Source: a virus
Strand: one strand, 5' to 3'
DNA length: 46,603 nucleotides
Virus record (IMG/VR): IMGVR_UViG_3300006947_000022
Coordinates: 1-46,603 of that record
Positions within the stretch are counted from its first letter, which is position 1. Every line of letters begins with the position of its first letter. Both the position numbers and the translations under genes were made by a program. This document shows, piece after piece, positions 1 to 46,603 of the stretch. The notes under the pieces are model-generated. The model saw nothing but the letters and a program-made list of their open reading frames with translations. It did no database searches and was not told the DNA's origin.

Positions 1-9
1 CTAATTAAG

Positions 10-195
10 TTAAAATGGTAAACCATCATCAGTGTTGTGTTGATGGTGTTCTTTCATTGTTTCGTACAAGTTCTCCATTAGAGCCTCTTCAGCATGTTCA
101 TACATGTAATCAGGGATTCTGTCGAACAACTCATTTGTAAGCATGTTAATAGCTTCCAACTGTGTACTTAAATGTAATTCGATTGAGTTTTGCAT
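10..195 (-). CDS. Small acidic protein, unknown function (61 aa)
   Basis: The ATG at 195 is chosen over the upstream ATG at 240. The 18 or so bases just before it (minus strand ACTAACCTAACACCTATA) are nearly the same as those before another leftward ORF start at 758, so this looks like a real translation leader. The protein is acidic, helical in character (a run of E, L, M, Y residues) and ends in DDGLPF, a tail reminiscent of acidic C-terminal tips that bind partner proteins. No family is recognised. It is the last gene of the leftward arm visible here; the upstream leader is unusually structured (228-300) and preceded by a repeated promoter-like element (314-350). Real gene likely, function unknown. 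Confidence 0.65.
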   Translation of the reverse strand: MQNSIELHLSTQLEAINMLTNELFDRIPDYMYEHAEEALMENLYETMKEHHQHNTDDGLPF

Positions 196-227
196 TGTTA
201 TAGGTGTTAGGTTAGTAAATAACAACC

Positions 228-300
228 ATGCATCAAGCATTGCTCGAACTAACTCTACGTTAGCCTCAAAGGGTCTTTAACCCCTGCAGTCTTGATGCAT
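228..300 (-). promoter_or_regulatory. Structured 5' leader of the 10-195 gene
   Basis: A perfect 10-bp inverted repeat (ATGCATCAAG at 228-237, CTTGATGCAT at 291-300) encloses two smaller stems on the minus-strand RNA: GGG/CCC around the TTAAAGA loop, and CTAAC/GTTAG around GTAGA. It lies between the promoter-like box (314-321) and the start codon at 195, so it could be a cis-acting leader controlling translation. The folding is by eye. Confidence 0.4.
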
Positions 301-313
301 CATTGCACTCAAA

Positions 314-350
314 ATATAATAATGGTAATAAGAATAATTCCTCGAAGAGG
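314..350 (-). promoter_or_regulatory. Repeated leftward promoter-like element, copy 1
   Basis: On the minus strand the palindrome CCTCTTCGAGG (340-350) is followed by exactly 18 nt and then TATTATAT (314-321), continuing TTTGAGTG. The same architecture recurs at 808-844 and 1102-1138. It precedes the 10-195 gene. It may be a promoter with an operator or activator site, or an RNA hairpin. Confidence 0.6.
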
Positions 351-358
351 TTTTGTTA

Positions 359-396
359 ACACTTACACTAGCTTGTTAAGGCTAATGTAAATGTGT
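359..396 (-). terminator. Hairpin at end of leftward 27-aa ORF, terminator-like
   Basis: Arms at 359-372 and 381-396 pair with one small bulge. The one imperfect pair becomes a G-U wobble only in the minus-strand RNA. The hairpin overlaps the stop of the 368-451 ORF. There is no strong U tract, so it is a terminator-like or RNA-stabilising hairpin rather than a classical terminator. Confidence 0.4.
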
Positions 397-451
397 ATAA
401 TGTAATGCTAATAATTAACACCCATAAGATGCTTTCAATTAATCTTTTCAT
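368..451 (-). CDS. Putative 27-aa single-pass membrane peptide
   Basis: An ATG at 451 opens a 27-codon frame: a short basic start (MKRLIES) followed by about 18 hydrophobic residues (ILWVLIISITLYTFTLAL). The bases before the ATG (ACCTTTAACA) resemble the leader before the 10-195 gene (ACCTATAACA). It ends inside a hairpin. It looks like a micro-membrane protein, but at this length it could be chance. Confidence 0.4.
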   Translation of the reverse strand: MKRLIESILWVLIISITLYTFTLALTS

Positions 452-499
452 TGTTAAAGGTTTTAATGATTAATAATCTCTCTTGATAGTAATCCTCAA

Positions 500-539
500 A
501 GGTTAAATGTCTGCGTCTTAGTTGCAAATGATTTAACCT
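500..539. repeat. Perfect 9-bp inverted repeat in intergenic DNA
   Basis: AGGTTAAAT at 500-508 and ATTTAACCT at 531-539 face each other across 22 nt. The site lies upstream, in the leftward sense, of the 27-aa ORF. It could be an operator or an RNA stem; nothing decides between them. Confidence 0.3.
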
Positions 540-552
540 CTGTTGAATACTT

Positions 553-583
553 ACACCCCAACAATCTTTGACTGTTGAGGTGT
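553..583 (-). terminator. Hairpin downstream of leftward micro-ORF pair
   Basis: An 11-bp stem (553-563 with 573-583, 9-nt loop) has one non-Watson-Crick position that becomes G-U on the minus strand. It follows the stop of the 589-654 ORF by 5 nt. It lacks a U tract. Confidence 0.45.
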
Positions 584-588
584 TAATA

Positions 589-654
589 CTAGTTTCTAAG
601 TGCATAAGCTGCTCCTGAACCTAATTCTTCTAGTAACTTAAAGAATCTTCTCAT
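589..654 (-). CDS. Putative 21-aa micro-ORF
   Basis: This ATG-initiated frame (MRRFFKLLEELGSGAAYALRN) starts 5 nt after the stop of the 660-758 ORF and ends just before a stable hairpin. The basic-amphipathic sequence is compatible with a small helical peptide. The evidence is its position in a two-ORF unit between a promoter-like element and a hairpin; no family. Confidence 0.35.
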   Translation of the reverse strand: MRRFFKLLEELGSGAAYALRN

Positions 655-659
655 GGTGA

Positions 660-758
660 TTAGTTTTGTGCAACCTGTGTTGCAGTTAGGGACTGAGTTA
701 ATGCATCTTGTAGTGATGCTGCGTAGAAGGTCTTGCCTCCAATTATGTATAGTAACAT
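660..758 (-). CDS. Putative 32-aa micro-ORF
   Basis: The ATG at 758 is preceded by ACTAATCTAACACCTATACC, almost the same leader as before the 10-195 gene start, which is the best support that it is translated. The product begins with a hydrophobic stretch (MLLYIIGGKTFYAASL) followed by a polar Gln/Thr-rich part. It is the first ORF after promoter-like element copy 2. Function unknown. Confidence 0.45.
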   Translation of the reverse strand: MLLYIIGGKTFYAASLQDALTQSLTATQVAQN

Positions 759-807
759 AGGTATAGGTGTTAGATTAGTGAGGTATATGCTATATATACA
801 CTCCAAG

Positions 808-844
808 ATATAATAATGGTTATAAGATCATTTCCTCGAAGAGG
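808..844 (-). promoter_or_regulatory. Repeated leftward promoter-like element, copy 2
   Basis: On the minus strand, CCTCTTCGAGG (834-844), 18 nt, then TATTATAT (808-815) and CTTGGAGTG. Same spacing as copies 1 and 3. It precedes the two micro-ORFs at 660-758 and 589-654 with a roughly 50-nt leader. Confidence 0.6.
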
Positions 845-855
845 TTCTTTACTTA

Positions 856-902
856 AACAAGCTAACACAATGAGTTCTATAGTTTCATTGTGTCAACTTG
901 TT
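856..902 (-). terminator. Long leftward hairpin, terminator-like
   Basis: Arms of 18 nt (856-873 and 885-902) pair around an 11-nt loop. The core ACACAATGA/TCATTGTGT is perfect. The two imperfect positions are A-C mismatches on the plus strand but G-U wobbles on the minus strand, so the structure is fully paired only in leftward RNA. It sits 12 nt upstream of element copy 2 and probably closes the preceding leftward unit. Confidence 0.5.
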
Positions 903-1101
903 AGCTCTTAATTGTTTAAATGAGTTGCTTAGGCTCAACCCTCGTGATGAGGTTGTGATGATACGCACCACATGTGTAGCTCTAGATGACCCGATTGGTC
1001 ACTGACATTGAGCACTACACACGCTGTATAGGTGGCTTATCATCCTGCTAAATTCGCTCCGGTATGATAAGACTTAAGGCATGTATCTAATACATCCCAT
1101 A
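903..1101. other. Intergenic, no convincing gene
   Basis: Only frames of 14 codons or fewer with ATG starts are seen leftward. A leftward transcript from element copy 3 would cross this segment and end at the 856-902 hairpin, so it may be a short noncoding transcript. Nothing else recognised. Confidence 0.35.
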
Positions 1102-1138
1102 ATATAATAAAGGTGCGAAGATGAATGCCACGAAGTGG
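1102..1138 (-). promoter_or_regulatory. Repeated leftward promoter-like element, copy 3
   Basis: On the minus strand, CCACTTCGTGG (1128-1138), 18 nt, then TATTATAT (1102-1109). Compared with copies 1 and 2, the outer palindrome bases change on both arms together (CCTC/GAGG to CCAC/GTGG), so symmetry is kept. Confidence 0.6.
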
Positions 1139-1432
1139 TTTGTATACTGTGTGTATCACCCAACATGTTGTTGTGTTTTTTGTTAACCACCACGCATGTG
1201 TGTACATGTAGTTGATTAGATCTGAGTGAGTAGCGAGCGCAGCGAGTGCATTGTTCAATTTCATATATAGTATGCCTGTATCTCAAAAACACTTTCCCAT
1301 ATACAAATCGCCATACCCCATAACCCCATTTTTGTTTTATGGGGGGATTGTTTGTTATATTATCCCACACTCTCCCCAGTTTTTACAAAATCAAAAAAAA
1401 TAAAAAAAAATCCAAAATAAGTCCAGTAATCC
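1139..1432. other. Divergent intergenic region between the two arms
   Basis: Leftward units lie to the left and all rightward genes to the right, so this is a divergent control region. It holds an 8-bp inverted repeat CCCCATAA/TTATGGGG (1316-1323, 1337-1344), an A-rich tract on the plus strand (about 1386-1420), and a GC-rich partly palindromic patch (about 1228-1250). Two overlapping leftward frames here (74 and 98 codons) run through promoter-like element 3 and have no recognisable protein character. It could include a replication origin; not demonstrated. Confidence 0.35.
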
Positions 1433-1463
1433 TTTGCCCTTCCGATATAAACACTTATCTTTA
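1433..1463 (+). promoter_or_regulatory. Flavobacterial-type promoter
   Basis: TTTG (1433-1436), 19 nt, TATCTTTA (1456-1463). This fits the Bacteroidetes sigma pattern TTTG/TAnnTTTG and has close matches at 2523, 30712 and 34569 (42194 is a TTG version). It lies 22 nt before the first rightward gene. Confidence 0.6.
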
Positions 1464-1484
1464 ATACTTAAAACAAATAAAATT

Positions 1485-1601
1485 ATGAATAGACAACAGA
1501 AGGCAGATTACTTACATAAGAGAATAGGAGTAGCACTTGTAAAGGCACTCTCCATGGGAATAGCCTTAGGGTCAGTTGTAACATGGCTTACTATGAGGTA
1601 G
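1485..1601 (+). CDS. Small membrane protein (38 aa)
   Basis: First rightward ORF after the promoter at 1433. Product: a polar basic N-terminus (MNRQQKADYLHKRIG) and a C-terminal hydrophobic helix (about residues 17-36). A stop-to-start spacing of 1 nt to the next gene suggests a translationally coupled operon. No family recognised. Confidence 0.55.
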   Translation: MNRQQKADYLHKRIGVALVKALSMGIALGSVVTWLTMR

Positions 1602-1602
1602 G

Positions 1603-1812
1603 ATGTGGAAGCAGTACTTAATAAGTAAAGGCCTTACATATAACGAGAAGGAGGAATCCTACAACAAAGGACTTGGTTGGGGAAGGACATTATCAGTATC
1701 AATGCTCATGAAAGGGTTATTTGAAATAAAAGTCGGAGAGGAAGTTTTATTTTCTGATTTTGTCCAGTCCTTCGATCAATTTAAAACAATAATAGATAAA
1801 CATATAAAATAA
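1603..1812 (+). CDS. Hypothetical protein (69 aa)
   Basis: ATG 1 nt after the previous stop and TAATG overlap with the next gene, so it is inside a tight three-gene unit. The protein has mixed charge and an aromatic-rich second half (LFEIKVGEEVLFSDF). It may be a small regulatory or host-takeover protein by position at the start of the rightward arm, but no motif supports a function. Confidence 0.6.
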   Translation: MWKQYLISKGLTYNEKEESYNKGLGWGRTLSVSMLMKGLFEIKVGEEVLFSDFVQSFDQFKTIIDKHIK

Positions 1813-2060
1813 TGATAGACTTTATAAGCATAATAGTAATAGCAGGATTAATAGCATTTCCAATAATAAATAGTAGATCTAACTCAATGATATACTTTGA
1901 CTTTATCATAGGTCTGGCATTTGGAGTAAACTTCAATACAGTAGATTTTGAGCACTCAGAAGATGAAGATAAGTATTATAAGCAATACATGCTCCAGTTT
2001 CACTTAGGAATACTCAGTGTAACAATGAGTGCTATAGAAGAGAAAGTCTTCAAAGTGTAG
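1812..2060 (+). CDS. Small membrane protein (82 aa)
   Basis: Starts in a TAATG overlap with the previous stop. A hydrophobic N-terminal segment (residues 3-18, IDFISIIVIAGLIAFP) may be a membrane anchor, followed by a second moderately hydrophobic stretch and an acidic patch (HSEDEDK). Third gene of the 1485-2060 unit. A weak hairpin (2070-2091, TATATCA/TGATATA) follows the stop. Function unknown. Confidence 0.6.
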   Translation: MIDFISIIVIAGLIAFPIINSRSNSMIYFDFIIGLAFGVNFNTVDFEHSEDEDKYYKQYMLQFHLGILSVTMSAIEEKVFKV

Positions 2061-2129
2061 TAAATACAGTATATCAATTTTTAGTGATATATAAATTAGG
2101 AATAACAGTATAAAAGCTGTATATTTACA

Positions 2130-2498
2130 AAGTAATATTCATTTACCATATGAATTACAGTTCCTTCCCTTACGGTGGAACTTAGACATCGGATTAGTAT
2201 ACTCAAATAGAGTTAAGGTTTTCTCCGGTAATTACGAAACAGGCCTTTAGGTATTAGATAGAGTGGTGGGATAAACAAAGCAGGTAAAGCTACCCACGTA
2301 GGTCATGAGAACGGACTCTAAAAGATATAAAGGTTAAATTAGGATAAGAAGTAATTCATATCTCTGCTACAGGGTAACACCTGTCGTAGGGAAAATTACA
2401 TTTTATTGTTAAAAGTAAAGTTTAGATTAGTTGTTTAGATAAATATTGTGTGTGTTTTTTAAGATACCACCCTCGTTCTGAGGTGTGGTATTTTTTTT
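2130..2498 (+). ncRNA. Candidate structured noncoding RNA
   Basis: About 370 nt with no credible ORF, ending in a strong intrinsic terminator. Stems seen by eye, in order: ATTCAT/ATGAAT (2137-2155), GTTCC/GGAAC (2160-2181), ACTC/GAGT (2201-2213), CCTTT/AAAGG (2244-2248 with 2329-2333) enclosing TAGAGT/ACTCTA and GTGGG/CCCAC, then GTAATT/AATTAC (2350-2355 with 2394-2399) enclosing a CTACAGG/CCTGT hairpin. A promoter-like TATATTTA at 2120-2127 (TAnnTTTR form, no clear -33) puts a start near 2132. It lacks conserved landmarks of RNase P RNA, tmRNA or a group I intron core. The exact 5' end is a guess. Confidence 0.5.
2464..2498 (+). terminator. Intrinsic terminator
   Basis: ATACCAC-CCTC, loop GTTCT, GAGG-(T)-GTGGTAT, then eight T residues. 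This is the clearest terminator in the first half of the window; no ORF ends nearby (the last stop is at 2060), so it most likely ends a noncoding transcript. Confidence 0.85.
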
Positions 2499-2522
2499 GT
2501 TAATAACTCTGGGTAAAATAAA

Positions 2523-2554
2523 TTTGTGAATAAGGACAAAATACCTTATCTTTA
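2523..2554 (+). promoter_or_regulatory. Flavobacterial-type promoter, leaderless mRNA
   Basis: TTTG (2523-2526), 20 nt, TATCTTTA (2547-2554). The next start codon is at 2559, only 4 nt after the -7 box, so transcription would begin at or next to the ATG. Confidence 0.6.
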
Positions 2555-2558
2555 ATTC

Positions 2559-2882
2559 ATGGAAGAAAAACAAGCACTCACAGAAGAACAAATACAGCAA
2601 CTACAAGAACAGATGCATGTCAAGGGACTAATCAGTCCACAGAAGAAAAGAATCTTAAATCTCGAAGATGACTTGCTGTTAAAACACTACGGGCTTATTG
2701 CACACAAAGGATCCTCACTGTCCAGTCAAGAAAGACAGATGGTAATGGAGAGAGTGGCGTATGGAATAAAGTCAAAGAGATTCGATATGGATCGAGTCAC
2801 AGAAGCAGTTAACGATGTGAGTACAGCGATAGAGAACGAACTTAAAAGACAATTAGAACAAGATGGTAATAGTAAGGCTTAA
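2559..2882 (+). CDS. Hypothetical helical protein (107 aa)
   Basis: First gene of the rightward operon after the terminator at 2464-2498, with a start codon 4 nt behind a promoter -7 box (leaderless). The protein is almost entirely charged and helical: a Gln/Glu-rich N-terminus (residues 1-22), then KKRILNLEDDLLLKHYGLI, and a C-terminal helix ending near a Gln/Asp-rich tail. It looks like a small helical DNA- or protein-binding protein. No family recognised. Confidence 0.65.
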   Translation: MEEKQALTEEQIQQLQEQMHVKGLISPQKKRILNLEDDLLLKHYGLIAHKGSSLSSQERQMVMERVAYGIKSKRFDMDRVTEAVNDVSTAIENELKRQLEQDGNSKA

Positions 2883-3105
2883 GGATGGTAGAGATTTATT
2901 AAGTAAGCTGAAGGTTATGCTGGATGACGCAATGGAGAGAGGTGAGAACCATATTATACTCCTAGCTGAAAGCACATTCTACGAGAGAGTGTCCGTAGCT
3001 CTTGATAAACACAATAAGATCGGAAAAGTAATAGTAGGAGGTAAAGCTCTGTACTGTATAAAAGAAATGAGAATAGAATTAGAGCAGATAACATATTCGA
3101 TATGA
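2863..3105 (+). CDS. Hypothetical protein (80 aa)
   Basis: Its start overlaps the end of the preceding gene by 20 nt, and its stop overlaps the next start (ATGA), as is usual in this operon. The pattern VIVRLKDGRDLLSKLKVMLDDAMERG then HIILLAESTFYERVSVAL suggests a compact alpha/beta fold. No family recognised. Confidence 0.6.
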   Translation: MVIVRLKDGRDLLSKLKVMLDDAMERGENHIILLAESTFYERVSVALDKHNKIGKVIVGGKALYCIKEMRIELEQITYSI

Positions 3106-3221
3106 TAAAGTTTGAATACGATCCTGTAATGGGGTTAGTCTGGTGGAGTATAGATAAGATGCCACGGACAAAGAGAAGAAGAGACAAGCGAGGAAGGTTC
3201 GTTAAAAACAACCAAAGATGA
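3102..3221 (+). CDS. Small basic protein (39 aa)
   Basis: An ATGA overlap with the preceding stop and another with the next start give strong positional support. The C-terminal half is very basic (PRTKRRRDKRGRFVKNNQR), resembling short nucleic-acid-binding tails. No family recognised. Confidence 0.55.
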   Translation: MIKFEYDPVMGLVWWSIDKMPRTKRRRDKRGRFVKNNQR

Positions 3222-3376
3222 GTAAAGAAACAATCATAGACAAGGAAGAACTTAATAGATGTAGAAACGATAAGTACTACTTTTTTAAGAAATATGTTCT
3301 AATCAATGGAAAAGAACCCCTAATGACAAAAGAACAATTTTATGAATTAATACCAAGTTGGGATTTGGAGAGATAA
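3218..3376 (+). CDS. Hypothetical protein (52 aa)
   Basis: The start overlaps the preceding stop (ATGA). The protein has the pattern DKYYFFKKYVLINGKEPLMT then EQFYELIPSW. It resembles short phage proteins often found beside terminase or primase genes, where a 'YF..Y..I.G..P.' pattern is common, but the resemblance is too short to name. It sits 7 nt before a zinc-binding gene. Confidence 0.6.
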   Translation: MSKETIIDKEELNRCRNDKYYFFKKYVLINGKEPLMTKEQFYELIPSWDLER

Positions 3377-3383
3377 TTAAGAT

Positions 3384-3641
3384 ATGAAAGAAGCCTTAAA
3401 CAAATTAGCAGCTATAGTAGACGGTAACAAGAACCTACTTAAGCATAAGCTTGGAATCTCTAACGAGAAAGACGAGGAAGTCTTCGCTGCAAGAAGAGAG
3501 GTATGTAATGCATGCCCATTCAGATCAGCAACAGACAAATGCATTAAGTGCGGATGTCCACTAGAAGCTAAGACAAGAACATACAAAACTAACTGTCCTG
3601 AGGGATATTGGAAAACAATTAAAGATGATAACACTAATTAG
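3384..3641 (+). CDS. Small zinc-ribbon-like protein (85 aa)
   Basis: Six cysteines in a metal-binding pattern: C41-x2-C44 then C53-x2-C56-x-C58 and C71. The helical N-terminus (residues 1-38) is followed by this ribbon, ending GYWKTIKDD. Small zinc proteins with this architecture occur in many Bacteroidetes phages; the role is usually unknown, perhaps nucleic-acid binding. It overlaps the next start by 17 nt. Confidence 0.7.
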   Translation: MKEALNKLAAIVDGNKNLLKHKLGISNEKDEEVFAARREVCNACPFRSATDKCIKCGCPLEAKTRTYKTNCPEGYWKTIKDDNTN

Positions 3642-3807
3642 ATTAAGGCCAGACGTAATAGAATTCCTAGATATGACTGCACACATACAGATAGAACTAG
3701 GAGTGAAATCATACATCGTAAACGAACAAGTATACTCGGAGACAAATGAACCTGGAGTATATATGGTAACTTCGTTAGAAACACCAATGGAGGTAGGAGA
3801 AGCATGA
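3625..3807 (+). CDS. Hypothetical protein (60 aa)
   Basis: Starts inside the preceding gene and ends in an ATGA overlap with the next. The composition (IRLRPDVIEFLDMTAHIQIELG, then a beta-rich segment) is protein-like. No family recognised. It is too short and unlike GroES to be the co-chaperonin despite lying near groEL. Confidence 0.5.
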   Translation: MITLIRLRPDVIEFLDMTAHIQIELGVKSYIVNEQVYSETNEPGVYMVTSLETPMEVGEA

Positions 3808-3911
3808 TAAAACCAGAATGGCACTTTATGAATAACACAAACACAAACACAAATATAAGCACAACGTCAGGAGACCTTGACATAACGTACACGTACAATG
3901 ACAAAGATTAA
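3804..3911 (+). CDS. Small Asn/Thr-rich protein (35 aa)
   Basis: The start overlaps the previous stop (ATGA) and the end overlaps groEL by 14 nt, so it may couple translation into groEL. It contains a low-complexity NTNTNTN run (codons AAC ACA repeated). No family recognised; it could act mainly as a coupling leader. Confidence 0.4.
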   Translation: MIKPEWHFMNNTNTNTNISTTSGDLDITYTYNDKD

Positions 3912-5469
3912 ATTCAATAGAAAAGCAACAGAAGGACTTCAAGCGGGAGTTAATAAACTTGCTGAAGCAGTAAAGGTAACGCTAATGCCCAAGGGACGTA
4001 ATGTTATTATCTTTAGAGAGAACGAAGATGCTCACGTAACCAAGGATGGTGTTACTGTAGCACAGGAGATCATTCTAGAAGACAGGTTAGAAGAGATGGG
4101 AGCAAATGTAGTTAAGAGAGTTGCTGAGAGATCAAACGATCTAGCAGGAGACGGAACAACTACAGCTACAGTATTAACACAAGCAATCCTTAACGAGGGA
4201 CTTAAGCTTGTAGCTGCAGGATATGATCCTATAGAACTTAAGAAAGGTATGGACAAAGCATGCGAGTTAATAGTAGAGAAGCTAATGGAGTCTCGTATAG
4301 AGATGTCGTTTGATTCACCTATGGTAAAGCATGTAGCAACTATCTCTGCAAACAATGATGAGAAGATCGGAAGTATTGTTGCTGACGCATTCTTACAAGT
4401 AGGAGATAGTGGAGCTGTCAGTGTTGAAGCTGGTAGTGGATTTGAGACAACTGTACATCAAGTAGACGGACTGCAATTTGACCGTGGTATGATGTCTACT
4501 TATTTCTCTACCTCCCCGGATAAGGTTGAAGCTTCTATGCAGGGTGCAATGATATTCATAGCTGATGGTAAGTTAACAACAACTGAACAAGCTATGGCGA
4601 TACTGGAACCAGCAATAAAGAGAGGTAAGCCGTTATTAGTAATGGCGGAGGACGTATCAGGGAACGCACTGTCAACGCTGTTGATGAATAAAATGAGAGG
4701 TGGACATAATATATGTGCAATAAAGACACCAGGGTTTGGTGATGTAAGAAAAGAAATGGCAAAGGATATTGCCGCTATAGTTGGGGCCGAAGTAGTACCA
4801 AGCGATAGAGTAGACGAAGTGACGGAAGACTTTGTGGAACAATTGTTTGGAAGTGCAAGTGCCGTAAAGGTAGAACAGATGTCTACAATCATTATGGGAG
4901 GGGCAATGGACGAAGAGAAGATTGCAGATAGATTAGCTATAATAGATGAAGCAAGACAGAAGAAAGGGATAACCGACTATGTAGCGAAGCAACTGGACTT
5001 GCGTAAAGCGAAGTTAGGTGGTGGAGTTGTTGTAATCGAAGTAGGAGCAAAGTCAGAAGTGGAAATGAAAGAGAAGAAGGATCGTATGGACGATGCAAAG
5101 GAGGCCGTAAGTGCAGCACTTGAAGAAGGAGTTGTAATTGGTGGAGGAATTGCTTTAATAAATGCAAAAAATTGTTTATCTTTAGCGAAAGGAGATCTAA
5201 CTGATGTGGATCGAGGGATGCAGATCGTTATGAATGCAGTGATGGAGCCGTTTAATGCAATATGTAATAATGCAGGTGTTAGTCCAGATGTAAAGCTAAG
5301 TGAGGTTCTTAGAAGAGAACCTGGTTTTGGATATAACGCAAAGAACGACACTATAGTCCCGATGATTGCAGCAGGTATAATAGATCCAGCCAAAGTAACA
5401 AGGACAGCACTAGAGAGTTCGGTGAGTGCGTCAGGAACACTGTTGACAGTGTCTTGTGCATTAGTATAA
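3898..5469 (+). CDS. groEL: Phage-encoded chaperonin GroEL (Hsp60)
   Basis: A full-length group I chaperonin of 523 aa that refolds proteins in an ATP-driven ring. Landmarks present: KDG near residue 50 (the E. coli Asp52 region), GDGTTTATVL at 84-93 (ATP-binding Asp85, E. coli Asp87), GLQFDRG, TPGFGD, and the EVEMKEKK...MDDAK segment near 398 with the catalytic Asp. The apical helices that bind substrate and GroES keep hydrophobic residues. Oddities: the near-invariant Gly in TLGPKG is Met30 (TLMPKG), and the usual Gly-Gly-Met C-terminal tail is missing; it ends LTVSCALV. Codon use and base composition match its neighbours, so it is a settled phage gene, not a recent host insertion. A GroES-like gene lies 1.2 kb downstream. 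A likely job is folding of capsid or tail proteins. Confidence 0.97.
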   Translation: MTKIKFNRKATEGLQAGVNKLAEAVKVTLMPKGRNVIIFRENEDAHVTKDGVTVAQEIILEDRLEEMGANVVKRVAERSNDLAGDGTTTATVLTQAILNEGLKLVAAGYDPIELKKGMDKACELIVEKLMESRIEMSFDSPMVKHVATISANNDEKIGSIVADAFLQVGDSGAVSVEAGSGFETTVHQVDGLQFDRGMMSTYFSTSPDKVEASMQGAMIFIADGKLTTTEQAMAILEPAIKRGKPLLVMAEDVSGNALSTLLMNKMRGGHNICAIKTPGFGDVRKEMAKDIAAIVGAEVVPSDRVDEVTEDFVEQLFGSASAVKVEQMSTIIMGGAMDEEKIADRLAIIDEARQKKGITDYVAKQLDLRKAKLGGGVVVIEVGAKSEVEMKEKKDRMDDAKEAVSAALEEGVVIGGGIALINAKNCLSLAKGDLTDVDRGMQIVMNAVMEPFNAICNNAGVSPDVKLSEVLRREPGFGYNAKNDTIVPMIAAGIIDPAKVTRTALESSVSASGTLLTVSCALV

Positions 5470-5480
5470 AAATAATTAAT

Positions 5481-5822
5481 ATGAATTTTAATAAATTAAA
5501 CGAGGAAATAAAAAGGAGAGAGCAATTCAATGAGTTAGCCCCTTTCCCAGTATATGACACAGAAATAATAAACGATATGAGTAAATTAAGCGAAATAGTA
5601 AAGAAGCAAGACTACAACAACGAGCCAGTATGTTATTGCAAGACATGCCTAAGCATTAATATAAAGACGGTAGAGTTCGAGCCTAACAAATCTGGAGAAG
5701 CAAGAAATGTAGACTACTGCGTACCTTGTAGCAATACAGACATGGGAGAAGTACATATCTCGGAATGGAAAGAAATGTACAACGAAAAGTACGGGGAAGA
5801 CTTCTTAACCTCTAAAAAGTAA
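5481..5822 (+). CDS. Zinc-binding protein conserved in crAss-like phages (113 aa)
   Basis: The ATG at 5481 is preferred over the in-frame one at 5454, which would overlap groEL and add a non-conserved tail. Cysteines C51-x-C53-x2-C56 and C80-x2-C83 form a likely zinc site between a helical N-terminus and a C-terminal WKEMYNEKYG segment. I recognise this layout as a small gene near the terminase end of crAss-like genomes; its role is not known to me. It follows groEL by 11 nt. Confidence 0.7.
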   Translation: MNFNKLNEEIKRREQFNELAPFPVYDTEIINDMSKLSEIVKKQDYNNEPVCYCKTCLSINIKTVEFEPNKSGEARNVDYCVPCSNTDMGEVHISEWKEMYNEKYGEDFLTSKK

Positions 5823-5823
5823 T

Positions 5824-6108
5824 ATGAAGCTACTCTTAAGATTTAAAAAGGATAGTAGCTTAACTGAAGATCTTCACGAAGAAGAAGGGTCTGACCTTAG
5901 GTACTTTGAAGAAAAGGCTGGGGAGTTACATACAGAAGTGGACAAGGTTAATCAAGTCTTGTCAAAGTCAATGTTTCACATAGAAACAAATATTACGGGA
6001 GACTCGAAGAAGAATCATTATAAACTAAAAGTAAAGGTATCTCATTATGAAGATAGGAAAGAACATGAACATAAAAAGAATACACACAGACAAGAAATCG
6101 ATATTTAG
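5824..6108 (+). CDS. Hypothetical charged protein (94 aa)
   Basis: Begins 1 nt after the preceding stop. The protein starts MKLLLRFKKDSSL, then is strongly charged (Glu/Lys/His-rich, ending YEDRKEHEHKKNTHRQE). The position after groEL invites a GroES guess, but none of the GroES features is present. Function unknown. Confidence 0.55.
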   Translation: MKLLLRFKKDSSLTEDLHEEEGSDLRYFEEKAGELHTEVDKVNQVLSKSMFHIETNITGDSKKNHYKLKVKVSHYEDRKEHEHKKNTHRQEIDI

Positions 6109-6433
6109 ATATTGGCTGGAGTTTCTTAAACCCTATCACAAGCTACGTAACAAAGAGATAGAGGCGTTGAGTCTTATGCTTTATTATAGGTATGAACTCT
6201 CAAGAGAGATACCTAATTTAGACATGGTGGACATGATACTGTTCTCTACGGAGACCAGAGGGAAGATAAGAGTAGAATTAAATAACATGAGTCAGAAGGT
6301 CTTTAATAACTTGCTGACATCATTAAGAAAAAAAGGAGTACTAACCAAGGAGAACAAAATTAACCATGTATTAATTCCAAACATGACAGAAGATGGGTTT
6401 AAGCTAGTTTTCAACTTTGAAGTAGAAGAATAA
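6047..6433 (+). CDS. Putative winged-helix DNA-binding protein (128 aa)
   Basis: After a basic N-terminus, residues about 30-60 are helical (NKEIEALSLMLYYRYELS) and residues about 78-110 look like a recognition helix plus wing (SQKVFNNLLTSLRKKGVL followed by a beta-type segment). This suggests a winged helix-turn-helix, a role fitting regulation or packaging. The start may instead be at 6065; both overlap the preceding gene. The stop overlaps the next start (TAATG). Similar small DNA-binding-type genes occur in this position in crAss-like phages. Confidence 0.6.
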   Translation: MKIGKNMNIKRIHTDKKSIFRYWLEFLKPYHKLRNKEIEALSLMLYYRYELSREIPNLDMVDMILFSTETRGKIRVELNNMSQKVFNNLLTSLRKKGVLTKENKINHVLIPNMTEDGFKLVFNFEVEE

Positions 6434-6735
6434 TGAAATTTAGCAGAGCACACGAGATAGTCATAGAGCAAATTGCAAAGAAGCACGGGCTCACTGTTAA
6501 TGAGGTAAAGGAAATAGTAGCCACACCAACAAAATTTATTCAAGAGAAATCTAAGAAGATTGTTTTTGAAGATGGACTGACAAGAGAGGAATTTGACAAA
6601 AAGAAAAAGAACTTTAACATTCCTGCAATAGGAAAGCTATATGCTTCGTATTTTCTTTATAACGAAATACAAAAGAAAAAAAACAAGAAAAAAAATGAAG
6701 GACGTAAAGAAACAAGTGGAGATTCAGAAGAGTAA
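6433..6735 (+). CDS. Conserved crAss-like hypothetical protein (100 aa)
   Basis: Helical N-terminus (HEIVIEQIAKKHGLTVNEV), a central EEFDKKKKNFNIPAIGKLY segment and a Lys-rich tail. The 'FNIPxIGKLY' pattern is familiar from small genes upstream of crAss-like terminases. Function unknown; the Lys-rich tail suggests nucleic-acid contact. It overlaps the next gene by 41 nt in another frame. Confidence 0.65.
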   Translation: MKFSRAHEIVIEQIAKKHGLTVNEVKEIVATPTKFIQEKSKKIVFEDGLTREEFDKKKKNFNIPAIGKLYASYFLYNEIQKKKNKKKNEGRKETSGDSEE

Positions 6736-7252
6736 CGAAGCAAGAGACCTAGGTATAAAAGATTTCTTTAACCAAAGAGATAGATCTGCTAGAGGAGCAG
6801 AAGGCTTGGTGGAAGATGCTACAAGAGTAATCACAGAGGAAGCTGATGTAAAGCAGGATTTGTATGACAAGTCCCAAGCTGTCACTTCTCTACCTCCCCA
6901 CATACAACCATTGTTCTCTGGAGTATTCCTTACTGCTAAAAGAAATAAGCTAGTTGAAAATGGTATATATCTACCAACAGCTTCTTTTGGGAAGGGTAGT
7001 GATACAGATATGGAGATGGACTTCTCGGAGAAACAAATTGTTTTGAGATGTGGTGAAAATGCTGATCAACTAGAAGTAGGGATGGAAGTGGTAATTAATC
7101 TAGAAAACTTTAAGAAAAGATTAAGTGACACAATGGCACAGAAGGTAAACAAAGAATATGAGTATGATTTACCAATAGAAGTTATAGATGGTGTTGAGTA
7201 TCTGCACATTACACAAAGGGATGTAAAGTATATTTCAGACCTGAGAAATTAA
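6695..7252 (+). CDS. GroES-like co-chaperonin with N-terminal extension (185 aa)
   Basis: Residues about 71-182 follow the GroES order: IQPLFSGVFLTAKR (first strand, like PLxDRVLVKR), a short loop ending NGIYLP at 89-94 (like the mobile loop GGIVLT that inserts into GroEL), EKQIVLRCG (like GEVLAVG), QLEVGMEVVIN (like VKVGDIVIF), and IEVIDGVEYLHITQRDVKYI at 161-180 (like the DGEEYLILxExDILAVI end). About 70 N-terminal residues are extra and charged. The start at 6695 follows an A-rich leader; an upstream in-frame ATG at 6641 would overlap the previous gene far more. It ends 22 nt before a terminator. T4 gp31 is a known phage GroES analogue needed for capsid folding. The assignment is by motif order, without search or structure. 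Confidence 0.65.
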   Translation: MKDVKKQVEIQKSNEARDLGIKDFFNQRDRSARGAEGLVEDATRVITEEADVKQDLYDKSQAVTSLPPHIQPLFSGVFLTAKRNKLVENGIYLPTASFGKGSDTDMEMDFSEKQIVLRCGENADQLEVGMEVVINLENFKKRLSDTMAQKVNKEYEYDLPIEVIDGVEYLHITQRDVKYISDLRN

Positions 7253-7273
7253 AGTGTCACACACTTATGGTAT

Positions 7274-7301
7274 AGCCTCACTTGTTTGTGGGGCTTTTTT
7301 T
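7274..7301 (+). terminator. Intrinsic terminator after the early/chaperone genes
   Basis: AGCCTCAC (7274-7281), 6-nt loop, GTGGGGCT (7288-7295) with one wobble, then a run of T to 7301. It separates the 2559-7252 operon from the packaging genes. Confidence 0.8.
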
Positions 7302-7327
7302 ATATATATTGCAAAAAAAGGAGAAGG

Positions 7328-7879
7328 ATGAATATTTTTGAAATAACAAACAATGTGGTTGCGTATAGCCCACAAGCTTTGATGCTTAGTGCATTTAAGA
7401 AAATATACGATAAAGACAAGAGTAAAGATAAGATAAATGCAAACTTGCATCTTTCTTATGTATACTACATGGTAGACGAGAGAAGTGATTTCATGCATAT
7501 CTTAGATATAGACGAAAGAATACTAGCAGTTAAATCTGCACTACAGTTGCCAGAGAAGTTTAACGGACAGTCAAAAGAGATGGTTGAGGCTATGTCATTC
7601 TACCAGAAGATGTCAGAGACAACTAGTACTAAGTTACTTCAGAGTACTAGACTAGTTCTACAGAAGATATCTGAGTTCTTAGATAATGTTGACCTCAACG
7701 AGAGAGATGACAGATCTAAGAAGCCTGTGCATGACATAGGTAAGATCACTGGTGCTGTTGAGAAGATACCAAAGCTTATTAGAGCTATAAATGAAATAGA
7801 AAAAGAAGTTGTGAGAGAGAAGGCCCTTAAGGCTCAATCAGGATCAAAAGATATTAGCATGTTTGATCTAGGAATGTAA
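7328..7879 (+). CDS. Putative small terminase subunit (183 aa)
   Basis: Placed directly before the large terminase, sharing an ATG/TAA overlap with it (7879). The ATG at 7328 has one of the few purine-rich ribosome sites in the window (AGGAGAAGG). All-helical protein: FKKIYDKDKSKDKINANLHL near residue 25, SYVYYMVDERSDF, then LDNVDLNERD and a basic-acidic helical C-terminus. This pattern is familiar from the gene before terL in crAss-like phages, where a small-terminase role is suspected but unproven as far as I know. A weak promoter-like TTG-N20-TATATTGC lies at 7282-7312. Confidence 0.65.
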   Translation: MNIFEITNNVVAYSPQALMLSAFKKIYDKDKSKDKINANLHLSYVYYMVDERSDFMHILDIDERILAVKSALQLPEKFNGQSKEMVEAMSFYQKMSETTSTKLLQSTRLVLQKISEFLDNVDLNERDDRSKKPVHDIGKITGAVEKIPKLIRAINEIEKEVVREKALKAQSGSKDISMFDLGM

Positions 7880-8457
7880 TGAGAAAGTTCAATAAGCTAC
7901 AAACTCCCGTATCAGAGGAGCTGCTAGAGGCTATGCCTAGAGAGGAGAAAGAATCTCTTCTTGACAGCATAGACTCTATAATGTTTATACAGAACCTCTC
8001 AGATCCTAATCGTAAGTTTGCGAAAGACTTAGACAGGTGGGATAACCCGCTAGTTCCTGAAGTTTCTGACGATCCAGACATAGTCCCAAGAAAGAAAGAT
8101 CCTAACGGAAGAATAGTTGTTAATCTAACTGATCCACACATCTTAGAGGATATGGATTACTTTAGACCAGCTGCAATTCATTTTGAGAAGCACGGAGTAT
8201 ATACGACACTGTATCCTAATAAGAATCCTAATTCAACCTACTATAGATTCTGGGCTGAAGAAGCTAGAAGATGTAGAGAAGGTTTAGTCAGAGAATCTGA
8301 TGGTGAGTGGATCCCCGGTAACTATTATTTCCAATTAAACTACGCACCACTGCTTAGAGCAGAGATAATCAAGGGTACAAAGAAAGCAGACAGACTAGAA
8401 GGGTTTGCTTACGTGTATGATGCAGATTACTGGTTCTTTCAACGTAGAACAGTGTAG
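7879..8457 (+). CDS. terL: Terminase large subunit, N-terminal part (frame 1)
   Basis: N-terminal portion (192 codons) of the packaging motor ATPase/nuclease. It ends in GNYYFQLNYAPLL and DADYWFF, the segment that in crAss-like terminases runs directly into the Walker A region. That region is present, but in the +1 frame: joining WFF to NVEQCRALG at 8437-8441 restores a continuous protein. The site is TTC TTT CAA; skipping C8440 gives it. Either a programmed +1 frameshift (the phenylalanine tRNA can re-pair on TTC) or one extra base in the T run of the assembly. The stop at 8455-8457 would give a truncated product without ATPase motifs. Confidence 0.8.
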   Translation: MRKFNKLQTPVSEELLEAMPREEKESLLDSIDSIMFIQNLSDPNRKFAKDLDRWDNPLVPEVSDDPDIVPRKKDPNGRIVVNLTDPHILEDMDYFRPAAIHFEKHGVYTTLYPNKNPNSTYYRFWAEEARRCREGLVRESDGEWIPGNYYFQLNYAPLLRAEIIKGTKKADRLEGFAYVYDADYWFFQRRTV

Positions 8458-9943
8458 AGCACTAGGTATGCATGGAGCCAATCTTAAGAGAAGGGGTTGT
8501 GGATACTCAGTAAAGGCTAGTAACATGTTAGCAAGAAACTTTATTCTTGGTGACTCAGAGAAAGCTAAAGAGAAAGTAAAGTCTTTTGCAATTGCAAATG
8601 AAAAAGAATACCTCATCAAGGATGGTGTATTAAATAAGTTTGTAGGAGTAATAGATTGGAATGCAACACATACGCCATGGCCAAAGACTAGATCATTAAA
8701 GGATTCCTTGAATGACATGCACTGGAGAATGGGGTTTAAAGATAATAAGTCTGGTACTGAGAAAGGTGTGCTTAATGAAGTGATGGGAGTTACTCTTAAG
8801 AATGATGCACAAAAGGCCCGTGGTAAAAGGGGGTCTTTAGTATTATGGGAGGAAGCTGGTAAGTTTGATGACTTCCTAACCGCATGGAAAATTGCACAAC
8901 CATCAGTGGAAGAGTCTGGATTTGCATTTGGATTCATGATGGCCGGTGGTACTGGTGGTGTAGAGGGTGGGGCCTTTGAGGGTCTAGAAGAAATCTTCTA
9001 TAACTCAGCAGGTTATAACATTCATTCAATACCTAACGTGTTTGATAAGAATACAAACGGGAAAAATAACTGTGCATTCTTCTTTGGAACCTACCTCAAC
9101 TATAGAGGTAAGATGGATAAGAATGGAAATAGCGATGTTATTGGAGCCCTAATAGAAATAAATAAAAAGAGGACTAAAGTAAAATACGGATCCTCAGATG
9201 TAAATACAATTGTACAAACAAAAGCAGAGGAACCAATTACTCCTCAGGAAGCTATAATGCGTACAGAGGGAGTTGCATTCCCGGTAGCAGATTTAAGAGA
9301 TTATCTTGAAGACATTGCTCCAGACATGCAGGGATTCCTAGACTCTCACTATCAAGGTGTTATAACCTATGATGACAAAGGATTTGCTAAGTGGCGTAAT
9401 ACAGATGACAAGCCAATACGTGAATTCCCTTACAGAGTAAAAGGAGGGTCATCAGCTTCTGGTGCCGTAGAGATATTTGAGATGCCTAACAAGGATAGAG
9501 ATGGCCAAGTGTTTAGTAATAGATACATTGCCGGTATTGACCCAATTGATAATGATTACACTATTGGTGGATCGTTGGCATCAATAATAGTGTTTGATTT
9601 GTGGACTGATAAGATAGTAGCGGAATACACTGCTAGACCTCAGTTAGCTAATGAGTTCTATGAAACATGTATAAGATTACTTATGTTTTACAACGCTCAA
9701 GCTAACTACGAGAATAACCTTAAAGGTTTGTTCTCTTACTTCAGTAACAATAACGCACTGCACTTGTTGGCAGATAGTCCAGAAATACTCAGGGACATGG
9801 AAATAGTTAAGTCTAATCTCTTTGGTAACAGAGCTAAAGGAACTAGAACAACTAAAGATGTGATTAAGTTAGGTAAAACCTTACAACGTACATGGATGCT
9901 TACCCCTTACGAGGAAGAAAGATATGATGACGACAGTGGGTAA
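8405..9943 (+). CDS. terL: Terminase large subunit, ATPase/nuclease core (frame 2)
   Basis: Central portion of TerL. KRRGCGYSVK (about 8488-8517) is the Walker A-like loop of crAss-type terminases, GSLVLWEEAG (about 8831-8860) the Walker B with its catalytic Glu, and AGIDPIDND (about 9532-9558) the start of the RNase H-like nuclease with its acidic residues. It has no good start of its own: the frame is open from a TTG at 8405, and sequence upstream of about 8441 is not terminase-like, so entry is from the frame-1 part. The frame ends at TAA 9941-9943 after DDDSG, too early; the normal C-terminus follows in the next +1 frame. Confidence 0.85.
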   Translation: MLTCMMQITGSFNVEQCRALGMHGANLKRRGCGYSVKASNMLARNFILGDSEKAKEKVKSFAIANEKEYLIKDGVLNKFVGVIDWNATHTPWPKTRSLKDSLNDMHWRMGFKDNKSGTEKGVLNEVMGVTLKNDAQKARGKRGSLVLWEEAGKFDDFLTAWKIAQPSVEESGFAFGFMMAGGTGGVEGGAFEGLEEIFYNSAGYNIHSIPNVFDKNTNGKNNCAFFFGTYLNYRGKMDKNGNSDVIGALIEINKKRTKVKYGSSDVNTIVQTKAEEPITPQEAIMRTEGVAFPVADLRDYLEDIAPDMQGFLDSHYQGVITYDDKGFAKWRNTDDKPIREFPYRVKGGSSASGAVEIFEMPNKDRDGQVFSNRYIAGIDPIDNDYTIGGSLASIIVFDLWTDKIVAEYTARPQLANEFYETCIRLLMFYNAQANYENNLKGLFSYFSNNNALHLLADSPEILRDMEIVKSNLFGNRAKGTRTTKDVIKLGKTLQRTWMLTPYEEERYDDDSG

Positions 9944-10226
9944 GACCTCAACCATGTCTATACCTAACCTGAGAAGGATTAGAAGTATAGGATACATTAG
10001 AGAATGTATAGCTTGGAACCCTGATATTAACACGGATAGAGTATCTGCCATGGATATGGTAATGATACTAAGAGAAGATAGAGCTAAGTACACAACCAAG
10101 TTTGAGGATCAAACTGAAGTTGATACAAATAGCTATTTTCACGATGATGAATTCTTAGATGCTAACTGGCAAAAGGCCATGGGCAAAATGAATCGTCAAC
10201 ATAGCGAGCCTGATTTTGGGCTTTAG
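9924..10226 (+). CDS. terL: Terminase large subunit, C-terminal part (frame 3)
   Basis: The C-terminal segment IRECIAWNPDINTDRVSAM, then VMILREDRAKY, is the usual end of crAss-like TerL (RELIxWNPDxNxDRxSAxxMxxILREDR). It is out of frame with the core. At 9935-9944 the core reads AGT GGG TAA G; slippage of GGG onto GGT skips T9941 and continues K-T-S-T-M into this frame. An in-frame ATG pair at 9924 exists, but residues there are not terminase-like. Joined, the three parts give about 780 aa, normal for this family. It ends within the upstream box of the 10221 promoter. Confidence 0.8.
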   Translation: MMTTVGKTSTMSIPNLRRIRSIGYIRECIAWNPDINTDRVSAMDMVMILREDRAKYTTKFEDQTEVDTNSYFHDDEFLDANWQKAMGKMNRQHSEPDFGL

Positions 10227-10270
10227 CTATAATATAAAGATAGAAAAACACAGATAATTTCGTAACTTTG
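10221..10270 (+). promoter_or_regulatory. Bipartite late-type promoter, copy 1 (portal)
   Basis: CTTTAGCTATAATATAAA starts at 10221 and the -7-like TAACTTTG starts at 10263, exactly 42 nt later. The same two boxes with the same spacing occur at 16472 and 26119. There is no TTTG -33 box. The ATG of the portal gene is 18 nt beyond. Confidence 0.65.
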
Positions 10271-10287
10271 AAATAATAAATACAACT

Positions 10288-12699
10288 ATGTCAACAAAGA
10301 AAAATTTCCCAAGCCAAAAGCTGTCTTATGCCAAAAAAGGTAAGGCGTGGAGGAGGGATCACTTAGATTGGGCTGATAATAATAGCTACCTAAACAACAG
10401 TAACATAAGAAGAAAACTTAAGCACAAGAGAATAAACCTTGACTTATACAACGGTAAAGCCAATGTAGAGGACATGAAACTTATTCTTAATCCTGGAGGA
10501 ATGGAGAAATACCATGTTCCCGACGCTATTCAGCACTACCCAATCATCACTCCTAGAGTCAATGTATTGGTGGGAGAAGAGAAGAGGAGAAAGTTTGACT
10601 GGAGTGTAACTATACTTAATCCAGATACTTTATCTAAAATAAAGGACGACAAGAAAAAACTAGTTGATGAAAGGCTAATGGAAATGATTCAGTCAGAAGT
10701 ATCTGACGAAGAATTAGAACAAGAGCTTGCTAAGTATGGTGATTACATTAATTTCGATTATCAAGACCTTAGAGAGAAAAGAGCTAACCTTTTGATGAGA
10801 AACTACATATCTAAACTAGATATGAAGGTAATCTTTCAACAAGGATTCAAGGATGCCCTTATAATGGGAGAAGAGATTTACATGTTTGATATTGTAAATG
10901 GTCAAGTAACATTTGAGAAGCTGAACCCACTTAAGGTTCATACTCTACGTGGAGGAAACTCTAATAAGATTGAGGATTCCGATGTTATCGTCATAGATGA
11001 CTTCTGGAGCCCTGGACAAATACAAGATACTTACTACAATGACCTTAGTGACATTGAAACAAGGAAGCTTGACGAGCAGGAGTTCACAGGAGCCTCTACA
11101 GACTCCGATGGAGGAAGTATGGCAGTAGATGATGTCCAAGGTCTAAAACTCCTTGAGAGAGAGAGTATGGACTCGTACATAGATTCTACAGGTGTCTTTG
11201 ACGCTGCACAATCTGGAGGTAGGGGTTCTTACACAGATGGAAGAGGAAACATTAGAGTTTTAAGAATGTTTTGGAGATCTATGAAGAAGATACTTAAGAT
11301 AGAATACTTTGACGAGCTAGGAAAGAAGCAAGTTAAATTCAGATCTGAAGACTACATAGTAAACAAAGAAATGGGCGAAGTGTCTAAAGCACTCTGGATA
11401 CCACAGTGGTGGAAAGGTGTTAAGATCGGAAAAGATACATATCTTCAAATCAAGCCAAGAGAAATACAATACAATAGAATAGATCAGCCATCATTCAACT
11501 CATGTGGAATAGTTGGTCAGATATATAATACAGGTGATGAAGAGTCAGTTACTCTAGTAGATAGAGCTAAGCCTTTTCAATATCTTTATGACATTTCATG
11601 GCATAGAGTAAATGAAGCGTTATCTAAATACATGGGATCAATTGTTGAATTAGATTTAGCAAAGGTTCCAACAGGATGGTCAGTAAGCAAGTGGTTATAC
11701 TTCGCACGTAAATCTGGTATCTCTGTAGTAGATAGTTTCAAAGAAGGACAAAAGGGAATGGCCAAAGGTAGACTTGCTGGATCAGTAGGTAATACCACTG
11801 GTAGAGTTCTTGAACAGAAGATAGGTGACTTTATTCAGACACACATAGAAATGATGGAGTTTGCAAAAGCTCAGATGGATGAGATTACTGGGGTTTCTAG
11901 GCAGCGTCTAGGACAAGTCGAGAACAGGGAGACTGTTGGCGGTGTAGAAAGAGCAGTATCTCAATCCAATCATATTACTGAGGAACTCTTTACAATGCAT
12001 GATTATTGCAAGAAAAGATGTTTCCAGATATTACTTGAGACAGCTAAGATAGCGTTGAAAGGACAGACAGTTAAGTTTTCTTATATTGCTGACGATATGA
12101 CTCGTCAATTGGCAGAGATAGAAGGAGATGAGTTTGCTGAAGAAGACTACGGACTTGCAGTATCTAATGATGATGAAATCAATAGAATGGAGCAGAGACT
12201 AGAAGGAATGGTACAGCTGGGATTACAAAACCAGATGTTATCTTTCTCTACAGCAATCAAAATCTACAACTCTCCGTCTGTTAGAGAAATACAAAGACTC
12301 ATTCAGAAAGATGAAGAGCAAATGAAAGAAGGTCAGTCTAAGCAGGCTGAAGATCAGAACAAGCAGATGCAAGCTCAAATGGAGCAGCAAGCTCTACAAG
12401 AGCAGCAAGCAGCTAATCTTGATCTACAGAAGTTCAATAGAACTGATGAGACAACAAGATACATCGCTGAGCTAAAGGCTGAAACTGAAAGACTCAGAAT
12501 GGAGAATGACGCTAGAGGTGTTGAATCTGATGGTGACGATAAAGACATCATGAAGTTCGAGGCTGAGCTAGGTATCAAAGAAAGAGGTCTCTCTAACGAT
12601 ATGTCTAAGCACAACGATCTAATGAGTAGAAGAGATAGCGAAATAGCAATTAAAAATAAAATTGCGAACAAGCCTAATGGCTCAGCTAAGAATAATTAA
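10288..12699 (+). CDS. Portal protein, crAss-like (803 aa)
   Basis: The dodecameric channel through which DNA is packaged and ejected. The sequence follows the crAss-like portal pattern: HYPIITPRVNVLVGEEKRR near 92-110, YQDLREKRANLLMRNYISK, LIMGEEIYMFDIVNGQ, EKLNPLKVHTLRGGNSNKIE, and VIVIDDFWSPGQIQDTYY. The clip/stem part includes EITGVSRQRLGQVENRETVG near 530-550. The C-terminal 130 residues are Gln/Glu-rich coiled coil (QMQAQMEQQALQEQQAANLD) typical of portal barrels. The length is normal for the group. It has its own promoter and follows terL. Confidence 0.9.
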   Translation: MSTKKNFPSQKLSYAKKGKAWRRDHLDWADNNSYLNNSNIRRKLKHKRINLDLYNGKANVEDMKLILNPGGMEKYHVPDAIQHYPIITPRVNVLVGEEKRRKFDWSVTILNPDTLSKIKDDKKKLVDERLMEMIQSEVSDEELEQELAKYGDYINFDYQDLREKRANLLMRNYISKLDMKVIFQQGFKDALIMGEEIYMFDIVNGQVTFEKLNPLKVHTLRGGNSNKIEDSDVIVIDDFWSPGQIQDTYYNDLSDIETRKLDEQEFTGASTDSDGGSMAVDDVQGLKLLERESMDSYIDSTGVFDAAQSGGRGSYTDGRGNIRVLRMFWRSMKKILKIEYFDELGKKQVKFRSEDYIVNKEMGEVSKALWIPQWWKGVKIGKDTYLQIKPREIQYNRIDQPSFNSCGIVGQIYNTGDEESVTLVDRAKPFQYLYDISWHRVNEALSKYMGSIVELDLAKVPTGWSVSKWLYFARKSGISVVDSFKEGQKGMAKGRLAGSVGNTTGRVLEQKIGDFIQTHIEMMEFAKAQMDEITGVSRQRLGQVENRETVGGVERAVSQSNHITEELFTMHDYCKKRCFQILLETAKIALKGQTVKFSYIADDMTRQLAEIEGDEFAEEDYGLAVSNDDEINRMEQRLEGMVQLGLQNQMLSFSTAIKIYNSPSVREIQRLIQKDEEQMKEGQSKQAEDQNKQMQAQMEQQALQEQQAANLDLQKFNRTDETTRYIAELKAETERLRMENDARGVESDGDDKDIMKFEAELGIKERGLSNDMSKHNDLMSRRDSEIAIKNKIANKPNGSAKNN

Positions 12700-12714
12700 T
12701 TAAAAAAAACAACA

Positions 12715-14490
12715 ATGGCATTAAAGCTATCACAAAATCAATACATAGGTAAAGTAGTAGACCTACCTTCTGAGTTAACTCCAGGATCTGTATTCTTCTC
12801 CATAGATGAGGGTTCAGAGAATGTCTACGTATACAACGAGCAAGGAGCACCTACACTAGTTGCTGGTGAAGGAGGATTTGTTCCTTACACAGGGGCCACT
12901 ACAGATGTAGACCTAGGAGCACATGACCTGTCATTATCAGGAGATATAGAAATAGTAAGAACAGAGGTAGACAATGATGTTTCAGTAGGAATATCAATTG
13001 ATACATCAAAAGAAAATACAGATGGTTCAGGGTTTGCGTCAAGTGTATATGGAATCAAATCTTATTCAAAAGCAAACTCTACTGAGACTGTTGTGAATAT
13101 AAATGGACTATGGGCAAAGGCTGAGCACTTAGGTTCAGGTGCAACTTATTATATTACAGGTAGTACAAACAGGTCTTACCATGGTGGTAGCGGAGACTGT
13201 CCAGCTATGTATGGTACATTTTCAGAAGCTAAAATCTATGGAACAGGCGTGGGGTCTCATGGCTATGTTATGGGTTCTAATATAGTAACTAAATTAGACA
13301 ATGCAAATGCAAATGTAAATCAACTACAAGGTCAGCACGTAGCTGTACAGTTAAATGCTGGTACAGTTAATCAGAATTTAATTGTACAAATTTTAGACTT
13401 TGATAATTCAGGAGGAACAATTACAGGAGACTTCGAGTATCTTAGAATACAGAATGATACATTTACTTCAACTGTAGGAGGTACAGCCAGAGCAATACAT
13501 TGCTTAAGTGTTTTGCCATCATTATTTGGTGGTTTAATAGAAGCAACTTCATTTATTGGTGATAGCGTGATATTAAAGCCTTCTGACATATCACTGATCA
13601 CTAGCCCAGCAGATGGCGAAATGGCAGTTGATTCTACAGATCTAAATGAATTAAAATGGTACAATGGAACTGATTGGAAGACTGTGAACCCAGGATTTGC
13701 TTTAGCATCTCTAAACACAGGAACTATCAACAGTACAAAAGATCTAGCAAGAAGTGGAAAGACTTCATTTGGTGGAGATGATCCAACAAGGCAGCTAGAA
13801 ATTATAGGTGACTTTTGGAATAAAGAAACAATAGCAGGAGCTGGTACTATAGTTTTAGAGTCTACTAGCAATGTGTATTCAGATTTTGGATTTACAGGAG
13901 ACTTAATAGAGGGCTTTGCAAGCACGTACAGAAAAGAAGGTACAAACTATTTTTCAAGTATGCTAGTTGGAGACACTTCAATATCTGGAGTTTCGGATAC
14001 TGCTGCATCTATTGGGATTTATGATGGGGCTAACCCACTTGCTGCAGATCAATTTTCTAGACTATTTGCCTATGAGGATATAGCGACGGGTCATACTATA
14101 ATTGATATTCATTCTAAAAATGGATCAGTAGACAATAAACTTAGGATAAAAGATGGACTAGCAGAGTTAGACAAGATGTTTAGAATGTTTAATTATGGGA
14201 AAAGTAACTATCACGAAGGAGATACTTTTGATGATTCAATAGCAGGAACGGCAACTATAGGGGCACCTATTACTTTGGCAGCATTTGACACCTCTGGACA
14301 CTTAATGGAAATAAATGTTGAAACTTTAGGACACAAGTCTTATACAGTTTCAGGATTACCTGCAGGTACACTTGGAGATAGAGCATACGTTACAGATGGA
14401 ACAGTAGGAAGCTATGGAGACACTGCAGCTGGATCAGGTTCTAGAAACCTACCAGTATTTTTTGACGGCACTAACTGGATATACGCATAG
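12715..14490 (+). CDS. Tail or head fibre protein (591 aa)
   Basis: The N-terminus (ALKLSQNQYIGKVVDLP) has an attachment-type segment followed by VPYTGATTDVDLGAHDLSLS, a beta-turn repeat common in phage fibres. The middle is Gly/Thr/Ser-rich beta structure. The last 50 residues (YTVSGLPAGTLGDRAYVTDG to PVFFDGTNWIYA) form a module also ending the 15447-16397 fibre, and the internal SGGTITGDFEYLRI segment also recurs there. It is paired with the hydrolase gene 1 nt downstream. Role: adsorption, by analogy. Confidence 0.75.
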   Translation: MALKLSQNQYIGKVVDLPSELTPGSVFFSIDEGSENVYVYNEQGAPTLVAGEGGFVPYTGATTDVDLGAHDLSLSGDIEIVRTEVDNDVSVGISIDTSKENTDGSGFASSVYGIKSYSKANSTETVVNINGLWAKAEHLGSGATYYITGSTNRSYHGGSGDCPAMYGTFSEAKIYGTGVGSHGYVMGSNIVTKLDNANANVNQLQGQHVAVQLNAGTVNQNLIVQILDFDNSGGTITGDFEYLRIQNDTFTSTVGGTARAIHCLSVLPSLFGGLIEATSFIGDSVILKPSDISLITSPADGEMAVDSTDLNELKWYNGTDWKTVNPGFALASLNTGTINSTKDLARSGKTSFGGDDPTRQLEIIGDFWNKETIAGAGTIVLESTSNVYSDFGFTGDLIEGFASTYRKEGTNYFSSMLVGDTSISGVSDTAASIGIYDGANPLAADQFSRLFAYEDIATGHTIIDIHSKNGSVDNKLRIKDGLAELDKMFRMFNYGKSNYHEGDTFDDSIAGTATIGAPITLAAFDTSGHLMEINVETLGHKSYTVSGLPAGTLGDRAYVTDGTVGSYGDTAAGSGSRNLPVFFDGTNWIYA

Positions 14491-14491
14491 T

Positions 14492-15382
14492 ATGGCAAAC
14501 ACAACAACAACGAGTCCAATAACTTTGTCAGGTACTTTTAAGTATTACAACAACATACCTTACGACAAATACAACAGAACAACAATTGATTTGTTTGTTC
14601 CTACTGCTACTTCCCCAGCAAAGGGTATAGTAATATTCCACCACGGTGGGGGGTTTATAGTAGGAGCTGATGATCCAGTAGGATATGATAGCGACCTTAA
14701 GGCTTCAATAGAAACTTACATAGCAAACAACATAGCGTTTGCTTATGTAAACTACAGGCTTATGTCTGTAGATGGAGAAAGAGAGAATCTCTTAAAGAGT
14801 TTAGAGTGTGGTCCAAAAGCATTAGATTTTATAATAGCAAATGCCAGTGCATACAACCTAGACACAAGTAAGATTTGCTTGAGGTCAAGTTCAGCAGGTA
14901 ACGGATTACACATGCACTCGCTTCATAATAGAGCAGTGACGGTGGACTGCGTAGCTTTTAATAGCCCTCAAATAACGTATGACTTACTTTATGAAGTTAT
15001 TGATTTGGCGGATTGGAATATACGCACAGAGATTGAAGATTACACATATTCTAGAAAATACTACCTAAGAGGTGCTGGAGTAAAGAATATTGAGGATCTA
15101 ACTGGAGCTGATTGGACTGCTTATAAAAATAAAGTTCACTATCCAGATATCACAATGACCTCAAGTATGGCTGAGGCATATATTCAGACACTCAATCCTG
15201 CATTGCCTTTGGTAAACAATCCAACAAATGTAGCTCACCACTTTAATCACTGTTTAGAGATTCAAAGTAAATTTGAAAATGATTCAATTACATGCGTAAT
15301 GAATTTACCAACAGCAACTCCAACTGCAATTAATGCATCTGAAACTATGGATGAATTTATAGTTAGGAGAATTGGATCATAA
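14492..15382 (+). CDS. Alpha/beta hydrolase, probable carbohydrate or lipid esterase (296 aa)
   Basis: The ATG at 14492, 1 nt after the preceding stop, is chosen; an earlier in-frame ATG lies inside the fibre gene. HHGGGF at 50-55 is the oxyanion-hole motif of the HSL/carboxylesterase branch, with AYVNYRL downstream as in that family. The nucleophile elbow is SSSAGNG (Ser134 the likely nucleophile), less canonical than GDSAGG. Candidate catalytic His lies in VAHHFNHCLE near the end. It sits between two fibre genes, so it may de-esterify host surface polysaccharide or membrane lipid at adsorption. It has no signal peptide. A metabolic role cannot be excluded. Confidence 0.75.
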   Translation: MANTTTTSPITLSGTFKYYNNIPYDKYNRTTIDLFVPTATSPAKGIVIFHHGGGFIVGADDPVGYDSDLKASIETYIANNIAFAYVNYRLMSVDGERENLLKSLECGPKALDFIIANASAYNLDTSKICLRSSSAGNGLHMHSLHNRAVTVDCVAFNSPQITYDLLYEVIDLADWNIRTEIEDYTYSRKYYLRGAGVKNIEDLTGADWTAYKNKVHYPDITMTSSMAEAYIQTLNPALPLVNNPTNVAHHFNHCLEIQSKFENDSITCVMNLPTATPTAINASETMDEFIVRRIGS

Positions 15383-15446
15383 TGCAAAACAAATATTTTA
15401 AAAATAGTACATTAATAATTAATAATAAATAAATAAATAAAAAGAA

Positions 15447-16397
15447 ATGAAACAGACTCAAAGCCAATTTACTGGATTAGACTCAGAAAAAACAGGATTA
15501 CTTCGTGTTGGAATGCCAGCAGGAACAACATTTGTAGCAACCGATACACAAAGAATGTATGTATCAGGTAACTCAGGAATAGAAGAGGTCGGAAGATCTG
15601 CTGCTCAATCAAACTTTATAGGAAAGATAGATGTAGACTATACAATTACAGAAGACGCTGAAAATAATATTATCTTTACTGATGTTACATTAGATGGAGA
15701 TAGTGTTGCTTCAGGGACATCATGGATGAGAGCCGCAAGATTCAACATAGAGAATGTATCTACGACAGATCAGACACAAGTAACTGGAATGAGAGGAAAT
15801 GCTACTCATTCAGCTACCGGTGCTATTACTCACGTTGTGGGTGGAGACAGTAGAGCCTACGCATCTGGAACAGGAGATGCTACCAATGTAACAGGTCAGT
15901 TTGTATTTTCTTACGTTAGTGGGAATGCTACAACAGACTTTTTACTGGGAGTAAACAATAATACAGCCTTAGCAGTAGGAACAGTGAACAATTTAATCGG
16001 TTTAAACAATAACGTTAAGGTTTATAGTGGTACTGTAACAGAGTACGCAAATGTAGCGTATCTAACCTTCACTCAATCAGGAGGTTCAATAGGTACTGCT
16101 TCTGTAGATGCAGAATTCAATTACCTTAAAATAGGAGCAACTGTGCCTTCAACAATGTTTGGTGAAGCTTACGCTATAAACTCTTTAGCAGACTTACCTT
16201 CAAAACTTGCAGGAACTCTTAGTGTAAAAACACTAAGTACTACGGGATACACTGTAGCTACTCTTCCAGCAGGAGTTATAGGTGATAGAGCTTATGTAAC
16301 TGATGCAACTACGCCTAGTTACCTAGGAGCCTTAACAGGTGGTGGTGCAGTAGATTGCCCAGTATTCTATAACGGAGCTGCATGGGTATCAGCCTAA
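15447..16397 (+). CDS. Tail or head fibre protein (316 aa)
   Basis: A paralogue of the 12715-14490 fibre in its last 120 residues: SGGSIGTASVDAEFNYLKIG, YAINSLADLPSKLAGTL and the terminal YTVATLPAGVIGDRAYVTDA to PVFYNGAAWVSA module. The N-terminal 60 residues (QSQFTGLDSEKTGLLRVGMP) look like an anchoring segment. It is followed by a strong terminator, so it may be made in quantity. Role inferred from composition and paralogy. Confidence 0.7.
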   Translation: MKQTQSQFTGLDSEKTGLLRVGMPAGTTFVATDTQRMYVSGNSGIEEVGRSAAQSNFIGKIDVDYTITEDAENNIIFTDVTLDGDSVASGTSWMRAARFNIENVSTTDQTQVTGMRGNATHSATGAITHVVGGDSRAYASGTGDATNVTGQFVFSYVSGNATTDFLLGVNNNTALAVGTVNNLIGLNNNVKVYSGTVTEYANVAYLTFTQSGGSIGTASVDAEFNYLKIGATVPSTMFGEAYAINSLADLPSKLAGTLSVKTLSTTGYTVATLPAGVIGDRAYVTDATTPSYLGALTGGGAVDCPVFYNGAAWVSA

Positions 16398-16420
16398 ATC
16401 AATAACAAACAACTAACCAG

Positions 16421-16456
16421 AAAGAGAGAGAGGATTTTATCCTCTCTCTTTTTTAT
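16421..16456 (+). terminator. Intrinsic terminator
   Basis: An 11-bp stem made of AGAGAGAGGAT and ATCCTCTCTCT around a short T-rich loop, followed by six T residues. It ends the portal-to-fibre unit. Confidence 0.85.
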
Positions 16457-16471
16457 TTTAATCACTATATG

Positions 16472-16521
16472 CTTTAGCTATAATATAAATATAGCCTTTA
16501 CTTGTATTTAGTGTATTTTCG
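16472..16521 (+). promoter_or_regulatory. Bipartite late-type promoter, copy 2
   Basis: CTTTAGCTATAATATAAA starts at 16472 and TATTTTCG starts at 16514, 42 nt apart, as at 10221 and 26119. It stands just after a terminator and 22 nt before the next ATG, which supports a promoter role. Confidence 0.65.
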
Positions 16522-16542
16522 CAACTATACTAATTAGTTTTT

Positions 16543-17277
16543 ATGGGAATTATAACACTAAACATAACTGCTCAGGCAGCACTAGGTCCTACTCAATCTG
16601 GGTGGATCAAGGTACCAGTTGCTAATGGATCTACACATGTGTTTACTGTCGCAAATTTTACAACAGAAACAACACCTGCTTTTATAGCTAGTGGAGCACT
16701 AGATAAAGTGAAGGTTACTTCAATACCTTTCGTTGGTTCTCTTGCATTAAATTCAGTAGCAGTTCTTCCTAACCAGGAAATAACAGAGGCTGATATTACG
16801 TCAGGATTACTTGTGTATACAGCAGATGTATTAGTATTGACTAATTATGTTGATAGTGGAATGAGTTTCTTAGTCTCTGATGTAGTTAGTAATCTTTATT
16901 ATCATACACCTCAAACTGCAGCATTCTCTGTGAGTACGAGTATAAATTCAGCTCCAGATGTTATTGGTGATGGAGAAGCATTCGCAACATTAGGAACTCC
17001 TTATGTGTTTACTAGAGCTAGTTTGACAACTGATTTATCAGAAGCATATAATGATCCTGAAGCAGATGCAGCTAGTCAGCTGTTAATAGATCTCCTTCCA
17101 ATATATGGAAGACTAGAACTAGATGGTGTTATTCAGGTTCAAGGGGATATAATAGATTTTTCAGATATTGATTTGGGATTATTTGTTTATATAACAGAAA
17201 TACTACCAAAGGTAGGAGAAGCGGAAGAGTTTAGTTTTAAAATATCTGACGTAGGTTCAGGTGAATTCAGAGGATAA
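16543..17277 (+). CDS. Cadherin/Ig-like repeat virion protein (244 aa)
   Basis: Two tandem beta domains (about residues 25-120 and 135-244), each beginning with a 'FTxAxxTTxxxxAYxDPE' or similar segment. The segment HVFTVANFTTETTP also occurs, identical, in the protein at 33416-34156, and the ends (FKISDVGSGEF and FSISDVGSEQF) correspond, so they are duplicates 17 kb apart. Likely a capsid or tail surface decoration, or a fibre base. It is the first gene after a bipartite promoter. Confidence 0.7.
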   Translation: MGIITLNITAQAALGPTQSGWIKVPVANGSTHVFTVANFTTETTPAFIASGALDKVKVTSIPFVGSLALNSVAVLPNQEITEADITSGLLVYTADVLVLTNYVDSGMSFLVSDVVSNLYYHTPQTAAFSVSTSINSAPDVIGDGEAFATLGTPYVFTRASLTTDLSEAYNDPEADAASQLLIDLLPIYGRLELDGVIQVQGDIIDFSDIDLGLFVYITEILPKVGEAEEFSFKISDVGSGEFRG

Positions 17278-17339
17278 GATATAGTATAAAGTTTATAAGC
17301 ATAGAAAAAATATAATAACAATAAATAAATAAAATCAAG

Positions 17340-17585
17340 ATGAGCAACGAAAATGAAAAATTAATATTCGGAGAAAAAGGATTAGTTATCTACACAACAG
17401 GAGAATCTAGTTCTAGTGAAATTTTTTCTGTAATACAATCAACAGAGGATTCTGTTATAAGCGTGTCTGACGTTACGAACAGTGACGCTATAGTTGGATT
17501 AGCAATACCAGCAGGTCTAAGTATTTACGGTGTACTTCAAGGTATAACTGTGACATCAGGTACAGTAATAGCATATAAAAGATAG
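17340..17585 (+). CDS. Small virion-associated protein (81 aa)
   Basis: Beta-rich with Ser/Thr/Val/Ile and a Gly-proline turn (VGLAIPAGLSIYGVLQGITV), ending GTVIAYKR. Small proteins of this shape often decorate heads or trimerise next to fibre genes, but no family is assigned. It lies 3 nt before the large fibre gene. Confidence 0.55.
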   Translation: MSNENEKLIFGEKGLVIYTTGESSSSEIFSVIQSTEDSVISVSDVTNSDAIVGLAIPAGLSIYGVLQGITVTSGTVIAYKR

Positions 17586-17588
17586 AGT

Positions 17589-19994
17589 ATGCCAGGATTA
17601 GGACTAGGTATCGGAATAGGTAAAATAATAAATAGATTTTTAGAAATTAAAACTCTAGCATATATGCTATCCGCATCCCTCAAAAGGAGAGCAGATTACT
17701 ACGAGAACTCAGCTTCTACAGAACAAACTTTAGGCGAAATAGAAACAATACAGGGTAACCTGCTAAGAAAATCAAGCCTTATATTCACACCAACCGCCTA
17801 CAATGATGGCGAGGCACTATGTGTTAAGCCAAGCGATGGTAGCGGAGACTTTGACGTAGTACGTGGAAGTGTAGCTACCAGAATAAATAAAGATGGACTT
17901 ATTGAAGATGTGACGACTCTTTCAAGTGACCTTGTCTCAAATGGAGACTTCGAACAAGAAGGTTCAGAATTAATTACTAATGGTGATTTTGCTACAGATA
18001 CAGATTGGATTAAAGGAACAGGTACTACAATAAGTGGAGGTAAATTAAACATAAACGCTAACTCAACTGACGATAGAACTTTGCAGAATATCGGGATGGT
18101 ACAAAACAAAACATATAAAATAACATTTGAAATTTCAAACTATCAAGGTGGGGCTTTAAGTATATTATTTGGTGGCTCAAGTACACCGACAATAGGTATT
18201 TTGAATAGTGACGGGTCGTATAGCTTTATACAAGAAAATTTTGGTGCTAACTCTTTCTTTTACTTTAAAGGTAATTTATTTATCGGCTCAATAGACAATA
18301 TCTCTGTAAAAGAGATAGGTCAAGATTGGGTAATAGAGAATACTTGGACTATTGGAGATGGTGTTGCAAATGGTAATGGAGCAAATGGTACTAACGAGGA
18401 ATTAGTACAAAGTGGAAATTTGGCGATAGGTAAAACTTACAGCATAACTTACGAGATAAAAAACTATGTAAGTGGTGTTGTAAGTACTAGAAGACCAACT
18501 ACTAGTGGTAGGTCAGCAAATGGAGTTTATACTGAAATTGCAGTATCTTCTGCTACTGCGCTCATTTTCAATGGACTTAATTTCAACGGCTCTATAACTA
18601 ATATTGTAATTAAAGAAATAACAGATGATACTAACCTACCTAGGATAAACTACGAGGATTTTACTTATCAAGATATTTTAGGAAGTGAGGAAGTTACAAA
18701 CGGAGATTTTAGCAACGGCTCTACAGATTGGGTTATAGAGGATGCTTGGACAATTAGCGGAGGTGTTGCAATTGGTAATGGAGCAGATGGTGGTGATGAA
18801 GAATTAGAACAATCTGGAATTTTAACTAATGGTAGAACTTATAATGTAACGTATGAGGTAAAAAACTATGTAAGTGGTGATGTAAAAGTGCAGAAGCCTA
18901 CAGGAACTCCTCGCACAGCAGATGGAGTTTATACGGAAATTTTAACAGCAGTATCATCGAGGATAAAATTCAGAGGTACTAATTTTGACGGATCAATAAC
19001 TAATATTAGTGCTAAAGAAGTTTTAGGACAAGAAATAGTGCCAGATAGTGGGTGCGGAAGTTGGTTGTTTGAACCTCAGTCAACAAACCTAATAACTTCT
19101 AGCGAGGATTTTACCAATAATAGTTGGAGCCATAGTTCTAATACAATAATCACATCTAACGTAGCTGTTTCACCTGACGGAACACAAAATGCTGACTCCT
19201 TAGTGTATTCGGGTTTTGGTAATAGACTTGGGCAAAATATAGCTATGACCATTGGGAATAAATATGCTCTATCTATATATTACAAAAATAATGGTGGTGG
19301 AGACCAAGTATCTTTTTTTGGAGCAGATACAACTGGAGTAACTACAGTTACAATTACAGATGAGTGGGCGAGATATACTGTTATATTGACTGCAACTGCT
19401 ACTGTTACTTCTAATCTTAGATTTATGTCGGGTCTTGCTAATGCAAACTTATTTGCTTGGGGAGCTCAAATAGAAGAATTATCATACGCAACCTCCTATA
19501 TCCCCACTTCAGGAACTATCGCAACTAGGTTAGCTGATTTAGTAACAGGAGCAGGAGATGTAAATACTTTTAATAGTACTGAAGGTGTGTTATATGCAGA
19601 AATAGCAGCCTTGGCTAATGATGGAGCAGTAAGATATTTAGGTTTAAGTGATGGAAGCACAAATAACAGAGTTATTATTTTATATTATAGCGCAACCAAT
19701 AAGGTTAGAGCAATAGTTTCAAGTGGTGGTACAAAGTACGTTGATGTAAATTATCAATTAACTAATATTTTAGACTTTCATAAGGTAGCAATTAAGTATA
19801 AATTAAATGACTTTGCTTTTTGGATTGATGGTGTTGAGGTTGCAACAGATACAAGTCTAAATGCACCTATAGTTTTAGATGATTTATCATTTTCTATAGC
19901 TGCGGGCAGCCCTTTCTACGGAAAGACTAAAACAACAGCTGTATTTTCAGAGGCCTTAACAGACGAGGAATTAACACAATTAACAACAATATAA
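17589..19994 (+). CDS. Large tail fibre with carbohydrate-binding-like repeats (801 aa)
   Basis: Near residues 62-107, SLIFTPTAYNDGEALCVKPS and GSVATRINKDGLIEDV are typical of flavophage receptor-binding fibres. Three tandem modules follow at about 130-243, 246-344 and 369-478, each with NGDF/W, a TISGG-type strand, 'LTNGRTYNVTYEVKNY' and 'GSITNISxKE'; they resemble CBM4/9-type jelly rolls. Modules 2 and 3 are closest and also similar at DNA level. Residues 499-550 give the familiar 'TNLITSSEDFTNNSW... SPDGTQNADS' block, and about 640-801 look like a laminin-G/concanavalin lectin. A likely receptor-binding protein. Confidence 0.75.
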   Translation: MPGLGLGIGIGKIINRFLEIKTLAYMLSASLKRRADYYENSASTEQTLGEIETIQGNLLRKSSLIFTPTAYNDGEALCVKPSDGSGDFDVVRGSVATRINKDGLIEDVTTLSSDLVSNGDFEQEGSELITNGDFATDTDWIKGTGTTISGGKLNINANSTDDRTLQNIGMVQNKTYKITFEISNYQGGALSILFGGSSTPTIGILNSDGSYSFIQENFGANSFFYFKGNLFIGSIDNISVKEIGQDWVIENTWTIGDGVANGNGANGTNEELVQSGNLAIGKTYSITYEIKNYVSGVVSTRRPTTSGRSANGVYTEIAVSSATALIFNGLNFNGSITNIVIKEITDDTNLPRINYEDFTYQDILGSEEVTNGDFSNGSTDWVIEDAWTISGGVAIGNGADGGDEELEQSGILTNGRTYNVTYEVKNYVSGDVKVQKPTGTPRTADGVYTEILTAVSSRIKFRGTNFDGSITNISAKEVLGQEIVPDSGCGSWLFEPQSTNLITSSEDFTNNSWSHSSNTIITSNVAVSPDGTQNADSLVYSGFGNRLGQNIAMTIGNKYALSIYYKNNGGGDQVSFFGADTTGVTTVTITDEWARYTVILTATATVTSNLRFMSGLANANLFAWGAQIEELSYATSYIPTSGTIATRLADLVTGAGDVNTFNSTEGVLYAEIAALANDGAVRYLGLSDGSTNNRVIILYYSATNKVRAIVSSGGTKYVDVNYQLTNILDFHKVAIKYKLNDFAFWIDGVEVATDTSLNAPIVLDDLSFSIAAGSPFYGKTKTTAVFSEALTDEELTQLTTI

Positions 19995-20000
19995 CATATA

Positions 20001-20714
20001 ATGGCAATATTTAATTTCATCATAGCAGAAGAGAGTGAAACATTTAGTGTGAACGAACACTCTATCGTAAGCACAGATTGTGCAACACAGTTTGTTTATA
20101 GCGTTATTGCTCCTGATGGAGATCAGATAGCTTTTGATTTATCAGCAACAGGATTTACTCCTGTTTCGTGGATATTGCAATCTTACAGTTTAGCTGGGGT
20201 TGAATACACTGACTGGACTGGAATAACTACAAAGACAGTAACAATGTCTAAAGAGTTGTTACTTAGGTTTTCCTTAGAGAACTCAGGAGTTCCAGGACAA
20301 TTTGATGCTGCGTTACTTACGGTAGACAACACAACACAGGTAGTAGTAGAAGAGAGACCAGTAGAAAGAACAAATGATTCTGCTTCATGTAGTGAAGTGG
20401 GAGGTACGTTTGATCAATTAACAGATAGCCCAGCAAATAAGACTGGAGACTCATTAAAATTAGTTAGAGTTAATGTTGGTGAAACTGCTTTAGAGTATGT
20501 AGATCCAGGAACATTAGGTAACGACCTAAACTACACTCACACTCAGACATCATCAGCATCATGGGTAATTCCACACAGTCTTGGTAAGATGCCATCAGTA
20601 ACTGTCTTGGATGGTTCTGGTAATAGAGTACACGGAGATGTAGTCTACACAGACTTAAACAATTTAACAATAACATTTAACATCGCATTTGCCGGTGTAG
20701 CATACTTAAACTAA
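20001..20714 (+). CDS. Fibre protein (237 aa)
   Basis: An N-terminal beta domain (about 1-110), a linker containing FDQLTDSPANKTGDSLKLVR, and a C-terminal 60 residues (YTHTQTSSASWVIPHSLGK to NIAFAGVAYLN). That C-terminal module, with 'W.I.H.LGK.PSVTV.D..GN.V.GDV.Y.D.N..TI.F', caps many phage fibres. The stop is immediately followed by the ATG of the next gene. Confidence 0.7.
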   Translation: MAIFNFIIAEESETFSVNEHSIVSTDCATQFVYSVIAPDGDQIAFDLSATGFTPVSWILQSYSLAGVEYTDWTGITTKTVTMSKELLLRFSLENSGVPGQFDAALLTVDNTTQVVVEERPVERTNDSASCSEVGGTFDQLTDSPANKTGDSLKLVRVNVGETALEYVDPGTLGNDLNYTHTQTSSASWVIPHSLGKMPSVTVLDGSGNRVHGDVVYTDLNNLTITFNIAFAGVAYLN

Positions 20715-20894
20715 ATGCATAAACTAGGAACCGATCTTGATATCAATGGTAACAGTGTAAAGAGTCTAAAATTAGAGTCTTTACTAGTGCTACCTACCTT
20801 AGGTGTGGGTGACGCAGGTACGATTGTATTTCACTCTACTACATCTTCTTTTTTTGCCTGGAGTGGAACTGGATGGTTAAAACTACACGCATAA
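20715..20894 (+). CDS. Short fibre-associated protein (59 aa)
   Basis: ATG directly abuts the preceding stop, and the next gene begins 1 nt after its stop. The sequence (LGTDLDINGNSVKSLKLESL, then GDAGTIVFHSTTSSFFAWSG, ending WLKLHA) resembles the terminal 'GDxxYVTxxxxPxxxDGTxWxxx' module of the longer fibres here. It may be a minimal fibre tip or assembly partner. Confidence 0.6.
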   Translation: MHKLGTDLDINGNSVKSLKLESLLVLPTLGVGDAGTIVFHSTTSSFFAWSGTGWLKLHA

Positions 20895-20895
20895 T

Positions 20896-23649
20896 ATGGC
20901 AGAGATATTTAACAAAGATGTAAACGTATTAGGAGACTTATCTGTATCTACAGATCTTGGGGTAACAGGCGACACAACAGTAGTGGGTCTTGATGTAACA
21001 GGTGATACGACAGCAGTAGCAGTTAGTGCTAGTAGCCTGCAACTTCGAGGAGGAACTCCCGAAGCAATTGCAACAGAAATAGAATACGATTTACTCGACA
21101 TTGGAACATGGAGGTCTACATCAAAGAGGTTTTCTGTTGGTTCTCAAGAGACAACTCCTGAGGATTTATTCTTCAAACCTGATGGTACAAAAATGTATGT
21201 CGCAGGTAGAAGTGGAGACGACATAAATGAGTATTCCTTATCTACAGCATGGGATATTGACACAGCAACTTATGTAGATAGGCTGCCTGTAAATCAATCT
21301 CCAAGTAATGAATCAAATCCTTATGGATTATTTATCTCTCCAGACGGGGATAATTTCTACGTGACCGGATCATCGAAAGGTCAAGCAATACAATTCATAA
21401 TGAGTACGCCTTGGGATATTACCACAGGTACATATGTTAGAGAATTTGTTTTAGTAAATGCAACGATAGCATCAGGGCGTAAAACAAATATAAACTTTAG
21501 CCCAGATGGCACAAAAATGTTTGTTGGAGGATATACTGACGATGTGGTAATCTCATACGACCTAAGTGTAGCTTGGGATGTATCAACATCAACTTTCGTT
21601 CATGAGTTTTCTCTGTTGAATATATATAACAGAGATCAAGAGGCCTATGAAGTTGGAGAGGGTGATATATCGAATGGGTATGGGGCAAGATTCTCAGACG
21701 ATGGAACAAAATTATTCATCTGTGATGGAACATATGACGCAGTATGGCAACTAAACATGAGTACAGCTTGGGATATATCAACCCTTGTATTCTATTCAAG
21801 GTCTCAAAGATTTTCATCTATCAGTATAGCAGCAGGGCTTTTCATATCAGAAGCAGAAGAAAAGGCTTTTGTTATTACTTCAACAGGAGATCATGTAAAG
21901 GAGCTTTTGATAGGCGGAAGCGTCATAAGAAATAAGAGAGGAACTTCAATTGGAATTGACGGCGGTTTGAGCGTAAGTGGAGAATCTGTTTTTAACAAGC
22001 ATCTCACAATTACCGAAGGATTAGACGTAGGATATACTGCAAGATTTAGAGGAGGCCTGGAGTCATATGGTACAACCAGATTATGTGAATCTAACGGAGG
22101 AACTCTCGAACTTATTAACAATACAACGAGTGCAAATAGAGGGAGGATTCTTGCTCTAACAAATGTATATTGGGGAACTAATGGAGCTCAGTCAGACCAA
22201 CACATAGGAAAGGCTCACGAAATAACACTAGGAAGACCTTACGGTGGGGCAAAAGTTACCGTAGCAATCGGAGCACTTCAAGCTAACAGTGGAGGGGAAA
22301 CCATTCACAATGGGGTAATGGAGATTGACTCAAGAGCTCAACTCCTAAGTCACACAGGAAGAATTGAAATGGGGGGAACCCTTCAAGTAGAATCAAATCC
22401 TGATTTAGAAGTATTGGACATTGGAAGTACTATGTATTTTGAAGACACTTTTACAGAGGCTTCTAATACAGATTTAGATAGCCACACGCCAGATACTGGT
22501 ACGGGATGGACTAAAGTACTTACATACCCTTCGGCATCTAACACAAGAACGCTACAAGCAAAAGGAGGATTAGGATACCTTCAATTATCAGGAAGCGACC
22601 AATCAAATAAAGGATTAATGTATACTTGTGATGACAGACCTTCGTCTAAAAATTACGAAGTATTGTTAGACATAAGAAAGCAAGATAGTAGTGATGACGT
22701 ATTTCATATAATCATAAAGTATGTTGACAATGATAACTACTACTTTTTAACATGGTCAACGTCTTATAATTCCTGCACTTTAAAGAAAAAAATTGGAGGA
22801 GTTATTGAACACGTTAAAGATGTTGGACAATCATACTCATTTCCAAGTGCAGTTTTTGGCTCAACGGCAGATGAGGGAGGAGCAACACTGAGACTTAGGT
22901 TTGTAAATAACACTTTAATAGTTTTTAATGGAGACGCTACAGGCGAATACTTCAGAGGAAAGTTTAAGGTAGACTCAGACTTTAATGACGGAGATGGTGG
23001 AGTATTTCACAAAGTTGGATTAGCAATAGGAGCTATTAATGCAGGAGATACTACAGACCAAGTTGACGAATGGAGAATTGATAGTTTCAGAGTGTACAAT
23101 ATATTAGACACAGACGTGCTAGAGAATAACACTATAAACTATATTGCAAAGGGAAGATTTGGAATAGGAACATCTACACCAAGCGAGAAACTAGAGGTGG
23201 TTGGAACCATAAAAGCAACTACTATTGATGCAGACACATACAGGAATGTTCCTGTAATGATTATTGGCAACATGGACCACGCAACAAACGTAGCTCTTAC
23301 ATGGTATAACCTACCGTTTAATGCATTGACAGAAAGCAACACTAGTGGAGAAGAACACTTCTGGGTGGCTCCAGGTGCAGGAAGGATTAGATCAATACTA
23401 ATGAGAAATACATCCACAGGAACAACCCCGACAGCAACTACAAACCTGGTTAGGGTAGTGAAGAATGGAACAGTTCTATGGACAAGTAGTAATGCTATGA
23501 TTGGCGGTGGTGCTTCAGGAATGTATTCAGCGTTTGGGCTAAGTGACGCTTCCGCAACTTTTACTACAGTAGATATGATACAAATACAATTCCAGGCTAA
23601 CGGTTTTTGGTATGATACTGCTGTAACAATATTAATAGAACTAACTTAA
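20896..23649 (+). CDS. Large fibre with beta-propeller and GIGTxxP module (917 aa)
   Basis: The N-terminal 50 residues show repeated VTGDTTVV-like turns. From about 90 to 345, four repeats carry 'FxPDGTKMYVxGxxxDxIxxYxLSTAWDIxTxTYV', a beta-propeller pattern. A middle stretch (HIGKAHEITLGRPYGGAKVT and similar) is beta-helix-like, followed by a concanavalin-like domain (about 510-740), GIGTSTPSEKLEVVGTIKAT at 756-775, and a beta C-terminal domain. It has no S74 chaperone motif. Likely another receptor-binding or branched fibre protein; it is the last gene of the adhesion module. Confidence 0.75.
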   Translation: MAEIFNKDVNVLGDLSVSTDLGVTGDTTVVGLDVTGDTTAVAVSASSLQLRGGTPEAIATEIEYDLLDIGTWRSTSKRFSVGSQETTPEDLFFKPDGTKMYVAGRSGDDINEYSLSTAWDIDTATYVDRLPVNQSPSNESNPYGLFISPDGDNFYVTGSSKGQAIQFIMSTPWDITTGTYVREFVLVNATIASGRKTNINFSPDGTKMFVGGYTDDVVISYDLSVAWDVSTSTFVHEFSLLNIYNRDQEAYEVGEGDISNGYGARFSDDGTKLFICDGTYDAVWQLNMSTAWDISTLVFYSRSQRFSSISIAAGLFISEAEEKAFVITSTGDHVKELLIGGSVIRNKRGTSIGIDGGLSVSGESVFNKHLTITEGLDVGYTARFRGGLESYGTTRLCESNGGTLELINNTTSANRGRILALTNVYWGTNGAQSDQHIGKAHEITLGRPYGGAKVTVAIGALQANSGGETIHNGVMEIDSRAQLLSHTGRIEMGGTLQVESNPDLEVLDIGSTMYFEDTFTEASNTDLDSHTPDTGTGWTKVLTYPSASNTRTLQAKGGLGYLQLSGSDQSNKGLMYTCDDRPSSKNYEVLLDIRKQDSSDDVFHIIIKYVDNDNYYFLTWSTSYNSCTLKKKIGGVIEHVKDVGQSYSFPSAVFGSTADEGGATLRLRFVNNTLIVFNGDATGEYFRGKFKVDSDFNDGDGGVFHKVGLAIGAINAGDTTDQVDEWRIDSFRVYNILDTDVLENNTINYIAKGRFGIGTSTPSEKLEVVGTIKATTIDADTYRNVPVMIIGNMDHATNVALTWYNLPFNALTESNTSGEEHFWVAPGAGRIRSILMRNTSTGTTPTATTNLVRVVKNGTVLWTSSNAMIGGGASGMYSAFGLSDASATFTTVDMIQIQFQANGFWYDTAVTILIELT

Positions 23650-23691
23650 TATAATAAACCGTTTATATAAAGACAATTAATAACAACTAAA

Positions 23692-23850
23692 ATGGATATA
23701 ACTGATTTGAAAATGAGTCTCGGAATAGTAACAACATTAGGCCTAACATTGTCTAATGTAAACGAAGTGGTAGCAACAATATCTGGACTAGTTTTTCTTG
23801 TGTACGGAGTACAGAAGGTGTATTACATATATAAAAACAAAGGAGAATAA
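23692..23850 (+). CDS. Small membrane protein, possible holin/antiholin (52 aa)
   Basis: A short polar start then hydrophobic segments at about 9-22 and 27-41 (VVATISGLVFLVYGV), ending with a basic tail (YIYKNKGE). The stop is 2 nt before the DUF5675 gene and the final codons contain AGGAG, a usable ribosome site for it. Position at the head of the lysis cassette suggests a holin-type role; unproven. Confidence 0.55.
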   Translation: MDITDLKMSLGIVTTLGLTLSNVNEVVATISGLVFLVYGVQKVYYIYKNKGE

Positions 23851-23852
23851 GG

Positions 23853-24290
23853 ATGGAAATACTCGTAGATAGATATAATGACGAAATAGATCATACTGAC
23901 GGACTTCTCTTTGTGGACTGTAAGTTTATGTGCTTCACCCTAGAGGATGAGTATAGAGCTGATAAAGTGTACGGAGAAACTCGCATACCCGACGGCACAT
24001 ACAAAGTAGAATTAAGAGCTGTAGGGGGATTTCACAATAAGTACTCTGCTAAGTATTCTTTTCATAAAGGAATGCTCTGGATTAAGGATGTGCCGGAATT
24101 TGAATACATATTAATACATTCAGGAAATACTCCAGAATCCACAGCTGGATGCTTGCTTGTGGGAACAACTGCTGACAAAGACAAGGGCTTTATAGGAGGC
24201 TCAGTAAATGCATATAAGGAATTATACCCTATGGTAGCAGATGCTATTCTTAAAGGAAAAGAAGTAACTATAACATATAAAAGTAGATAA
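23853..24290 (+). CDS. DUF5675-family protein, probable lysis-associated enzyme (145 aa)
   Basis: Pattern CFTLEDEYRADKVYGETRIP, GTYKVELRAVGGF, then YILIHSGNTPESTAGCLLVG (His89, Cys100). The H...S...GC arrangement resembles the L,D-transpeptidase active site, and this DUF family is common in Bacteroidetes phages near lysis genes. The chemistry is not established to my knowledge. A good AGGAG ribosome site precedes it. Its neighbours are holin-type and spanin-type genes. Confidence 0.75.
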   Translation: MEILVDRYNDEIDHTDGLLFVDCKFMCFTLEDEYRADKVYGETRIPDGTYKVELRAVGGFHNKYSAKYSFHKGMLWIKDVPEFEYILIHSGNTPESTAGCLLVGTTADKDKGFIGGSVNAYKELYPMVADAILKGKEVTITYKSR

Positions 24291-24296
24291 AAATAA

Positions 24297-24776
24297 ATGA
24301 AGATACTAACGGTAATATTTACGGCATTAATACTCATTGGATGCAACACCTCTAAGGATGTAGTTCCAAAGCCTATATATACTTACTGTATAAACCAGAC
24401 ATTAAAACCTTACGTATTTGAATACTTAGCAACATTAGAAAAGAACAATATTAAATTTAAGGATCAAAGTTTTATAGTTATGTTTGACATAGATCTAAAT
24501 GGATCATCATACGCTGGACAAGCCAGAGGCATGTTTAATGACAGTTTAGTTTTTGTTGCCATTAACCCTAAGGCGTTCTTTTCTATGACTGAAAAAGAAA
24601 AAAGGATTCTAATGTTTCATGAGCTATCTCATGACATATTTAAGATAAAGCATACACCAAACATAAAGTTAATGCTTCCAAGAATGATAAGTCCAAAAGA
24701 AAGTCAAGAGTTAGACTTTGATAAAGAGGTTAAATTATTAATGGGATATATAAAAATAAATAGAGATGGAAAATAA
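24297..24776 (+). CDS. Lipoprotein with HExxH zinc-peptidase motif (159 aa)
   Basis: A signal peptide with lipobox LIGC (Cys16), then a domain with HELSH at 108-112 (MFHELSHDIFK), the zincin zinc-binding helix. A third zinc ligand is not obvious. The expected location is the periplasmic face of a membrane. Placed in the lysis cassette, it may help release or act on envelope proteins, or be an outer-membrane spanin subunit with an added peptidase-like fold. It overlaps the next gene by 11 nt. Confidence 0.7.
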   Translation: MKILTVIFTALILIGCNTSKDVVPKPIYTYCINQTLKPYVFEYLATLEKNNIKFKDQSFIVMFDIDLNGSSYAGQARGMFNDSLVFVAINPKAFFSMTEKEKRILMFHELSHDIFKIKHTPNIKLMLPRMISPKESQELDFDKEVKLLMGYIKINRDGK

Positions 24777-25266
24777 AAACAAAAACCCAAAGTCAATTAA
24801 AAATGGAGGTCAAGGAACTAATGTAGGTAATGCATTAAGATGGTTACAGAAGCAAGGTAAGGTGATAGCTCCTGAGCTTTTAGAACTGGCTGGTAACATT
24901 ACGGGAGTAAAACAATTAAGCTCCTTAGGAGAAGCTATAAGAGGAGATAAGAGTATATCACCAGAAGATAAGAACATCTTACTTCAGGAGATGGAGAATG
25001 ATATGGTGGAGATGGTTGAAGTAACTAAGAGATTAGGTATGGATAATGAGCATGCTGTAACTAGACTGGTTAGGCCTGTAAGTTACGGAGCTATGTTTGT
25101 ATTGTTTATGTCTCTAGTGTTGCTAGATGGTAACATGGGAGAATTTACGGTAGATAAAGCATACGTTCCAGTGATTCAATCCTTATTCAGCACTATGACT
25201 ATATTTTACTTTGGATCTAGAGGTATTGAGAAAGTAATGAAAGAATTTAAAAAAAACGTACGCTAA
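24766..25266 (+). CDS. Putative 3-TM holin (166 aa)
   Basis: A cytoplasmic charged N-terminal 105 residues (coiled-coil-like EDKNILLQEMENDMVEMVEV), then RLVRPVSYGAMFVLFMSLVL, a short loop, and a second hydrophobic segment VPVIQSLFSTMTIFYFGSRG with a Lys-rich tail (EKVMKEFKKN). The 'RPVxxxxxxxxxxxx...YFGSRGIEK' pattern matches the three-helix holin/GTA-holin family (PF11351-like). It would make the inner-membrane hole for lysis. Confidence 0.7.
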   Translation: MENKNKNPKSIKNGGQGTNVGNALRWLQKQGKVIAPELLELAGNITGVKQLSSLGEAIRGDKSISPEDKNILLQEMENDMVEMVEVTKRLGMDNEHAVTRLVRPVSYGAMFVLFMSLVLLDGNMGEFTVDKAYVPVIQSLFSTMTIFYFGSRGIEKVMKEFKKNVR

Positions 25267-25294
25267 GTACTAACTAATTAAAAACAATTAACAC

Positions 25295-25915
25295 ATGATG
25301 TATATTAAATTCATATTAGGACAACTAAAAGTATTGCTGATGATCTTATTCTCAGCACTGTTTGCTTACCCATTCTTTGTTTACCCAAACAGAAGAAGAA
25401 ACTGGGAGACTAGGCTTGGATCTTTTAGATCTAAGTGGTATTGGCCTTACGCTGATACAGAGGGAGATGGATGGAATGGAAATGACAATGAGCATTACCT
25501 GAACGCAACCTTTGGTCTATATGAGCTAATGAAGATGAGAGATGAGGATGGCAACTGGATCCCTGACTATGTTAGATTCTGGAACCTCAACAGTGTTCAG
25601 AAGTTTATATTAGGGTATAGATGGGGTGTAGTAAGAAATGGATGCTGGAATTACATACAGAGCCAAGAGCCTAAGCAAGGTCCATGGGAGAATGTTATAG
25701 TAAAAGAAAACACTGGTGGACACTCTTATAGGACTTGGAGAAATAAAACTAAGCATGGTAAGCAGTCTGTTACGTGGGAAGTAGAAGGAGTCAGGTACTT
25801 TAGATATTCTTTTACAAAAAAGATGTTTGGAGATTTCTACCTGAACTTCATGATTGGAGCATCAACAGATAGATACCTTATTAAGTTAAGGATGTTTGAT
25901 ATAAAAAATAATTAA
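25295..25915 (+). CDS. Membrane-anchored hypothetical protein (206 aa)
   Basis: An N-terminal hydrophobic helix (about 5-28, LLMILFSALFAYPFF) is followed by a Trp/Tyr-rich domain (RSKWYWPYADTEGDGWNGND, FILGYRWGVVRNGCWNYI). The Trp-rich domain resembles a phage family of unknown function found near lysis or virion genes (DUF7338-like by memory only). Its place between holin and spanin-like genes suggests a lysis or superinfection role. Confidence 0.55.
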   Translation: MMYIKFILGQLKVLLMILFSALFAYPFFVYPNRRRNWETRLGSFRSKWYWPYADTEGDGWNGNDNEHYLNATFGLYELMKMRDEDGNWIPDYVRFWNLNSVQKFILGYRWGVVRNGCWNYIQSQEPKQGPWENVIVKENTGGHSYRTWRNKTKHGKQSVTWEVEGVRYFRYSFTKKMFGDFYLNFMIGASTDRYLIKLRMFDIKNN

Positions 25916-25921
25916 TAGTTT

Positions 25922-26116
25922 ATGAATAATTTCCTAAGAGAGAATGTAAAGTGGTTACTGACTGTTGTTTTTTCAGCAGGACTTTTGTATGGAGAGATAA
26001 AGGATTTTAGAAGAGTAGAAGAAAGACTCTCCAAAAAGATAAAAATTATCTCATCATTGCAGGAAGATATAAATGATCTTGAGAACAGGATCATAGTATT
26101 AGAGACAACTGAGTGA
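25922..26116 (+). CDS. Spanin-like membrane/coiled-coil protein (64 aa)
   Basis: One N-terminal membrane helix (about 10-25, VKWLLTVVFSAGLLYG) followed by a coiled coil to the C-terminus (VEERLSKKIKIISSLQEDIN, LENRIIVLE). This is the architecture of an inner-membrane spanin (Rz-type). The partner could be the HExxH lipoprotein two genes upstream. No sequence family is assigned. Confidence 0.55.
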   Translation: MNNFLRENVKWLLTVVFSAGLLYGEIKDFRRVEERLSKKIKIISSLQEDINDLENRIIVLETTE

Positions 26117-26118
26117 TA

Positions 26119-26168
26119 CTTTAGCTATAATACTTGTTAGTATTTTCTGAGTCTTTATAGTATTTTTG
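26119..26168 (+). promoter_or_regulatory. Bipartite late-type promoter, copy 3 (scaffold/capsid)
   Basis: CTTTAGCTATAATACTTG starts at 26119 and TATTTTTG, a perfect TAnnTTTG -7 box, starts at 26161, again 42 nt apart. It directs the scaffold-like and major capsid genes. Confidence 0.7.
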
Positions 26169-26198
26169 CTCCAGGAGAATTAATTAATAAACAATTAA

Positions 26199-27338
26199 AT
26201 GGAAGGATTAAATTTAGAGGATTTAAACTTTGATACAGACAACCTACAGTTATTTGATGACGAAGGTAATTTAGAGCAAAGTGCCAATCCGGCAACAACT
26301 GGTGACACTCCACCAGCAGCAGACGCACCAACAGGTGATGATGCACAAGGGAGTAACGATATAATTACCGATGGTGATGACGCAGCAACTGCTGGTCAAG
26401 AGAGCGTAGCTACAGGTAAAGATGACACTCAAGTTCAGGCAGGTAAAACTGCTGATGGAAAAGAAGGCAGCGATTCTTCCTCTCCTAAACTGAATGAGAC
26501 TGAACAGCTTTATTCTAACTTAGCTGCACAATTCAAAGCCAAAGGTGTTTTACCTGGACTTGATGACATCACAAAAATAAAGTCTTTAGAAGATTTGAAC
26601 GAAGCAATACAAGGACGTATTGATTCTGGATTAACTGCAAGACAAAAAGCCATAGAGGAAGCACAGAGTGCTGGTATCCCTGTTGGTGAGGTAGCAACGA
26701 AAGTTGATACTATCGATAAGCTCAAAGGTGTTACCAAAGAGTTTATTCAGAGTGATGATAGTTTAGAGTTTAGACGTACTGCAATAGTACAGGACTTTTT
26801 ACTAAAGGGGTATTCTCCCGAAAGAGCCAATGAGATGACTCAAAGAAGTATCGATGCTGGTACTGATATTGCTGATGCAGAATTTGCAGTAGAAAGTATT
26901 ATTAAAGCAGAAGAAACTTCTTTAAACAGTATCTTAGATAGTGCTAAAAAGAATGAGCAAAATAAACTTGACGATGTCAAAAAGTATATTGCTAATACAC
27001 AGGAGGTGGTTCCTGGTGTTGTGTTAACTAGTTCTCAAAAGGATGAGTTATACAGCCGAATTACTACGGACTTAGGTAATAAGGACAATGCATTTATGCA
27101 GTCTCAAAAAGCAGATCCAGTTGGATCAAGGATTCGTATAGAAGCCGTTGCTTACCTAACGAAGGATTTTACTGACTTCAGCATCTTTGGTGTAAGGAAT
27201 GAAAGTAAGATTACCAATAATATAGAAAATTTAATCAGAGGAGCTAAGTTTACTGCTGGTGGTTCAGTCGAAACAGACATGCGAGACGATCAATCCAATT
27301 TTAACCTATCCGATCTGAAGGATTTTGAAATAGAATAA
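26199..27338 (+). CDS. Putative scaffolding protein (379 aa)
   Basis: Very acidic and low-complexity N-terminal 110 residues (NLQLFDDEGNLEQ, DGDDAATAG), then a helical part with KAIEEAQSAGIPVGEVATKV and a long Glu/Lys/Asp helix (about 235-265). An acidic helical protein placed immediately before the major capsid gene fits a scaffold, which guides capsid assembly and is then lost. The family is not recognised by sequence, so this is position- and composition-based. Confidence 0.6.
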   Translation: MEGLNLEDLNFDTDNLQLFDDEGNLEQSANPATTGDTPPAADAPTGDDAQGSNDIITDGDDAATAGQESVATGKDDTQVQAGKTADGKEGSDSSSPKLNETEQLYSNLAAQFKAKGVLPGLDDITKIKSLEDLNEAIQGRIDSGLTARQKAIEEAQSAGIPVGEVATKVDTIDKLKGVTKEFIQSDDSLEFRRTAIVQDFLLKGYSPERANEMTQRSIDAGTDIADAEFAVESIIKAEETSLNSILDSAKKNEQNKLDDVKKYIANTQEVVPGVVLTSSQKDELYSRITTDLGNKDNAFMQSQKADPVGSRIRIEAVAYLTKDFTDFSIFGVRNESKITNNIENLIRGAKFTAGGSVETDMRDDQSNFNLSDLKDFEIE

Positions 27339-27364
27339 AAACAACTTTTTAAAACAATTAAACT

Positions 27365-28864
27365 ATGCAACTAGGAAAATTCCAAGTTACTGATGCGAAA
27401 GCATTTGCAGGGATGATTAATCCTGAGAACACTTTAGGTGCTATCTGGAAAACCAACCCAACAAAAATTAATGAAGCTATGATCAAGTTGTTAGCAATCA
27501 ATAGAGGTAAATCTCTAGAGAATATGCTTTCAATGTTTGATACTAAGCAAGTAGAGAACGACAATGAGTTCTACTGGGAACTTATCGGTTCTTCAAGAAG
27601 AAACATTCCTTTAGTGGAGGCTTCTTTCAAAGGTGCAACTGTTACAGGTAGTGACAACAACATTGGAGAAGGTGGACAAGAATTTGAACTTACATTTGAT
27701 GAGCAGTGGTTCTTCAAAGGAGAAATTGTAGTAGGTGAGAAAAATGAAGTATACCCAATACGTGTACTTAATGATGGTTATCCATCAGGATCTCAGTGGG
27801 TTCACACTTGTGAAATCGCAGGATCTGACAGATCAGGTATTCCTGGATCTGAATTAGTATCAGGTAAGAAATTTACTGAGGAGTTTGCTCCTGTAGGTAA
27901 AGGTCTTTCTCGTGAAGTGGGTGGTATTCGTAGAGTAACTCCTGTATCTATGAGAGGTGAGTTAACTACAATTCGTATTGACCATAAACTTCCTGGTGAT
28001 GCAACTGGAAAGCAAGTAGTAATGGGTATTCCTGTTATTGACAATGCTGGTAACAAAAAAGTATTTGGAGCTTTATCTTTATATGAGGATTGGTTAGTAG
28101 AGCAAGAATTTTCTCTTTACAAAAACAAATTCCTTATGTATGGTAAAACTAACCGTACAGCTGATGGACAATACCATAACAAAGATGTATCTGGTCGTAG
28201 TATCAAGATAGGTTCTGGTATCCGTGAGCAAATGGAACAATCTAACACTTACTTCTACAATGAGTTCTCTATTGAATTACTTGAAGAAATCCTTTTTGGA
28301 ATTTCTGAAGGAAAGTTAGGATTTGATCAGCGTGTATTCATTCTTCGTACTGGAGAAAGAGGAGCTGCTGAATTTCATAAAGCTGTATTACAAACAACTT
28401 CAGGTTGGTCAGCTAACATGTCTACTCCAGGAACTAACGCTGCTACAGTAAAAAGTACTAGCTCTCCATTGCATAAGAATGCTATGAGTGCAGGTTTCCA
28501 ATTTGTTGAGTACTTAGCTCCAAATGGTGTATGTGTCAAGTTAGAAGTAGATGATTTCTACGATGACAAGATCCGTAACACTATCAAGATCCCTGGATCA
28601 AATGGTGTAGCTGAATCTTACAGATTCGATATCTTTTACATTGGAACTCCAGAAGAGCCAAATATACAAAAGGTAGCTGTTAAAGGAAAAGAAGAGATTC
28701 GTGGATACCAATATGGTTTCAGAAATCCTTTTACAGGAGCAATCAATAACGGAAATATGGGAACACTAGAAGATAGTGGAACTATCACCAAGTGGTGTCA
28801 GTTAGGTGTTGTAGTATACGATGCAAGTCGTACAGCTTCAATCATACCTTACGTATTAGCGTAA
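27365..28864 (+). CDS. Major capsid protein, crAss-like (499 aa)
   Basis: The main HK97-fold shell protein. The start FQVTDAKAFAGMINPENTLG, the 'FYWELIGSSRRNIPLVEA' segment near 63-80 and the DEQWFFKGEIVVGEKNEVYP segment match the crAss-like capsid pattern; 499 aa is the usual length. It lies after a scaffold-like gene with a bipartite promoter and is followed at once by a strong terminator, as expected for the most abundant protein. The codons look the most biased in the window (many CGT Arg codons, rarer elsewhere). Confidence 0.85.
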   Translation: MQLGKFQVTDAKAFAGMINPENTLGAIWKTNPTKINEAMIKLLAINRGKSLENMLSMFDTKQVENDNEFYWELIGSSRRNIPLVEASFKGATVTGSDNNIGEGGQEFELTFDEQWFFKGEIVVGEKNEVYPIRVLNDGYPSGSQWVHTCEIAGSDRSGIPGSELVSGKKFTEEFAPVGKGLSREVGGIRRVTPVSMRGELTTIRIDHKLPGDATGKQVVMGIPVIDNAGNKKVFGALSLYEDWLVEQEFSLYKNKFLMYGKTNRTADGQYHNKDVSGRSIKIGSGIREQMEQSNTYFYNEFSIELLEEILFGISEGKLGFDQRVFILRTGERGAAEFHKAVLQTTSGWSANMSTPGTNAATVKSTSSPLHKNAMSAGFQFVEYLAPNGVCVKLEVDDFYDDKIRNTIKIPGSNGVAESYRFDIFYIGTPEEPNIQKVAVKGKEEIRGYQYGFRNPFTGAINNGNMGTLEDSGTITKWCQLGVVVYDASRTASIIPYVLA

Positions 28865-28877
28865 TAGATTAAAACTT

Positions 28878-28912
28878 AATTACCCTCGTTTGTTCGATGA
28901 GGGTAATTATTT
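28878..28912 (+). terminator. Intrinsic terminator after capsid gene
   Basis: AATTACCCTC (28878-28887), 11-nt loop, GAGGGTAATT (28899-28908), then ATTTTA. The U tract is short, so partial read-through to downstream genes is plausible. Confidence 0.75.
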
Positions 28913-28985
28913 TAAAATAACAGTTGGGAGATCTGTAAACACTCCCACACATAAGGAAAGGAAGAATCATAAAATAAGTATAAAA

Positions 28986-29897
28986 ATGGCAAAAGATAAA
29001 AAAAAGCCTACAATGGTTAATACCGATGTAGCAAAGTCAGAGACAGTTAGAACTGATTTCTTAGAAAATAAAGTAGTATCTGTAAAGTATATTGCAAAAG
29101 AAAGCAACGGGATTAAAGACATTAAGCATGTTGCCCATGGTGGACTATTAAATGGAGCAGAGATAGCAATACCTGCGCCAACAATGGATAATGGGAAGAT
29201 GAAGAATCTTCTTACCAACATAGAAAAAGAAGGATTAGAAAGTATGCTCAATGGAGTAAGTCTTTCTATCTATGGTAACTTCTGGAAAGAAGGTGGTCAG
29301 GCCTATACAATGGGTATCCTGCCAATCTACTTGGGGAAGGATGAAAAGAGATTAGATTTATCTGATCCTTATGATTACATTAGGTTTAAAGTACTACAGG
29401 CGTGTCCTATAGTATCTAATAACTTAGATGAGGTTAGACATAGAGCAACCAATAGATTTGTACTTACATCAGAGTCTGAGGTAATGGCAAAAGAAATTAG
29501 CAAGGTTGGAAGTAAAGTTCAAGCTTACAAATTATTTGTTAAGCATGAAGATGATAAAGAGGTATTAAGATATTCATTAAGAAACCTTGGTAGAAATACT
29601 AACAGATCTAACAAAATGGAATTCTTACAATCTGAACTTCATAAAGAACTTGAAAAGAATCCAAGTTTAGTTTGCTCGGTAATGGGTGACGAATACTTGA
29701 AGACTAAAGTTTTACTGGAGTCTGCTTATGAGTTTGGAGCAATTAATAAAGTGGATCATAATTATTACACTTTAGATGATGAGCCAATTTCTGACGGAGA
29801 TACTCCAACATTCCAAATAGCTGCTGAGTATTTAGCAAGCAACCTTGGACAAGAAATGAGATTAAGCTTACAAGCTAGATTAGATAATTTAAAATAA
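28986..29897 (+). CDS. Conserved crAss-like virion-type protein (303 aa)
   Basis: The ATG at 28986 is chosen; the longer frame from 28890 would start inside the terminator hairpin and adds an unlikely tail. The protein has a Lys-rich N-terminus, a beta domain (YGNFWKEGGQAYTMGILPIY) with DLSDPYDYIRFKVLQAC, and a C-terminal helical part with KMEFLQSELHKELEKNPSL. A gene of this type follows the capsid gene in related phages, so it is likely structural or assembly-related. Function not known. Confidence 0.65.
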   Translation: MAKDKKKPTMVNTDVAKSETVRTDFLENKVVSVKYIAKESNGIKDIKHVAHGGLLNGAEIAIPAPTMDNGKMKNLLTNIEKEGLESMLNGVSLSIYGNFWKEGGQAYTMGILPIYLGKDEKRLDLSDPYDYIRFKVLQACPIVSNNLDEVRHRATNRFVLTSESEVMAKEISKVGSKVQAYKLFVKHEDDKEVLRYSLRNLGRNTNRSNKMEFLQSELHKELEKNPSLVCSVMGDEYLKTKVLLESAYEFGAINKVDHNYYTLDDEPISDGDTPTFQIAAEYLASNLGQEMRLSLQARLDNLK

Positions 29898-29900
29898 ACT

Positions 29901-30683
29901 ATGACTGCATCAGAACTAAGAGAAGAGTTTAATTTAAGGTACAACAATGCACTAGAAGGTGCACCTGGTTTAGATACCTTTGAGATAAGTTCTTATCTTA
30001 CAGTTGCTCAAGAGCAATACGTAAAGATGCATTATGACGCAACCAAGGACCCAAGCACAGCATTCGAGTACACTGAAAAGTGTAGACGAGTGTTAAGTGC
30101 ACTGGTTAAAGATGTAAAGGTTCGTGAACCAATTGCTGATTTACTCAGTACATCAACCCTCGATCCTTTAGTAGGATTGACAGATGAATCTTTGTTCTAC
30201 ACAGTTGCAGATGATGTGATGTATATAGTGGCAGAGACTCTTAGGTATGGCGGAAACGCTTCGGTATCTAATAAAGTCACTGGAGGAAAGATTATAAAGG
30301 TTGTTCCTACTACTCATGATGAGTTTATTGTTAGCTATAGCAATCCATTCAGAAAGCCTAACGCAAGAAAGGCCTGGAGAATTGATTCTAGCTTTGCTAA
30401 CAGCAAGTTAGTTGTAGAGATTATAGCAGATCCTAGCATAGTAATACAACAGTATGAAGCTAGATATGTTTCTCATCCACAGCCAATAATTGTGGAAAGT
30501 TTTGAATCATCAGCTGACGTTGCTGGATTAGGGCTTACAATTAATGGTAAGACAACAGAAGCAACATGTAGGTTAAATGAATTCACTCACAGAGAGATCA
30601 TTAACATTGCAGTAGAGAATGCAGTACTTGACTATAGAGATGGTACACTTCAATCTAGAATGCAGCTTGACGCAAGGGTTTAG
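29901..30683 (+). CDS. crAss-like ring/head-to-tail connector protein (260 aa)
   Basis: The N-terminus EEFNLRYNNALEGAPGLDTF followed by EISSYLTVAQEQYVKMHYD is a pattern I recognise from crAss-like ring proteins ('FxxxYNxxxxxxAPGLxxYExSxxLTxAQExxV'). A helical N-terminal 90 residues precedes a beta domain with FIVSYSNPFRKPNARKAWRI. Expected to form one of the rings below the portal that lead into the short tail. It starts 3 nt after the previous stop. Confidence 0.75.
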   Translation: MTASELREEFNLRYNNALEGAPGLDTFEISSYLTVAQEQYVKMHYDATKDPSTAFEYTEKCRRVLSALVKDVKVREPIADLLSTSTLDPLVGLTDESLFYTVADDVMYIVAETLRYGGNASVSNKVTGGKIIKVVPTTHDEFIVSYSNPFRKPNARKAWRIDSSFANSKLVVEIIADPSIVIQQYEARYVSHPQPIIVESFESSADVAGLGLTINGKTTEATCRLNEFTHREIINIAVENAVLDYRDGTLQSRMQLDARV

Positions 30684-30711
30684 AAAATAGTAAAAAAAGG
30701 ATTAAGAAAAG

Positions 30712-30743
30712 TTTGGAGGATTGATACAATTCCATTATCTTTA
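30712..30743 (+). promoter_or_regulatory. Flavobacterial-type promoter
   Basis: TTTG (30712-30715), 20 nt, TATCTTTA (30736-30743). Same boxes as at 2523; 41 nt before the next ATG. Confidence 0.55.
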
Positions 30744-30784
30744 CAACAGTATCAAAAATTTATTAATTAAAAACAATTCAAATT

Positions 30785-31747
30785 ATGGGATTAGCTGGAC
30801 AGAATCAGGTAAGACACATGTACGTAGGTACAGCAGATGTAGCAGATTTCGCTGCATTAAAAGCAGGAAGTGCTAACAGTTTAGTACTATTAGGAGCTGA
30901 CGGTGCTGCCGTGGCTGCTGGAGGTGACTTCAAGTTATTTCAAAAGGATGCACTAGGAAACATTATCTCTAGTGATACCATCAAAGCAGATAATGTATTA
31001 GATGTACGCTCAGTAGCATATACTGCAGCAGAACTTAGAAAGTACACTGTATCTGCATTGACTGTAGACGCAAATACTCTTTACACAGTAAACATTTTAA
31101 TCTCTGGACATGGTTCTCTATCTCCTGAAGATGAATACCTAAAGCAAGGTTTCTACAAGGCTGCCTCTGGTGATGACCAGGAAGCTATTGTTGATGGACT
31201 TATTGCTTCATTAAACCGTAATTTTTCTCGTGAGCCAGGTGCAACTGCAACTGCAAACGATTCATTTACTTTTTCTAAAACTGGAACTGGAGCATCTGCT
31301 GCACTTGTAGTAGAAGGAAAGCTTGATGCTAATGGTTTTGACGGAAACAAAAAGACTCAGACGTATACAGAATTTACGTTAGACATGAATGCAACTACTT
31401 ACCCTACAGTAACTCTTACTACCGCAGGTAGCAAAGGTGTTGGTACTGGGTTCCAGGTTGTTGAAATGGAGCACTTTTTATTAGGTGAGCGTGGAGATAC
31501 TTTACGTTTAAATGCATATCCTCATAACATCAATGGCCCTGCACTAGTTGCAACGACTGGAGGTTCTTATGACATCATTGAAGTATCTTACTTTGATGAA
31601 GGAAGGGATGAAGCTAAGAAGTCTAAGAAGACTGTAACAATCGCTATGGCAACTGCCGCTGTACCAAATGCAGCAGTAAACAGTGTGATTGCAGACTTGA
31701 ACACCATTTTAGGTTCAGGATCTGTAGCAACTATCAAAGCTTCGTAA
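30785..31747 (+). CDS. Probable abundant virion protein (320 aa)
   Basis: An Ala/Gly/Thr/Val-rich beta protein: ALKAGSANSLVLLGADG, YTAAELRKYTVSALTVDA, GLIASLNRNFSREPGATATA, TKTQ-type strands and FDEGRDEAKKSKKTVTIAMA near the end. It has its own promoter and a strong terminator, and shares the CGT-rich codon style with the capsid gene, so it is likely made in large amounts, for example an auxiliary capsid or head-fibre protein. No family recognised with confidence. Confidence 0.6.
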   Translation: MGLAGQNQVRHMYVGTADVADFAALKAGSANSLVLLGADGAAVAAGGDFKLFQKDALGNIISSDTIKADNVLDVRSVAYTAAELRKYTVSALTVDANTLYTVNILISGHGSLSPEDEYLKQGFYKAASGDDQEAIVDGLIASLNRNFSREPGATATANDSFTFSKTGTGASAALVVEGKLDANGFDGNKKTQTYTEFTLDMNATTYPTVTLTTAGSKGVGTGFQVVEMEHFLLGERGDTLRLNAYPHNINGPALVATTGGSYDIIEVSYFDEGRDEAKKSKKTVTIAMATAAVPNAAVNSVIADLNTILGSGSVATIKAS

Positions 31748-31775
31748 TTACGAAATAGCTAAGATTAAATTACCA

Positions 31776-31811
31776 AAAGGGACCGGGTTTATTCCTTGGT
31801 CCCTTTTTTTT
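31776..31811 (+). terminator. Intrinsic terminator
   Basis: AAAGGGACC (31776-31784), 13-nt loop, GGTCCCTTT (31798-31806), followed by T residues to 31811. Strong. Confidence 0.9.
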
Positions 31812-31837
31812 ATTAATTAAATTACAACAAAAATAAT

Positions 31838-32416
31838 ATGGCAATTAACGTAACAACATTCATGGTCTCTAACGACATGAGTTCAATACAGCTTGATATT
31901 TCCCTGGCTTCAGGTACGGTGACATCATTGAAGATGTGGAATGAAACCACCTATAAAAGTGCTACGTCATTCACAGACTTGTCTTCCTTATTGGCTGGTA
32001 CGTCTACAACAGAAAGCATAACAATAACTCCTGGAAATCTAGGAACAACAGGTACTCTTTCTGGAATGTACTTCTTAGAAGTAGAAGCAAGCAATGGTGA
32101 TATAGTGGTAGTAGCCACAATCAACCTTACTCAGTATTACATTCTTCAAGCTAGGCTAATAGCTAACACAGACTTATCATGTTTGAGTTGCAATGCCAAC
32201 TTCCAGAATGCACTACTATTTGATTTGTATTTGGAGGCTACAAAACAAGCACTACTTATCGGAAGATTTAGAGATGCAATAAACAATTTAAAAAAATTAA
32301 TCATAACGACAGATAGTTCAAACTGTTCAGAATGTGACGACATAGAAGCCTTGGTTTCTACTGCTGGTAATATTGTGTCAGTAGGTGTGCTAGACTGTAT
32401 ATTAACTACAGCATAA
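31838..32416 (+). CDS. Virion-associated protein with Cys pairs (192 aa)
   Basis: The N-terminal 100 residues are beta (IQLDISLASGTVTSLKMWNE). The C-terminal 90 are helical with DLSCLSCNANFQNALLFD and later SSNCSECDDIEAL, giving two CxxC pairs that could bind a metal or form disulfides. The next gene starts 1 nt after the stop and has its own helical Cys-containing N-terminus, so the two products probably interact, as base and fibre. Function unknown. Confidence 0.6.
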   Translation: MAINVTTFMVSNDMSSIQLDISLASGTVTSLKMWNETTYKSATSFTDLSSLLAGTSTTESITITPGNLGTTGTLSGMYFLEVEASNGDIVVVATINLTQYYILQARLIANTDLSCLSCNANFQNALLFDLYLEATKQALLIGRFRDAINNLKKLIITTDSSNCSECDDIEALVSTAGNIVSVGVLDCILTTA

Positions 32417-32417
32417 C

Positions 32418-33398
32418 ATGGAGTCAAAGAATGCAAAAGTATACGTAGCATCAATAAAGAACCTATCCAATAAATTGGAGAAGTATGGAGATGCAGATAT
32501 CGCAAACTTGAGCTTACTTAAGCTTATATATAAGTATGCGTGTTACTCTACGACTGACAATCAGTTACAGAGATTAGACGAGATGGTCAGTCAACTACAG
32601 ATAGAAGACAAGATGATCTGTTCTGAAAGAATGGCTGCAAAAGGAAGTGACTACAACTGGGTAGTACCCCATGTAGTTGTTACTGGGGGTGATGCAACTA
32701 ATCTTGCACCTACACTTGGAGACATATCAATAACTGTTACTGAAGGAATAACTGCCTTTGGATTTACAGATGTAGTATTGTATGAAAACTATTCAGATGA
32801 TTCAGGTAATTCTCCATCAGGCTTTGTAATAAAAACACTTCCTGCTAATGGAGGGTTATATTACAATGGATCTATAGTAACCATAGGTACTTCGCTACCT
32901 AATTCTTTTGATTTAATATTTGAAAGATATCCAGACGCAGTATCAGGATCAGATGATGCTTATGCAACTACGTTTACATTTTCAGCTTTTGATGATGATA
33001 CACAAGTTCCGCTTGAATCTAACATAGCAACAGTAAATGTTACTGTAGATGCATTAGCAATAACAAATGAACCAGCAACAGTGGGAGATAGAGCACAGTA
33101 TTCAGGTAACAGATCTACAACAGTATTTAGTTCTGCAGATTTTACAACAGAACCAATTGCACCATACTTTGATCCAGAAGGAAACGACTTGGACGCAATT
33201 AGAATCGACGAAGTATCTACAGCTAACTTAGGAGTGTACTATCTTTATGATACAGCAGTATCAATAGGGCAGGTAATAACCAAGGCTGAGCTTGATGCAG
33301 GAGCATTTTACCACGTAGGTCCAGATGCAAATGCTATCTCAACAGATAGTTTCAATGCAAGTGTTCGTGATAATGTAAACATGACTTGGGTGTCATAA
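32418..33398 (+). CDS. Head or tail decoration protein with Ig/cadherin-like repeats (326 aa)
   Basis: Residues about 1-75 are helical (NAKVYVASIKNLSNKLEKYG, LLKLIYKYACYSTTDNQLQR), followed by beta repeats beginning APTLGDISITVTEG and another with STTVFSSADFTTEPIAPYFD. The second repeat shares the 'FTxADFTT...APYxDPEG' pattern with 33416-34156. An attachment-plus-stalk architecture; it probably decorates the capsid or tail. It is coupled to the preceding gene. Confidence 0.65.
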   Translation: MESKNAKVYVASIKNLSNKLEKYGDADIANLSLLKLIYKYACYSTTDNQLQRLDEMVSQLQIEDKMICSERMAAKGSDYNWVVPHVVVTGGDATNLAPTLGDISITVTEGITAFGFTDVVLYENYSDDSGNSPSGFVIKTLPANGGLYYNGSIVTIGTSLPNSFDLIFERYPDAVSGSDDAYATTFTFSAFDDDTQVPLESNIATVNVTVDALAITNEPATVGDRAQYSGNRSTTVFSSADFTTEPIAPYFDPEGNDLDAIRIDEVSTANLGVYYLYDTAVSIGQVITKAELDAGAFYHVGPDANAISTDSFNASVRDNVNMTWVS

Positions 33399-33415
33399 TT
33401 TAAAACAAAAAAAGA

Positions 33416-34156
33416 ATGTTATATACAATAACTAATACAGGGTCTACAAATGCTAGGCCCTCAGCAATAGGAGCAAACAGTATTGCAGTTGATTTTGAAG
33501 GTGAGCACGTGTTCACTGTAGCTAATTTCACTACTGAAACAACCCCAGTATACGCAGACCCTGAGGGTGATGCATTATCATACATTAAGGTAATTACACT
33601 ACCAACTAATGGTGAGCTTCAGGTTGATGCTGTTACTATATCTGCAGGAACAATAGTTTCTACAGGTGTGATATCAGCAGGAAACTTTAAGTACGTGGCA
33701 CCAAATCCAGGAGCATTTGTCAAGGGAGACGCTGCTTTTACATTTGATGCTGCTGACTCAGGATCTAATACTTTAAGTGGATTGAGCGATGGAGTAATTA
33801 CTTTTTCAATCAATGCTGAAGTTAATTCCCCTCCAGACTCTGTTGGTGACAACACAGTTAATGGTACGTATGGTACGACTACAACATTTACTGCTGCAGA
33901 TTTCACAACTAATACTACACCTGCGTATAGTGATCCAGATGGTGATGCAGCGTATAAGGTAAAGGTAACTAGTTTACCGCTGTCAGGAGTTCTATCATTT
34001 AATGGTTCACCAGTACTTGTGAATCAGGAGATACTATTAAGCTCTGTAGATTCTGGATACTTAGTATTCAATCAAGATATAGCTGTAAAGGGATCTCAAG
34101 TAATAGCTTTTAATTTTTCAATCTCTGACGTTGGTTCAGAACAATTTACAGCCTAA
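33416..34156 (+). CDS. Cadherin/Ig-like repeat virion protein, paralogue (246 aa)
   Basis: Two beta repeats: residues about 20-130 (HVFTVANFTTETTPVYADPE) and about 135-246 (FTAADFTTNTTPAYSDPDGD, ending FSISDVGSEQF). It shares HVFTVANFTTETTP exactly with the 16543-17277 protein. The DPEGD/DPDGD segments are typical calcium-site motifs of cadherin-like repeats. The stop overlaps the next start (TAATG). Confidence 0.7.
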   Translation: MLYTITNTGSTNARPSAIGANSIAVDFEGEHVFTVANFTTETTPVYADPEGDALSYIKVITLPTNGELQVDAVTISAGTIVSTGVISAGNFKYVAPNPGAFVKGDAAFTFDAADSGSNTLSGLSDGVITFSINAEVNSPPDSVGDNTVNGTYGTTTTFTAADFTTNTTPAYSDPDGDAAYKVKVTSLPLSGVLSFNGSPVLVNQEILLSSVDSGYLVFNQDIAVKGSQVIAFNFSISDVGSEQFTA

Positions 34157-34518
34157 TGGGAACAATGCAATTAAATATTACACCAGAAGTATCTGCAGCC
34201 GTTGATGATCTAATTTCGATTAGTCCATATACAAGCACTGTTTGTTCAACAGACTTTACAGTTCTTATTGATTTGACTGCTGGTGGGTACATTGATTGGA
34301 CATTTCCTGTAGGAGTTGTAATTCAGGGAGGGGGAGTGGATGAAGTACTGGCGATAGGCTCACATTCATTTACCGTTTCAATCCCCGGATTTAGTGGCTT
34401 CGCAGTTGCTCAATTCACCGAGTTGTCAGCAGTTACTATAGAATTAAAAGTCTCTGAGTTTGGTGCTACACTAGACACAAAGACTGTTTCTAGAAGTCAC
34501 ACTGCTCAATTATGTTAA
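34156..34518 (+). CDS. Small beta-rich virion-type protein (120 aa)
   Basis: Starts in a TAATG overlap with the Ig-like gene; an alternative ATG is 9 nt downstream. The beta pattern (TVLIDLTAGGYIDWTFPVGV, HSFTVSIPGFSG) resembles a single Ig-like or fibre domain, with one Cys at position 30 and one at the last position. Likely part of the same decoration complex. No family. Confidence 0.6.
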   Translation: MGTMQLNITPEVSAAVDDLISISPYTSTVCSTDFTVLIDLTAGGYIDWTFPVGVVIQGGGVDEVLAIGSHSFTVSIPGFSGFAVAQFTELSAVTIELKVSEFGATLDTKTVSRSHTAQLC

Positions 34519-34545
34519 TAACTTAATACCCTTTTGGCCGTGTAT

Positions 34546-34561
34546 ATCATAAAGTTATGAT
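34546..34561. repeat. Palindrome upstream of the 34569 promoter
   Basis: ATCATAAAGTTATGAT: 7-bp arms around AG, just upstream of the TTTG box. It is flanked by a longer imperfect inverted repeat (ACCCTT near 34528 and AAGGGT near 34579). It could be an operator or part of a weak terminator. Confidence 0.4.
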
Positions 34562-34568
34562 ACTTGTA

Positions 34569-34600
34569 TTTGGCAAGAAGGGTTTATTGCCGTATATTTG
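34569..34600 (+). promoter_or_regulatory. Flavobacterial-type promoter (tail genes)
   Basis: TTTG (34569-34572), 20 nt, TATATTTG (34593-34600), a perfect TAnnTTTG. An upstream AAAGTTATGATACTTG resembles the bipartite box but with a 44-nt offset. It drives the phosphoesterase/ring/muzzle genes. Confidence 0.65.
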
Positions 34601-34631
34601 TGTCAAGTTAGTTTAATTAAAACACACAAAA

Positions 34632-35741
34632 ATGAACAACGGGATTGGAGAAAAGTACGAAGTATTGTTAAACTTTTTTAGGAAGAAGAAAGGATACTTG
34701 AAAAAAGGTAATGATGCATGCGCATACGGATTGAGTTTGGCTCATCCAGAATACTTCTTTGAGAAGGACTTAATAAAGCAAGCTAAGAAAGAAGTAAAGA
34801 AAGAATTAAAGAAAGGGCCAGTTCGCCAAAAGAGTCTTGTAGAAGACTTTAGAGAAACTAATAGAATAAACCAAGAAAAGTTTAGTGGAGTTACGGCAAG
34901 GATGGATGAAGACAGAATCTATCAATTACGTGCACAGAAGCTAAATAAGAGACTTTCTACACCGACACCTAAAGATACACCAAGTGTACAAGATCAGGTT
35001 GGAATGCACATCCTATTAGGGTGTAATCATGTACCCTTTCATAATAAGAGGTTGCATACAGGTATCAGGAATTTAATGGCTGATAACTATGACAATATTA
35101 AAGGTTTCCATTTGATGGGTGACTTCGCAGATATAAATGCTTTGTCTTCTCATGATAAAGGAAAGTTTACCGCAGTAAAAGGAATGACACTTAATGATGA
35201 GTATGAGGTTTGTAATGATGAACTTGACTTATTTGAAAGAGTTATACCAGAAAATACTTGGAAGACTTACATGTATGGAAACCACGAGGATAGACACAAC
35301 AGATGGATGGCAAGCATGGATAATGCAAAGACTCCACTGATGTCTCCAATGGAAGCTATGCTTCTAGAGGAAAGAGGATATCACGTAAAAAACAAATGGT
35401 CTCAAGACTTCTTTACATTAGGTAATGACTTTGAGATATTCCATGGTATATACTTTAGTGTTCATAACGGTAAAGCTCACTTGGATAAATTAAGAACATC
35501 TTGTGCTTATGTACATACTCACAGACAGCAAACTTACAGAGAAGGTAAGATGGCTGCATACAATATTGGAGCATGTGCAGATTTCACAAGTAAAGCATTT
35601 GGATATGCTACAAGGCCAATGAAGGCTGCGTGGGCAAATGGTTTTGCAATCAATATGATAGATAGCAGCGGAAGATCCAATGTTACTTCAATATACGTTA
35701 ACCCTGACGGAAGTTTTTATTTCGGAGGAAAATTATATTAA
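34632..35741 (+). CDS. Calcineurin-like metallophosphoesterase (369 aa)
   Basis: The N-terminal 120 residues are basic and helical (KKEVKKELKKGPVRQK). The C-terminal domain shows MHILLGCNHVPFHNKRLHTG near 125-144, MGDFAD at 162-167, YGNHEDRHNRW at 215-225, a VHNGKAH segment and YVHTHRQ, in the order of two-metal phosphoesterases. The first motif is normally DxH; here it is C131-N-H133, so the first Asp metal ligand appears replaced by Cys. It may still bind metal with altered chemistry, or be structural. It sits ahead of the ring/tail genes under its own promoter. The substrate is unknown, perhaps nucleic acid. Confidence 0.8.
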   Translation: MNNGIGEKYEVLLNFFRKKKGYLKKGNDACAYGLSLAHPEYFFEKDLIKQAKKEVKKELKKGPVRQKSLVEDFRETNRINQEKFSGVTARMDEDRIYQLRAQKLNKRLSTPTPKDTPSVQDQVGMHILLGCNHVPFHNKRLHTGIRNLMADNYDNIKGFHLMGDFADINALSSHDKGKFTAVKGMTLNDEYEVCNDELDLFERVIPENTWKTYMYGNHEDRHNRWMASMDNAKTPLMSPMEAMLLEERGYHVKNKWSQDFFTLGNDFEIFHGIYFSVHNGKAHLDKLRTSCAYVHTHRQQTYREGKMAAYNIGACADFTSKAFGYATRPMKAAWANGFAINMIDSSGRSNVTSIYVNPDGSFYFGGKLY

Positions 35742-35743
35742 AC

Positions 35744-36475
35744 ATGAAAAAGAGTGAACTTATTTACACAGTTCTAGAAAAGCTAAACATTCAATCAGAT
35801 GACACCCATATCTCGCAAGAGCTGGTGTCATCTTTGTTGGATACAAAAAGAGCTATGCTACTTAAGCAACAATACTCTGCTAAGGGTTGGCACTTGCCAA
35901 TCGAAGTAAAGCAAGAGGTTTGTTTAGGTTTAGAACAAGTTGATGCTGTTGGTGGATACAGCTGTGCGGGCAAGATGTTATCTACGTCTGACCCACTACC
36001 AAGATCTATAAAGATTAAAGGTAAAGAAGGTCCTCTCCTAATCAGGAAAGAGGACAATACAGTTATAGCTATCAACCTAGTTTCAATTGAAAGAGTTCCA
36101 TTCTTATTTTCAAACAAGTTCACAGCGATGCTTACGTATGCTGCTGTAGACTATGACGGTAAGCTTATATTGATATCAGCAGACAACAAGCTGAGATTCT
36201 TAACCAGCATTAAAGTTACTGATGTATTTGAGTCTCCAGACAATGTGCACGACATTATGTGTTCAAACAATGCTTCTGAGGCCAAGACTTCTACTATAGA
36301 TCCATGGGAGGAAGAGTATCCTGTAGAGTCGGCTATGGCTGACGTATTAACAAACATGATTGTTCAGGAACTGTCAAGAACTAAACAGATACCTGGAGAT
36401 GATATAAACAACGCAACAGATGAGCAACCAACACCACAACCAACAAGAAGAAGAAGAAGACAAGGCGGATACTAG
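35744..36475 (+). CDS. crAss-like ring protein (243 aa)
   Basis: The pattern NIQSDDTHISQELVSSLLDT, TKRAMLLKQQY, VCLGLEQVDA, then PRSIKIKGKEG and FLTSIKVTDVFESPDN matches a ring/tail-connector protein conserved in crAss-like phages. It forms part of the stacked rings between portal and tail. The C-terminus is an Arg-rich tail (TRRRRRQGGY), whose coding DNA overlaps the next gene by 56 nt in another frame. Confidence 0.8.
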   Translation: MKKSELIYTVLEKLNIQSDDTHISQELVSSLLDTKRAMLLKQQYSAKGWHLPIEVKQEVCLGLEQVDAVGGYSCAGKMLSTSDPLPRSIKIKGKEGPLLIRKEDNTVIAINLVSIERVPFLFSNKFTAMLTYAAVDYDGKLILISADNKLRFLTSIKVTDVFESPDNVHDIMCSNNASEAKTSTIDPWEEEYPVESAMADVLTNMIVQELSRTKQIPGDDINNATDEQPTPQPTRRRRRQGGY

Positions 36476-36965
36476 ACTTCACAGAGTCAAGTCTGACTTT
36501 GGTAGTTTAGATTATTACAAACACTTCATTAAGAAGACTGGTAATGATCATATATCAGGAATTAAATTTGGAGAAGTCCTCAGGGAGTTCAATGAATATA
36601 TAAGGGAAAGAATATCAACTAAAGGTGTTGAGTACATCATGCCCAATCGAGTAGGTAAGCTAGAACTAAGAAAGATTAAGACTGAACTAAAGATTGATGA
36701 AGATGGAAACATCATAAACAATCTACCAGTAAACTGGAAAGCTACACGAGAACTGTGGGCTGAAAGTGAGAAGTCAAAAGAAAAAGGAACAAAGATTAGA
36801 TATACTAATGAGCATACTGATGGTCACACATTCAGAATATTCTACAGAACATCTAAGGCAAATTATAAAAACAAGAGTATCTATAAGATGAAAGTAAACA
36901 GAGGGATGAAGCGTATGCTTTCTAAATCTATATTTGCTGGACGAATAGACGCTTTCCTAAAGTAG
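36420..36965 (+). CDS. Conserved crAss-like tail-module protein (181 aa)
   Basis: SLDYYKHFIKKTGNDHISGI, FGEVLREFNEYIRERIST, then YIMPNRVGKLELRKIK and LPVNWKATRELWAE, and TNEHTDGHTFRIFYRTSK: all are features I recognise from a gene that lies between ring proteins in crAss-like phages. Basic C-terminus. The start at 36420 gives a Gln/Glu-rich lead inside the previous gene; a later start is possible, but no better ATG is evident before the conserved part. Likely a tail hub, assembly factor or minor ring component. Confidence 0.75.
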   Translation: MSNQHHNQQEEEEDKADTRLHRVKSDFGSLDYYKHFIKKTGNDHISGIKFGEVLREFNEYIRERISTKGVEYIMPNRVGKLELRKIKTELKIDEDGNIINNLPVNWKATRELWAESEKSKEKGTKIRYTNEHTDGHTFRIFYRTSKANYKNKSIYKMKVNRGMKRMLSKSIFAGRIDAFLK

Positions 36966-36986
36966 TAAAGACCTAAAATAACAACC

Positions 36987-37694
36987 ATGGCAAGTACAAG
37001 CGACGTAGTAAGTATAAAGATGATAGCTGATAGGCTATACAGAAACCCAGTAATGAAAGATATGAACTATGAGTTTATAGTTGATAATGCTATTCAAATC
37101 CTAAGGATACTTGAAGCCCCTTCTTTGTTTGTAACAAAGAGAGAGGCACTCAATGTAGTTAACTACAGAGCAATGAAACCTGTAGACATGATGAGGATTG
37201 AGAGTATTGTTAGAACTGACAGCGGAATACCTGTTCCCTTGACAGCTAGTGAGGATATTTCTCAAGAATTTTTTCACCAGGGAAGTAACCTTCCTTCAAG
37301 GAGAGATCACACTTACTCTTTAAACAGTAGGTTCGTTAACCTAAACTTCAAAGAAGGAGTAATAGAGGTTATATACAAAGCCGTTGCTGTTGATGAGGAG
37401 TGCTATCCATTAGTATTAAACAACGCTACGCTATTAAGATGTGTAGAGAGTTATATTAAGTGGAAATACTTTGATATGCTGAATGACATGGATATGATCT
37501 CTGACAGAAAGCTAAGTAAAGCAGAAACTGACTACATGTTTAATGTAGGACAAGCAGACTCTAATCTTAAGATGCCTAGCATAGATGAGATGGAATCATT
37601 AGTAAATCAGATTACACAACTAATACCAAGCAGAACTGCACACTCAAGAAGGTTCGAATTTTTAGGACAACAGGAATACTTAAAAATAATATAA
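36987..37694 (+). CDS. crAss-like ring/tail tubular protein (235 aa)
   Basis: IKMIADRLYRNPVMKDMNYE, then AIQILRILEAPSLFVTKREA, VNYRAMKPVDMMRIESI, FKEGVIEVIYKAVAVDEECY, the YIKWKYFDML segment and a final 'QLIPS...F...GQQEYLKI' are the full set of conserved segments of a crAss-like ring protein, comparable in role to tail tube protein A (gp4/gp11 type) of other podoviruses. It ends 1 nt before the muzzle gene. Confidence 0.8.
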   Translation: MASTSDVVSIKMIADRLYRNPVMKDMNYEFIVDNAIQILRILEAPSLFVTKREALNVVNYRAMKPVDMMRIESIVRTDSGIPVPLTASEDISQEFFHQGSNLPSRRDHTYSLNSRFVNLNFKEGVIEVIYKAVAVDEECYPLVLNNATLLRCVESYIKWKYFDMLNDMDMISDRKLSKAETDYMFNVGQADSNLKMPSIDEMESLVNQITQLIPSRTAHSRRFEFLGQQEYLKII

Positions 37695-37695
37695 G

Positions 37696-40600
37696 ATGAT
37701 CAAGAAGCACGAGTTCAATTATTTAGGAATGAGTAAGGATTACTCTAATGACCTTCAAGGAGAAAAGTATTTTGATGCTAGAAATATTCGTACAACAGCT
37801 TTAGATAAGAAATCTCAGATGGCAGTTACCAACGAGCTTGGTAATGAATTAATCTTTGCTATTCCCACCCCAGTATTAAACTACGTAGGAACAGCAATAG
37901 AATACACTGTTGGTGCTCAAACAAAGAGTCTTTCATACGAAGCAATTGAAGCTGCACATCCAAGGTGTGAGATTGAGTCTCAGTTTATGACTGACGCCAC
38001 TACAGTTAAGGTTTCTGGTGATCAGGTTATTGTAGGGGTAAAAGAACTTCGTGACTCTGCAATTGTAGTTACTACAGATAACAATGGATTTGATTGTATC
38101 TGGGAACTCACAGGAATTAATCAAGCATCTTTTGGTCTAGATCTATTATACATGGCAGACCTTGGGCTATCTACTGATAACCTGTTACAGATACTATATA
38201 ACTACGAAAATTCTATTGTACAGAAAATGTATTTTGTTGATGGTGTACACCAAATAAGATACGTAAACATAAGACAAAGTGTAGCAAATGGTGACAATAA
38301 AAACCTTATAGATATATCTCCAAGTCTTTTGGATATAGTTAGTACATACACATTACAGCAACCAGAGATTGTATCAGTCACTGGAGGAGGAAGTCATACA
38401 GCTGGAAAGATACAATACGCTTATGGATTGTTTATTCTTAATGGTGCACAGACAACTGGATCTCCACTGTCTCACTTAGTTCCAATAGATAAGGGAGAAG
38501 GACTTGGTGGTGGTGATGTTAATGAAAATTTAGGGAAGTCAGTAATAGTTAAAGTTACAGACATAGACCCTAAGTTTACACACATAAAAATTTACGCAAT
38601 AAAATATACTTCATACAATGAGAACCCTCAGGTGGTTGTTGTTGCTGAAAGAGAGATAGATAACTTCACGGAGTTTACCTATACAGACGATGGTAATTAT
38701 GTGGAGGAGATATCTTTGGAGGCATTTCAGTTTCTAGGATCTAGCCCAATAGTTCCAGAACACATTGTAGCAAAAGACAATAGATTGTTTCCTGTAAATA
38801 TAAAGGAAAGTGTATTTGATGTTGAACTAGATACGAGAGCATACGCATTCGGAGCGAGTACTGAGACATCTCATGTCTCTACTTTTAGCTTTAGGGGTGA
38901 TGCTACTGCTAATGGAAACATGATTCTTCAAGTAGAGGATGTTGTTTACTATGTACCAGTATTGGATGGAGACAGCAAGGACACTATAGCTGAAAAAGTA
39001 AGAGTTTACTTAGATGCAAATCTTGTAGGATACGATCCTGTACAAACTACTTCTGGGTTATTCAACTCTAAAGTCATTATAACTAGAACAGCTGCAGGGC
39101 CTGTTTCAGATTCTGTTGCCATAGGATCACAGGTTGGCGTTACTATTTCTTGGTCTAATTCACCTGGAAGTCTTGCAAACAATACATGCGTGGTAATGAA
39201 TAATGCATTCTATGATGATGATACAAATACAGTTGTTGGAGAAGAATCCTCAGTAACATCTCCTGACTTTGTGTTAGGTGAAAAGCATGATGCGATCAAT
39301 AGAGACTACGATGTGTACAAGTACCAAGCAGATGGAACAACTCTTGGTGCCTCAGGAAAATACTTAGATATAACACTGTCACAAAGACAATACGCTGCCA
39401 GTGAAGCCGTTGAAGCAAGCAAACTTGAAATTCTTAAAGATAACGAGATGTATCGACTTGGTATTAAGTTCTACAATCAACGTGGACAAAGCTCTAACCC
39501 TAAATGGGTTATGGACTTTAGATCACCTGAAGGAAATCTAAATAGACTTCACGCACAAATTGGGGTCACTATGACTGCGGATTTTTACGTATGGCTAAAT
39601 GATTCTTCTAACTTCGAAAGTGAAGATGATAAGCCTGTAGGGTACAAGCTGCTTAGAGCTGATAGAACTTTAAATGATCAAACTATATTTGCACAAGGAA
39701 TAGTGAACCCTATGGTTGCTAACTATGTGCACCAAGAGAAGTTTGTTGATATAGGTGATAGAATCCAGGCGGTTACATCTACATCTTCAGATGTACTTCC
39801 ATCAGCAATTAGAAAATTTAAAACTGACAGGCCTTTTGTAAAGTGTAAAAACTTTCATGAGACTGCTTGGTCGTATGAGGATGGTGATATAGCTACAACT
39901 AATACTGGTCCATATGGACCAGCAATTCTCAGTCCATTATCAAAGCTTAGACCACAGTTTAATAGTGGTGGATTTAACACAAAAGAAACCTACTCTGGAC
40001 CAGGCGGTGATTACAGAGCACAGACCTTTCAGTTCACCACAATGATGCAATTCTTTTCTCCTGAAATATTATTCAGGAATGTAGCTATAGATGCTGGATA
40101 TAAACTAAAGGTTGTCGGGTTAATAAAAGAGAGTAGTTCATACAACTGGTCAACAGAGAGTCACCCATTAACTTCAGAGATTGCCGTACAGGCAAAGTAT
40201 GTTGGAGGATTCACTAGAGGATCAGGTGTAGGTGCAACTGAAACTATAAGTAATGAAAGTTATCTAAATGATTTTGGATTTTACGGACCTACAAATGACA
40301 AAGACAATATTGCAACACAACAGTGTTACAGAGAATTCTTAGGAGCTGTAAGCTTACCAACTGCTAACAAAGATAGAACTATTCATGATGTGTTTGGGAC
40401 TCCTGAACTAACTGATGAGGGTGCTGACTTTAAAAGATATAATGGTAATCCAGCTTTAAAATATGCTAACCATATAAAGAACATGCTTCAAGATAAGTTT
40501 GCTGGAGACGCTGATGATGGTAGAGATGTTCAAATCAAGGGTGTGAATAGTAATGGTGCTAGATGTCTTACATTTGCATTAGGACCAGATGATACTTCAT

Positions 40601-42174
40601 TTGATATTAGCCAGAGACCTACTCTTGAGAGTATATATGCAGATGCTGATATAGATGAAGACGATGGGATATTACTTACTGAATTTGTTAGAGATGATTA
40701 TATTTCTTACGTTGGTGGTATATATGGTGGATTTGCTTATGAATCAAAAAGAAACTCAGAGTATATTGAGATAGGTGAATTTACAAATATAACAGACTCT
40801 GCTCTCGTTACCTCTCCAGGAGATACTTTTGTTGATACATTTACTTTCACAAAGTTTGCTAAAGATGACCTACAGAATACTACTCAGACTCAGAATCTTA
40901 TGTGCGAGATAGTTAGCTTTAGATGCGAGACTAGTGTGGATCTAAAGAACAGGAAAGATTTATCTTCTGGTACATGGGATGCAAGGTTTCAACCAAAGCA
41001 TGAGGAATACACCAACTACAATTTAGTATATTCTCAGCAACCTATTCTAACCAAGACATCTGATGTTGGAGCAAAGTTTAAAAAAGTACAAGAGTTTGAC
41101 ACTAGGATAATATCCACAAAGGTTAAGACACCAGGTGAGTTTATAGATAGTTGGACTGACATGCTAGAGAATGAGACTATGGATCTTGATGGAACCTACG
41201 GTCCTATCAATGCTGTAGTAACATTAAAGGATGAAATCTTTTGCCTACAAGACACAGCAGTGTCTATGATAGCAATTAATCCTAGAGTTCAGATAGCACC
41301 TGGAGATGGTGTTGCACTAGAGCTAGGTACCGGAGGAATACTACATGACTACAAGTATTTAAGCACCACTATTGGATGTTTAAATAAGTTTGGAGTAATT
41401 TCAACTGAAAATACATTCTACTTCGTAGACGTTATTAATAGAGGTATCATGTCATTCAGTCAAGGGCAAGTGGCTAGATTCTCAGACCTAAAAGGATTTC
41501 ACCACACATTGGTGAATGATATGAGTTATGATAAGCTACTGCTAGATAATCCTGTAAAAGGAGACGGTATATCAATTGGTTATAATCCAGCATCAGCTGA
41601 TGTCTATTTTTCATTCAGACAATCACCAAGTGTTTCTACCGCTAAAGATGCCGTTGGAGATTTCACCTTAGGCTTTAACGAAAAGACTGGTGAGTTTGTT
41701 TGTTACTATGATTATATTCCTGCATGGTACATAAACAAGGGTAGTACTCTTATTAGTTCTAGTCCTGATAGTGATCAGGTATGGGAGCATGGAGTAGGTA
41801 CACCTAACAATTTCTATGGAGTTCAATACCCAAGTAGCATAACACTGCATGTAGCTCCTCCAGGACACGAAGTAATACTTAATAGTGCTTCATATAAATT
41901 AGAGGCCACAGACTCTGCAGGTAGAGACCTGCCAACTACAGGCTTAACTCATGTTGAAGTGTACAATGATTACCAAACTTCTGGGAAGGTAGCACTGCAA
42001 ATAAGAAAGAATGCTTTCAAGAAATTTAGAAATTGGAAAATTAACTTACCAAGAGAGCAAGGTATGAGAGAGAGAATGCGTAGTGCATGGGGATTTGTTA
42101 AGTTCACATTTGACAATCCAGAAGGTAACAACTTAATCTTACACAACATATCAATATTCTACACCGAGCACTAA
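37696..42174 (+). CDS. Tail muzzle / stabilization protein (1492 aa)
   Basis: The N-terminus YLGMSKDYSNDLQGEKYFDA, then ARNIRTTALDKKSQMAVTNE, is the start seen in the large tail stabilization (muzzle) proteins of crAss-like phages, analogous to P22 gp10/T7 gp12 nozzles. Very long beta-rich protein; segments such as QYAYGLFILNGAQTTGSPLS, KPVGYKLLRADRTLNDQTIF, GAVSL (about residue 880) and KDEIFCLQDTAVSMIAINPR follow the propeller-like nozzle pattern. Expected at the distal end of the short tail. It is the last gene before the 42194 promoter. Confidence 0.8.
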   Translation: MIKKHEFNYLGMSKDYSNDLQGEKYFDARNIRTTALDKKSQMAVTNELGNELIFAIPTPVLNYVGTAIEYTVGAQTKSLSYEAIEAAHPRCEIESQFMTDATTVKVSGDQVIVGVKELRDSAIVVTTDNNGFDCIWELTGINQASFGLDLLYMADLGLSTDNLLQILYNYENSIVQKMYFVDGVHQIRYVNIRQSVANGDNKNLIDISPSLLDIVSTYTLQQPEIVSVTGGGSHTAGKIQYAYGLFILNGAQTTGSPLSHLVPIDKGEGLGGGDVNENLGKSVIVKVTDIDPKFTHIKIYAIKYTSYNENPQVVVVAEREIDNFTEFTYTDDGNYVEEISLEAFQFLGSSPIVPEHIVAKDNRLFPVNIKESVFDVELDTRAYAFGASTETSHVSTFSFRGDATANGNMILQVEDVVYYVPVLDGDSKDTIAEKVRVYLDANLVGYDPVQTTSGLFNSKVIITRTAAGPVSDSVAIGSQVGVTISWSNSPGSLANNTCVVMNNAFYDDDTNTVVGEESSVTSPDFVLGEKHDAINRDYDVYKYQADGTTLGASGKYLDITLSQRQYAASEAVEASKLEILKDNEMYRLGIKFYNQRGQSSNPKWVMDFRSPEGNLNRLHAQIGVTMTADFYVWLNDSSNFESEDDKPVGYKLLRADRTLNDQTIFAQGIVNPMVANYVHQEKFVDIGDRIQAVTSTSSDVLPSAIRKFKTDRPFVKCKNFHETAWSYEDGDIATTNTGPYGPAILSPLSKLRPQFNSGGFNTKETYSGPGGDYRAQTFQFTTMMQFFSPEILFRNVAIDAGYKLKVVGLIKESSSYNWSTESHPLTSEIAVQAKYVGGFTRGSGVGATETISNESYLNDFGFYGPTNDKDNIATQQCYREFLGAVSLPTANKDRTIHDVFGTPELTDEGADFKRYNGNPALKYANHIKNMLQDKFAGDADDGRDVQIKGVNSNGARCLTFALGPDDTSFDISQRPTLESIYADADIDEDDGILLTEFVRDDYISYVGGIYGGFAYESKRNSEYIEIGEFTNITDSALVTSPGDTFVDTFTFTKFAKDDLQNTTQTQNLMCEIVSFRCETSVDLKNRKDLSSGTWDARFQPKHEEYTNYNLVYSQQPILTKTSDVGAKFKKVQEFDTRIISTKVKTPGEFIDSWTDMLENETMDLDGTYGPINAVVTLKDEIFCLQDTAVSMIAINPRVQIAPGDGVALELGTGGILHDYKYLSTTIGCLNKFGVISTENTFYFVDVINRGIMSFSQGQVARFSDLKGFHHTLVNDMSYDKLLLDNPVKGDGISIGYNPASADVYFSFRQSPSVSTAKDAVGDFTLGFNEKTGEFVCYYDYIPAWYINKGSTLISSSPDSDQVWEHGVGTPNNFYGVQYPSSITLHVAPPGHEVILNSASYKLEATDSAGRDLPTTGLTHVEVYNDYQTSGKVALQIRKNAFKKFRNWKINLPREQGMRERMRSAWGFVKFTFDNPEGNNLILHNISIFYTEH

Positions 42175-42193
42175 TAGTGTGTGATATAGAATA

Positions 42194-42224
42194 TTGACAT
42201 GTTGGTTTATTTTATTTATATTTG
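42194..42224 (+). promoter_or_regulatory. Flavobacterial-type promoter, leaderless mRNA
   Basis: TTG (42194-42196), 20 nt, TATATTTG (42217-42224), a perfect TAnnTTTG. The ATG at 42230 is 5 nt beyond the box, so the transcript would start at or near the start codon. Confidence 0.65.
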
Positions 42225-42229
42225 CAATT

Positions 42230-44992
42230 ATGCCTGACAACAAAAACAATACTAAACCCAAATTTAACGCAGCAGCCTACAAGCATGCAATTAGCATGAT
42301 TGAATCTAGTGGTGGAAAAGATTTAGAGACTGGTATTAACCCAGAAACTGGCAAGCGTTGGTCTTCAGCAGCTGGTAGATACCATTTCTTGTATAATCTA
42401 ATTAAGAAAGCACCAGAAATGAAAGGTCTTACTAAGAGACAGTTCATGAACAATCCTAAACTACAGGAACAAATAATGGATCTTGCCTTAGAGGACAAAC
42501 TAGAAGGCTTTTCCTATGGCCCAGCACGTGCTGACAAGCTCATAAAGAAATACGGCAGTAACATGTCTACAGAGCAGGCTACTGCATTAATACACTTTAT
42601 AGGTATTGGCGGAGCAGAGATTGCCATCAAAGACCCAGCAAACTTTAAAGTTAGAGGAAAGAACATGACTGTTGATGGCTACCTTAATAAGTTTAATGTA
42701 GGGCTACAGAGATATAAGAAGCATGAGGATTGGATGGCTAGTAACCAGACAGAAGTTAGGGTAGAAGGCCCTAATGGGGACTTTACTATTACTAAAGAAG
42801 GTCCTGTCATGGGATACGATGCTAATGGTATGGCTATCTTAAGAAAAGACGACACGCCTCCAATAGCAGGAGATGGTACATCATATGTTTCTAACTATAC
42901 ACCAGAACAAACAGCTGTTAGAGAAGCTGTCATGGATAATGAAATTCAGCAGGCACAAGTAGTTCAGCAACAAGACCGTGCACAAAGAGCTGGTAAAGAT
43001 GCTGTAGTACAACCAGGAGATAGAAACATAGACAATCAACAAACTATAAAGGCTATTGCTCCAGGTGGACACGACATAAACAATCAAAAAAATCTTCAGG
43101 GCTTACAGCTTACTGGAGAGAAAAGAACAAATCAGAGAGATCCATACGCAAGAGTTCAGACCAATGAGTTTGAAGGAGGTGGTGGTTTATTTGATAATAT
43201 GAACTTAGGCTTTGATGGACTTGATCCAGGTGCTGGTAGTGCTGGAGCTGGAGCTGGAGCTGCTCCTGATGCTCCGGGTGGGCCAGGTGTTGGTGCATAC
43301 GTAGGTGCTGCGTCAACTGCTTTAGAACTTGGTCAAATGGCCTTTGGTAAAAATGATATGAACACTAGTGGTTTAGTACCACCAGAAGATGTTCCTTCTA
43401 AAGGTTCAGCTGCATTAGGTGGAGCCATGAAAGGTGCTGCATCAGGAGCTGCGTTTGGACCATGGGGTGCTGCTATAGGTGGTGTCGTTGGTGCAGGTGC
43501 AGGACTACTTGGCAATAAGAAGGCTGCAACAGCTGCCAGAGAAGCTGACATAAACTACACTGGTAACATACATAATCAAGAAACAAATGATTACGCCATG
43601 GGTGGTAGTATTCAGGGTGCACCTACTCAGGTGTCTCATGATGCTAGTGACCTAGTTACTCTATTTGAAAATGGTGGTTCTCACCAACAGAACTCTCTAG
43701 GTGGTATACCACAAGGGGTAGGTTCTAATGGTAAGCAAAACCTAGTAGAAGAAGGAGAGACTAAATGGAATGATTATATATTCTCAAACAAGATCAACAC
43801 AGACGGATCATCTAGTGAAGATTGTGTTGACTGTGGTGATAACAAGTTTGAAGATGGTGGGGAACTAGGAGCATTACAGAAGAAGATAAACAAAAGAAGA
43901 TTAAGTAAGAAAGAAAAAGCATCTCTCATACCTCGTAAATTAAAGAACGAGACAATGAGGGAATTTACTATTAGAAAAAGACGTAGTAATAGAACAAGTC
44001 CAAACACATTTGCAGAAGGTGGTCCGGTAGATCCGCCTAAAAAAGAAGAGGAAAAGGTAGAGGCAAATCCTCCTAGTTTTTTCGACAAACTAAAACAAAC
44101 TGCTTCACATTACTCTAAGCCAATGAACCTTGCACGAGCAGCAATATTAGGTCCTATAGGAGAAGCAGGATTGCAATATATAAAGGGAAGAGTAGCTGAC
44201 AATATTAATCCAGTAGGTTACGGAGATAACTATGGTGTAAACGTCAATCCAGGTGCAGCTGTTCGGGGACCTGCAGGAAAACTTTTAAACGCAATTGCAG
44301 AACCACAAGCAGGATCTAGAGCTTGGAACGATGATTCTTGGGCAACAGGAAGTGCTCCATGGTTATCAGAGAGACAAGATCTAATGAACATGATGATGAA
44401 TGATGACTTGCCTAGCGGTGTTCTTAGTGATGACGGCAAAAGAGGTGTTGGAGTATCTCAATACAGACCTTCTAATGCAGTTGAGGGTCAGACATATTAC
44501 GATTCTCCTGCAACAGAAGCAAGTATTCTGGCGGATCTTAAGAAGAATCCAGAACTCCTAGAAAAATTTAAAGCTGGCAAGGACGGTGTTAGAAGATACA
44601 CTGGCTATGGAGTAAACGACACTCAATCTGCTAATGAGCAAGGAAATGTATTGGGTAATTATAGAATGTCAATTCAAGCAGATGAAGATGGGCGAGAGTA
44701 CCTGGACTACTACGATAAGTGGGATATCCAACCTTGGAAAAAGTCCAACCCAACGCTAACAAAGATTACTGATGCTGCACAGAAATTCGCAGGTGTTACT
44801 GCTCCGGAAATATACGGAAGGGTATACTTAGATGATAACAAAAAAACCAGCAGTGATGGATACCAACACAACTCAAGAGAATTTGGCGGAAGCTTAAATG
44901 ATTTGGCTGGACTAATACCTTCTAAAAATGTAGGTACTTTAAAAGACTTAACAGCTTTAGTAAAAAAGAAAAAGAAAACAAAGAAAAAATAA
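42230..44992 (+). CDS. Virion lytic transglycosylase / ejection protein (920 aa)
   Basis: The start is set at 42230, not 42194, since the earlier ATG lies in the promoter and would add an implausible hydrophobic lead. Residues about 15-165 are a lysozyme-like transglycosylase: SMIESSGG with catalytic Glu25, AAGRYHFLY, and a helical core. Residues about 310-430 are Gly/Ala-rich with a glycine-zipper-like AAFGPWGAAIGGVVGAGAGL that could insert in membrane. The DLVTLFENGGSHQQN...NLVEEGETKWNDYIFS block is seen in crAss-like virion/cargo proteins. Lys-rich end (KKKKKTKKK). Probably cuts peptidoglycan during DNA entry. Confidence 0.75.
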   Translation: MPDNKNNTKPKFNAAAYKHAISMIESSGGKDLETGINPETGKRWSSAAGRYHFLYNLIKKAPEMKGLTKRQFMNNPKLQEQIMDLALEDKLEGFSYGPARADKLIKKYGSNMSTEQATALIHFIGIGGAEIAIKDPANFKVRGKNMTVDGYLNKFNVGLQRYKKHEDWMASNQTEVRVEGPNGDFTITKEGPVMGYDANGMAILRKDDTPPIAGDGTSYVSNYTPEQTAVREAVMDNEIQQAQVVQQQDRAQRAGKDAVVQPGDRNIDNQQTIKAIAPGGHDINNQKNLQGLQLTGEKRTNQRDPYARVQTNEFEGGGGLFDNMNLGFDGLDPGAGSAGAGAGAAPDAPGGPGVGAYVGAASTALELGQMAFGKNDMNTSGLVPPEDVPSKGSAALGGAMKGAASGAAFGPWGAAIGGVVGAGAGLLGNKKAATAAREADINYTGNIHNQETNDYAMGGSIQGAPTQVSHDASDLVTLFENGGSHQQNSLGGIPQGVGSNGKQNLVEEGETKWNDYIFSNKINTDGSSSEDCVDCGDNKFEDGGELGALQKKINKRRLSKKEKASLIPRKLKNETMREFTIRKRRSNRTSPNTFAEGGPVDPPKKEEEKVEANPPSFFDKLKQTASHYSKPMNLARAAILGPIGEAGLQYIKGRVADNINPVGYGDNYGVNVNPGAAVRGPAGKLLNAIAEPQAGSRAWNDDSWATGSAPWLSERQDLMNMMMNDDLPSGVLSDDGKRGVGVSQYRPSNAVEGQTYYDSPATEASILADLKKNPELLEKFKAGKDGVRRYTGYGVNDTQSANEQGNVLGNYRMSIQADEDGREYLDYYDKWDIQPWKKSNPTLTKITDAAQKFAGVTAPEIYGRVYLDDNKKTSSDGYQHNSREFGGSLNDLAGLIPSKNVGTLKDLTALVKKKKKTKKK

Positions 44993-44996
44993 TATT

Positions 44997-46223
44997 ATGG
45001 ATATAATGTCACAATTTAATTTGCCTAGTTACCTAAAAGGAAAATCTTTTTCAGATGCAAGTGCAATAATAGCAAAGAAGTTTGAAGGTAGAAATACACC
45101 CGAAGACGTAGCTACTCTTAATGAGTTGCAAGGTAGATTAAAAAAGGCTCAAGAGTTTGTCAAGGCTAAAAAAGAAGAAAGATCAAAGCCTCAGGGATCT
45201 GAAGAACCAATGCATCAAATGCCAGATGGTAGTATGATGCCTGGAGCACAACACGGTGGTGAACAGCCACAAGTAGATACTGCGGCATTACAATCTATGA
45301 TGCAAAGTATGGAGGGTCAAGGCCAAGAGCAACCTCAACAGCCTCAAAATGAATACAAAAAAGGCGGAAAGATGGACAACTACTATGCAGCTGGTGGAGC
45401 AATGGGTAATCCAGGGATGTGGAACCAAGCTTTTGAAGGTATCAATCAATTGATGAGTAATGAGAATCAATATCGTGATAGACCTAAGGCAGGAGTTGAG
45501 CAAAGACCACAAATTGAAAGCACTAAGCTAGACTCTTACGGAGTAGAAAGTGAAGGGCTTAGTGGTTTTGGAGAGGGAGCAAAAGCATTAGATGGTATAC
45601 AGACAGGAGAAGCTCCTAAAGCATTAGGAGTTCCAGACTCAAGTTCAAGTTCAAGCAATAAAAATGACTCTAAGTTTAATCCTGCAGAACTATTAAGATA
45701 CGCTGCACCTGCAACAACTGCTTATCAATTAGCTACATTAAATAAGCCTGAGGATGTATCATTAGATAGATCAAATAGAAAGTATGACGAACAATATGTT
45801 GACGAGAGAGGTATACAAAACACAGTAGCAAACAGTGCTGCTAATACTAGAGCTGGAGTGATGAATGCATCAGGAGGAAGTGCCTCTGCAGCTAGAGCAA
45901 ACTTACTAGCTAGTCAAGTTCAAGAACAGACAGCACAGTCACAAGCGTACAGTGCCGCTACAGCTGAGAATAGAAATGAGAACAGACAGGGTCAACAGTT
46001 TGATTCTGCAATAGACCAGCTTAATATACAGCAATCTAACTCAGAGAATCAAATGAATCTTGCTAGACAAGCAGGTTATGATAGTAATAAGAGTAGGCTT
46101 ATATCTCAACTTGGTGCTGATGCATCAGGGATAGGGCAAGAAGAATTATTTAAAAGATACCCAGAACTTGCTGGATTAGGATATGATAGTAAGGGTAGAA
46201 AAATCAAAAGTAAAACAACATAA
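44997..46223 (+). CDS. crAss-like cargo-type virion protein (408 aa)
   Basis: Pattern MHQMPDGSMMPGAQHGGEQP, YKKGGKMDNYYAAGGAMG, then Ser/Gln/Asn-rich coiled coil (TRAGVMNASGGSASAARANL, QSNSENQMNLARQAGYDSNK). These Gly-rich 'PDGSMMPG' segments are typical of proteins next to the virion RNA-polymerase polyprotein in crAss-like phages. Probably packaged inside the capsid or ejected. The start could be the second ATG (45006). It begins 4 nt after the previous stop. Confidence 0.65.
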   Translation: MDIMSQFNLPSYLKGKSFSDASAIIAKKFEGRNTPEDVATLNELQGRLKKAQEFVKAKKEERSKPQGSEEPMHQMPDGSMMPGAQHGGEQPQVDTAALQSMMQSMEGQGQEQPQQPQNEYKKGGKMDNYYAAGGAMGNPGMWNQAFEGINQLMSNENQYRDRPKAGVEQRPQIESTKLDSYGVESEGLSGFGEGAKALDGIQTGEAPKALGVPDSSSSSSNKNDSKFNPAELLRYAAPATTAYQLATLNKPEDVSLDRSNRKYDEQYVDERGIQNTVANSAANTRAGVMNASGGSASAARANLLASQVQEQTAQSQAYSAATAENRNENRQGQQFDSAIDQLNIQQSNSENQMNLARQAGYDSNKSRLISQLGADASGIGQEELFKRYPELAGLGYDSKGRKIKSKTT

Positions 46224-46226
46224 GAT

Positions 46227-46603
46227 ATGGCCAAGCAACAAACATCAATGGGCTCTATAGTCCCTACAATAAGTACAGCATCGTTCAAGCCTTTATCTCT
46301 TGATGAGATAATGATGGTTCCTCTTGCCAAGCAGGCAGCAGATGACCAGTTGGTTATGGATATGGACGTATTATCCGCAATGAAGACTAATGCTCTTGAT
46401 GCAGATAAGACGTATGTTAATGCTCAGTCTGATGCCCTTGATTCAGAGTTAGCTGGAATTAGAGACAACCTTATGACTGAAGGAGTAGACAGAGGAATGA
46501 TTAATAAATTCAAAGCTCTACGAACCAGAAAGAATAAAGAGTTTAGTGTTAATGGTAGAACTGGACAAGCTAACGCAGCTTACAACCAGATGCAATTAAA
46601 CAA
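46227..46603 (+). CDS. Cargo-type virion protein, 5' part only (runs off window)
   Basis: ATG at 46227, 3 nt after the previous stop, open to the end (at least 125 aa). SFKPLSLDEIMMVPLAKQ near residue 20 is a start I recognise from large cargo proteins of crAss-like phages; helical and acidic after that. In related phages the next genes encode the giant virion RNA polymerase, so the reading frame may continue into a very long protein. Confidence 0.65.
   Translation, partial: MAKQQTSMGSIVPTISTASFKPLSLDEIMMVPLAKQAADDQLVMDMDVLSAMKTNALDADKTYVNAQSDALDSELAGIRDNLMTEGVDRGMINKFKALRTRKNKEFSVNGRTGQANAAYNQMQLN

Follow-up and report, generated by a model that had tools for sequence, protein, structure and literature searches.

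By behaviour, the closest known counterparts of the RNA described here are ROOL and GOLLD. ROOL is a large structured RNA encoded by phages, of unknown function and often found near tRNA islands (PMC12286853), and GOLLD, a phage RNA also located near tRNAs, is raised during lysis and was reported to be dispensable in one prophage (PMC7567579, PMC12286853). Phage ICP1 produces an abundant noncoding RNA of ~800 nt from an ORF-less gap adjoining its lysis gene cluster, and the role of this RNA is not known either (PMC7567579). Two further kinds of structured phage RNA invite comparison: the put (HK022) and EAR antitermination RNAs lie ahead of long operons, and the packaging RNA of phi29 is encoded near the genome end. 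In the human gut, crAss-like phages rank among the most abundant viruses, and for most of their genes the function is not known; the open-access literature searched contains no report of a noncoding RNA from this group.

The element studied here occupies positions 2131-2498 on the plus strand of the window, by which we mean the whole stretch of DNA analysed (IMG/VR record IMGVR_UViG_3300006947_000022, positions 1-46,603; 46,603 bases, ends classed as linear). We interpret it as a stand-alone structured RNA gene with a predicted transcript of ~365 nt, and as the first described member of a crAss-like phage RNA family, on the basis of conservation, the lack of a conserved ORF, reciprocal covariance-model homology, covariation and the absence of an Rfam match; no transcript has been measured. 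Its homologue in phage crAss001 adjoins a tRNA array, which is reminiscent of ROOL; with respect to the tRNA neighbourhood of GOLLD the picture is mixed, since the window itself carries no tRNA or tmRNA detectable by ARAGORN. The RNA matches no ROOL sequence or Rfam covariance model, is smaller and belongs to crAss-like phages of Bacteroidota. GOLLD members, whose covariance model and conserved 3' region likewise gave no match, often exceed 800 nt and differ in architecture. Since no Rfam model matches, the RNA cannot be counted as a member of either family. It shares with the ICP1 RNA an origin in an ORF-less gap and an unknown role, but ICP1 lacks tRNAs and differs in host and in RNA size. 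Like put and EAR it lies ahead of a long operon, a comparison of working mode only, but it is much larger, is terminated in at least two lineages and gave an empty Rfam scan; the phi29 RNA, again without an Rfam match, belongs to another phage group and has another architecture.

The window derives from a member of the Crassvirales close to the Steigviridae. Matches to Crassvirales or phage families were obtained for its major capsid, tail-ring, auxiliary capsid, portal and terminase proteins, its capsid protein is 48-49% identical to those of the Steigviridae members cr106_1, cr112 and crAss001, and its gene order resembles that of crAss001, with small genes, then terminase (8405), portal (10288) and capsid (27365). 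In crAss001 the terminase and structural (capsid) half of the genome forms the late module, which is expressed at 30-60 min and is thought to use the host RNA polymerase (PMC8375218). The RNA sits near the head of the terminase/capsid module in the window, upstream of the module, and because the corresponding half of crAss001 is late, its region is to be regarded as the head of the late module and not as the early region in which the original prediction had placed it.

The gap that contains the RNA (2061-2558) is flanked by genes for proteins of 82 aa (1812-2060) and 107 aa (2559-2882). It holds no credible ORF, and no reading frame is conserved among the four homologous contigs described below. 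A coding sequence was considered and ruled out, as the frames are not conserved and the long reverse frames of L004-L006 do not persist in the window. Searches against Rfam returned no match for the window region at the gathering threshold and nothing credible at E<=10, nor did the homologous stretches of crAss001, cr128 and a Prevotella copy match any model. With nothing credible in Rfam down to this threshold, we regard the RNA as a new family, albeit of an already known kind, the large structured phage RNAs; the literature basis for this placement is open-access only. Housekeeping and intron RNAs (RNase P, tmRNA, 6S, SRP, group I and II introns) were excluded by the lack of any Rfam or ARAGORN match.

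Ahead of the RNA lies a promoter of the Bacteroidota type, TTAG-N20-TATATTTA (-33/-7; 2096-2127, plus strand), inferred from sequence and not mapped, from which the +1 is expected at ~2131-2135. The RNA ends in an intrinsic terminator (2464-2498, plus strand) consisting of a 14-pair stem with one bulge (~2464-2491), a loop and eight U residues, and the stem is kept through compensatory differences in L004 and L006. Past this terminator, the downstream 107-aa gene has a separate promoter, TTTG-N20-TATCTTTA (2523-2554, plus strand), also present in L004 and L005 as TTTG-N20-TATCTTTG, and without a pattern match in L006. Two more hairpin-like inverted repeats are found at 2074-2122, just upstream of the RNA and in one case within the promoter spacer; they show compensatory changes between lineages (ACAG/CUGU, CAAAC/GUUUG, CGAAU/AUUCG) and could represent either an operator or the upstream transcript's 3' end.

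The original prediction had proposed, for 2130-2498, a dedicated RNA of unknown class, ~370 nt without a credible ORF, with a promoter-like box at its start, a strong terminator at its end and no landmarks of RNase P RNA, tmRNA, 6S or a group I intron. These points held: the coordinates were essentially right, and a dedicated RNA remains the supported reading in the absence of transcript data, but the box is of the Bacteroidota type and not sigma-70. An Rfam match to a known cis element, named there as a possible refutation, was not found. Absent from that prediction were the Bacteroidota-type promoter, the Crassvirales identity, the position at the late module and the existence of homologues in gut crAss-like phages. 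Its description of the region as full of nested stems is weak evidence taken alone. The folding energy of 2130-2440 lies within that of shuffled sequences (z -1.37, with 9 of 100 shuffles folding as well); for 2061-2500 the value is z -3.08, and because the reverse strand also reaches z -1.94, nested stems judged by eye carry little weight. Thermodynamics alone is thus not decisive; it is conservation and covariation that lift the RNA above chance.

Gene order around the RNA is common to four IMG/VR contigs (L004, L005, L006, L007), two of which, L006 and L007, are nearly identical in this region. Between the three environmental lineages, the RNA core (2128-2407) is 86-90% identical, as compared with protein identities of 80-83% for GroEL, 66-75% for the 107-aa gene and 55-66% for the 82-aa gene. 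The noncoding stretch evolves more slowly than GroEL, and therefore needs a function. The phage-encoded GroEL itself is located at 3898-5469 of the window (PF00118, E=2.5e-59), and a groEL gene is also present near the equivalent place in phi14:2.

BLASTN of the RNA region against phages gave no match, and more distant homologues were recovered with covariance models, the E-values of which are rough. A model built from environmental copies only (R1) was searched against a set of twelve named crAss-like or Flavobacterium genomes and gave one strong foreign match, in cr128_1, at full length (E=2e-5) and in the intergenic gap upstream of genes leading to the terminase operon. BLASTN with this cr128 stretch and the equivalent gap of crAss001 links cr128, crAss001, cr112, the PhiCrAssBcn phages and cr111, and a pattern derived from the gut copies found L051/L054, L056, L057, L058 and L059 in IMG/VR. 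The reverse search used a model trained on gut copies only (R2; cr128, L056, L057, cr111, crAss001 and L059), which matched the held-out environmental copies at full length and in the right place (L005, 2e-6; L004, 7e-6; window 2187-2339, 1.6e-4; L006, 0.02) and also found L051 at 3e-12. The best other matches in the R2 searches scored 16.6 bits, as opposed to 21-37 bits for the RNA copies. The covariance models hence link environmental and gut copies in both directions. A combined model (R3) further detected four copies held out of its training: L084 and L085 (9e-10), the Prevotella copy L073 (3e-10) and L086 (2e-7). In crAss001 the RNA lies at ~661-980, between gp2 and gp3 in the annotation, where an earlier annotation had left 681-998 as an empty gap.

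All RNA-bearing IMG/VR contigs tested encode a crAss-like TerL, save the two short fragments L084 and L086. With R2 and/or R3, no copy was detected in cr106, cr108, DAC17, cr85, cr126, Dulem virus 41, Fpv1, cr4 or phi14:2, and since 9 of the 13 named crAss-like or Flavobacterium genomes searched are without a detectable copy, the RNA is not essential to the group. In cr106_1 a noncoding stretch of ~390 nt (L050 25111-25500), unmatched by R2 and R3, stands at the head of the late arm with the same promoter ahead, and might be a diverged or replaced RNA. L008 and L009 proved to be unrelated phages (GroEL identity 35-38%) in which no RNA was seen, a profile scan with the 107-aa protein gave no further relatives, and the inspected matches of the pattern GCAGGTAAAGCTACCC beyond known relatives fall in unrelated sequence.

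The RNA can be divided into a 5' hairpin and four domains, all on the plus strand. The 5' hairpin (2132-2158), formed in the environmental lineage by GUAAUAUUCAU and AUGAAUUAC, has one C-G pair replaced by U-A, and it has a competitor in a 7-bp pairing of GAAUUAC with GUAAUUC at 2351-2357. Domain D1 (2159-2182) is a hairpin, AGUUCC/GGAACU, invariant among environmental members; a hairpin of different sequence, paired by hand, takes its position in crAss001, cr128, L059, L056, L051 and cr111, so that in all members examined a D1 hairpin precedes D2. Domain D2 (2188-2229) comprises an outer stem (AUCGGA/UCCGGU), an internal loop (UAGUA/(G/A)AGGU), an inner stem (ACUC/GAGU) and an AAAUA loop, the loop letters being nearly invariant. 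Domain D3 (2242-2336) consists of an outer stem (GGCCUUU..GUAUU / AGAUA..AAAGGUU), an inner stem (UAGAGU/ACUCUA) and a core helix (GGUGG/CUACC), the 3' strand of which comes after GGUAAA(G). D2 and D3 are common to the family members, and the window has the hallmarks of both: for D2 the stem, the UAGUA/GAGGU internal loop, the inner stem and the AAAUA-type loop, and for D3 the outer stem, the inner stem and the core helix preceded by GGUAAAG. The alignment of the window by R2, trained on gut phages only, extends across D3. An additional strand (ACC ... GGUUGAGGGUAAA) sets the gut copies apart from the environmental ones, which are without the gut-type ACC/GGU sub-helix and the GGUUGAG strand.

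For domain D4 (2342-2409), an RNAalifold consensus of the environmental set gives a hairpin, GGAUAAGAAGUAAUU..AAUUACAUUUUAUU with loop GGUAACACC, and the motif GUAGGGA. This segment shows almost no variation and hence no covariation support, leaving the hairpin plausible only. A pseudoknot between the D1 loop (UUCCCU) and AGGGAA at the GUAGGGA motif of D4 is conceivable and finds a parallel in UCCCUU/AAGGGA of crAss001; because the partners in other members are inconsistent, it remains a hypothesis without covariation support.

The pairing in D2 and D3 is backed by covariation among relatives, the absence of which the original prediction had listed as a refutation. Across 17 copies, 15 of them distinct, 94.3% of cells pair; among the distinct sequences, both partners have changed in 27 of 30 base pairs (11 of 11 in D2, helices 1 and 2; 15 of 16 in D3, helices 3-5). 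The covariation score was 0.774, compared with 0.206 +- 0.021 in shuffles, none of 500 reaching it, and with at most 0.149 in slid controls; a set of 13 copies gave 0.667 versus 0.204. G-U cells outnumber A-C cells by 21 to 5, which fixes the plus strand as the strand encoding the RNA. As MAFFT alignments misplaced D2, model-guided alignments were used, and it should be borne in mind that the alignments counted had been adjusted to a structure that was hand-drawn from the gut copies. An RNAalifold fold of the environmental set alone, without gut sequences, yields the same D2 and D3 helices. There is accordingly little doubt that 2131-2498 specifies a functional structured RNA.

Promoters of the Bacteroidota type precede D2 in nearly all members at a near-fixed distance of about 90-110 nt. 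In crAss001, L058, cr128, cr111, L051, L059 and L084/L085 the form is TTTG-N20-TAnnTTTG, ~98-108 nt before D2, the spacer in L084/L085 being 19 nt; in the environmental lineage it is TTAG-N20-TATATTT(A/G) or a close variant at 91-92 nt, and relatives carry TTAG-N20-TATATTTG. A shuffled window is expected to contain the strict pattern ~0.4 times, and the window copy, having TTAG at -33, fits only a relaxed pattern. No match to the promoter pattern was obtained for L056, L057 and the Prevotella copy, though the sequence in L056 and L057 is similar. In L085, a separate lineage, a 12-bp terminator-like stem closes the RNA; this, independently of the terminator and new promoter in the window lineage, implies a discrete product. 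Before the first gene of crAss001, cr128 and L059 no terminator is seen, so in these phages the RNA is physically a leader.

A single solitary copy was found in a chromosome, in a Prevotella MAG (L073 1262-1464; JAFQGS010000075.1), between genes that we take, from reading their translations, to be ribE- and purU/his-like; no crAss terminase was found in this MAG. A Prevotella housekeeping RNA was considered and ruled out, because under strict filters only 1 of the 151 genomes searched from the MAG's family has a match. Two crAss-like contigs carry tyrosine recombinase-like genes close to the RNA (L085 1846-3251, followed by a tRNA-Lys; L051 5013-6233) and may belong to integrating phages. From this we infer that integration could explain the chromosomal copy.

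The conservation of the RNA, its base pairing in D2 and D3, the family and the position near the module head are shown by the sequence analysis; trans action, expression and binding are inferred. The reading we favour, with no more than even confidence, is that of a discrete trans-acting RNA made by the host RNA polymerase, comparable to ROOL and GOLLD but unrelated to them. Host polymerase would start at the promoter at 2096-2127 and, in the window lineage, stop at the terminator (2491-2498), so that a discrete RNA is set free at about the time late expression begins. The folded molecule would then act in trans; the likeliest route is that the invariant internal loop of D2 (UAGUA/GAGGU), together with the AAAUA loop and the D3 segment GGUAAAG, binds a phage or host factor. 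The RNA would in effect resemble a smaller ROOL or GOLLD, produced as the phage gains control of late transcription and translation. Where the terminator is missing, as in crAss001, the RNA would form the 5' part of the late transcript and may be cut free later. A bolder version, which we raise only as a possibility, has the RNA working in trans at the late switch by binding the host transcription or translation machinery or by forming an RNA-only complex.

The main rival, which remains tenable, is a cis-acting leader of the late operon, either a processive antiterminator of the put or EAR kind that modifies or loads RNA polymerase, or an attenuator. In its favour, the RNA keeps its place near the head of the late module even though different genes follow it (in gut phages a tRNA array, in the window GroEL), in crAss001, cr128 and L059 the first gene follows closely without an intervening terminator, and a regulatory leader would fit with expression that begins late from host-type promoters (PMC8375218). 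Against it, a terminator and a fresh promoter intervene between RNA and operon in the window lineage, the RNA of L085 is also closed by a terminator, a solitary copy exists in a Prevotella chromosome, and the RNA has several domains over 300-370 nt; put and EAR elements are smaller.

Other explanations fare less well. An antisense sRNA regulating phage or host mRNAs by base pairing would agree with the size and terminated architecture, which fit a trans-encoded sRNA, but is unlikely, as the letters in the loops persist between phages that differ in hosts and genes and the conserved portions are folded; sRNAs typically change faster and have less structure. The locus might instead serve as DNA, as a replication origin or a site of packaging or end processing, or encode a packaging RNA like the phi29 pRNA, close to where the two genome arms meet. 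This idea draws on the divergent intergenic position in gut phages and on DAC17, a related phage that has long direct terminal repeats close to the corresponding position. It is nevertheless highly improbable: the pairing tolerates G-U and rarely A-C, pointing to RNA, and no copy was found in DAC17 despite its repeats. Similarly, a riboswitch or other metabolite-sensing leader of the 107-aa gene, suggested by the resemblance of a structured RNA before a terminator to an attenuating riboswitch, has very little to recommend it, given that this gene has its own promoter past the terminator, that downstream genes differ among the phages and that no Rfam riboswitch matches. Chance stems in an intergenic gap, compatible with the unremarkable folding energy of 2130-2440, are contradicted by conservation, covariation and the reciprocal model matches and are virtually excluded.

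What is new here is an RNA gene in a former annotation gap that is better conserved than the neighbouring proteins and tied to a position close to the late-module head. It belongs to a family that spans crAss-like viruses of gut and water bacteria and includes the cultured gut phage crAss001, for which a strand-specific RNA-seq series of infection has been published (PMC8375218). Should the RNA act in trans, phages would have a previously unrecognized means of reprogramming Bacteroidota; should it act in cis, the result would be a new antitermination leader, in a phylum in which little is known of such elements. If the bolder trans reading were true, it would be a general hijacking tool of an abundant group of gut viruses, occasionally settling in host chromosomes.

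Several minor observations concern the same genomes. At the left end of the window, a 43-nt repeat occurs in three copies (310-352, 804-846, 1098-1140; 77-88% identical), which, read on the minus strand, resemble repeated promoters or leaders of leftward genes, and a strong terminator-like stem lies at 7274-7295, within the same-strand gene run upstream of the terminase. The L059 record (G008) has in-frame TAG codons in its terminase (7) and capsid (1) frames and a tRNA with anticodon CTA on the same contig, making it likely that TAG is recoded there. A conserved G-rich stretch able to form a stem, CCCCACTGGCTAAGTGATGGGGGAGG, is present in the divergent intergenic region of the gut phages (L044, crAss001, ~130-185; L046, cr128, ~4330-4390). 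Large gene-free gaps adjoin a gene for a TROVE-domain (Ro60-like) protein in crAss001 (95965-96869; L045 5966-6870) and cr106 (L050 33643-34164), and these might be a place to look for a phage Y-type RNA.
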